A model generated the notes under the pieces. The model saw only the letters and a program-made list of their open reading frames with translations. It made no database searches and was not told the DNA's origin. Below, piece after piece: positions 1-37,532 of a stretch of DNA of 37,532 bases; the first letter of the stretch is position 1, and the number at the start of each line of letters is the position of its first letter. The stretch is from contig PLMQ01000049.1 of assembly GCA_003142535.1 (NCBI GenBank), positions 1 through 37,532 on the forward strand, written 5' to 3'. The stretch comes from Syntrophaceae bacterium. Its GTDB lineage: Bacteria; Desulfobacterota; Syntrophia; Syntrophales; Smithellaceae. Position numbers and translations under genes: made by a program.

Positions 1-19
1 TTTGCCATTACACCCATTT

Positions 20-85
20 CGACCGTAGGGAGAAATCTTATAACATAAAAGAAAGATTTCTCGTTGCTTTGCTCCTCGAAATGAC
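20..85. repeat. REP-like intergenic hairpin
   Basis: A perfect 10-bp inverted repeat (GAGAAATCTT at 30-39 and AAGATTTCTC at 53-62) is followed by a segment ending CTCCTCGAAATGAC. I recall this general type (an AGATTTCTC hairpin followed by CGAAATGAC) as a common dispersed intergenic repeat in several proteobacterial genomes, but no second full copy is in this window. It precedes the arsenate reductase gene and could also act as a weak terminator for whatever lies upstream. Confidence 0.45.
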
Positions 86-144
86 GCGTAGCGCAAATTA
101 TTAAAGGTCTCATAATTATCATTGAGATTTTAATGGATTCTTAG

Positions 145-561
145 ATGAAAATGAAGAAGCAAAAAGTTTTATTTATCTGTACGCATAATTCAGCCAGGTC
201 ACAAATGGCAGAGGCGCTGTTAAATAACCTCTACCCCGGCAAGTATCAGGCCTTCAGCGCGGGGACAATACCAGGAAAGATTGACCCCCTGGTTATATCT
301 GTAATGAGTGAACTTGGTATTGATATGAGCAGGCATTGGTCGAAGGGACTGGATTATTTTCAAGACGAAACATTTGATTATGTAATTACCGTATGCGATA
401 ACGCTAAAGAAGCTTGCCCCTATTTCCCTGGCGGCAAGAAACGGCAGCACAAAAACTTTGCTGATCCTTCTGGACTGGAAGGTGATTTCCCGGAAGCTGT
501 TGATAAATACAGGACGATTCGTGATGAAATAAAAGAATGGATTACCGAAGAATTTGCCTAA
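145..561 (+). CDS. arsC: Arsenate reductase, thioredoxin-coupled LMW-phosphatase type
   Basis: Predicted cytoplasmic reductase of arsenate to arsenite, of the low-molecular-weight tyrosine phosphatase fold (138 aa, near the usual 130-140). The P-loop CTHNSAR lies at residues 12-18 with nucleophile C12 and R18. C84 and C91 keep the seven-residue spacing of the second and third redox cysteines of thioredoxin-dependent ArsC, which argues against a plain phosphatase. D107-P108 fits the catalytic acid. It starts 42 nt upstream of pstC on the same strand, so it is probably co-transcribed with the phosphate transporter. That makes sense because arsenate enters cells through phosphate transporters. 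No ArsR or arsenite pump is in view. A protein phosphatase role cannot be excluded, but the cysteine triad makes it less likely. Confidence 0.85.
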   Translation: MKMKKQKVLFICTHNSARSQMAEALLNNLYPGKYQAFSAGTIPGKIDPLVISVMSELGIDMSRHWSKGLDYFQDETFDYVITVCDNAKEACPYFPGGKKRQHKNFADPSGLEGDFPEAVDKYRTIRDEIKEWITEEFA

Positions 562-603
562 TATGAAGGCAGATAGAACATATTTAAGACAGGAAAAAGC
601 TCT

Positions 604-1491
604 ATGAACCGACGGCAAAAAGAAAAACTGATTAAAGCCATATTTTTTGTTTTTGCTCTAATTTCCGTTGTCATTCTGGGGCTGATTGTATTTTCCCTTT
701 TTCGCGAAGGGCTGCCGTTATTTAAAAAAGTAAACATTTATGATTTTATTTTTGGTTTGGAGTGGTATCCTACTGCCGATCCGCCTTTGTTCGGCATCTT
801 CACATTGATCGTCGCGTCAATTATAGTAACCATTTTCGCCACGCTAATTGCCGTTCCTTTAGGTGTACTTTCTGCCGTTTATATTTCGGAGATTGCTCCT
901 CAAGTAATCAAAGAGATTCTAAAATCATCCATAGAACTTCTGGCCGGCTTACCTTCCGTAGTTCTAGGTTTTTTCGGGATGGTTGTTGTGGCGCCCTGGA
1001 TGCAGGAAACGTTTGATTTGCCCACTGGTCTGAATATCGTCAACGCCTCGGTAATTCTGGCGATAATGGCTATACCCACAATTTCGAGCATTGCGGAAGA
1101 CGCGCTGTATGCCGTTTCGCGCGAATTCAAAGAAGCTTCTTACGCTTTGGGCGCAACTAAATTCGAGACGATTACGCGGGTAATTCTGCCCTCGGCCTTA
1201 TCCGGCATATTAACGGCGGTAATACTGGGCATGTCGCGGGCCATCGGCGAAACAATGGTTGTATTGATGGTTGCGGGCGGTGCCGCGGCGCTACCGGAAA
1301 GCATATTTGATTCCGTACGCCCGATGCCGGCCAGTATTGCCGCGGAAATGGGTGAAGCACCCTATCGCAGTGCGCATTATCAGGCTCTTTTTGCTACGGG
1401 CATTGTTCTTTTCTTTATGACTATGGCTTTCAATTTAATTGCTGATTATATATCCAATAAATTTAGGCAGGTTGGATCGGGCACACTATGA
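604..1491 (+). CDS. pstC: Phosphate ABC transporter permease PstC
   Basis: Inner-membrane permease of the high-affinity phosphate importer PstSCAB. The 295-residue protein begins with a membrane segment (about residues 9-32) and has the MetI-like permease core, including the EAA-type cytoplasmic loop near residues 180-200 (SYALGATKFETI, then a proline-rich turn). The sequence IGETMVVLMVAGG follows in the last third, as is typical of PstC. An AGGA lies just upstream of the ATG. It is followed by pstA after a 144-nt gap that contains a repeat element, an unusually long spacer for two permease genes normally almost touching. The substrate-binding PstS is not in the window and may lie upstream. 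Confidence 0.93.
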   Translation: MNRRQKEKLIKAIFFVFALISVVILGLIVFSLFREGLPLFKKVNIYDFIFGLEWYPTADPPLFGIFTLIVASIIVTIFATLIAVPLGVLSAVYISEIAPQVIKEILKSSIELLAGLPSVVLGFFGMVVVAPWMQETFDLPTGLNIVNASVILAIMAIPTISSIAEDALYAVSREFKEASYALGATKFETITRVILPSALSGILTAVILGMSRAIGETMVVLMVAGGAAALPESIFDSVRPMPASIAAEMGEAPYRSAHYQALFATGIVLFFMTMAFNLIADYISNKFRQVGSGTL

Positions 1492-1509
1492 TTGATAATA
1501 CCATTTTGC

Positions 1510-1620
1510 TTTCTTTGGCTAACTTTGTTGGCTGCGTCGTTGGCTTCCTCAACGTATTAAAAATACGCCTGCGGAGCCTCCTCCTTGCCGCCGCGTTATC
1601 CTTTGAAAGCGAAAGGGTAT
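1510..1620 (+). repeat. Hairpin mosaic element E1 between pstC and pstA
   Basis: The gap between the permease genes carries nested inverted repeats: GGCTTC (1542-1547) with GGAGCC (1573-1578, one mismatch) around CGTATT (1553-1558) and AATACG (1562-1567). A second hairpin is CCTTT (1600-1604) with AAAGG (1612-1616). The part around CCTCAACGTAT...ATACGCCTGCGG recurs at 6980-7025 after the GNAT gene, where the hairpin loop holds about 20 extra bases. This identifies the spacer as a member of the dispersed family described at 6972, 8011 and elsewhere. Confidence 0.65.
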
Positions 1621-1635
1621 AAGGAATTAACAAAC

Positions 1636-2517
1636 GTGATAAACAAAATAAAAGACAACTCCATGCAATGGCGCTATTTCAAGCAGAAGATATTTTTTGG
1701 CGCTGTGCGGATATCGGCATTAATCATAGTTCTGACTTTAGGCGGTATAGTATTTCACATTATTTTTAACGGTATCGGCGTCATTAGTTGGGATTTCATC
1801 ACCAAATATCCCACTGATTCGATGACTAAAGGCGGAATAATGCCGGCTATTATCGGCACACTTTATTTAACTGTCGGAGCAATTTCCGTCGGTTTACCGC
1901 TGGGCATCGTCTCAGCAATTTACCTGACGGAATATGCAAGGCAAGGGAAAATAGTTCGAATAATAAAGGTAGGGATAAACTGTCTGGCTGGTGTTCCTTC
2001 AGTAGTATTCGGGCTATTTGGACTGGGATTATTCGTTGTATTCTTAAAATTTGGTTCGAGCATTCTGGCCGGTTCTTTGACGCTGGGTTTTCTGATTTTG
2101 CCGACGATAATCGGCGCAGCGGAGGAAGCGCTGAAATCCGTGCCGCAAACATTTAGAGAGGCATCGCTGGCGCTGGGCGTATCGAAATGGCAGACAATAT
2201 TCCGCATAGTGCTGCCCAACGCTCTACCAGGAATTATGACCGGGTCTATCTTGGGCATCGGCCGCGCTGCGGGGGAGACGGCGCCGATTATGTTTACCGC
2301 TGCCGCTTATTTTACCTCAAAGTTACCGGGATCAATTTTTGATGAGGTTATGGCGCTGCCGTATCACATCTATGTACTCGCAACTGCGGGGACCAATATC
2401 GAGCAAACAAGGCCGATACAATTCGGCACGGCGCTGGTTCTGGTTGCCCTAGTTCTGGGTATTGATCTTATCGCTATCGTTATCCGCAGTTACATGAGAA
2501 AACAAAAAAGGTGGTAA
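1636..2517 (+). CDS. pstA: Phosphate ABC transporter permease PstA
   Basis: Second inner-membrane permease of the phosphate importer. The reading frame is open from an ATG at 1585, but the first residues there would come from repeat DNA. I prefer the GTG at 1636, which has AAGGA ten bases upstream and gives 293 aa, close to family length; an ATG at 1663 is the other choice. A first membrane segment follows at about residues 20-45. The permease core includes the EAA-type loop ([18 protein letters not shown]) and the PstA-typical [16 protein letters not shown]. The 3' end overlaps the region just before pstB, so the two are translationally close. Confidence 0.92.
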
Positions 2518-2519
2518 TA

Positions 2520-3281
2520 ATGGGAGTGAACGCAATTATTAATGTCAATGACGTCAATTTTTATTACGGAAATTTTAAGGCGTTGACCGATATAAAAATG
2601 GACTTCAAGAAAAATTTGGTTACCGCATTGATTGGCCCTTCCGGCTGTGGTAAATCCACGCTGCTGCGCTTGCTCAACAGGATGAATGATCTCATTGATG
2701 GAACCAAAGTTGAAGGGGAGATACTTTTTGCCGGGCAAAATATTTACGCGCCTGATGTTGATCCCGTAGAGATTCGCAAAAAAATAGGAATGGTTTTTCA
2801 AAAACCCAATCCCTTTCCCAAAACCATTTATAACAACATCAGCTACGGGCCTAAGCTGATGTGGAATCTCTCTAAGAGCGACATAGACGATTTGGTTGAA
2901 CAGAGCTTAAAGCAGGCAGTGCTTTGGGATGAGGTGAAAGATATTTTGAATAAATCTGCCATGAATCTATCCGGAGGCCAGCAGCAGCGGCTCTGCATTG
3001 CCCGCGCGTTGGCTATGAAGCCGGATGTTCTGCTGATGGATGAACCGACTTCCGCACTTGACCCGATATCCACGGCAAAGATAGAAGAATTGATCGATGA
3101 TCTTAAAAAGAACTATACAATAATTATTGTTACGCATAATATGCAGCAGGCGGCGCGAATTTCCGATGAAACAGCTTTCTTTTATATAGGGAAATTAATA
3201 GAATATAATAAAACAGGGAAAATATTTACCAAGCCCGATGTGCAGCACACGGAAGATTATATAACTGGCAGATTCGGCTGA
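2520..3281 (+). CDS. pstB: Phosphate ABC transporter ATPase PstB
   Basis: Cytoplasmic ATPase that powers phosphate import. I chose the ATG at 2520, preceded by AAGGTGG with about six bases of spacing, over a GTG at 2511. The result is 253 aa, standard for PstB. With this numbering the Walker A motif GPSGCGKST is at 39-47, the Q-loop lies in [16 protein letters not shown], the signature LSGGQQQR is at 150-157, Walker B DVLLMDEP at 169-176, and the switch histidine is in [12 protein letters not shown]. The FQKPNPFPK segment is diagnostic of PstB. The start lies right after the pstA stop, and phoU follows after an intervening inverted-repeat element. Confidence 0.96.
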
Positions 3282-3286
3282 ACTAG

Positions 3287-3466
3287 GACGACTTTGGAAA
3301 AAGCCCATCTGCTGGTTCCCACCTTCAGGTGGTGTTGCGCTGCAGCCTTTGTCGCTGCGGCGTATGTAAATATACGCCTCACTCCGCAGGCTTTGCGCGC
3401 CTTGCATCTGGAGCTCGCGTGCCCTCGCGTCACCTTTAGGTGATTAGGGTATTTTGCAAAGCCGTC
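3287..3466. repeat. MITE-like element with terminal inverted repeats
   Basis: The gap between pstB and phoU is bounded by 20-bp imperfect terminal inverted repeats, 3287-3306 and 3447-3466, identical at 16 of 20 positions. Inside are the palindromes CCACCTTCAGGTGG (3319-3332) and CACCTTTAGGTG (3431-3442) near the two ends, and a central hairpin GGCGTAT (3359-3365) with ATACGCC (3372-3378). There is no convincing reading frame. The layout resembles a non-autonomous miniature inverted-repeat element; no clear target-site duplication was seen. It shares the ACCTTTAGGT-type palindrome with the other intergenic elements of this window. Confidence 0.6.
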
Positions 3467-3509
3467 AGTTTTGTTAGAGGTAATTAGTTTTTCAACTGGA
3501 GGATCGATT

Positions 3510-4202
3510 ATGGAAGAAAGAAAGCATACCAGTTCGCATTATGAAATGGAACTCCGTGAGGTCAAAAACGGCCTCATTTATTTGGGGGCTTTAACGGAGC
3601 AGGCTATTCAGAAAGCCATGAAGTCCTTATTGGAGAGGAACTCCGAGCTTGCCCGCAAAGTCATTACCGATGACGCAGAGATTGATAAACTGGATAATGA
3701 GCTGGAAGACAGGTGCGTTCGCATTCTGGCACTGCGCCAGCCTACGGCGATTGATTTAAGATTCATCACCACAGCCATCAAAATCAACGGGCATATGGAA
3801 CGAATCGGAGATATGGCCGTCAATATCGCGGAGAAGGCAATCATGCTCAATGAAGAGCCTCAACTGAAACCATATATTGATTTGCCCCGAATGGCCGAGT
3901 TGGTGGGGGAAATGATAAAATATTCGCTGGATGCGCTGGTCAGAAATGATCTTGCGCTGGCGGAAAAAGTTTGGCAGAAAGAACAAATAGTAGATGACCT
4001 AAACGAACAAATTTTCCGGGAACTGCTCACTTTTATGATTGAAGATCCGAAGGTAATCCACAGAGCAATTTTAATCATGCAGATATCGAAGAATCTGGAA
4101 AGAATTGCCGATCATGCCAAGGGTGTTGCCGATATGGTAATGTATCTGGTTACAGGTGAAAGCGTGCGTCATCAAAGTTCAGCGGGAAATCTGAAGAATT
4201 GA
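3510..4202 (+). CDS. phoU: Phosphate signalling protein PhoU
   Basis: Cytoplasmic negative regulator linking the Pst transporter to the PhoR kinase. The frame is open from a TTG at 3471, but GGAGG at 3498-3502 points to the ATG at 3510, giving 230 aa, typical for PhoU. Two PhoU repeats are visible, each with the metal-binding style motif: DNELEDRCVRILALRQPTA with RFITTAIKINGHMERIGDMA in the first half, and IVDDLNEQIFREL with ILIMQISKNLERIADHAKGV in the second. It is followed 12 nt later by the kinase gene. Its place between pstB and phoR is the usual Pho-regulon arrangement. Confidence 0.95.
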   Translation: MEERKHTSSHYEMELREVKNGLIYLGALTEQAIQKAMKSLLERNSELARKVITDDAEIDKLDNELEDRCVRILALRQPTAIDLRFITTAIKINGHMERIGDMAVNIAEKAIMLNEEPQLKPYIDLPRMAELVGEMIKYSLDALVRNDLALAEKVWQKEQIVDDLNEQIFRELLTFMIEDPKVIHRAILIMQISKNLERIADHAKGVADMVMYLVTGESVRHQSSAGNLKN

Positions 4203-4214
4203 TAAGGATTAAGC

Positions 4215-5957
4215 ATGAAGCGCTATCTTTTTTATAAAATTTTCGGCACCTATTTAATTCTGGTGATCCTTTCAGTTTTTGTATCGCATATATTTATCCG
4301 CGATGAAATTCAAAAGACTTTAACCGCAAATATTGAAGAGGAATTAATAGCCGACGCTTATTTGATTGATTTAAACACGCCTCAGATAATATCCGGCCAG
4401 CTTAAGCTGATTTCACGATTATCTAAAGCCAGAATTACCCTGATTGACGCGCAGGGGAAAGTTATAGCCGATTCGGAAAAATCAGCGGAAGCTTTGGAAA
4501 ATCACTTTAACCGCCCGGAGGTGCAGGAAGCGCGCGTCCGGGGGAAAGGCAGGGCTATACGCTTTAGTTCGTCCATCGGTGTGGATATGCTTTATATTGC
4601 CATTCCGGTGAAACATAATTCAACGATAACGGGTTATGTCCGTTTAGCGCGCCCTCTTCATGAAGTACGGCATTCTATCGAAAAAGTTACCGGCACGATT
4701 TTGCTGACTCTGATCATTGTTGTGACTTTTTCGCTCATCCTCGCTTTGCTGTTTTCTTATTGGCTCACCGCGCCGATTAAAAAGATCGAGAAGTTCACCG
4801 AAAAATTGCGGCTAGGAGAACCGGTGGGGACAATTTTTTTAAAAACATCCGATGAGACAAAAAAACTGGCGGACAATATCAATTACCTTGTTGACGAATT
4901 AAAAACCCAGCTTAAATCAGCCAATGAAGAAAAAGCAAAATTAGTGACAGCTTTTTCCAGCATGACGGAAGGGCTGATGATTCTCGATTCCCAAGATAGA
5001 ATCGAAGCCGTTAATCCGTCGCTGGATAATATGCTTGCTCAGTATGGCGACATTAAAGGCAAACCTTTGCTGGAAGCCTTCCGCAACGTTGACCTGCAAA
5101 AGGCTTTTCTACAATTTAAAACAACAAAACAATCCGTAGCGCAGGAAATCACTCTCGGTAATATAGAGCCGGTCATTCTCAATATCAGTATCTCGGCAGT
5201 TGAAGGCAGCATAGCTGACGGAAAAAATATGATTGTCTTTCACGATATTACCAGATTAAAAAAATTAGAAAGAGTCCGGACTGATTTTGTTGCCAATGTT
5301 ACTCATGAAATCCGGACACCGCTCACGGCTATTCTCGGCTATCTGGAAACTATCAGAGACGGAGCGATAGAAAATAAAGACGAAGCGCGGCAATTTATCG
5401 AGATCATTATTAAGCACGCCCAGCGTCTTAACCGTTTAGTGGAAGATTTGCTGACTATATCAAAAATTGAACTGGGTGAGATGCATTTCCATTTTGAGCA
5501 GGTCTCGCTAAGCGAAACTATAGCCGGTGTCCTTCCCTTAATCGAGCCTAAAGCAAAGTTGAAGAAAATAAAAATTAATAATCGCCTGAAGGATTTGCTG
5601 CCGCTGGTAATGGCCGATAAAGACCGGCTGATGCAGGTATTTGTGAACATTCTGGATAATGCCGTCAAATTCACAGAAGAAGCCGGAGAAATAACCATTG
5701 AAGCCGCGGAGGATGCCAAGGACGGCATTTCTGTTTCTATCACTGATACCGGCATCGGTATTCCGGAAAGTGAAGTGGCGAGGCTGGGCGAAAGGTTCTA
5801 TCGAGTGGATAAAACGCGGTCGCGCGATCTGGGCGGGACTGGCTTGGGATTATCCATCGTCAAGCATCTGATGATTGCTCACGGCGGCTGGCTGGAAATT
5901 GAAAGCCGGCTTGGCCGCGGTACAAAAGTATCATTGTTTTTTCCTTTGAAACAATAG
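4215..5957 (+). CDS. phoR: PhoR-like membrane sensor histidine kinase
   Basis: Transmembrane kinase expected to phosphorylate a PhoB-type regulator under phosphate limitation. The 580-residue order is: first membrane segment 10-28, an extracytoplasmic sensor region of about 130 residues, second membrane segment 160-184, HAMP about 185-235, PAS-like domain about 245-350, then HisKA with H364 in the H-box VTHEIRTPL. The catalytic domain has the N-box around N482, DTGIG at 511-515 and GTGLGL at 541-546. All catalytic boxes are intact. It follows phoU by 12 nt. No response-regulator gene is in the window, so the PhoR name rests on context and architecture (extracytoplasmic loop larger than in E. 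coli PhoR, as in many Gram-positive and deltaproteobacterial forms). Confidence 0.85.
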   Translation: MKRYLFYKIFGTYLILVILSVFVSHIFIRDEIQKTLTANIEEELIADAYLIDLNTPQIISGQLKLISRLSKARITLIDAQGKVIADSEKSAEALENHFNRPEVQEARVRGKGRAIRFSSSIGVDMLYIAIPVKHNSTITGYVRLARPLHEVRHSIEKVTGTILLTLIIVVTFSLILALLFSYWLTAPIKKIEKFTEKLRLGEPVGTIFLKTSDETKKLADNINYLVDELKTQLKSANEEKAKLVTAFSSMTEGLMILDSQDRIEAVNPSLDNMLAQYGDIKGKPLLEAFRNVDLQKAFLQFKTTKQSVAQEITLGNIEPVILNISISAVEGSIADGKNMIVFHDITRLKKLERVRTDFVANVTHEIRTPLTAILGYLETIRDGAIENKDEARQFIEIIIKHAQRLNRLVEDLLTISKIELGEMHFHFEQVSLSETIAGVLPLIEPKAKLKKIKINNRLKDLLPLVMADKDRLMQVFVNILDNAVKFTEEAGEITIEAAEDAKDGISVSITDTGIGIPESEVARLGERFYRVDKTRSRDLGGTGLGLSIVKHLMIAHGGWLEIESRLGRGTKVSLFFPLKQ

Positions 5958-5958
5958 G

Positions 5959-6000
5959 GAAGGAGAGCAATAAATTCTGATTAATTTTTATTTCTCCTTC
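5959..6000 (+). terminator. Hairpin at the end of the pst-phoR block
   Basis: Immediately after the phoR stop, GAAGGAGA (5959-5966) pairs perfectly with TCTCCTTC (5993-6000), and AATAAA (5969-5974) pairs with TTTATT (5987-5992) inside it. The stem is stable enough to be a 3' end or mRNA-protecting structure. There is no long U-tract, so intrinsic termination is only a possibility. Confidence 0.4.
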
Positions 6001-6077
6001 TATTTGAAATCGATAACATCCTGAAATGCGGTAGATTCGATTTAATCATAGAGATATAAGACTTAAGAGTTGAACGG

Positions 6078-6917
6078 ATGAATCTCAAATTGCGAGTGAT
6101 GATCTTTGAGGATATTCCGGAGGCGATGAGGTTGAAATATGCGGCCGGCTGGAACCAGACAGCTGCTGACTGGGCGCGATTTCTTTCGGCTACTCCCGCG
6201 GGGTGCTTTGTGGCAGAGTATCGCGGCGATGTTATAGGTACAGCGGCAACAATCATCTACGAGGGAAGGTTTGCCTGGATTGGGATGGTCATAGTTGACG
6301 AGAAATATCGCGGCCGGGGAATTGGCACCACTCTGCTCGAACATGCAATCCGCTTTCTTGATTTGCAAAAAGTTCCAACCATGAAGCTTGATGCCACACC
6401 GCAGGGCAGGCCCCTTTACGAAAAATTTGGTTTCAAAAGCGAGTACGATATCGAACGATGGATGCTCAGTCGCACAGTAAAAGAAAGGGCAGCGGAGAAT
6501 GGGTCAGTATCAATAGAAGAAATTCTGACAATTGACCGCGAAATATTCGGAGCTGATAGGAGTGGACTCTTATATTCCCTTGCTCAAGAGGCACCGCACC
6601 TCGCGCTGCTAGATATGCAGAAAGGGAAAAACACCGGCTATAGTTTCGGCAGGCTGGGTTCGCGTGCCGATCATATGGGGCCATGGGTTGCTCGTGACAA
6701 ATACGCGGCAAAGAGGCTGCTGAATTTATTTCTAACCAAATCGTCGAGAGAATTTATATTTATCGACTGTTTGCGACAGCATCCTTGGGCAGTTCCGCTG
6801 GTTAAAGCTTGCGGCTTCGAATTATCGCGTCCTTTGACCAGGATGTTCCGGGGAACAAACAAATATCCCGGCCAACCAGAGTTACTTTGCGCCTCCCTGG
6901 GCCCTGAGTTTGGGTAA
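6078..6917 (+). CDS. Two-domain GNAT-family N-acetyltransferase
   Basis: The N-terminal half (about 1-133) is a GNAT domain. FVAEYRGDVIGTAATIIY forms the central strands, and the acetyl-CoA pyrophosphate-binding motif A is VDEKYRGRGIGTTLLEHA with RGRGIG at 78-83. It ends at LYEKFGFK, a typical GNAT motif B. The C-terminal half (about 150-279) resembles the second acetyltransferase-like domain seen in YitH/HolE-type proteins (I infer this from the layout and length). The acceptor substrate cannot be read from the sequence. It stands alone, 120 nt after phoR and separated from it by a hairpin, with repeat DNA downstream, so it is probably a monocistronic gene. Confidence 0.8.
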   Translation: MNLKLRVMIFEDIPEAMRLKYAAGWNQTAADWARFLSATPAGCFVAEYRGDVIGTAATIIYEGRFAWIGMVIVDEKYRGRGIGTTLLEHAIRFLDLQKVPTMKLDATPQGRPLYEKFGFKSEYDIERWMLSRTVKERAAENGSVSIEEILTIDREIFGADRSGLLYSLAQEAPHLALLDMQKGKNTGYSFGRLGSRADHMGPWVARDKYAAKRLLNLFLTKSSREFIFIDCLRQHPWAVPLVKACGFELSRPLTRMFRGTNKYPGQPELLCASLGPEFG

Positions 6918-6971
6918 AACACGATGCCTCTGCAAGAGTGGCCACGCCTGCCCGGCGGGCCTGCCTGGGGC

Positions 6972-7210
6972 GTCGGGTTCCTCAACGTATAACCTAAAGG
7001 TCACGGGTTATTAATACGCCTGCGGTGCTTTCTCCTTACCGCCGCTCAAGCGGGATATCCTCAGCCTTCGGCGGGATAATTCAACTAACAAACATTACTA
7101 CTGCGTTTGTAATATTTGAGTTTCATTAATTCGGCTAACAAACTTCAATTCGCTTGTCCTGCACTTGTGACCTTTAGGTTATACGCTTTGCTTTCGGAAT
7201 TGGAGTTTCA
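6972..7210 (-). repeat. Hairpin mosaic element E2
   Basis: Most of the 493-bp gap between the GNAT and DUF4337 genes is repeat DNA. In order: the E1-type hairpin CGTAT (6986-6990) and ATACG (7014-7018) with a 23-base insert in its loop containing AACCTAAAGGTCACG; a CCGCTCAAGCGG hairpin; GGATAATTC; the variable hairpin CAAACATTAC (7089-7098) with GTAATATTTG (7109-7118, one mismatch); a TTTCATTAATTCG flank; and the terminal module CGGAATTGGAGTTT (7195-7208). From 7211 to 7400 I see no gene and no clear promoter; a GGAGGAG ribosome binding site precedes the next gene. Confidence 0.7.
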
Positions 7211-7410
7211 ACAATAACTGTGATATTGATGATGTCAATGTTGACGGCTGGATGAAAAGGTAGGTCATTGTGGAATTAGGAATTCACTGCACATACCGAA
7301 AGGGGGCATGAATTGGTAACTCTCCACTTAAAACTGCGCGCACCGTATTTCTACCCGTCCGTGACTCAATCCGATAAAATATCTACAGATTATAATAACT
7401 GGAGGAGAAT

Positions 7411-7998
7411 ATGGTAGAAATAGAATTACCCAATCCTGAAGAACTCGAGGAAAAAAGACGCAATTCTTTCAGCAAAAAGGTCGCTCTTTTCACAGCAATC
7501 TATGCTGTTATTCTCGCCATATGCGCCCTGGGCGGCAACAACTCCATGAAGGATATGCTGCTCGCACAGCAGGAGGCCGGCAATCAATGGGCCTTTTATC
7601 AGGCGAAGAATAACAGGGAATATCTGTACCGGATAGAAAAAGACCGGCTGGAGACACAATTAGTGGAACGCGGTGATACCATGAAACCAGCGGCGTTCAA
7701 ACACTACAAAGTGCAAATACAGAAGGTATCGGCTGAAGAGGCCAGGCTAGCGAAAGACAAACAGGAAATATCGGTAGAGGCAAAGAAGCAGGAACACGAA
7801 CGCGACGTAAACAGGGCCAAGGACCCCTATTTTGATTTCGGTGAAGCGCTACTGCAGATAGCCATAGTAATGTCATCCGTTGCGATTATAGCCAACTCGC
7901 GGCCTGTCTTCATCTTTTCTATTGGTGCATCCGTGCTCGGTTCCCTTATTACACTCAATGGCTTTCTGCTACTGTTCAGAGTGCCGTTTCTGCATTAA
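7411..7998 (+). CDS. DUF4337-like inner-membrane protein
   Basis: A 195-residue membrane protein of unknown function. One membrane segment lies at about 24-42. A charged helical or coiled-coil region of about 100 residues follows, carrying EAGNQWAFYQAKNNREYLY, the region that made me think of the DUF4337 family. Two further membrane segments are near 148-165 and 168-190. The predicted topology puts the long helical segment on one side of the inner membrane, with a short hydrophilic N-terminus. GGAGGAG lies seven bases before the ATG, so the start is secure. It is flanked on both sides by hairpin elements, so it is likely transcribed alone. Family assignment is from memory of the motif. Confidence 0.7.
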   Translation: MVEIELPNPEELEEKRRNSFSKKVALFTAIYAVILAICALGGNNSMKDMLLAQQEAGNQWAFYQAKNNREYLYRIEKDRLETQLVERGDTMKPAAFKHYKVQIQKVSAEEARLAKDKQEISVEAKKQEHERDVNRAKDPYFDFGEALLQIAIVMSSVAIIANSRPVFIFSIGASVLGSLITLNGFLLLFRVPFLH

Positions 7999-8010
7999 TC
8001 ACGGTATGAA

Positions 8011-8281
8011 CCCCAAAGCAAGCTGAGGGTATTTACCCTCCGCTTCGCGGTATTGTTCACCGCTAATATGCGGTATAATTCGCTCAGCAAACTTTAGCGC
8101 GCTTCGCTTCTAAAGTTTGTGGCTCATTACCGCCGCTTACGCGGGATAATTCGCTCAGCAAACTTTAGCGCGCTTCGCTTCTAAAGTTTGTGGCTCATTA
8201 CAACTTACCAATTCCGACTTGTGACCTCTCGTGACCTTTAGGTTATTAGGTTATGCGCTGCGCTTTCGAAATTGGAGTTTT
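8011..8281 (-). repeat. Hairpin mosaic element E3
   Basis: The 345-bp gap before the cyclic-nucleotide-binding gene holds CCAAAGCAAGCT (8013-8024), GAGGGTA (8025-8031) paired with TACCCTC (8034-8040), CCGCTTCGCGG, ACCGC...GCGGT, two copies of the variable hairpin, and an outer stem CCAATTCCG (8208-8216) with CGAAATTGG (8267-8275). The loop of that outer stem contains the GTGACCTTTAGGTTATTAGGTTA module. The order matches E4 and E7. No coding potential is evident. Confidence 0.75.
8075..8201. repeat. Tandem duplication of a 71-bp hairpin unit
   Basis: A 56-bp segment starting ATAATTCGCTCAGCAAAC occurs identically at 8075-8130 and 8146-8201, so the repeat period is 71 bp. Each copy contains a perfect 10-bp stem, CAAACTTTAG with CTAAAGTTTG (8088-8097/8110-8119 and 8159-8168/8181-8190), and ends GGCTCATTAC. 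Confidence 0.9.
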
Positions 8282-8343
8282 ACAACAAAAAATGATACCA
8301 TCATTTATTTTGACGCACTTTAATTGTGAAAATTTCTAGATAT

Positions 8344-8718
8344 CTATAAGAGGTTTTTTTGTAACTCTATGAGAGCGTCTGTCGTTTTCTTGAGCCGCAA
8401 GGCCATTATCTTCAGTACCATTTGGAAATTTCCGGAAAGCTTGTTAAAGTCTTTATCAAAGAAGTTACGGTTGATGATACCCACGGTGGTTTCCCCTACT
8501 GCTATGGCCGATGCGGAACGGGGTACTTTTCCGATGTATGCTACTTCTCCAAAGATCTCTCCCTGCTTTAATGTTACGATAACTATTTTTTTACCATTGA
8601 TGTTTCTTGAAATCTCTACCATACCCTCTTCAACGAAATAAATCCAATCTCCATGGGTTCCTTCCTGGAAAATAACTTGCCCATCTTGAAAAGTTTTGTG
8701 GGTTGCGATCTGAAACAT
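8344..8718 (-). CDS. Stand-alone cyclic nucleotide-binding domain protein
   Basis: A 124-residue protein consisting of one CNB (Crp-type cupin) domain without a DNA-binding helix-turn-helix. The phosphate-binding cassette is intact: F56-G57-E58 and PRSAS with R67, in the order FGEVAYIGKVPRSASAI. The C-terminal tail of about 35 residues is helical. The frame extends upstream to 8811, but AGGGAGGGAG at 8721-8730 (read on the minus strand) and a strong promoter inside the upstream part fix the start at 8718. Such single-domain proteins can be cAMP/cGMP-responsive regulators acting through a partner. The partner is not evident; a class II phosphodiesterase-like gene lies 10 kb away. Confidence 0.85.
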   Translation of the reverse strand: MFQIATHKTFQDGQVIFQEGTHGDWIYFVEEGMVEISRNINGKKIVIVTLKQGEIFGEVAYIGKVPRSASAIAVGETTVGIINRNFFDKDFNKLSGNFQMVLKIMALRLKKTTDALIELQKNLL

Positions 8719-8767
8719 ATCTCCCTCCCTCCAAAGACAGCCGAGTTTATTTCGCTTGTTGTGAAAA

Positions 8768-8796
8768 AGTATAAGAAAAACGGTCTCGTATGTCAA
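8768..8796 (-). promoter_or_regulatory. Sigma-70 type promoter of the CNB gene
   Basis: On the minus strand TTGACA (8796-8791), a 17-nt spacer and TATACT (8773-8768) form a near-consensus promoter. The predicted start site is near 8760, giving a leader of about 40 nt before the ATG at 8718. It overlaps the extended N-terminal reading frame and so supports the shorter protein. Confidence 0.8.
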
Positions 8797-8896
8797 TGAA
8801 AAAATAATCAAATATGTAGGATAATATGCTCATGCTTGTGGTAATTGGTGATTTTATATTTAAATGTTCGTGTTACATTTGCATCAATAAGAATTG

Positions 8897-8925
8897 TTGT
8901 AGTTTGTTTTGGGTTGATGTATAAA
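8897..8925 (+). promoter_or_regulatory. Candidate promoter of the DUF169 gene
   Basis: TTGTAG (8897-8902), a 17-nt spacer and TATAAA (8920-8925) lie about 90 nt before the DUF169 start. The -10 is good and the -35 is weak. It is divergent from the CNB promoter and separated from it by about 100 bp of AT-rich DNA. Confidence 0.45.
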
Positions 8926-8957
8926 TTTCCGCAAAATGATTTTATATGGAGAGATAA

Positions 8958-9002
8958 ATGAAGAGATTAATTCATCTGTCTGTTGTTATTCTATTTGTGT
9001 AA
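8958..9002 (+). CDS. Possible 14-residue leader peptide
   Basis: An ATG at 8958 with GGAGA six bases upstream opens a 14-codon frame (MKRLIHLSVVILFV) ending at 9002, 11 nt before the DUF169 ATG. The peptide is basic then hydrophobic, like a truncated signal peptide. The stop overlaps the TAAGGAG that serves the next gene, so translational coupling is conceivable. It may equally be chance. Confidence 0.25.
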   Translation: MKRLIHLSVVILFV

Positions 9003-9013
9003 GGAGATAGTCG

Positions 9014-9835
9014 ATGGAAAGTTTAATCGCCAAAGCAATTCATTTAAATTATCACGCTGTAGCTCTCATCTGGTCGGATGAAAAACCGGAAGGGGCGATG
9101 CAGTTTCAGGAAAAGAAGTGGGGCTGTGTTATGTGGCTTGCCGCCCATGCCGCCAAAGGGAAAACGGCAGTCGCCGATATAAAAACATTCGGCTGTTTTG
9201 GTGGCGGAGTAGGCCTTGGGTTCGGCAATCAATACAAAAGTTTTCCGGGTGGTGAAGAGGGTTTCTGCCATTTTCTGTCTTCCGGTAATGCTGGAAGAAC
9301 AGGCGGCAAGGAGTTGGCCGAGAAGATTAAACCATTTATGAGGGCGGAAGCGCATGATAATTTTCTGCACGGTGAACGCTACATTAAAACACCTCGGCAG
9401 GTTGAAAAATTTCTGGCAAATCTTCCGATCATGCAAATACCGGCAAAGTATGTTGTCTTCAAACCATTACAGGACGTAAACCTGGCAAAGGAAAAACCAC
9501 AATCAATAATCTTCTTTGTCAATCCTGATCAGCTTTCCGCTCTGGTAGTTCTGGCTAATTATGGACGCGAAGATAATGAAAACGCGATTATTCCTTATGC
9601 TGCTGGCTGCCAGACGATAGGCATTTATCCTTATAAAGAAGCTAAATCAGCAAAACCTCGGGCGGTTGTCGGCCTTACTGATCTTTCCGCGCGTGTCTAT
9701 ATCCGCAAGCAGTTGGGTGATAATCTAATGGCCTTTTCCATGCCGCTTTCTCTTTTTGCAGAAATGGAACAAAATGTAAAAGGCTCCTTCCTTGAACGCC
9801 ACACCTGGCAGAGCCTTCTTTCAGAGGGGGAATAA
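9014..9835 (+). CDS. DUF169 family protein
   Basis: A 273-residue soluble protein of the DUF169 family, whose biochemical role is not known to me. Family-like features are the opening VALIWSDEKPEGAMQF, the segment GCVMWLAAHAAKGKTAV around residues 36-52 and the glycine-rich CFGGGVGLGFG near 61-71, followed by cysteines near the middle. There is no signal peptide or membrane segment, so it is probably cytoplasmic. AAGGAG ten bases upstream supports the ATG. It is transcribed divergently from the CNB gene and convergently with the Mla-linked barrel gene. DUF169 genes are frequent in anaerobes and archaea; no partner enzyme is adjacent that would reveal the pathway. Confidence 0.8.
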   Translation: MESLIAKAIHLNYHAVALIWSDEKPEGAMQFQEKKWGCVMWLAAHAAKGKTAVADIKTFGCFGGGVGLGFGNQYKSFPGGEEGFCHFLSSGNAGRTGGKELAEKIKPFMRAEAHDNFLHGERYIKTPRQVEKFLANLPIMQIPAKYVVFKPLQDVNLAKEKPQSIIFFVNPDQLSALVVLANYGREDNENAIIPYAAGCQTIGIYPYKEAKSAKPRAVVGLTDLSARVYIRKQLGDNLMAFSMPLSLFAEMEQNVKGSFLERHTWQSLLSEGE

Positions 9836-9858
9836 TTAATTATAGCATGTTGTATTGA

Positions 9859-10782
9859 TTAATAAGTATAGCTTACAGCAGCACCAGCGGAAAAACGCTC
9901 GGAATATTGCCCTTCAATATTCAGGTGAAAGCCTTTAATAAGAGGTATATCAGCACCGACAAATCCTCCGACAATGGAACTGTTTTTCATTTGGACATCA
10001 TCGGTTCCGAATTTTAAGCCGGGAATATTAGCATCAAGACAAACCTTTGCTTCTGAATAATAAACGTAGGGACCGGCATACAATTTTATATTGTAGGGAA
10101 TTGTCGCCTGAAACCCGATACCGAAATTGACATCCCACATGTTCTTCACTTTAAGGTCGGCTGTAAAAGGTGTTCCGGTATCGGTTCCTGTAATATCATC
10201 CGTAAAGTAACTGAAGTAATAAGTTCCTTGAATAAAAGCGCCAATTCCGAATATTTTATTAATTGGTAGAAATCCTTTAGCCCCCAGCGTTCCGAAAAAC
10301 TTCCAGTTTTCTGCAAAATCGTTTCTGCTTGTAGTTGTTGAAGTAACTGTCGAATTAAAAACATCAAAAATTTTTAAATCGGAGATTCCTATTCTTCCGT
10401 ATATTTCCCATATATTATGTCCGCCGTAACCCACCTGTGTGTAAATTTGATTTTGCCGGAATATATGTTCCGTGCCATTCTTGAGTATATCTTCATGATA
10501 CATGTAGCCGATAGCCGTATTCAATCCTCCGGCTTCCCGGGAAACAGTCTGTGGCGGGCCAAATAAGCCGGAAGCGGCAGCGTTTTCCATGGTTGCGAAA
10601 ATTAACAATACAGATAAAACGACAATCAATTTATTCGTGAAACTACAATTCCGAAAGCGTAGCGCATTGGAATTGTTAAGTTGAACAATCCCGCGAAGCG
10701 GAGGGTATAATACCTCGCAGCTTGTTGCGAAATGTTTCCAAAGCTTGCTTTGGGATTCATGGCCGTGATTTTTCGTAAGCAT
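9859..10782 (-). CDS. Outer-membrane beta-barrel protein with repeat-derived N-terminus
   Basis: A 307-residue protein whose C-terminal 230 residues read as alternating amphipathic strands (for example IYGRIGISDLKIFD, IPYNIKLYAGPYVYYSE, FHLNIEGQYSERFSAGAAVSYTY) ending in an aromatic residue, as outer-membrane barrels do. A signal-peptide-like stretch NKLIVVLSVLLIFATMENAAAS lies at about residues 50-71, unusually far from the ATG at 10782. The residues between, about 7-48, are encoded by a hairpin repeat element. Either the repeat was inserted in frame after the original start, or translation begins downstream, for example at the TTG just before IVVLSV. It is last in the mla block, about 50 nt after mlaA. 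Function beyond an envelope barrel is unknown. Confidence 0.7.
   Translation of the reverse strand: MLTKNHGHESQSKLWKHFATSCEVLYPPLRGIVQLNNSNALRFRNCSFTNKLIVVLSVLLIFATMENAAASGLFGPPQTVSREAGGLNTAIGYMYHEDILKNGTEHIFRQNQIYTQVGYGGHNIWEIYGRIGISDLKIFDVFNSTVTSTTTSRNDFAENWKFFGTLGAKGFLPINKIFGIGAFIQGTYYFSYFTDDITGTDTGTPFTADLKVKNMWDVNFGIGFQATIPYNIKLYAGPYVYYSEAKVCLDANIPGLKFGTDDVQMKNSSIVGGFVGADIPLIKGFHLNIEGQYSERFSAGAAVSYTY
10637..10756 (-). repeat. Hairpin mosaic element E4 inside a coding sequence
   Basis: Read on the minus strand the order is CCAAAGC/GCTTTGG (perfect 7-bp stem, 10738-10744 and 10747-10753), a GAGGTATTATACCCTC palindrome, CCGCTTCGCGG, GATTGTTCAAC, then the terminal stem CAATTCC (10647-10653) with GGAATTG (10669-10675). 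It matches E3, which looks like a version shortened between two AAGCT direct repeats. It lies between the ATG and the signal-peptide-like segment of the barrel gene and adds no stop codon in that frame. Confidence 0.75.
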
Positions 10783-10831
10783 TTGTCTCTTTCTTTATGG
10801 TTATATATAAAAGCAACTTGATATGATAACT

Positions 10832-11737
10832 TTAATCTTTCGCCGGATTAGATTCCCGCGCTGTTTTGGCAGCTTCCGGCTTTACGTCATTCCCTTTGAT
10901 TTTCTTCAACCTGTATTGAATGTAAGCGTCGCGCACCGCCACATAAGGATCAATAGCCGCGTCCTGCAGAGATTCATAATCTCCAATCCGTAGTGATGTC
11001 GCATTGACTTCATCTAAACTTTTAACAGAAAGCCATATATACCAGGGATTAATATATGAAACCGGATACAGAAAATATTCGCCGATTATATCAACGGAAT
11101 CTCTCGGGCTCGATGGCCCCAGTATCGGCCAGACAATATAAAAACCATGTCCCACTCCGTAGTAGCCAAGTGTCAGTCCAAAATCCGTATCCTGCTTCGG
11201 CAGATTGATTTTATTTTCCGCTGCCGGGTCCATAAGCCCGCCAATGCCCCAGATGGTATTTATCCCGAAACGGCCAACTTCAGTAGCTGCACCGCTAAAG
11301 TCCGCCTGGAGAACAAAACTGATAAAGCGGATAGGAAAACCCAGATTAGTAAAAAAATTCTTTACGCTGATACGCGCCGGTTCCGGAACAACTTTGCTGT
11401 AACCCTGCGCAACCGGCTTGAGCAGCCAGAAATAAAGTTTGTCATTGAAGACATACATAGCCCGGTTAAATGGCTCCAGAGGGTCGGCAATGGTTATAAC
11501 TTCTTCATCCTTAATGTCATCGAGATATTCATCGTCGCTTTTGGCCTTGTTTTCGGCTGGGGGAGATGCTTCTGCCTGCATAGCCTGCGTCTGCTTTGTG
11601 TTGACAGTGGCTTTAGCTTCCTGCGGAGTCGAAGATATATTATCTGTCTGCTGTGCAGAAGACGTCCGGTTGGAGCTGTGGGCGCAACCGATAACTAACA
11701 AAGCAGCGATTAAAACCAGACAAGAGAAACGTTTCAT
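10832..11737 (-). CDS. mlaA: Outer-membrane lipoprotein MlaA (VacJ)
   Basis: Outer-membrane component of the Mla phospholipid-trafficking system, which removes phospholipid from the outer leaflet and hands it to MlaC. The 301-residue protein starts with a lipoprotein signal (VIGC lipobox, C18) and a low-complexity linker of about 60 residues. The MlaA domain follows, beginning DPLEPFNRAMYVFNDKLYFW and continuing with VPEPARISVKNFFTNLGFP and FGLTLGYYGVGHGFYIVWPILGPSSPRD, all typical. A short tail rich in charged residues ends it. It follows mlaC on the same strand after about 275 nt of repeat DNA, an atypically long gap. Confidence 0.93.
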   Translation of the reverse strand: MKRFSCLVLIAALLVIGCAHSSNRTSSAQQTDNISSTPQEAKATVNTKQTQAMQAEASPPAENKAKSDDEYLDDIKDEEVITIADPLEPFNRAMYVFNDKLYFWLLKPVAQGYSKVVPEPARISVKNFFTNLGFPIRFISFVLQADFSGAATEVGRFGINTIWGIGGLMDPAAENKINLPKQDTDFGLTLGYYGVGHGFYIVWPILGPSSPRDSVDIIGEYFLYPVSYINPWYIWLSVKSLDEVNATSLRIGDYESLQDAAIDPYVAVRDAYIQYRLKKIKGNDVKPEAAKTARESNPAKD

Positions 11738-11758
11738 AATACAAACCCGTCTTTATTA

Positions 11759-11955
11759 GTGAAACTCCAATTCCGAAAGCAAAGCGTAGCGGAATTGGCA
11801 AGTTGAACTATCCCGCAAAGCGGTGGTTGTGAAACTCCAATTCCGAAAGCAAAGCCCGGCGGATGCTGGGCGAAGCGAATAGAAGTTTGTTAGCCGAATC
11901 CCGTACAAGCAGGGATGTAATGCCCTGCAGTTTACTACATAATCGGGTTCCAAAG
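11759..11955 (-). repeat. Hairpin mosaic element E5 between mlaC and mlaA
   Basis: Two copies of the terminal module GAAACTCCAATTCCGAAAGC occur at 11761-11780 and 11831-11850. The first forms a perfect 9-bp stem, CCAATTCCG (11767-11775) with CGGAATTGG (11790-11798), followed by CCGCAAAGCGG. Further along are GAAGTTTGTTAGCCGAAT, part of the variable hairpin module, and a perfect GCAGGG/CCCTGC stem near 11910-11928. In minus-strand sense the module ends about 20 nt before the mlaA start. Confidence 0.7.
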
Positions 11956-12013
11956 TTTGCTGCGGGGTTAATTTCCGTGATTTCTATGACATTACACATA
12001 ACAGGAAAAAACC

Positions 12014-12607
12014 TTATTGATCCTTCACTTTTTTCCGCAAAATTTCCAGCAATTGTTCTGGTGTATTTTTTGTCAGTATATCATTGAACTGGGTGCGATA
12101 GTTCTGGACCAAACTAACATTCTCCACAACAACATCATATACTTTCCATACGTTGTCTTTCTTAATCACTCTATAGAAGATAGGTATTTCTTTGGATGAA
12201 GTGACAATTTTGGTCTGAATTTCCGCCTGAGTTTCTGAGTTCATGTTTTCTTTATAGAACTCAATTTTCTCATTGGTGTAAGAAAGAATTTTGTCGATAT
12301 AAGATTTTTCCAGTATCTGTTCAAAGAGATCAACGAATTCTTTTTGTTGCGCTGCATTCAGTTTGGACCAGTTTTTGGCCAGAGTCCGCTTGGAAAATTC
12401 GATTTCATCAAACATGCTTTTGTAAATGATGCGCAGTTTCTCTTTTTTCATCTCTTTGGCCGAATCGGCTTTGAGCTTGGGATCACGCAACACATCGAGC
12501 ACTTTATTTACACTTTTTTGAACTGTGTCCAAGGGCACACCGGCATACACCGGAAGAGCGAATACTAAGAGCATCAATATGCCCAATGCCGCAAGTTGTC
12601 TTTTCAT
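12014..12607 (-). CDS. mlaC: Periplasmic phospholipid-binding protein MlaC
   Basis: Periplasmic shuttle carrying phospholipid between MlaA and the MlaFEDB-type inner-membrane complex. The frame is open further upstream, but GAGGAGGG about nine bases before the ATG at 12607 and the signal peptide right after it (residues 1-22, ending PVYA) fix this start, giving 197 aa. The body matches MlaC/Ttg2D style: LDVLRDPKLK, SKRTLAKNWSKLNAAQQKEFVDLFEQILEKSYIDKI, and IFYRVIKKDNVWKVYDVVVENVSLVQNYRTQFNDIL near the C-terminus. It follows mlaD by about 30 nt. Confidence 0.94.
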   Translation of the reverse strand: MKRQLAALGILMLLVFALPVYAGVPLDTVQKSVNKVLDVLRDPKLKADSAKEMKKEKLRIIYKSMFDEIEFSKRTLAKNWSKLNAAQQKEFVDLFEQILEKSYIDKILSYTNEKIEFYKENMNSETQAEIQTKIVTSSKEIPIFYRVIKKDNVWKVYDVVVENVSLVQNYRTQFNDILTKNTPEQLLEILRKKVKDQ

Positions 12608-12638
12608 TGTTAAACCCTCCTCATCTTTTACGCCTTTA

Positions 12639-13091
12639 TTATTTTTTAACCTCTCCAAAAGCATATTTGCTGACAAGCTCTATGATGTCCACGGGTGCTT
12701 GCGTCTCCGTAATGGTTCCACGAGGTCCGAGAAGCGAACCTCCCCCGCCGGGGTCAATGCTGAGAAACTTATCGCCAATCAGTCCTTCTGTCTTAATGGA
12801 CGCGATGGCGTCATCATAGATATTTATGCCTTTATTGATCTTAATTTCAACTATTGCCTTCTGATTTTTCTGGTCCATAGTGATTTGTTCCACCTTACCA
12901 ATCTGAATGCCCAAAATTTCCACAGGATTGCCGACTCTCAGACCGGTAACGGAGTTGAAGCGGGCGAGAAGGGAGTAAGAGTCATCACCCAGCAAGGAAA
13001 CATGGCCGAGTTTCACGGTCATATATCCTATACAGATCAATCCCAAAACGACAAAGATACCGACTACTGTTTCTATGGTGTACTTTTTCAT
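12639..13091 (-). CDS. mlaD: MCE-domain protein MlaD
   Basis: Inner-membrane-anchored MCE protein, 150 aa. A single membrane segment (about 7-25) is followed by one MCE domain: YSLLARFNSVTGLRVGNPVEILGIQIGKVEQI, then IKTEGLIGDKFLSIDPGG, both standard. MlaD hexamers form the periplasmic ring above the MlaE permease. The length is close to the short MlaD form with little C-terminal extension. It starts 4 nt after the mlaF stop, so the two are tightly coupled. Confidence 0.95.
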   Translation of the reverse strand: MKKYTIETVVGIFVVLGLICIGYMTVKLGHVSLLGDDSYSLLARFNSVTGLRVGNPVEILGIQIGKVEQITMDQKNQKAIVEIKINKGINIYDDAIASIKTEGLIGDKFLSIDPGGGGSLLGPRGTITETQAPVDIIELVSKYAFGEVKK

Positions 13092-13095
13092 TTAT

Positions 13096-14340
13096 TCACT
13101 CCTCGGCGGCGCATCTTAGCCGCCCAATTTCTTTTTGATTAGATTTTGCCGACTCGATAACAGAATCTATTTCGGCAATAGGTTGCCCCTGAGCAATTCC
13201 TGCAAGGACTGTAAAATCGACACAGTTCGCCGAAGTCAGCTGCTGACGAGCTCCAGCCCAGATGTCACGAATTCCCTGCCCTTGAAAATCTTTGGTAAAA
13301 TCCTGTAAAATGTTCTCCGCATCAGCAATATCCGAATAGGGCATCACCGTAACAACTTCATTGGAATTGCGGCGGGTGGAAAAACCACCTATGGCACCAA
13401 AGTGTTTATCAATATATAATCCCATAGACTGTATGGCCGCATGTGCTGCATCGTAACCCAAATTCGTAACGATGGAGTTCAGTCCTTCCAGAGTGAAAAC
13501 TGCAACAGAGTAGTTTCCCCCGATTGTTCTCCGCTTCAAATGAGCATGATTCATAATCTTGAATTGTCGTTTGGAATAAAGGCCGGTTAATTCTTTCTGC
13601 AACCCTTCCAGACTATTGATGACTTCATCCTGGAACGGGTGATCGAATTTTTCCAGTTCTTCCGGAGTGCCTTGAAAAACGATCTTGCCATCGTAAAGAG
13701 CAAGAATGCGGTTGGAGATAAAATAGACATCAGGGATTTCGTGGCTGACTATGATCGCGGTAAAATCGAATTTTCTCTGGTAATGGGCAATCATGCTCAG
13801 GATCGCATTTTTCCTTACAGGGTCTTGGCCGCTTGTGGGTTCATCAAAAAGAACAATCCGCGGATCGGTGATCAGAGCCCGCGCCAGGGCTAGCCGTTTT
13901 TGCATACCCCCGGAGAGTTCAGCGGGGAACTTGTTGACCGCGTCGCTGAGTTCTGTTTGTTCTATTCTGGCCATTACCCGTCGGTCAATTTCGACTTTTT
14001 TGAGGTTTGTCGTTTCCTGCAGAGGTAGCGCGATATTTTCATAGACTGTCATGGAGTCAAAAAGAGCATTGTCTTGAAACATGTAGCTCATTTGCGCAAA
14101 AGACGTGGCGATTTCAGATTTTTTCATTTCAGCCAGGGGCTTGCCGCGAAAAAGAATGCTGCCTTCATCTGGTTTGAGAAGTCCTATAATGTGTTTGAGG
14201 ATCAGGCTTTTGCCGGCACCGCTCAGGCCGATAATGGTTGTAACCTCTCCCTCATAAATCTGGAGGTTAACGCGATCGAGTATTGTCTTTGTTCCGAAGC
14301 GTTTGGTTACGTCTTTGAATTCAATCAATGGAGTATTCAT
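13096..14340 (-). CDS. mlaF: MlaF-type ABC ATPase with C-terminal degenerate GGDEF-like domain
   Basis: ATPase of the Mla phospholipid transporter, 414 aa against about 250-270 for usual MlaF. Residues 1-250 form a complete ABC domain: Walker A GLSGAGKS (38-45), Q-loop in MSYMFQDNALFDSMTV, signature LSGGM (142-146), Walker B RIVLFDEP (161-168), switch H200. Residues about 272-410 look like a GGDEF fold. YSVAVFTLEGLN matches the first strand, and LGYDAAHAAIQSM stands where GHxxGDxxL is expected. The signature loop reads TRRNSNEVVTVMP, aligning with (A)RYGGDEFAVLLP. VLAGIAQGQPIAEIDSVIESAK resembles the late SiGiA...AK region. The metal-binding acidic residues and the two glycines are lost, so it should not be a cyclase. 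It may bind a nucleotide or a partner. Frame and operon spacing (6 nt from mlaE, 4 nt to mlaD) show the extension is native. Confidence 0.9.
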   Translation of the reverse strand: MNTPLIEFKDVTKRFGTKTILDRVNLQIYEGEVTTIIGLSGAGKSLILKHIIGLLKPDEGSILFRGKPLAEMKKSEIATSFAQMSYMFQDNALFDSMTVYENIALPLQETTNLKKVEIDRRVMARIEQTELSDAVNKFPAELSGGMQKRLALARALITDPRIVLFDEPTSGQDPVRKNAILSMIAHYQRKFDFTAIIVSHEIPDVYFISNRILALYDGKIVFQGTPEELEKFDHPFQDEVINSLEGLQKELTGLYSKRQFKIMNHAHLKRRTIGGNYSVAVFTLEGLNSIVTNLGYDAAHAAIQSMGLYIDKHFGAIGGFSTRRNSNEVVTVMPYSDIADAENILQDFTKDFQGQGIRDIWAGARQQLTSANCVDFTVLAGIAQGQPIAEIDSVIESAKSNQKEIGRLRCAAEE

Positions 14341-14346
14341 CGTTTC

Positions 14347-15189
14347 CTATATCAAAAGTGAGGTTACTATATAATCAGATACCAGAATCAGCACGCAGGA
14401 GATCACGACAGCCGAAGTAGTGGCCAGGCCGACAGCCTTGGCCCCACGGCTATCCTTGCGCAAGTGTGCATAATAGCCCTGGTAGCAGCAGACGGTAGCA
14501 ACAATTATTGCGAAAACCAGTGATTTAATTAAACCGTCGGAAATATCTTTCATCTGCACGTTGGCTTGAATGCTGTGGAAATAGGTGCCCTTATTCAAAC
14601 CCAGCAGCAGTACACCTGATATATATCCGCCGCCGATGCCGATCAGATTAAATAAAGTGGTCAGTATCGGGAAGCTAATGATAGCAGCGGTAATTTTGGG
14701 GCTGATGAGATAGCGGAGCGGATCAATGCGCATGGTGTGCAGGGCATCGATCTGCTCGGAAATACGTTGGATACCGATCTCTGCTGAGATAGCGGAGCCC
14801 GCACGGGCTGTAATCATAATGGCCGTAAGTACCGGTCCTAATTCCCTGATCAGAGAAAGAGCGACGAGCGTACCTACTGCCCCCTGCGCGCCGAATTGAA
14901 TCAGGGCATGGTGAGACTGCAGGCCGAGAACCATGCCGGTAAACAAGCTGACCAGCATGATGATTGTTGTCGATCGTGCTCCGATATAATAGAGTTGATG
15001 GATTATCTTGGATAACTGCTTGGGACGAAAAGTCTTCAAAAGTGAAAGAAAGAGGAAAAGTGTCGCGGAGCCTAATTTATTAACCCAGCCGATTACTACA
15101 CTTCCGATTATTGAGAATGGCCTCAACAACATGTCCAGCCGCTCAGCTTCATTATCCGGGTGCTTCTGACCGGTTACAGTATAAGCCAT
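14347..15189 (-). CDS. mlaE: Mla transporter permease MlaE
   Basis: Inner-membrane permease (280 aa) of the Mla system, first gene of the operon as seen here. It has five or six membrane segments and the MlaE signature region: GARSTTIIMLVSLFTGMVLGLQ, LGPVLTAIMITARAGSAISAEIG, and MRIDPLRYLISPKITAAIISFPILT. An AAGGGA lies about 12 nt before the ATG, a little far. The 261-bp gap upstream, to the phzF-like gene, has no recognisable gene and no clear promoter. Confidence 0.95.
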   Translation of the reverse strand: MAYTVTGQKHPDNEAERLDMLLRPFSIIGSVVIGWVNKLGSATLFLFLSLLKTFRPKQLSKIIHQLYYIGARSTTIIMLVSLFTGMVLGLQSHHALIQFGAQGAVGTLVALSLIRELGPVLTAIMITARAGSAISAEIGIQRISEQIDALHTMRIDPLRYLISPKITAAIISFPILTTLFNLIGIGGGYISGVLLLGLNKGTYFHSIQANVQMKDISDGLIKSLVFAIIVATVCCYQGYYAHLRKDSRGAKAVGLATTSAVVISCVLILVSDYIVTSLLI

Positions 15190-15450
15190 TAATAAGATTT
15201 CCCTTCTTGTCGTCGTTTTACTTCCAACACTGATTACGGCATCGGCAGCTTCAATCTGTGCAGTGTGGCCGGGCTGAATATTCTGGCGCTATTTTAGCCT
15301 TCCGGGATATCTCCCTCCGCTTAAAGATAGAACCTATTTCTCTGCGAGATGTATCTTATAACCTATTTTTTTACATACTACAAGGGAGGTCTTATTGTCT
15401 AAAAATAGTTTGTTGGTTACTATTTCTCTGCTTCTTACTGCAATTTGCAC

Positions 15451-16341
15451 TTATAATAATTTGTATTCGCCCTGAATTTTAACTACAGCGGAACCGCCGA
15501 AAATGACACTTCTTCCATCAACATTCTGCACAGTATCTAATTTGACGATATTGGGGAGATTATGGCTGTTATTTTGTTCGATACTTAAAATACGGCCATC
15601 CCATAAACTTTCTCGCAGCAGATAATAGCCAAAGGCGGAATTGCCGGAACCGGTTGCCGGGTCTTCCAGATAGCCGTATTTCGGCGCGAACACACGGGTG
15701 CGAAATTTATTCGATTTGTCCGCTACTTCATCCGTAAATATGAGAATAATATCAATGCCGTTTTTTAAGCAGAAGTCTTTCAATTGAGCTTGGTTTGGCA
15801 GCACCGCAAGGCACAACTCTAAATTCTTGATGGGTACAATAAGCGTGTTTAACCCGGCATTAATCAAACCTAATGCAAATTTTTGGTTAATCGCTTGCGG
15901 TTTGATATTTAACGCTCGGGCGATCTCCTCACTTCCCAGTTTGAGGTGATTATATTGGGGCGCGGGCGCAGTTATAAAAATGGAATCACTTTCATTTATT
16001 TTATTATAGACGTTCAGGCAATCATCCTTGACTCTAATCTTGACGATTTCTTGTTTTAATAAATAATCACTGCTTTTGATCAGTTCATACATGATGCCGA
16101 TAGTGCCGTGTCCGCAGAAATCGACTGCACATTCCGCGGAATAATATTTGAGAAAAAAGCATTCTTCTTCCGGGAATAAATAAATTACCTCGTTGACATA
16201 ACCTTTCAGCTCTCTGGCGATTAACTGCATTTCGTCATTTGATATTCCATCGGTGCTGTTTAAATAAACACAGGCACAGGGATTCCCGGAGGATAGCCCG
16301 TTGGTGAAAGCATCTATTTTTTTAAAGGGAAAACTTTTCAT
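15451..16341 (-). CDS. PhzF-family isomerase-like protein
   Basis: A 296-residue protein with the diaminopimelate-epimerase-like PhzF fold. It opens IDAFTNGLSSGNPCACVYL (residues 9-27). A glutamate (E51, in NEVIYL) stands at the place of the PhzF catalytic acid, CGHGT is at 76-80, and DPATGSGNSAFGYYLL follows in the C-terminal half. PhzF of phenazine synthesis isomerises a dihydroanthranilate. Most relatives, like this one, have unknown substrates, and there are no other phenazine genes here. The ATG has GGAG eight bases upstream, which is the end of a repeat module. It is the last gene of a minus-strand run of DJ-1, SDR and methyltransferase genes. Confidence 0.85.
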   Translation of the reverse strand: MKSFPFKKIDAFTNGLSSGNPCACVYLNSTDGISNDEMQLIARELKGYVNEVIYLFPEEECFFLKYYSAECAVDFCGHGTIGIMYELIKSSDYLLKQEIVKIRVKDDCLNVYNKINESDSIFITAPAPQYNHLKLGSEEIARALNIKPQAINQKFALGLINAGLNTLIVPIKNLELCLAVLPNQAQLKDFCLKNGIDIILIFTDEVADKSNKFRTRVFAPKYGYLEDPATGSGNSAFGYYLLRESLWDGRILSIEQNNSHNLPNIVKLDTVQNVDGRSVIFGGSAVVKIQGEYKLL

Positions 16342-16345
16342 AGTT

Positions 16346-16485
16346 GAAACTCCAATTGCGAAAGCGCATAACCTAATAACCTAAAGGTCACGAGAGGTCA
16401 AGTCGGAATTGGTAAGTTGTAATGAGACCCAAACTTCAGAAACATAGTGCACTGAAGTTTGCTGGTCGAATTATCCCGCTCAGCG
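16346..16485 (+). repeat. Hairpin mosaic element E6
   Basis: The element opens with the terminal module GAAACTCCAATTGCGAAAGC (16346-16365). Its stem CCAATTGCG (16352-16360) pairs with CGGAATTGG (16404-16412, one mismatch), with TAACCTAATAACCTAAAGG in the loop. It continues GTTGTAATGAGAC, then the variable hairpin CAAACTTCAG (16430-16439) with CTGAAGTTTG (16452-16461), CGAATTATC and CCGCTCAGCGG. This is E3 in the opposite orientation. It fills the gap between the phzF-like and methyltransferase genes. Confidence 0.8.
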
Positions 16486-16487
16486 GA

Positions 16488-16526
16488 GGGGAATGAGACT
16501 CGGACTAAGGCTGAGCCTCATTCCCC
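16488..16526 (-). terminator. Palindrome overlapping the methyltransferase stop codon
   Basis: GGGGAATGAG (16488-16497) and CTCATTCCCC (16517-16526) are a perfect 10-bp inverted repeat, and CTC (16499-16501) with GAG (16513-16515) extends the stem after one mismatch. The stop codon of the methyltransferase (16505-16507) is in the loop. It could be a 3'-end hairpin; there is no U-tract. Confidence 0.4.
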
Positions 16527-17215
16527 GTGATTGCGTAAAATCCGGCCTGCATATGCGCATACCAGAAAAATTCAACTGTCTTAAAGCCGACATTTCTTAA
16601 CAATTGAAGATGCTCTTCAACAGTTATCGGAAAATATTTTTTGTTGAACCTCCGGGTATGTTCCTCAACTTCATATTTGCTTCTGCCGGCTTGTAGTTGA
16701 AAATTCGTCCAGCGCGCCAATCCAATTTCTACTCCTCTTGCCGATAAGGGATGGATGTTTTCCGTAGTTACATATATTCCGGATTTATTCAGTAAATTAA
16801 AGCAATTCTCCGTCGCCTTTTTCCGCTCATCTCTCAGTAAATAAAGATGAGCTTGAATGGCTGTGATGACATCAACTTTGTTTTTGATTTTATTTTCCAG
16901 CTCTTGTGTCCCCACCGGCTCCAGAATTGATAATCTGTCACTTGGGATATTTGCCAGGCGTCTTTTTGCTTCTTCCAGCATCTTGGGAGCGGGATCGCAG
17001 ATGATGAAATGCGTGTGGGGAAAATGCGGGTATGCCTGCTCCACCATATAACCGGTGCCGCAGCCGGTATCCAGCCAGACTCTGGCATCCGGTTTTACAG
17101 TTTTAATTAAATCAATTGCTTCCTGATGGATGGTTTCATAATAGGGAATTGTTTTACGGACATTGACATCGTATTCTTCGGCATTGTGAGGTGTGGTATT
17201 GTTTAATTCTTTCAT
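16505..17215 (-). CDS. Class I SAM-dependent methyltransferase
   Basis: A 236-residue soluble methyltransferase. The SAM-binding motif I is VWLDTGCGTGYMVEQA (about residues 41-56), followed by an acidic strand end (FIICDPAPKMLEEAKRRL) and the motif IV region VDVITAIQAHLYL. The C-terminal part (HTRRFNKKYFPITVEEHLQLLRNVGFKTVEFFWY) resembles small-molecule methyltransferases. The substrate is unknown. It lies between an SDR gene and a PhzF-family gene on the same strand, with paired hairpins upstream and a palindrome over its stop codon. Confidence 0.85.
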   Translation of the reverse strand: MKELNNTTPHNAEEYDVNVRKTIPYYETIHQEAIDLIKTVKPDARVWLDTGCGTGYMVEQAYPHFPHTHFIICDPAPKMLEEAKRRLANIPSDRLSILEPVGTQELENKIKNKVDVITAIQAHLYLLRDERKKATENCFNLLNKSGIYVTTENIHPLSARGVEIGLARWTNFQLQAGRSKYEVEEHTRRFNKKYFPITVEEHLQLLRNVGFKTVEFFWYAHMQAGFYAITGNEAQP

Positions 17216-17234
17216 AATGACCTTTTTACAGATG

Positions 17235-17295
17235 GAGCAATCATGTTGATTGCTCTAAAACAATAATGTTTGGTTCAATCTGCAAGATTGAACCA
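17235..17295. repeat. Two tandem perfect hairpins between SDR and methyltransferase genes
   Basis: GAGCAATCA (17235-17243) pairs with TGATTGCTC (17247-17255) with a three-base loop. TGGTTCAATC (17271-17280) pairs with GATTGAACCA (17286-17295) with a five-base loop. Both stems are perfect. They sit 20-80 nt before the methyltransferase start on the minus strand. They could be a terminator or processing site separating the two genes, or operator-like palindromes. Confidence 0.6.
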
Positions 17296-17361
17296 GCAAA
17301 CCGGGGTTCCCTGCCTTGCTTTACTTGTTACTTATTCTCCTTCAGTCTAAAGGCCTTCAGT

Positions 17362-18084
17362 CTATATCCTGCTATACAGCCAATCCGGCGCCACTTTCAT
17401 AATCCAGGCGATGAGGCGCCATCTTCTTGTTATATAGGCAAGCTTCTTTTTGCCTCTGATGGCATCAAATATTTGCTCTGCCGCCTCCTTGGCAGTTGCC
17501 AGCCAGAATAAATTACCGCCCTTGGACATGGCTGTCTTGACAAAACCAGGCATAATATCGGTTATGTAAATCGGTTTTTTGGAGCGCACTGCCCGTTGGC
17601 GCAGGCCTTCCAGATAGTTGGAGACATAAGCTTTGGATGCCGAATAAGCCGGATCGCTCCTATTGCCGCGCAGTGCTGCAACTGACGATATGCCCGCCAG
17701 ATGGCCGGAGCCTTTTTCCAGGAAATACTGAAAGGCAATGCTCGCGATCAAAGTAAAACCGGAAACATTCACATCGATTGTTTCCTTTTCGATATCCCAT
17801 TGTAATAGTGGATTGATATCACCATAACCGGAACTGATGATGACCAGATCAACTCCGCCCATTTCGGCGATTAAGTCGCAAAATTCCTTTTCGGCATCGG
17901 CAAACCGGCTAATATCAATTTGTTTAATATAAGACTTTCCCGGCAATTCTTTTTGCAGCTCCTCTAAAAGATTTATTCGTCTTGCCGCCAGACCGACTAT
18001 ATAGTTATTGTTCGATAAAATCCTGGCCAGCTCTTTTCCCATGCCGGAACTCGCGCCCATCACGATTGCTTTTAATTGTTCCAT
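17362..18084 (-). CDS. Short-chain dehydrogenase/reductase
   Basis: NAD(P)-dependent oxidoreductase of the classical SDR family, 240 aa from the ATG at 18084 (GGAGA upstream). A longer frame would overlap the DJ-1 gene and is rejected. The cofactor motif GASSGMG is at 10-16, AARR at 33-36 suggests NADP preference, the catalytic serine lies in GISSVAA (133-134) and YSASK gives Y147 and K151. The usual NNAG is replaced by SSGYG (84-88). The C-terminus has hydrophobic stretches that may associate with the membrane. The substrate is unknown. It starts 19 nt after the DJ-1 gene stop, so they are likely co-transcribed. Confidence 0.87.
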   Translation of the reverse strand: MEQLKAIVMGASSGMGKELARILSNNNYIVGLAARRINLLEELQKELPGKSYIKQIDISRFADAEKEFCDLIAEMGGVDLVIISSGYGDINPLLQWDIEKETIDVNVSGFTLIASIAFQYFLEKGSGHLAGISSVAALRGNRSDPAYSASKAYVSNYLEGLRQRAVRSKKPIYITDIMPGFVKTAMSKGGNLFWLATAKEAAEQIFDAIRGKKKLAYITRRWRLIAWIMKVAPDWLYSRI

Positions 18085-18103
18085 GTTAGTTTCTCCTGAA
18101 AAC

Positions 18104-18736
18104 TTATAATCTTCTTTTATTGTCGGTGGAGTAATAATATTCCATGTAACGCGCCGTGTTGCGGGCAACTTCCTCGCCGTAATATTTTTGCACAACTCTC
18201 AGTGCCATGTCGATTCCGGCGGAAATACCGGCGGAAGTAATGACATTGCCGTCTTCCACGATATGATAGGCATCTTCCACAATGGTCTCGGGAAACTCTT
18301 CCTTCATCCATGACAATGACTGCCAGTGAGTTGTGGCGTGTTTGCCCTTGAGCAGGCCTGCTTTCCCCAAAAGCATGGAACCGGTGCAGACGGCAGTTAT
18401 CAGTTCCACTTTTTGTGCAATTTTTTTGATCCAGTTGATTATTTTCTTATTATTAATTTCTTTTCGCGTTCCCCAGCCGCCGGGAACAAGCAGAATATCA
18501 AATGGCGGATGATTATCCAGCGAATATTCTGCGGCAACCTGGAGCCCCGCTCTGGTTTTGATCATGCCTTCATTTTCGGCAATAAGATAAATCTCAAAGG
18601 GAGATGGTTCCAGCATTCTTTTGTTTTCATCAAAATGAAATGTAGAAAGGACTTCATACGGTCCGCAGAAATCCAATAATTCAATGTTCGGAAAAAGTAA
18701 CATGCCAACTTTTTTCTTGGTCGATTTGTTTTCCAT
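18104..18736 (-). CDS. DJ-1/PfpI family protein, isonitrile-hydratase-like
   Basis: A 210-residue class I glutamine-amidotransferase-like protein. It opens KKVGMLLFPNIELLDFCGPYEVL, with the E28 acid typical of DJ-1 proteins. The nucleophile elbow AVCTGS has C117. It continues LLKGKHATTHW and SAGISAGIDMAL, which most resemble isonitrile hydratases and the N-terminal domain of GlxA-type regulators; there is no AraC DNA-binding domain. The reaction is not certain. AGGAG lies eight bases before the ATG. It is the first intact gene of the accessory cassette and lies 18 nt downstream of a cupin remnant. Confidence 0.85.
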   Translation of the reverse strand: MENKSTKKKVGMLLFPNIELLDFCGPYEVLSTFHFDENKRMLEPSPFEIYLIAENEGMIKTRAGLQVAAEYSLDNHPPFDILLVPGGWGTRKEINNKKIINWIKKIAQKVELITAVCTGSMLLGKAGLLKGKHATTHWQSLSWMKEEFPETIVEDAYHIVEDGNVITSAGISAGIDMALRVVQKYYGEEVARNTARYMEYYYSTDNKRRL

Positions 18737-18754
18737 GAATACATCTCCTAAAAT

Positions 18755-18907
18755 CTAAATCCATTCCAGATCAATCCTGGTCATGGGCCCTCCGGCGTTG
18801 CCGGTATTAAGAGTGCCTGCAGGTTCAATCAAGAGAACTTTGCATTCGTTTTCGGCATACGGTTTGTGTTCAATATTTCTTTTAGTCTTTTTCCGCTGGT
18901 TCGGCAA
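18755..18907 (-). pseudogene. C-terminal remnant of a cupin-domain protein
   Basis: The minus-strand frame from a TGA at 18908-18910 to a TAG at 18755-18757 encodes about 50 residues with no usable start. The last 40 read [29 protein letters not shown] and a tail ending DLEWI. This is the final strand region of small cupin proteins, whose metal-site histidine sits in the EHKP-type segment. The rest of the cupin is missing, so it is a truncated gene. It ends 18 nt before the DJ-1 start, so it was probably the first gene of that operon. Confidence 0.6.
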
Positions 18908-18997
18908 TCATTTTTGTGCTGGGATAATTGCCTACAAAGTTATTGTCTGCAAACCGAAAGTATGCTATTTTACAGTGAAATTATCCAGGAGCTATTA

Positions 18998-19765
18998 ATG
19001 AACATAAGAGTGCTGGGATGCCACGGGTCGCAGCTTCCTAGTTATAATACAACAAGCTTTCTCCTTGGGCAGAATGTTCTGGTTGATGCGGGGACAATTA
19101 CCACTGTTCTGAGCTTGGAGGAGCAATTAAAAATTGATTACATTTTAGTAACCCATGCCCACTTGGATCACGTACGTGATCTGACATTTATTACCGATAA
19201 TATTTGTTATCAGCGCCGGAAAAAACAGCTTATAATCATCAGCACAAAAGGCATTATCGAAGCAATTCACCGGCATTTGTTCAATAACGTTATTTGGCCT
19301 GATTTTTCAAGGCTTCCCAGCGCAAAGTCGCCGGTGATTAAATTTCGGATTATTAAACCGGGGAAGAAACAGACAATTGACAACTTATGCATTACGGCCG
19401 TTGATCTTCATCATGTGGTGGAAACAGTCGGATATGTAATCGAATCTGGCGGTAAAACAGTTATTTTTATGGGAGATACAGGGCCGACTGAAGAAGCCTG
19501 GCAGATAGCAAAGAAAACAAAAGGACTCCGGGCTATTTTCATCGAAACATCTTTACCGGATGCCATGAAAGATATCGCCGCTAAAACCGGTCATCTTACC
19601 CCGCTGTCACTGGAGACAGAGCTTAAAAAATTGCAGAGCATAAAGCCCGATATTTATCTTTATCACATGAAACCAAATTACCATGAAGCCATCCGCAAGG
19701 AAATTGCAGCGATAAAAGATAGAGAAGTCCATATAATTGAAGACGGTCAGACAATCAAAATTTAA
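18998..19765 (+). CDS. Class II cyclic-nucleotide phosphodiesterase-like metallo-beta-lactamase-fold protein
   Basis: A 255-residue metal-dependent hydrolase. A longer frame from 18866 exists, but AGGAG precedes the ATG at 18998 and the protein then begins properly at MNIRVLGCHGSQLP. VLVDAGTITTVL precedes the zinc motif HAHLDH (53-58), with further ligands expected in VDLHHVVETVG and in MGDTGPTEE. The sequence pattern matches class II 3',5'-cyclic nucleotide phosphodiesterases as I remember them from other deltaproteobacteria, so cAMP hydrolysis is a reasonable prediction but not proven. It is followed 15 nt later by folC, so it probably heads the folC-lptD run. Confidence 0.8.
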   Translation: MNIRVLGCHGSQLPSYNTTSFLLGQNVLVDAGTITTVLSLEEQLKIDYILVTHAHLDHVRDLTFITDNICYQRRKKQLIIISTKGIIEAIHRHLFNNVIWPDFSRLPSAKSPVIKFRIIKPGKKQTIDNLCITAVDLHHVVETVGYVIESGGKTVIFMGDTGPTEEAWQIAKKTKGLRAIFIETSLPDAMKDIAAKTGHLTPLSLETELKKLQSIKPDIYLYHMKPNYHEAIRKEIAAIKDREVHIIEDGQTIKI

Positions 19766-19780
19766 TCCTCCATTAAATAA

Positions 19781-21061
19781 ATGAATAAATTTGATCCCTC
19801 CACATACCTTGCCAGCTTAAATGTCGATGTCATGCATTTTGGACTAAAGGCAATTTCTGATCTTCTATCTCGGCTGAATAATCCGCAAAATTCTTACAAG
19901 ACAATACTGATTGCCGGCACCAACGGCAAAGGTTCGACCGCGGCGATGACTGCTTCCATCCTGCAATCCGCCGGTTATAAAACAGGCCTTTACACCTCGC
20001 CGCATCTGATCGATATCCGGGAAAGAATTGCCATCAACGGTAAACAAATTTCTAGGCCTGATTTTGGCCGGATTGTAGCTGATGTAAAAAAGGAAATAGT
20101 TCAGCCGGTAACTTACTTTGAGGTTTTAACTGCCGCGGCCTTTCTCTATTTTAAGACCAGGAAGGTAGATATCGCTGTTCTGGAAGTTGGTTTGGGCGGC
20201 AGACTGGATGCAACAAATGTAAGCCGGCCCTTGATTTCGGTTATCACCAACATCGGCCATGACCACATGGCTTATCTAGGCAACACTCTGTCCGCAATCG
20301 CCCGCGAAAAAGCAGGAATTATCAAGCAAAACGGCATTTGCCTGACCGCGGCAAAACAAAAGAAGGTTCTGAATATTTTTGCTGATGTTTGCCGTAAACG
20401 GCGGGCTATGCTTTATCGTCAGGGAGTCGATATAAAAATTAAAAAACAAAAGGATGGCTCGCTTAAATATCATGGTCTGCAGCAGCAAATAAATAATTTA
20501 TCTATACCTCTGCAGGGGAGACACCAGTTGGAAAATGCAGCGCTAGCTTTAGCTGTGATTGAACTCATTGCTAAAAATGGATTTAGTGTTGATAATTCGG
20601 CAATCAGGGCAGGGCTGAAAAATACGCATTGGGAAGCGCGTCTGGAAGTCCTGCAAAAAAATCCTCTATTTGTTTTGGACGGCGCCCATAATCCCGCCGG
20701 CATCGATACATTATGCCGGGCATTAAAGAAAGATTTCACTTATCGCCGGATGATTCTTTTATTTGGTGCTCTGGCGGATAAAGACTATCGCCGTATGCTG
20801 CAAAAAATTGCGCCGTTCGCCCAAAAAATAATCCTGACACAACTGTGGGCAAAGCGCGCTGTGCCGGTGAAAGATATCCATACGGTGTTGAAAAAAATGG
20901 GCTACCGGGCAACTGTTACTCAAAATGTGTTGCAGGCAATTGAAAGGGCGTTGGCTTTAGCCGGTAAAAAAGACTTGATTTGTGCAGCCGGTTCACTATA
21001 TCTTGCCGGCGAAGTAAAACAAGCTTTCCCTGAGGCAGCTTCTTGTGATAAGAAGTTTTGA
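19781..21061 (+). CDS. folC: Folylpolyglutamate/dihydrofolate synthase FolC
   Basis: Adds glutamate to dihydropteroate and/or folates, using ATP. The 426-residue protein is normal size. The ATP-binding loop GTNGKGS is at 46-52, followed by LYTSPHLIDIRERI, the conserved VLEVGLGGRLDATN, and ITNIGHDHMAYLGNTLSAIAREKAGI, all typical. The C-terminal Mur-ligase-like domain has LDGAHNPAGI. No strong Shine-Dalgarno is visible. It sits between the phosphodiesterase-like gene and lptD with small gaps. Confidence 0.95.
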   Translation: MNKFDPSTYLASLNVDVMHFGLKAISDLLSRLNNPQNSYKTILIAGTNGKGSTAAMTASILQSAGYKTGLYTSPHLIDIRERIAINGKQISRPDFGRIVADVKKEIVQPVTYFEVLTAAAFLYFKTRKVDIAVLEVGLGGRLDATNVSRPLISVITNIGHDHMAYLGNTLSAIAREKAGIIKQNGICLTAAKQKKVLNIFADVCRKRRAMLYRQGVDIKIKKQKDGSLKYHGLQQQINNLSIPLQGRHQLENAALALAVIELIAKNGFSVDNSAIRAGLKNTHWEARLEVLQKNPLFVLDGAHNPAGIDTLCRALKKDFTYRRMILLFGALADKDYRRMLQKIAPFAQKIILTQLWAKRAVPVKDIHTVLKKMGYRATVTQNVLQAIERALALAGKKDLICAAGSLYLAGEVKQAFPEAASCDKKF

Positions 21062-21092
21062 AATTACATAATAAACGAGGGGCAAATTTCTT

Positions 21093-23303
21093 TTGATTAA
21101 TATACTCAAAAAAAATATCAAAACAGCTTTTCTTTTTTCCGTAATTATCTTGCTTATGTGCCCCCAACTTTTCGCAGCCGAAACAAAACCTAATGCAGAC
21201 CCTGTGGATATCGAAGCGAACAGCATGAGTTATGACAGTGTCAGCGATGTGTATCGTGCTCGCGGAAATGTCGTAATAATATATTCCGGAGGCTCTCTTT
21301 ATGCTGATGAGGTCGAACTGGATAATAAAAATAATATCGCCACGGCACAGGGTAATGCCTTTATTAAGTCCGGCGAAGACAACATTCTCGGTGATAAAAT
21401 AATTTTCAATTTTAAGGATAAAACCGGCACGGTTTTTAAAGGCCGTGTTTTTATTGCGCGGAACCATTTTTACATTAAAGGCGAAAAAATAGAGAAAACC
21501 GGAGAGCTGACTTACCATATAGAAAAACCGGCGGCCACAACCTGTGACGGAGATTCACCGGCCTGGGAATTTGCCGGTAGTGACATGAAAGTTACGCTGG
21601 AAGGATATGGCATAATGAAAGATGCCAAACTGCTGATCAAAGATGTTCCCATTTTATATTCGCCCATAGGTATTTTCCCCGCAAAAACAAAACGCCAATC
21701 CGGTTTTCAGTTTCCCTATCTTTCTTATTCGAAGGATAAAGACGGCATTGATATAGAAATTCCCTATTTCTGGGCGATTAATCCCCAAATGGACGCAACA
21801 CTCTATCAGCGTTATATCGAAAAAAGAGGGTTGAAAGAAGGCGCGGAATTTCGCTACTATGCTGGGCAGAATTCTTTTGGTACTTTTTATGGCGATTACC
21901 TGGAAGATAAAAAAAATATTGTAGAAACCGTCGGCGGCGTCAGCCGTGATTGGGAAGATATGCACCGGCGCTGGTCATATTATTTAAATCATCAGACAAA
22001 TTTCGATTCGCAGTCTTATCTGCGTACAGATTTGCGCCAAGTTTCCGATAAATGGTATTTCCGCGATTTTTCAGCACACAATTACTACCGTGACAATTAT
22101 GCTGCAAACGAGGAAGATCCATTCAAAAAAGTTCCTTTTCAAGGGGATGAATCTCTGCGCTCTTTAGAGTCAACTGTTCGTTTATTCAAGGGCTGGTCTA
22201 ATTACAGCCTCTCGGCGCTGGTAAGTTCCACCGACGATTTTGCTGCTGTCAATAATGATCAGACACTGCAAAAATATCCGGAAATTACTTTTACTGGCAT
22301 CAAGCAGCCTTTTTTAAAGAGCCCGGTTTATTTTGAATTTACCGGTCTTTATGATTATTTCTATCGCGGTGACGGACAAAAAGGGCATTTTTTTGATTTT
22401 GCCCCGACCTTTTCCCTGCCTTTTAATTTATCCCGTTACGCTAAAGTGATACCGCAAATCGGGTTCAGAGAAACGTACTGGAGCCGCGATGATGACCAAA
22501 CCTCAGGAGATAAAAGCGGCACCAGAAGTATTTATAATGCTTCCTTGTCGATGAGCAGTCAAGTTTCCCGGGTTTTCGATGTCCATGTCCAAAACTGGGA
22601 AAAAATCAGACATGAAATAAAGCCGGAGATATTTTATTCCTATATCCCTAATATAAAACAAGACAATATCCCTGATTATATGCCCATTATAGCGCCCTTC
22701 GTGGCTCCAGTCACGGTGCCAACGAATAACGTTCTTGCCGAGCAAAATGCAGCCGGCTGGGCGCTAACCAATACTTTTACCGCCAAAGTGAAGGATAAAA
22801 CCGGTGCCTACAATTATCTGGAATTTTTAAGAGTAAAACTTTTTCAGACTTATGATATCAACGAGTCCAAGAAAGGCATGGAAGGTTCGCTTACGGAAAG
22901 ACGTCCACTTTCCGATATCGGGCTGGAAGTGGATGCCCGGCCGCATAAGTATTTTTCTTTTATGGCCAGAAACGAATACAATATATATGAAGGCTGGAGA
23001 GAAACAAACTATGATTTGAATATCAGTGATTGGCGCGGTGATAATATAACAATTGGCTATCGTTACACTATAGATTCTATTGAAGAAATAAACGTTCAGG
23101 GCAAGGCAGTAATCACCAAGTTTCTCGACGGTACATTTATAGCACGCCGGGATCAACTTAATTCCAGGACGGTTGAGAATACCGTAGGTCTGCTTTATCA
23201 TGAGCAATGTTGGGCTGTGGGATTTGATCTTACTCAGACTGATACTGATACGAGATTTGTAATTAAATTTTCTCTGTCGGGATTGGGAAAAATGGGAATG
23301 TAA
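21093..23303 (+). CDS. lptD: LPS-assembly outer-membrane protein LptD
   Basis: Outer-membrane translocon that inserts lipopolysaccharide, expected to work with LptE. The 736-residue protein starts at a TTG with GAGGGG upstream. A signal peptide covers about 1-29. The OstA/jellyroll domain spans about 35-140 (IEANSMSYDSVSDVYRARGN, then ADEVELDNKNN and AQGNAF). The conserved TTCDGDSPAW with C151 leads into the beta-barrel. The mature protein has only two cysteines, C151 and C706 (EQCWAVG), which suggests a single disulfide between the N-terminal domain and the barrel. The 175-bp gap after it ends with the rplM promoter. Confidence 0.94.
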   Translation: MINILKKNIKTAFLFSVIILLMCPQLFAAETKPNADPVDIEANSMSYDSVSDVYRARGNVVIIYSGGSLYADEVELDNKNNIATAQGNAFIKSGEDNILGDKIIFNFKDKTGTVFKGRVFIARNHFYIKGEKIEKTGELTYHIEKPAATTCDGDSPAWEFAGSDMKVTLEGYGIMKDAKLLIKDVPILYSPIGIFPAKTKRQSGFQFPYLSYSKDKDGIDIEIPYFWAINPQMDATLYQRYIEKRGLKEGAEFRYYAGQNSFGTFYGDYLEDKKNIVETVGGVSRDWEDMHRRWSYYLNHQTNFDSQSYLRTDLRQVSDKWYFRDFSAHNYYRDNYAANEEDPFKKVPFQGDESLRSLESTVRLFKGWSNYSLSALVSSTDDFAAVNNDQTLQKYPEITFTGIKQPFLKSPVYFEFTGLYDYFYRGDGQKGHFFDFAPTFSLPFNLSRYAKVIPQIGFRETYWSRDDDQTSGDKSGTRSIYNASLSMSSQVSRVFDVHVQNWEKIRHEIKPEIFYSYIPNIKQDNIPDYMPIIAPFVAPVTVPTNNVLAEQNAAGWALTNTFTAKVKDKTGAYNYLEFLRVKLFQTYDINESKKGMEGSLTERRPLSDIGLEVDARPHKYFSFMARNEYNIYEGWRETNYDLNISDWRGDNITIGYRYTIDSIEEINVQGKAVITKFLDGTFIARRDQLNSRTVENTVGLLYHEQCWAVGFDLTQTDTDTRFVIKFSLSGLGKMGM

Positions 23304-23412
23304 GACTGATAATCATTAGATTTAGCCCTCCATTCAATCAGCTTTGACCTGAAATATGGTGAACATCTGCTCAATTCCCAATCCCGTCCCTTAAATTAAA
23401 TTAATATTTTTC

Positions 23413-23441
23413 TTGACAAAAGCTGTGAAATTGCATAGGTT
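23413..23441 (+). promoter_or_regulatory. Promoter of the rplM-rpsI operon
   Basis: A perfect -35, TTGACA (23413-23418), with a 17-nt spacer and a weak -10, TAGGTT (23436-23441), lies about 40 nt before the rplM ATG. Position and spacing fit a ribosomal-protein operon promoter. The tolQ promoter candidate has the same form (TTGACA-17-TAGCTT). Confidence 0.6.
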
Positions 23442-23478
23442 CCCTCTTTAAATTTTCATTGATTGGTGGTTGGTAAAT

Positions 23479-23907
23479 ATGAAGACATATATGGCAAAAA
23501 ATGAAGCACCGGGTAAAGAATGGTGCATGGTGGATGCTGAAGGTCAAGTATTAGGAAGGTTGGCTGCCCAAATAGCTTACAGGCTGAGGGGTAAACATAA
23601 AGCTACCTACACTCCTCACATTGATATGGGTGATTTTGTTATAGTCGTTAATGCGGAAAAGATTGTCGTTACCGGCAAAAAAATGACCGATAAGATTTAC
23701 TACAAATATTCCGGTTATCCCGGTGGATTAACAGAGACCAGTGCGGGGAAAATGCTGGCTGAAAAACCGGAAAATTTGATCCGCATTGCCGTGCAGGGCA
23801 TGCTTCCCAAGACCAACCTGGGACGGAAAATGTTGAAGAAATTGAAAGTTTATTCAGGCAATGCTCATCCGCATGAAGCACAATGCCCTCACGTTTTATC
23901 AGTTTAA
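23479..23907 (+). CDS. rplM: Ribosomal protein L13 (uL13)
   Basis: Large-subunit protein. The ATG at 23479 gives 142 aa, exactly the usual length; a TTG three codons upstream is less likely. Diagnostic stretches are [55 protein letters not shown] and [21 protein letters not shown], with the terminal HPHEAQ. It is followed by rpsI after 49 nt, the conserved order. Confidence 0.98.
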
Positions 23908-23956
23908 TTTTCCTGATATCGAAAATTATCTGATCATTTAATAATTTGGAGAAAGT

Positions 23957-24355
23957 ATGACACAGACAGAACAACGTTATTATGCAACTGGTAAGAGAAA
24001 AAGCGCTATCGCCCGAGTCTATATGAAGTCGGGAAATGGCAATATTGTGGTCAATAAGAGAAATTATGAAGAATATTTTACAAGACCAAGCTTAAAAATG
24101 ATTATTAAACAGCCTTTTGAGATTACCGGAAAGAATGGCCAGTTTGATTTGTATGTTAATGTCCAGGGCGGTGGAAATGCAGGACAAGCTGGAGCAGTGA
24201 AACATGGAATTTCTAAAGCCCTCTTGGAGTTTGATGCTCAACTGCGTCCCATCCTGAAGAAAGCAGGCTTCTTAACCAGAGATGCCCGTGTTGTAGAGAG
24301 AAAAAAGTACGGGCAACCGGGAGCAAGGAAACGATTCCAATTCTCCAAACGTTAA
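23957..24355 (+). CDS. rpsI: Ribosomal protein S9 (uS9)
   Basis: Small-subunit protein, 132 aa. It shows [26 protein letters not shown] at the start, the central [19 protein letters not shown] and the C-terminal [18 protein letters not shown] whose last arginine reaches the tRNA site of the ribosome. GGAGA lies before the ATG. A strong intrinsic terminator follows the stop by 7 nt. Confidence 0.98.
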
Positions 24356-24362
24356 ATTCAAC

Positions 24363-24391
24363 AAGGGGGGCTTCGGGCCTCCCTTTTTTTT
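24363..24391 (+). terminator. Rho-independent terminator after rpsI
   Basis: AAGGGGGGC (24363-24371) pairs with GCCTCCCTT-type bases at 24377-24385, nine pairs including one G-U, with a TTCGG loop, followed by a run of eight T from 24384 to 24391. It ends one base before the GGTGA that serves argC. Confidence 0.92.
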
Positions 24392-24400
24392 GGTGATTTT

Positions 24401-25438
24401 ATGATTAAAGCAGCTATATATGGAGCAAGCGGCTATACAGGTCAGGAACTGACAAGGATTTTGTCCGGACATCCGGAAGTGGAATTGGTTGCCGTTACCT
24501 CGCGCAGGTATGCCGGTCAACCGGTTGCTGAAGTATTTCCATCCCTTTGCAGATTGACCAAATTAAAATATCAGAACTCATCTCCCGCAGATATCGCAAA
24601 AGTCTGCGACGTTGTTTTCCTGGCGCTTCCCCACGGCGTATCTATGGAGATAGCGCCGGTCTTTGTTCAGGCGGGAAAGAAGGTAATAGACTTAAGCGCT
24701 GATTACCGTCTGCGGGATCTTGCTGTCTACGAAAAATGGTATGCGCGGCATACAAGCGCAGGCATGCTCAAAGATGCTGTCTATGGCATCCCCGAACTCT
24801 ATAGGCATTTGATTAAGCAAAAACAACTTATAGCCAATCCGGGCTGTTATCCGACAAGTATTATCCTGGCTTTGGCACCGGCTCTGAAAAACAAGCTTCT
24901 GGATGTCAATACGATAATTGCTGATTCCGCATCGGGTGTCAGCGGGGCGGGACGGGAACCGCAGATCGGCTCACTGTTTTGTGAAGTGGATGGCGGATTT
25001 AAAGCATATAAAGTTGGAAAACACAGGCACACGCCGGAAATCGAGCAGGAATTGAACGCGTTAGCAGGCGAAAACTTTGCCATTTCCTTCACACCACATT
25101 TATTGCCGGTAAAGCGGGGAATATTGAGCACAATTTATGCGACTTTAAAGAAAGAGATATCTTTGGGTGATTTGCATTCGGTTTATTCATCCTTTTATGC
25201 GCAGGAGAAATTTGTACGGATTTCTTCTTCCGGTTCCTACCCCGATATTTCTTCAGTTTGCGGTTCCAATTACTGCGATATCGGTCTGGCTGTTGATTTG
25301 CGGACAAATAGAATAATTATAATCTCCGCAATAGATAATTTGATTAAGGGTGCTGCCGGTCAGGCCGTTCAGAACATGAATATTGTTTGCGGTTTGCCGG
25401 AAGATGCGGGTCTGCTGAGTGCGCCCATTTACCCCTGA
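24401..25438 (+). CDS. argC: N-acetyl-gamma-glutamyl-phosphate reductase ArgC
   Basis: Third step of arginine synthesis: NADPH-dependent reduction of N-acetylglutamyl phosphate to the semialdehyde. The 345-residue protein has the nucleotide-binding GASGYTG (8-14), VVFLALPHG, the catalytic cysteine C149 in NPGCYPTS, and the conserved SGVSGAGREP and KVGKHRHTPEIEQEL. The start has GGTGA five bases upstream. It follows the rpsI terminator directly, so its own promoter is not obvious. cysS follows 20 nt later. Confidence 0.96.
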   Translation: MIKAAIYGASGYTGQELTRILSGHPEVELVAVTSRRYAGQPVAEVFPSLCRLTKLKYQNSSPADIAKVCDVVFLALPHGVSMEIAPVFVQAGKKVIDLSADYRLRDLAVYEKWYARHTSAGMLKDAVYGIPELYRHLIKQKQLIANPGCYPTSIILALAPALKNKLLDVNTIIADSASGVSGAGREPQIGSLFCEVDGGFKAYKVGKHRHTPEIEQELNALAGENFAISFTPHLLPVKRGILSTIYATLKKEISLGDLHSVYSSFYAQEKFVRISSSGSYPDISSVCGSNYCDIGLAVDLRTNRIIIISAIDNLIKGAAGQAVQNMNIVCGLPEDAGLLSAPIYP

Positions 25439-25458
25439 AAAAACATAATAGATAATAA

Positions 25459-26940
25459 ATGCCAATAAAAATATTCAATACAGCGACAAGAAAAAAAGAA
25501 ATATTCCAACCTATTCAGGAAGGATCGGTGGGTATTTATGTCTGCGGGATAACGGCTTATGATATTTGCCATATCGGGCATGCCCGCGCGGCTGTCGTTT
25601 TTGATGTGGCGGTCAGGCATATGCGTTCACGAGGCTATCGGGTTACCTATGTAAAAAATTTCACAGATATTGATGATAAAATTATCAACCGGGCCCAAAA
25701 AGAAGGTGTGAAATTTACCGATATTGCCGAGCGCTTTATCAAGATGCATGATGAAGATATGCTGGCGCTGGGAGTAATCAGGCCGGATGTAACGCCCAAA
25801 GCAACCGAACATATGGACGATATGATCGCCCTTATTAAAATTCTTGTGGACAAAGGGTTTGCCTATGCCATTGATGGCGATGTGTATTTTGCGGTGAATA
25901 TTTTTAAGCAATATGGCCGGCTTTCCGGCCGCAATCTGGAAGAAATGCTCGCTGGTGCGCGCGTCGATATCAATGACAAGAAAAAGAATCCGATGGATTT
26001 TGCCCTCTGGAAATCAAGCAAAGAGGGCGAGCCTTTCTGGGAGAGTCCGTGGGGCAAAGGCCGTCCGGGTTGGCATATCGAATGCTCGGCAATGAGCCGG
26101 TGTTATCTGGGCGAAACTTTTGATATTCACGGTGGTGGAGAAGATCTGATTTTCCCGCATCATGAAAATGAAATAGCTCAGTCGCAGGCAGCAACGGGGA
26201 AGCCTCTGGCCAACTATTGGATGCATAATGGTTTTGTCAAAGTAAATTCGGAAAAGATGTCTAAATCACTCGGTAATATTTCTCCCATCAGGGAAATTCT
26301 GAAAAATAACCACCCGGAGGTATTACGTCTATTTATGCTGCAGAGCCACTATCGCAGCCCGGTTGATTATTCCGATAATTCGCTCAGCGAAGCGAGATCA
26401 GCCCTCATCAGATGCTATACGTCATTGCAGTTAATGAACGATGTTTTGAAAAATTCAGCTGATGGTAAAGCGGTGCCGGGCAACGACAAGACAAAGGCCA
26501 AACAGAAAGATTATATAAACAAGTTAAAGGAATTGCAGGACAAATTCAATGAGGCATTGGATGATGATTTTAATACCGCTCAAGGTTTGGGATATGTCTT
26601 TGATGCTGTCAGGCTGATCAACAATTTGATCGCTGCTGAAAAAAAGATTGCAGTTGCCAATTCTGCTATTCTGGAAGAAGGAAGAAAAATATTTAAACAT
26701 TTTGGTGCGATTTTAGGTATTTTTCATGACGATCCTGATCACTTCTTCCTCACGGACAGGGAAATGGAATCCCGCAAAAGGGGATTGGATATTGGAGAAA
26801 TTGAACGTCTGATCAACGAAAGACAATCAGCCCGAACAGCGAAAAATTGGGATAGGGCCGATGAGATAAGACAACAACTTGCTCAACTTCATATTGTTCT
26901 CCAGGATTCCAAAGATAAAACCACCTGGTCTATAGAGTGA
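25459..26940 (+). CDS. cysS: Cysteinyl-tRNA synthetase
   Basis: Class I aminoacyl-tRNA synthetase charging tRNA-Cys, 493 aa. HIGH is at 38-41, KMSKS at 266-270, and the zinc-site residues C29, C209, H234 and E238 are all present (in IYVCGITAYD, HIECSAMSR, FPHHENEIAQS). The C-terminal helical domain ends in the DALR-like region with GLDIGEIERLINERQSART. The Shine-Dalgarno is weak, which suggests coupling to argC 20 nt upstream. Confidence 0.98.
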   Translation: MPIKIFNTATRKKEIFQPIQEGSVGIYVCGITAYDICHIGHARAAVVFDVAVRHMRSRGYRVTYVKNFTDIDDKIINRAQKEGVKFTDIAERFIKMHDEDMLALGVIRPDVTPKATEHMDDMIALIKILVDKGFAYAIDGDVYFAVNIFKQYGRLSGRNLEEMLAGARVDINDKKKNPMDFALWKSSKEGEPFWESPWGKGRPGWHIECSAMSRCYLGETFDIHGGGEDLIFPHHENEIAQSQAATGKPLANYWMHNGFVKVNSEKMSKSLGNISPIREILKNNHPEVLRLFMLQSHYRSPVDYSDNSLSEARSALIRCYTSLQLMNDVLKNSADGKAVPGNDKTKAKQKDYINKLKELQDKFNEALDDDFNTAQGLGYVFDAVRLINNLIAAEKKIAVANSAILEEGRKIFKHFGAILGIFHDDPDHFFLTDREMESRKRGLDIGEIERLINERQSARTAKNWDRADEIRQQLAQLHIVLQDSKDKTTWSIE

Positions 26941-27072
26941 TTATTAATTTCTTTGTCAGATTGATTTATTTTATATATTTCTCCGCCTTTTTAAAATATC
27001 CGAAAAATATGGTAAATATCAGGGAAAATGATATAAGTACTCAAATTACATTTAGACAGTGAGAGGATTGTC

Positions 27073-28389
27073 ATGAAAAATATATCAGGTAAATGGCCTT
27101 TAGTAATTCTCCTTCTTTTAGGAGTATTTATCCTTTTCGGCCCTTATAACGACAGCATGGTATCTGCTCTCGATAAAGGGATATACAAAGATGTCAAGAC
27201 TTTCAACGAAGTTCTGGACATGGTGAAGAAAAATTACGTTGATGAGGTCGACACGCAAACCCTGATTCGGGGAGCCATCAATGGAATGATTAAATCACTT
27301 GATCCGCACAGTGCCTTTATGACACCGGATTTATATAAAGAGCTGGAAGTGGAAACACAGGGGCGTTTTGGCGGTATCGGCATTGAAATTACTCTCCTGA
27401 AAGATATTTTGACTGTTGTTTCGCCGATTGAAGATACACCAGCCTTTAATGCCGGTGTTAAATCCGGTGATCAGATTATCAAAATTGACGGCAAATCCAC
27501 TAAAGATATATCAATTATGGAAGCCGTGAAGAAATTACGTGGTCCCAAAGATACCAAAGTGACGATAACAATCATGCGGGAAAATATGACCAAACCAAAA
27601 GATATCGAATTGACGCGCGCGATAATTCAGGTCAAGAGCGTTAAAACAAAGAATTTTGATGACAATATCGGATATATTCGAATTGCCTCCTTTCATGAAA
27701 GAACGGCGGATGATGTACGTAAAGCACTGAAGGAAGTTGTGGAGAAACAGCACCCTCTAAAAGGGTTGGTTTTGGATCTGCGGAATGATCCGGGAGGGTT
27801 ATTGATTCAGGCCATAGAAGTATCCGATATGTTTCTTAAGTCGGGGATGATTGTTTCTACTCGCGGCCGCACCAAAAACATGGAAACCAAAGCAATGGCC
27901 AGGGATAACGGCAATGAAATTACCTGTCCCATGGTTGTTCTGGTCAATGAAGGAACAGCCAGCGCTGCGGAGATTGTTGCCGGAGCCTTGCAGGATAATG
28001 GTCGGGCGCTGATTGTCGGCACGCAAACATTTGGTAAAGCTTCCGTGCAGACAGTAATTCCTCTGGAAGACGGCTCAGCCCTGAAGCTAACCACCGCGCG
28101 CTATTACACTCCCAAGGGGCGTTCCATACAGGCGGAAGGCATTAAACCGGATATAGTTATTAAATACGTAAGACCTGTTGAGGAAGCAGATAATGGCTGG
28201 GATGAACGGATACGGGAGAGGGATCTCAAAGGCCACATCAAACCGGCCAAGGAGGATGGGACCAAGCTGGAGGAGCCTCAGACTAAAGAGATCAAAGATT
28301 CTTTTGATTTGACTAAGGACAACCAGTTAAAGACTGCAATTGATATCTTGAAAAGCTGGGATATCATGAAAAAGAATCTGAACAGTTAA
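27073..28389 (+). CDS. C-terminal processing serine protease (S41, CtpA type)
   Basis: Periplasmic protease anchored by or secreted through an N-terminal hydrophobic segment (about 8-24). The 438-residue order is: N-terminal helices, PDZ domain about 95-185 with the GFGGIGIEI-type loop, then the S41 protease domain. The catalytic serine is S297 in GTASAAEIVAGAL and the lysine is K322 in FGKASVQ, as in CtpA/Prc. The GLVLDLRNDPGGLL motif is typical. GAGAGGA precedes the ATG. It lies between cysS and a divergent polysaccharide deacetylase, a frequent order in proteobacteria, where such proteases act on envelope proteins. Confidence 0.93.
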   Translation: MKNISGKWPLVILLLLGVFILFGPYNDSMVSALDKGIYKDVKTFNEVLDMVKKNYVDEVDTQTLIRGAINGMIKSLDPHSAFMTPDLYKELEVETQGRFGGIGIEITLLKDILTVVSPIEDTPAFNAGVKSGDQIIKIDGKSTKDISIMEAVKKLRGPKDTKVTITIMRENMTKPKDIELTRAIIQVKSVKTKNFDDNIGYIRIASFHERTADDVRKALKEVVEKQHPLKGLVLDLRNDPGGLLIQAIEVSDMFLKSGMIVSTRGRTKNMETKAMARDNGNEITCPMVVLVNEGTASAAEIVAGALQDNGRALIVGTQTFGKASVQTVIPLEDGSALKLTTARYYTPKGRSIQAEGIKPDIVIKYVRPVEEADNGWDERIRERDLKGHIKPAKEDGTKLEEPQTKEIKDSFDLTKDNQLKTAIDILKSWDIMKKNLNS

Positions 28390-28424
28390 TCCATTGCCAG
28401 GAAGACAAGCTTTAATTATTGACC

Positions 28425-29375
28425 ATGAAATTATTTAAACGTCTCTTCAAGGGACTGCTGATATTTTTGATAGTATTTTGCATTGCCGCTATCGTTTATA
28501 TGATCCAATGGAAAGAAGCGCCAACAGTTATAAAACAGCCGAAGAAGGAAACCAGGCAAACGAGGCTTCCCGCAGTTACACCGCAGGTGGAAAAGAAAGC
28601 GCCTGTTAAGGAAAAACCCGCACAGCCTGCGAAGGAAAAAGAAAAGATAGTAATATCCAAGATTGAGAAAATACCTGCTCCGTTGCGGCAGATAGCGATA
28701 ATTATTGACGATATCGGATATGATCTGGGGCCGGTAAGAGAGCTGATGAAAATTGATGCCGATATTACATTTTCCATTCTGCCTCTTTGCAGCCATTCGC
28801 ATGAAGCTGCGGAAATGCTGCATAATGCCAAAAAGGAAACACTCTTGCATTTGCCGATGGAGCCCAATTCCTATCCGCGCGAAAAACCGGGCAATGGTGC
28901 TTTGTTTACCGATATGAACGATAAGGAACTCCTGTATCAATTGGATAAAGACCTTGCCTCCGTGCCTTTCATTTCCGGTGTCAATAACCATATGGGCTCA
29001 AAATTCATGGGTGATGAAGAAAAACTGACGTTAATTTTTAATAGATTAAAGAAAAGGAATCTATTTTTTATTGATTCCCGTACAACTTCCAATACGAAAG
29101 CTTCAGCCGCATCGGAGAAAGTGGGGTTACAATTAGCATCAAGAAAAATCTTTCTTGATAACAGCCGTGACTACGATCAGATATACAAAAAATTAATTGA
29201 TATTGCAGAGAATACAGGCGCTGGAGATGTTTCGCCGATCATCATAATCGGCCATCCATATCCAGAAACTATCCGGGCGATTAAGAACGCCGCCGCAGTT
29301 TTGAGGCAAAAAGGTGTGCTGGTTGTACCGGCTTCTAAATTAATTAAAGAAAAAGCAGCAAGCGGTTCTTCTTAA
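28425..29375 (+). CDS. Divergent polysaccharide deacetylase family protein
   Basis: A 316-residue protein with an N-terminal membrane anchor (about 9-27), then a lysine- and proline-rich linker of about 50 residues, then the divergent deacetylase domain (YibQ type). IAIIIDDIGYDLGPVRELM, ITFSILPLCSHSHEAAEMLH, TLLHLPMEP, VNNHMGSKF and FFIDSRTTSNTKA are the typical motifs. It is expected in the periplasm with unknown sugar substrate. A TTG six bases earlier is an alternative start. No strong Shine-Dalgarno is seen. It follows the CtpA-type gene by 35 nt, as in many genomes. Confidence 0.87.
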   Translation: MKLFKRLFKGLLIFLIVFCIAAIVYMIQWKEAPTVIKQPKKETRQTRLPAVTPQVEKKAPVKEKPAQPAKEKEKIVISKIEKIPAPLRQIAIIIDDIGYDLGPVRELMKIDADITFSILPLCSHSHEAAEMLHNAKKETLLHLPMEPNSYPREKPGNGALFTDMNDKELLYQLDKDLASVPFISGVNNHMGSKFMGDEEKLTLIFNRLKKRNLFFIDSRTTSNTKASAASEKVGLQLASRKIFLDNSRDYDQIYKKLIDIAENTGAGDVSPIIIIGHPYPETIRAIKNAAAVLRQKGVLVVPASKLIKEKAASGSS

Positions 29376-29425
29376 AAATAAATAAAATAAAGAAATATTT
29401 TACGCCAATCGAGAAAATATTAAAT

Positions 29426-31135
29426 ATGCAAAATATAATATATAAATATTCATTCATTCTCCTGATAACGGCTGTTATAGCTTTCAATGGCTGCAGCCAT
29501 TTAGCTCCAGTTCGTTATTCTTCATCTAATGTGGATACAAGTTCGGCGGAGGCAACTTATCACTATTCCCTCAGTGTTCTTTTGCGGCTTGATGGACAAC
29601 TGGAGGAAGCTGCCGCGGAAACAGAGCGGGCACAAAAAGCCGATCCCGATTCAAATTATCTGAAAACAGAGATGGTTTCCCTTTACTTTGAAAAAGGCGA
29701 TCTGGAAAAGGCCGTTGATCTCGGTGAAGAAATGCTGACAGGCAATCCTGACAATATAGAGCTGCATAGTATTATGGGACGCCTATACATTAACAAACGT
29801 GAATATAAAAAGGCTATCAGTGAATATAAAAAGGTAATCGAACTCGATCCGGAAAACCTGATAGCCTATCTTTATCTGGCAACCATTTACGCTGAAGAAA
29901 AGAATTATAATAAAGCGGAAGAAACCTTTAACAGATTGCTGAAAATTGATCCGGAAAATATCATGGGCATTTACTATTATGGTAAAGTGCTCGCAGAAAT
30001 GAAGCACTTTGATGAAGCGACAAAGATGTACGAGAAGGCGATTTCCATAAGACCATATTTTGAATCAGCCGTAATCGATTTGGCTGCGCTTTATGAAAAA
30101 CAAAATAAAATAAGCAAAGCAATAGAAGTTTACCTTAACTATATCGACATTAATCCTGCACGGGCGAATTTAAGGATAAAAGTTGCCGAGCTGCTGATTA
30201 AAGATAAAAAAAGCGAAGAAGCGCAGAAGGAATATCAGGATATCTTAAAATCTGATCCAGATAATACTGAAACAAGAATTGCTCTCGGCCTTCTATATTA
30301 TGAAATGCGGCGATTCGATTTGGCTGCTCAGGAATTTTCCAAAATTCTGGAGAAAACTCCCGTTGATGACAGAGTCCGCTATTTACTGGCAAATGCTTAT
30401 GAGGAAAAAGGCGATAATAAATCAGCGGCAGAAGAATACAGGAGAATACTTCCCTCATCTGAGTTATATGCCACGGCTCGAATTCATATTAGTATGCTTC
30501 TCAAGAAAGAAGGGAAAATAGCGGAAGCGATCAGCACCATCAAGGAAATCATAGACAAGAAAAAAGATATGGTTACCCTTTATCTTTATCTGTCATCGTT
30601 TTATGAAGAGAACAAAGATTTGGCTGCTGCAGAGAGTATTTTAAAAGACGGATTAAATAATCTGCCCAAGAATGTTGATTTGCATTACAGCCTCGGCGTA
30701 ATTTATGAGAAAACAAACCGTTTTGCGGAAAGTATCAAGGAAATGGAAACGGTTTTAAGCTTAGATCCGGATAACTCTGAAGCACTTAATTTTATAGGCT
30801 ACAGTTATGCTGACCGGGGGATAAAACTGGATGAAGCGGAAGAAATGATTGTCAAGGCTCTGAAGCTCAAACCGGGTAACGGATATATGCTGGACAGCCT
30901 AGGCTGGGTGCATTTCAAGAAAAATAAATATGACAGTGCCGTTAAAAATTTAAAAGCGGCATTGGAAGTCCTGCCGAATGATGTCGCCATCATTGAACAT
31001 CTGGGAGATGTTTATGTGAAGCAAGGCAGGATAAAAGATGCAGAAGAGATGTATAACCGGGCGCTGAAGGCTGATCCCAAAAACGATTCTGTGCAGAAAA
31101 AGCTGGAAGATTTGACGAAGACGAAAGCACCATAA
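29426..31135 (+). CDS. TPR-repeat lipoprotein
   Basis: A 569-residue lipoprotein (lipobox AFNGC, C23) made almost entirely of tetratricopeptide repeats, roughly 14 to 16 of 34 residues. Examples are YKKAISEYKKVIELDPENLIAYLYLATIYAEEKNY and YDSAVKNLKAALEVLPNDVAIIEHLGDVY. It is likely an outer-membrane scaffold facing the periplasm. No enzyme domain is visible. It is flanked by the deacetylase gene and another lipoprotein gene on the same strand, so the three probably form an envelope operon. Confidence 0.87.
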   Translation: MQNIIYKYSFILLITAVIAFNGCSHLAPVRYSSSNVDTSSAEATYHYSLSVLLRLDGQLEEAAAETERAQKADPDSNYLKTEMVSLYFEKGDLEKAVDLGEEMLTGNPDNIELHSIMGRLYINKREYKKAISEYKKVIELDPENLIAYLYLATIYAEEKNYNKAEETFNRLLKIDPENIMGIYYYGKVLAEMKHFDEATKMYEKAISIRPYFESAVIDLAALYEKQNKISKAIEVYLNYIDINPARANLRIKVAELLIKDKKSEEAQKEYQDILKSDPDNTETRIALGLLYYEMRRFDLAAQEFSKILEKTPVDDRVRYLLANAYEEKGDNKSAAEEYRRILPSSELYATARIHISMLLKKEGKIAEAISTIKEIIDKKKDMVTLYLYLSSFYEENKDLAAAESILKDGLNNLPKNVDLHYSLGVIYEKTNRFAESIKEMETVLSLDPDNSEALNFIGYSYADRGIKLDEAEEMIVKALKLKPGNGYMLDSLGWVHFKKNKYDSAVKNLKAALEVLPNDVAIIEHLGDVYVKQGRIKDAEEMYNRALKADPKNDSVQKKLEDLTKTKAP

Positions 31136-31179
31136 CTTGAATACTTGCCTGTAAATATTTTTCTTAAAAAGATTGTCCT

Positions 31180-31962
31180 ATGCGGAGTGTGACGTTGATT
31201 TTCCGGAAAATGATTATTTTGTTGTTGATTGCTCTCATGCTGGGCGGATGTGTTAAAAGAGAAATTATTCCGCCTGATCCCTTAACTCAAAATATTCTAT
31301 CAGCTATCGCCAATGCCGTTTCCGAAGATGACGTTCTTAGTGCTCTGGTGCAGATTAATTTAGTGACTCTGCAGGGCACCTATCCGGTGAGGGCAGCCCT
31401 TGTCGTGAAGAAACCTTCCTATCTGCGCTTGGAATTACTGCCGTTAGTGGGTACTCCTGATTTCTTTCTGACTATTACACCCCAAGAGATGAAAATATTA
31501 TTGCCGGCGAAAGGTGAATTTTATCATGGAAAACCGACAGGCGATAATTTGTCGCAATTTCTGCCCTGGAAATTTAACATTGATGAAATAGTGGCCATTT
31601 TGTTGAGCAGTTATCCGCCATTGTCCGGTGAACCTGTATCTTATCAAAGCTATTCTGAAGAGAATGCTCAACGGATAGAAATGAATGCCCGGTCGGGAAA
31701 ATCGCAAACTATCTGGTTAGGGAAGAATAACCGTTTGATAAAGATTATCCGCAGAGATGAATCGGGTAGCGAGCTTTATACTGTCGTTTACAAAGATTAT
31801 AAAGAAGGGACTCCGGTTGCTGGAAAAGTGACAATCAATATGGCAGACGGCGCAACTTCCATGGAGGTAAAGTATTCCGATCCAAAAATCGAAAAAAACA
31901 AAGATACGTCGATTTTTGATTTGCCGGCACCGGTGGGGTTTAAATCAATAATGATGGATTAA
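31180..31962 (+). CDS. LolB/DUF4292-like outer-membrane lipoprotein
   Basis: A 260-residue lipoprotein (lipobox MLGGC, C24). The body looks like an incomplete beta-barrel of the LolA/LolB type: SALVQINLVTLQGTYPVRAALVVKKPSYLRLELL, GTPDFFLTITPQEMKILLPAKGEFYHG, then LSQFLPWKFNIDEIVAILLSSYPPL. I read it as LolB- or DUF4292-like from pattern only. LolB inserts lipoproteins into the outer membrane, but many such relatives have other roles. No good Shine-Dalgarno precedes the ATG; a TTG at 31195 has GGAG upstream and is an alternative. Confidence 0.72.
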   Translation: MRSVTLIFRKMIILLLIALMLGGCVKREIIPPDPLTQNILSAIANAVSEDDVLSALVQINLVTLQGTYPVRAALVVKKPSYLRLELLPLVGTPDFFLTITPQEMKILLPAKGEFYHGKPTGDNLSQFLPWKFNIDEIVAILLSSYPPLSGEPVSYQSYSEENAQRIEMNARSGKSQTIWLGKNNRLIKIIRRDESGSELYTVVYKDYKEGTPVAGKVTINMADGATSMEVKYSDPKIEKNKDTSIFDLPAPVGFKSIMMD

Positions 31963-31999
31963 CTAATATAGCAGTTTAGGCTGAAGACTGAAGGTAAAA

Positions 32000-32255
32000 G
32001 GGTAATACCCCTGCTTCGCGGGATAACCCTGACAGCCTTTGGCTGCAGGATAATTCGTCCAACAAATTTCAGTGCGCTGAGCTTCTGAAACTTGGGACTC
32101 ATTACAACTAACAGATATTACTGCACTTCGTTTGCAATATCTGAGTTTCATTAATTCGACTAACCAATTTCGACCTGTGACCCCCCGTGACCTCTTGCCA
32201 CCTTCAGGTGGTTAGGTTATTAGGTTAGACGCTACGCTTTCGGAATTGGAGTTTC
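32000..32255 (-). repeat. Hairpin mosaic element E7
   Basis: The gap after the lipoprotein gene holds, in order, GGGTAATACCC, a CTGCTTCGCGGG hairpin, an AGCC/GGCT hairpin, GGATAATTCG, and two different copies of the variable hairpin: CAAATTTCAG/CTGAAACTTG (32063-32072 and 32085-32094) and CAGATATTAC/GCAATATCTG (32112-32121 and 32134-32143). The outer stem CCAATTTCG (32164-32172) with CGGAATTGG (32241-32249) encloses CCACCTTCAGGTGG and TTAGGTTATTAGGTTA. It lies between converging genes, just before the shared terminator. Confidence 0.8.
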
Positions 32256-32262
32256 ACAATAT

Positions 32263-32294
32263 AAAAAGGGGGCTCTCTAAAAAGCCCCCTTTTT
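32263..32294. terminator. Bidirectional terminator between converging operons
   Basis: AAAAAGGGGGCT (32263-32274) and AGCCCCCTTTTT (32283-32294) form a perfect 12-bp stem with an eight-base loop. Oligo-A on one side and oligo-T on the other let it work on both strands, ending the lipoprotein operon (+) and the pal-cpoB operon (-). Confidence 0.93.
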
Positions 32295-32317
32295 ATTTGC
32301 ATTGTTGCCGGAAATAT

Positions 32318-33151
32318 TTATTTAATTTCCTGCAGTTTGTTGCGTGCTATACGCGCCTGATTGGTATTAGGATATTCCTTGATTACCTGCTGTAAAATTA
32401 ACTTGGCGCTGGTTTTATCATTCAGTTTCAGAAAGGAAAGCCCCTGCTTCAATAAGGCATAAGGAACTTTATTGCCCTTCGGATAATTTTTAGTTACCTT
32501 CTCATATTCGAGAATTGCCTTTTCATACTTCTTTTCAAAGAAGTAACACTCACCAATCCAAAATTGTGCGTTATCAGAATATTCAGTGTCCGGATAAGCA
32601 ACTAAAAATAATTGAAATTCTGTCCGGGCTCTATCGTAGTTTCCTTCCTTAAATATCTGGTATGCCGCGGAATACATGGCTTCCTTATCCTGCTTTTTAA
32701 CTGAATCTTTCGCAACAGCAGTGCCGGTAGATTTGGTTTTCTCTCCCGCATCCGTTACATTATCCTTTTTGCCGATTTCCAAAAAGTTCTCAATGAAATT
32801 GATTTTCAGGAATATATTGTCAAATTTTTCCTTGTATTCTTCTTCTTTTTTTACACTGTGGGCCATGTCCTTTTTCAGTGCTTCCACCTGACCGCGCAGC
32901 TGTTGGATATTATCGCGCAAATCGGCCATATCGGCTGCTGCATTGGCACTGCCTTTTCTTGATGTGGATAAGGTTTCTGTATTCTTGTCCATATCCTTTT
33001 TCAAAGCGGTAAGTGAGGCATCGTAAACTGCCAGTTTTTGTTCCATGTTCTGGTTTAATTCCGAGCGGAGTGCTTTTATTTCCTGATTTGTGGCACATCC
33101 GGCAATGAAGGCTAATAAAACCAATAAAATGAAATAGCGAATATTTTTCAA
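32318..33151 (-). CDS. cpoB: Tol-Pal system protein CpoB (YbgF)
   Basis: Periplasmic coordinator of Tol-Pal with cell-wall synthesis, here with a lipoprotein signal (FIAGC, C19), unlike the soluble E. coli form. The 277-residue protein has an N-terminal coiled coil (about 25-125, heptad-rich) and a C-terminal TPR domain (about 155-275): AAYQIFKEGNYDRARTEFQLFLVAYPDTEYSDNAQFWIGECYF followed by two further repeats. It follows pal by 19 nt. Confidence 0.92.
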   Translation of the reverse strand: MKNIRYFILLVLLAFIAGCATNQEIKALRSELNQNMEQKLAVYDASLTALKKDMDKNTETLSTSRKGSANAAADMADLRDNIQQLRGQVEALKKDMAHSVKKEEEYKEKFDNIFLKINFIENFLEIGKKDNVTDAGEKTKSTGTAVAKDSVKKQDKEAMYSAAYQIFKEGNYDRARTEFQLFLVAYPDTEYSDNAQFWIGECYFFEKKYEKAILEYEKVTKNYPKGNKVPYALLKQGLSFLKLNDKTSAKLILQQVIKEYPNTNQARIARNKLQEIK

Positions 33152-33170
33152 TTATTTCACCTAGTTAATA

Positions 33171-33704
33171 TTACTTGGTTATTACGACAAAATGAGCGCG
33201 GCGGTTTTTCGCCCAAGCTTCTTCATTATGACGTGGATCTACGGAACGTTCTTTACCGTAGCTGATAGTCTTCATTCTGGATTCTTTTACGCCCAGATTT
33301 ACGAGATATTTCTTTGCTTCGCGGGCGCGTCTTTCTCCCAGAGCCATATTATATTCGGTAGTTCCTCTTTCATCGCAGTTTCCTTCAATAACTATCTTCC
33401 AGTTACCTTTTTTCAGAAATACATCAGCATCGGCTTTAAGTATTTCGCGCGCATCAGGACGAATGTTGGACTTGTCAAAATCAAAAGTAATGTCCGCGAT
33501 ACCAGCTTCTGCAGCAGCCTGTGCCTTGGCTGATTGCTCCTGATCCGTGGTAGTGGTAGTAGCTGATGATTGAGCTGTGGAAGCCTGTTGCTCCTGAGAA
33601 GAGCCGTCTTTGACAACTGTCTTGTTCTCGGAGCAACCACTAAAAATTGTCAGCCCAAATACAAATACGATAAAAATTCCAATCCAGGTAAAATTTCTTT
33701 TCAT
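33171..33704 (-). CDS. pal: Peptidoglycan-associated lipoprotein Pal
   Basis: Outer-membrane lipoprotein (lipobox FSGC, C24) that binds peptidoglycan, 177 aa. A Ser/Thr/Gln-rich linker (about 30-65) precedes the OmpA-like domain: ITFDFDKSNIRPDAREIL, IVIEGNCDERGTTEYNMALGERRAREAKKYL, with the peptidoglycan-binding D and R residues of the CDERGT and LGERRA segments intact, and ISYGKERSVDPRHNEEAWAKNRRAHFVV at the end. AAAGGAG precedes the ATG. Confidence 0.97.
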   Translation of the reverse strand: MKRNFTWIGIFIVFVFGLTIFSGCSENKTVVKDGSSQEQQASTAQSSATTTTTDQEQSAKAQAAAEAGIADITFDFDKSNIRPDAREILKADADVFLKKGNWKIVIEGNCDERGTTEYNMALGERRAREAKKYLVNLGVKESRMKTISYGKERSVDPRHNEEAWAKNRRAHFVVITK

Positions 33705-33760
33705 TATTCAAATCTCCTTTCTTAATGTAAAAATTAGGTTATCAAATTAAAAACGCTAAA

Positions 33761-33789
33761 ATTTAAACACAATTGAAATGTTGCGTCAA
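33761..33789 (-). promoter_or_regulatory. Promoter of pal-cpoB
   Basis: On the minus strand TTGACG (33789-33784), a 17-nt spacer and TTAAAT (33766-33761) lie about 60 nt before the pal start, in the 244-bp gap after tolB. It suggests pal-cpoB can be transcribed apart from tolQRAB. Confidence 0.6.
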
Positions 33790-33818
33790 TAAAAAATAAA
33801 GAAAAAACTGTTATTTAT

Positions 33819-33834
33819 CCGGGGCGATGCCCGG
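33819..33834 (-). terminator. GC-rich hairpin between tolB and pal
   Basis: CCGGG (33819-33823) pairs with CCCGG (33830-33834) around GCGATG, the only GC-rich spot in an AT-rich gap. On the minus strand it is followed, 12 nt later, by six T. It may end tolB transcripts or act as an attenuator; the distance to the U-run weakens the case. Confidence 0.35.
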
Positions 33835-33948
33835 CAGTCACGTTGTTTTTTGATATTCCTGTTAAATTCAGGAGTTATCATGATGCCTCTTTCTTATATA
33901 CGGCAAAGAATAAAAAATAACAATCTTAAATATGGGAAAACTGCAAAA

Positions 33949-35271
33949 TCATTTAAATCGGGGCGACCACGTAGGCATTGCCAGGCTATCGGCGTTTTCA
34001 TTGAGGATTCGCACATTTAATCCATTGGCATTCATAATACAAATTTTGCTTTTCAGGTTTGTTTTGGAGCTATAAACGATTTGCCTGCCGGAAGGTGACC
34101 ATGAAGGCGTCTCGTTATTGGCAGAATCAAAAGTAAGTTGCAGCAGGTTATTCCCTTCTTCATCAATGGTAAAAATTTGATATTTGCCGTTGATAAGTCC
34201 CTCAAAAGCAATGCGGCCCCCCCGCGGAGACCAGGAAGGAGAAGTATTATAATTGCCTTCAAAAGTTATTCTTTTTATGTTGTTTCCATCAGCGTCCATG
34301 ACATAAATTTGCGGTGATCCGCCACGGTTGGAGACAAAAGCTATTTTCTTGCCATTTGGTGACCATGTCGGCGAAACGTCAATGGAATAGCTGTGCATCA
34401 GACGATGCAAATTCAGAGTATCCACTTCGAGCACATACAGCTCCTCATTGCCGTCTTTGCTTAAAGTCAGTAATAAATTTTTGCTGTCCGGTGACCAATA
34501 ACCGCATAAATTAAGCCCTTCGAAAGAGGCCACCTTTTTTTCCGAGCCATTTTTCAAATTCCGTATATAAACTTCTGGGTTGCCGTCTTTGAAAGATGTG
34601 AAGGCCATAAAGCGGCCGTCGGGTGACCAGCGCGGGGCAATAATGATGGATCGGTGATTGGTCATGCTTTTCAGGTCTGAACCGTCATAGTTGATGGTGT
34701 AAATATCTCCTTTTTGGCCTTTCTTGGAGACAAAAGCAATTCTGGTGTTAAATTCACCTTCATCGCCGGTAAGGGCGAATAATATGTCGGAAGCAATGTT
34801 TCTCGCCAGAATTTTTAAATCGTTACCGGCGGCTATGTACTTTTTATTGAACAGAAGCTCTCCCTTGATGACATCGAACAGCCGGCATTCGGCAGTTGTT
34901 TCTTTTTCGCTTTGCTGAATGTTCCCTTTTACCAGATAATCGGCGCCGATCATCGCCCAATTGGAGTAATTGATCTGGGCAGCGGGCGAATTACCGTTTG
35001 TTTCTTCTAAAAAGCTTTTTTTGTTCAGAGGATTAAAAAACCCCGTCATAGTCAAATATCTTTTAGTTTCTTCGGCCAGAGCAAAGCCTGCATTGAGGGT
35101 TTTTACAGCCACCCCGGCAGCGGCGGGGTCAAAATCACAAATGGCGATGGGAAAAAGCTGGAAGTTAGGCGAATCAACATCAATATAAATTTTGGCTGCG
35201 GCATTTGTGCTTAAAGACAAGGAAGCACAAAGCGAAATAAAGATTGCCGTTAATAAACACTTAGTTCTCAT
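33949..35271 (-). CDS. tolB: Tol-Pal system beta-propeller protein TolB
   Basis: Periplasmic component that binds Pal and is displaced by TolA. The 440-residue protein has a signal peptide (about 1-25, ending NAAA), an N-terminal domain about 30-175 (FPIAICDFDP, YWLVKGN-like strand), and a beta-propeller of repeated PD40 units: NHRSIIIAPRWSPDGRFMAFTS, GNPEVYIRNL, VSPTWSPNGKKIAFVSNRGGSPQIYVMD. It starts 22 nt after the tolA-like stop. Confidence 0.96.
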   Translation of the reverse strand: MRTKCLLTAIFISLCASLSLSTNAAAKIYIDVDSPNFQLFPIAICDFDPAAAGVAVKTLNAGFALAEETKRYLTMTGFFNPLNKKSFLEETNGNSPAAQINYSNWAMIGADYLVKGNIQQSEKETTAECRLFDVIKGELLFNKKYIAAGNDLKILARNIASDILFALTGDEGEFNTRIAFVSKKGQKGDIYTINYDGSDLKSMTNHRSIIIAPRWSPDGRFMAFTSFKDGNPEVYIRNLKNGSEKKVASFEGLNLCGYWSPDSKNLLLTLSKDGNEELYVLEVDTLNLHRLMHSYSIDVSPTWSPNGKKIAFVSNRGGSPQIYVMDADGNNIKRITFEGNYNTSPSWSPRGGRIAFEGLINGKYQIFTIDEEGNNLLQLTFDSANNETPSWSPSGRQIVYSSKTNLKSKICIMNANGLNVRILNENADSLAMPTWSPRFK

Positions 35272-35293
35272 GAAGTTTTCGCCTTTCTCATAA

Positions 35294-36028
35294 TTAACGT
35301 AGTTCGGCAGAATGAAAGCGGATACCTATTTCCAAACTATTATCGGGATACCATTCCGGCATTGGCGGAAATGGCGCTGATTTTCTTACAGCCTTGAGGG
35401 CGGCGTCATCAAAATAACGATTGCCGGAACGCTTTTCGAAACCGGCAGAGGCCAGCAAGCCGTCGCGCATAATTTTTATTTCGACAATAGTTTCGATATT
35501 TTCCTTCGGCATAAGTGATGGCGGTATCGACCAGTTACTTTTAACTCTGGAGCCGATAATTGCAATATATTCTTTTGTGCGGGTACCGGCATCCCCCGGC
35601 GGTTTTTTAGCCGTACCGGCGGCAGAGTTAATTTTGTTTGGGGTAGCCGTATCCGGTGTATTTTGCTCTTTTTGCTTGATGGCGCTTACCGCTTTTTCCA
35701 CATTCAGGTTGCTGCTTTCTTCTGTTTTTGTAGGCGTTGGGGCCAGACCGGCACCCTGTCTTTTGTAGATAATCGAATTGGCTGCTTCGCTTGATCTTTC
35801 GATTTCCTTCATCAATGATGATCCTTGATTATTTGAAATCACGATATCAGAGGAACTGACAAGCGAGACGGAGTAAACAGGCCCGAAGGTTAAATGTTGC
35901 ACCGTGGAAGGAACTGCAAAAAGGATGAAGGTGATTACAAACAGATGGACTAACAGAGAGACGAGGATCATGTTGGAGATTCCGGGATTTTTTCCGCTAT
36001 AGCCGGTGTTTGACTTCCGGGGCGTCAT
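35294..36028 (-). CDS. tolA: TolA-like protein with TonB C-terminal domain
   Basis: Inner-membrane protein linking TolQR to TolB/Pal. The 244-residue protein has one membrane segment (about 18-40), a short linker rich in Ser, Thr, Glu and Pro rather than a long alanine-rich helix, and a TonB/TolA C-terminal domain (about 155-240): YIAIIGSRVKSNWSIPPSL, VEIKIMRDGLLASAGFEKRSGNRYFDDAALKAVRKSAPFPPMP. Much shorter than E. coli TolA (421 aa), as is common in deltaproteobacteria. Its ATG overlaps the tolR stop (ATGA). Confidence 0.9.
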   Translation of the reverse strand: MTPRKSNTGYSGKNPGISNMILVSLLVHLFVITFILFAVPSTVQHLTFGPVYSVSLVSSSDIVISNNQGSSLMKEIERSSEAANSIIYKRQGAGLAPTPTKTEESSNLNVEKAVSAIKQKEQNTPDTATPNKINSAAGTAKKPPGDAGTRTKEYIAIIGSRVKSNWSIPPSLMPKENIETIVEIKIMRDGLLASAGFEKRSGNRYFDDAALKAVRKSAPFPPMPEWYPDNSLEIGIRFHSAELR

Positions 36029-36447
36029 TTTCTTTCCTCAGGCGGTTCCGTAATCATTCCCAGTTTATCCACGCCGGCCCGGCGCACCTCCGACATAACC
36101 TCCACCACAAATCCGTAAGGCACGTTTTTATCGGCGCGCAGAAATACCTCCCGGTCAATCCTGTTGGAAAAGATGGCTTCCAGCTTGTAGTTGAGTTCAC
36201 CCAGGTTTATTCTGACTTTGTTTAAATAAATTTCTCTGGCTTCATTGACTGTCAGGACAAGTTTCTCTTCGGTAACATCCACGCTTTTTGATTTTACCCG
36301 CGGCAGATTGACATCAATCCCCATGGAGAGCATTGGTGCCGTTACCATGAAGATAATTAAAAGCACCAGCATAACGTCAACTAACGGTGTGACATTGATT
36401 TCTGAAAGAGATTTATTCTGATTATTTCGTCGGCGAAAGGAACGCAT
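36025..36447 (-). CDS. tolR: Tol-Pal proton-channel subunit TolR
   Basis: ExbD/TolR family, 140 aa. A single membrane helix contains the proton-path aspartate D24 in INVTPLVDVMLVLLIIFMV. The periplasmic domain has DVNLPRVKSKS and VFLRADKNVPYGFVVEVMSEVRRAGVDKLGMIT, typical of TolR. It overlaps tolA by four bases and follows tolQ by 27 nt. Confidence 0.96.
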   Translation of the reverse strand: MRSFRRRNNQNKSLSEINVTPLVDVMLVLLIIFMVTAPMLSMGIDVNLPRVKSKSVDVTEEKLVLTVNEAREIYLNKVRINLGELNYKLEAIFSNRIDREVFLRADKNVPYGFVVEVMSEVRRAGVDKLGMITEPPEERK

Positions 36448-36474
36448 ATTTTTCTTCCTAAAATTTGTCGGTAG

Positions 36475-37197
36475 TTATTGACGGTTTATATAACGTTCAA
36501 CAATGTTTAAAAATTCGGCGGAAAAATTTTCCATTTCCTGAACCATTGTTTTGGTGCGGTTAAGAAAGTAATTATAGAAAATAACGGCCGGTATTGCAGC
36601 GGCGAGACCGGCGGCAGTTGCGATTAAGGCTTCGGAAATACCGGGGGCCACAACGGCCAGCGAAGCAGTTCCCCGCGCGCCGATACCTTTGAACGTATCC
36701 ATAATTCCCCAGACCGTTCCGAACAGGCCGATGAAGGGACTGGCCGAACCGGTTGTCGCTAAAAAGCCCAGCGCGCTTTCCAGTTTGGTCATTCCACTAT
36801 TGCAGGCATTGTTTAAAGACCGCTCTACATTGTCCAGAGAAGAAAGGCCGATTTCATCGCTGCTGGAAGATGATTCCTTAAAAGGCTTGCTTGTTTTTGT
36901 TAATTCCGAATAGCCGACACGGAAAATTTCCGCCGTTGTGGAATAGTTGTATTTTTTAGCTGCCGGCAGAACATCGGAAAGCTTGTTACTGCGCAGATAA
37001 TCAGCGCTGAATAATTCATTTTCTTTTTTGATATTTTTGTAATATCTGAATTTTAAGAAAATGATTGCCCAGGAAACAACAGAAAAAATAAGGAGCAGCA
37101 GCAAAACAAATTTAACCATCGGTCCGGCATCGAGAATCATACCAAAAAGGCTGCCGTGAAAATTTCCGCCTAAATCTAAAGAGCCAATATCCTTCAC
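36475..37197 (-). CDS. tolQ: Tol-Pal motor subunit TolQ
   Basis: MotA/TolQ/ExbB family, 240 aa, three membrane helices (about 25-45, 145-170, 190-215 by hydrophobicity). The conserved SALGFLATTGSASPFIGLFGTVWGIMDTF and the late GISEALIATAAGLAAAIPAVIFYN are present. The start is a GTG at 37197, since the nearby upstream ATG runs into a stop after two codons; GGGGGAG lies ahead of it. First gene of the tol operon. Confidence 0.96.
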   Translation of the reverse strand: MKDIGSLDLGGNFHGSLFGMILDAGPMVKFVLLLLLIFSVVSWAIIFLKFRYYKNIKKENELFSADYLRSNKLSDVLPAAKKYNYSTTAEIFRVGYSELTKTSKPFKESSSSSDEIGLSSLDNVERSLNNACNSGMTKLESALGFLATTGSASPFIGLFGTVWGIMDTFKGIGARGTASLAVVAPGISEALIATAAGLAAAIPAVIFYNYFLNRTKTMVQEMENFSAEFLNIVERYINRQ

Positions 37198-37236
37198 TTT
37201 TTCATCTCCCCCTGTTAAATTATAAACTTGCAGCGT

Positions 37237-37265
37237 AAGCTAAAGCAAAACCAGGGAGTTGTCAA
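37237..37265 (-). promoter_or_regulatory. Candidate promoter of the tol operon
   Basis: On the minus strand TTGACA (37265-37260), 17 nt and TAGCTT (37242-37237) lie about 40 nt before the tolQ start. The -35 is perfect and the -10 weak, the same form as the rplM promoter. A TATAAT at 37222-37217 is another possible -10 but has no matching -35. Confidence 0.5.
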
Positions 37266-37277
37266 TATATCTTTTTA

Positions 37278-37425
37278 ATGAGACCCAAACTTCAGAAACA
37301 AAGTACACTGAAGTTTGCTGGTCGAATTATCCCCGAAGCGAAGCGTAGCGAGATCAGAAACTCCTATTCCGAAAGCAAAGCGTATAACCTAATAACCTAA
37401 CCACCTTTAGGTGATTAGAAGGCTA
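37278..37425 (+). repeat. Hairpin mosaic element E8 upstream of tolQ
   Basis: The 335-bp segment after the tol operon carries AATGAGACC, the variable hairpin CAAACTTCAG (37286-37295) with CTGAAGTTTG (37308-37317), CGAATTATCC, the terminal module GAAACTCCTATTCCGAAAGC (37357-37376), TAACCTAATAACCTAA and CACCTTTAGGTG. The first 50 bases are nearly identical to 16422-16475 (E6). From 37426 to the window end I see no gene, only further short repeat-like sequence (TGTCATTGCGGG). Confidence 0.75.
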
Positions 37426-37532
37426 GGGTAAATCCGGTAACCCTTTGTCATTCCCTCTTGTGCCTTACAGGATGTGAAGTCGCTGTATCGCAATCATTGT
37501 TTGTCATTGCGGGTATAAATATAGGTAAAGTG

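Follow-up and report, generated by a model that had tools for sequence, protein, structure and literature searches.

The best-known palindromic repeats that are read in frame as part of a protein are those of Rickettsia and Wolbachia, for which explanations often appeal to small population size and relaxed selection. As the passages on them describe, the Rickettsia palindromic elements (RPEs) are dispersed palindromic repeats of about 105–150 bp that are found between genes and also in frame within unrelated conserved genes, where they leave the reading unbroken (PMC2229807, PMC10969869, PMC3767692), and the gmk product with its RPE insert is reported in one such passage to be translated and active (PMC2229807). 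Bacterial MITEs (ERIC, the 107-bp form of NEMIS and YPAL/RU-2) are treated in part of the same source as small non-autonomous repeats whose open frames are fused to ORFs, and the signal peptide of Yersinia YPO1552 is described there as partly MITE-derived (PMC2229807).

The window analyzed here, the whole 37,532-nt stretch of contig PLMQ01000049.1 from a Syntrophaceae bacterium, contains a repeat that behaves like the RPEs. It is a dispersed palindromic repeat, here of 140 nt and 46–47 codons, that is carried in frame by unrelated genes. Four of these were examined for empty sites, which are seen in insert-free orthologues of the window gene (31/32), a RumA-type RNA methyltransferase (14/14 read, 15 fetched), a nucleotidase (9/9 read, 15 fetched) and GspD (7/8). 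The family differs from the RPEs in lineage (Syntrophaceae-like MAGs) and presumably in sequence (RPE-1 to RPE-10), the likeness being one of behaviour, and in that 4 of 14 in-frame events fall in signal-peptide n-regions, a pattern that the cited passages do not describe. Whereas the MITE fusions help to create a new exported protein, the present element interrupts the signal of a long-established, conserved gene, and the terminal inverted repeats and target duplication of MITEs were not seen in this family. REP/RAYT repeats resemble it in being many short palindromes that are mostly intergenic, but the present element is larger and protein-coding, and a survey of Y1_Tnp genes (10/14 genomes) revealed no RAYT-type transposase linked to it. 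The extended signal peptide region of autotransporters places a long n-region ahead of an ordinary hydrophobic core; the long n-region is alike, but that region is not a repeat insertion and its sequence differs. Since the likeness to RPEs is one of behaviour only and the MITE hallmarks are unseen, we place the family among the "protein-coding palindromic repeats", as a new member of that kind and not of the RPE family. With lifestyle judged from sample labels (fen, bog and lake sediment), the presence of in-frame coding palindromes, in numerous dispersed copies, in Syntrophaceae-like bacteria suggests that this behaviour is not tied to intracellular life.

The interrupted gene and its orthologues

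The host gene (9859..10782, minus strand; ORF and translation) has 307 codons, encodes a secreted, beta-barrel-like protein and lies immediately 3' of mlaA (10832..11737, minus strand; PF04333 MlaA, E 1.1e-68). Its product is a probable outer-membrane protein with a presumed beta-barrel fold, judged from a signal-like N-terminus and a C-terminal aromatic residue (Tyr). The Pfam search of the protein returned no family, the AlphaFold model from the single sequence had a mean pLDDT of 32 and no reliable fold, and the PDB profile search gave no solved relative, its four weak matches to histones (best E 0.34) being taken as chance. The mature part (9862..10572, minus strand) is conserved, with the C-terminal Tyr invariant in 20/20 aligned sequences. 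Over 236 codons its divergence at codon positions 1/2/3 is 0.195/0.110/0.487 against genome G008 and 0.174/0.136/0.483 against G022, a strong bias, and the mature protein is under purifying selection.

Alignment with orthologues places the native start and n-region, ATG CTT ACG AAA (MLTK), at 10771..10782 (minus strand), and these codons are kept. They are followed by the repeat at 10630..10770 (minus strand; NHGHESQSKLWKHFATSCEVLYPPLRGIVQLNNSNALRFRNCSFTNK), 141 nt or 47 codons in frame as delimited by the family consensus and family ends. The signal peptide continues from there with its hydrophobic core and c-region, LIVVLSVLLIFATMENAAA (10573..10629, minus strand), assigned from hydropathy and from alignment with orthologous signal peptides. 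The insert thus forms residues 5–51, between MLTK and the core; the Kyte-Doolittle maximum of 3.38 is found at residues 52–63, within the core LIVVLSVLLIFA, and the signal peptidase cut is predicted after AAA, a site placed by eye. The earlier note had put a repeat, its element E4, at 10637–10756 inside the coding sequence of the barrel gene, open in frame from the ATG at 10782 and contributing about 40 residues ahead of the secretion signal. The repeat is real and ORF 10782–9859 does cross it without a stop codon, with repeat-derived residues preceding the hydrophobic core; its extent is larger than noted (10770–10630, 141 nt), and the residues number 47. Over 140 nt the window copy aligns to the family consensus with 94.3% identity and no gap. 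Misassembly at the repeat is unlikely because both flanks match the orthologous arrangement, with mlaA and then CTTACGAAA on the left and the signal core and barrel on the right. A tRNA scan of the window gave nothing.

An orthologue of the host gene was found in 37 other genomes of the 59 searched (40 genomes matched: the own genome, the 37 with orthologues, and G004 and G033, in which the repeat alone matched). N-termini were read over the 300 nt upstream of the mature protein in 33 of 37 loci, own included, leaving out G007 (contig end), G020, G021, G025 and G026; in another reading the G026 N-terminus also has no element. The element is absent from 31 of the 32 orthologue N-termini, and the comparison across the inserted residues that the earlier note had proposed therefore leaves its reading of a repeat standing, since these 31 are without residues 5–51. 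The exception is G022, of another genus (L099, around 4018–4226), in which two partial elements lie in frame in the n-region. This orthologue reads ATG-AAA, element, TTC-CTC-TCG-AAA-AAT, the latter being the counterpart of CTT-ACG-AAA-AAT, so that the elements follow ATG-AAA in G022 versus ATG-CTT-ACG-AAA in the window gene. Because the positions differ, the insertions in the own genome (G000) and G022 are taken to be independent; the frames and arrangements differ as well, with one full copy in G000 and two partial copies in G022. There is a TTG inside the element of the G022 orthologue.

Start codons and the fate of the repeat residues

The orthologue set used for the start-codon question exposed an apparent ACG start across genera. 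Fifteen of 32 orthologues (L012, L013, L016–L019, L021, L027, L029, L030, L035, L169–L171 and L176) have no in-frame ATG, GTG or TTG between codon −60, or the upstream stop, and codon −18, and all 15 have an ACG at −23 to −27, preceded in each case by a purine-rich Shine-Dalgarno-like stretch (by eye). G018 has one ATG at −17, inside the core and beyond the scan range, and in-frame stops precede the ACG by one codon in G008 and by two in G013. A GTG occupies the ACG position in G014 and G030, in the g2 genomes an ATG stands about six codons 5' of it, and in orthologues with an ATG the position varies (ACA, ACT, GTG and GCA among others). The upstream mlaA starts with ATG-Lys or similar in the 12 loci examined, and the ACG lies 14–25 nt past its stop in nine of these and 2, 99 and 139 nt past it in the other three, a spacing that provides a putative setting for translational coupling. 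The ACG at 10776–10774 of the window gene aligns with this apparent conserved start codon. A literature search for bacteria that naturally start at ACG yielded no recognized case among the papers listed.

We consider it probable, at roughly 0.7, that a non-autonomous, palindrome-rich mobile repeat has inserted in frame in a Sec signal peptide and is carried as a translated, near-neutral and tolerated passenger, not as a domesticated domain. The repeat would have entered behind codon 4, ahead of the hydrophobic core of the signal, and translation would still begin at the native start (ATG 10782 or ACG 10776), producing an n-region of about 50 residues. The Sec machinery would recognize the intact core despite this long n-region, and the 47 extra residues are probably synthesized and lost when the signal is cleaved off. 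Because signal peptidase would remove the repeat-derived residues and leave the mature barrel unchanged, the insertion would be close to neutral. A point against this reading is that there is only a weak Shine-Dalgarno-like stretch before ATG 10782.

Translation might instead begin at a start that the repeat provides or adjoins, either TTG 10629 or ACG 10638 in the right end of the element, which would make the element a new leader. An in-frame TTG does lie immediately before the core, the right end of the element, ACG AAT AAA TTG, resembles the ACG AAG AAG TTA of relatives, which apparently start at ACG AAx AAx, and several other copies in the own genome lie just 5' of genes whose ATG comes after the element. 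The family consensus furthermore has GGAG near its right end, four bases 5' of the position of ACG 10638, but in the window copy this is GTAG (Trp to Cys at residue 46), so that no Shine-Dalgarno-like stretch is left there. The weak TTG start proposed in the earlier note fares no better, as it also has no Shine-Dalgarno-like stretch and its product, MIVVLSVLLIF, would be a signal peptide with no positive charge before the core. With the native start codons kept 5' of the insert, ATG-CTT-ACG-AAA matching the orthologues, we regard a downstream start as unlikely.

It is rather improbable that the element acts as RNA or DNA, with hairpins near the start altering translation or message stability and the coding capacity incidental. 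Short palindromes follow one another along the element, and the 201-nt stretch folds at −45.9 kcal/mol, but the excess over shuffled sequences is modest (z −1.85, with 10 of 200 shuffles folding equally well), and the Rfam scan of the window gave no family for the element or any other part.

Domestication of the repeat peptide, which the earlier note had offered as its other option, would make the long n-region functional, for example in delaying export or rerouting it in the manner of extended signal peptides. The independent hits on the host gene in G000 and G022 and the insertion in GspD common to two species at one site would fit such a role. The eight differences between the window copy and the consensus are, however, seven nonsynonymous and one synonymous, where random single changes in the element would give 315 to 91; the consensus was assembled by eye and eight substitutions are too few to prove neutrality, but the repeat peptide is not visibly constrained. 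The G000 and G022 inserts differ in frame and arrangement and the other orthologues manage without an element, and we hold domestication to be very unlikely. That the insert is one step in the decay of a gene being lost is the least credible account, for although the insertion splits the export signal, the mature part is intact, stop-free and strongly biased by codon position in its divergence.

In-frame insertions in other genes

The fetched loci of six genomes yielded 14 in-frame events, 12 of them in genes recognized by orthologues or by Pfam above cut-off; events were located via open frames, and frame-breaking insertions are outside the count. Those of the own genome are in the window gene, the RumA-type methyltransferase, another methyltransferase, a 5'-nucleotidase, ComEC, a DsbA-like protein, an HPr-kinase-like protein and a TANGO2 protein, the last two genes being on the strand opposite to the element. 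G022 has events in the host-gene orthologue, in an ORF with glycosyltransferase and DUF4922 domains and in GspD, and the remainder are in a GDSL-like protein of G033, MntP of G012 and a membrane protein of G011. The two weakest of the 14 are the G011 ORF (562 codons), without a Pfam match, and the GDSL-like ORF, below the Pfam cut-off. In the 849-codon ORF of G022 the element lies between the glycosyltransferase and DUF4922 domains, and this ORF may be a native fusion. Loci in which the element is merely 5' of a likely ATG (L078, L082, L085, L088, L104, L108, L109 and L113–L116) were not taken as in-gene, and doubtful ORFs (L004, L068, L089, L092, L103, L110 and L111) were left out.

The 5'-nucleotidase of the own genome reads MKLLRT, then the element, then TFFAVLFFSTNLFAAEK, and all nine relatives read (15 fetched) have an uninterrupted signal, e.g. 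MKLLRIVIIFAAVFISTNLLAAEK. In GspD of G022 (L155) the element follows MKTMHPF. Seven of the eight other GspD N-termini read have no element, and the eighth, from G060 (L163), has a related piece at the G022 site, with 89% identity over 64 nt; the two pieces look like one shared insertion that diverged afterwards. Both are antisense to the gene and both are open. In both the nucleotidase and GspD, the element contains or is followed by other possible starts (GTG or ATG).

Four of the 14 events (window gene, G022 orthologue, nucleotidase and GspD) are in signal-peptide n-regions, which by a crude rule make up about 0.5% of codons (216 of 40,935 in 136 ORFs). The binomial probability is 7e-7, and 9e-4 when the first ten codons of any gene serve as the reference; the statistic is post hoc, and gene starts adjoin intergenic DNA where copies are common. 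One gene, the host gene, was hit twice independently. It is possible, if somewhat doubtful, that protein-coding mobile repeats recurrently find a safe harbour in the n-region of cleavable signal peptides, where a repeat would be translated and discarded with the signal and hence persist in coding DNA almost free of cost. This offers an idea of where inserts may survive, namely in parts of proteins that get cut off.

Copies, ends and distribution of the family

DNA searches of the own genome gave at least 46 matches to the element at E ≤ 0.001, fragments included (40 of 236 first-look candidates scored), and the translated element gave at least 149 (150 of 362 candidates scored). Matches to the family occur in 28 of the 59 genomes searched, own genome included, and the named records with relatives are Syntrophaceae MAGs (10 of 13 loci) and deltaproteobacterial MAGs (two), the remaining locus being labelled Chloroflexi. 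A literature search for the repeat in Syntrophaceae, or for deltaproteobacterial MITEs inserted in frame, found none. The consensus is 140 nt with visible palindromic units, and full-length copies vary in length; the ends, (A)ATCACGGG on the left and TTTCAC-N-AATAAA on the right, were taken from 72 distinct full-length copies in fetched loci. Two of the three forward frames of the consensus are open, and of the 61 full-length copies with no known place in a gene, 29 are open in the frame of the window copy and 33 in a different forward frame. Because openness is partly a property of the family, an open frame alone is weak evidence.

Neither a terminal inverted repeat nor a flanking target duplication was visible by eye or in base counts among the 72 copies, and a short target duplication hidden in the A-rich element ends would escape detection. 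No link to a Y1 transposase was found, as Y1_Tnp (PF01797), present in 10 of the 14 genomes tested, occurs in repeat-rich and repeat-poor genomes alike. One Y1_Tnp gene of the own genome (C57:20607–20936; locus L076, G000:C57:20183–20936) is separated from an element copy by about 350 nt, a proximity that may be fortuitous.

Within the window, related repeat copies (D2, D4, D5, I7, I8, I12, I14 and I15) lie in the gap 5' of mlaA at 11746..11899 (no strand assigned), one of several intergenic clusters of related palindromic pieces, the others being at 7066–7220, 8025–8292, 16340–16506, 32042–32270 and 37273–37428. A second pair of direct repeats, at 1529–1594 and 6962–7045 (D7 and D11), is unrelated to the element family.
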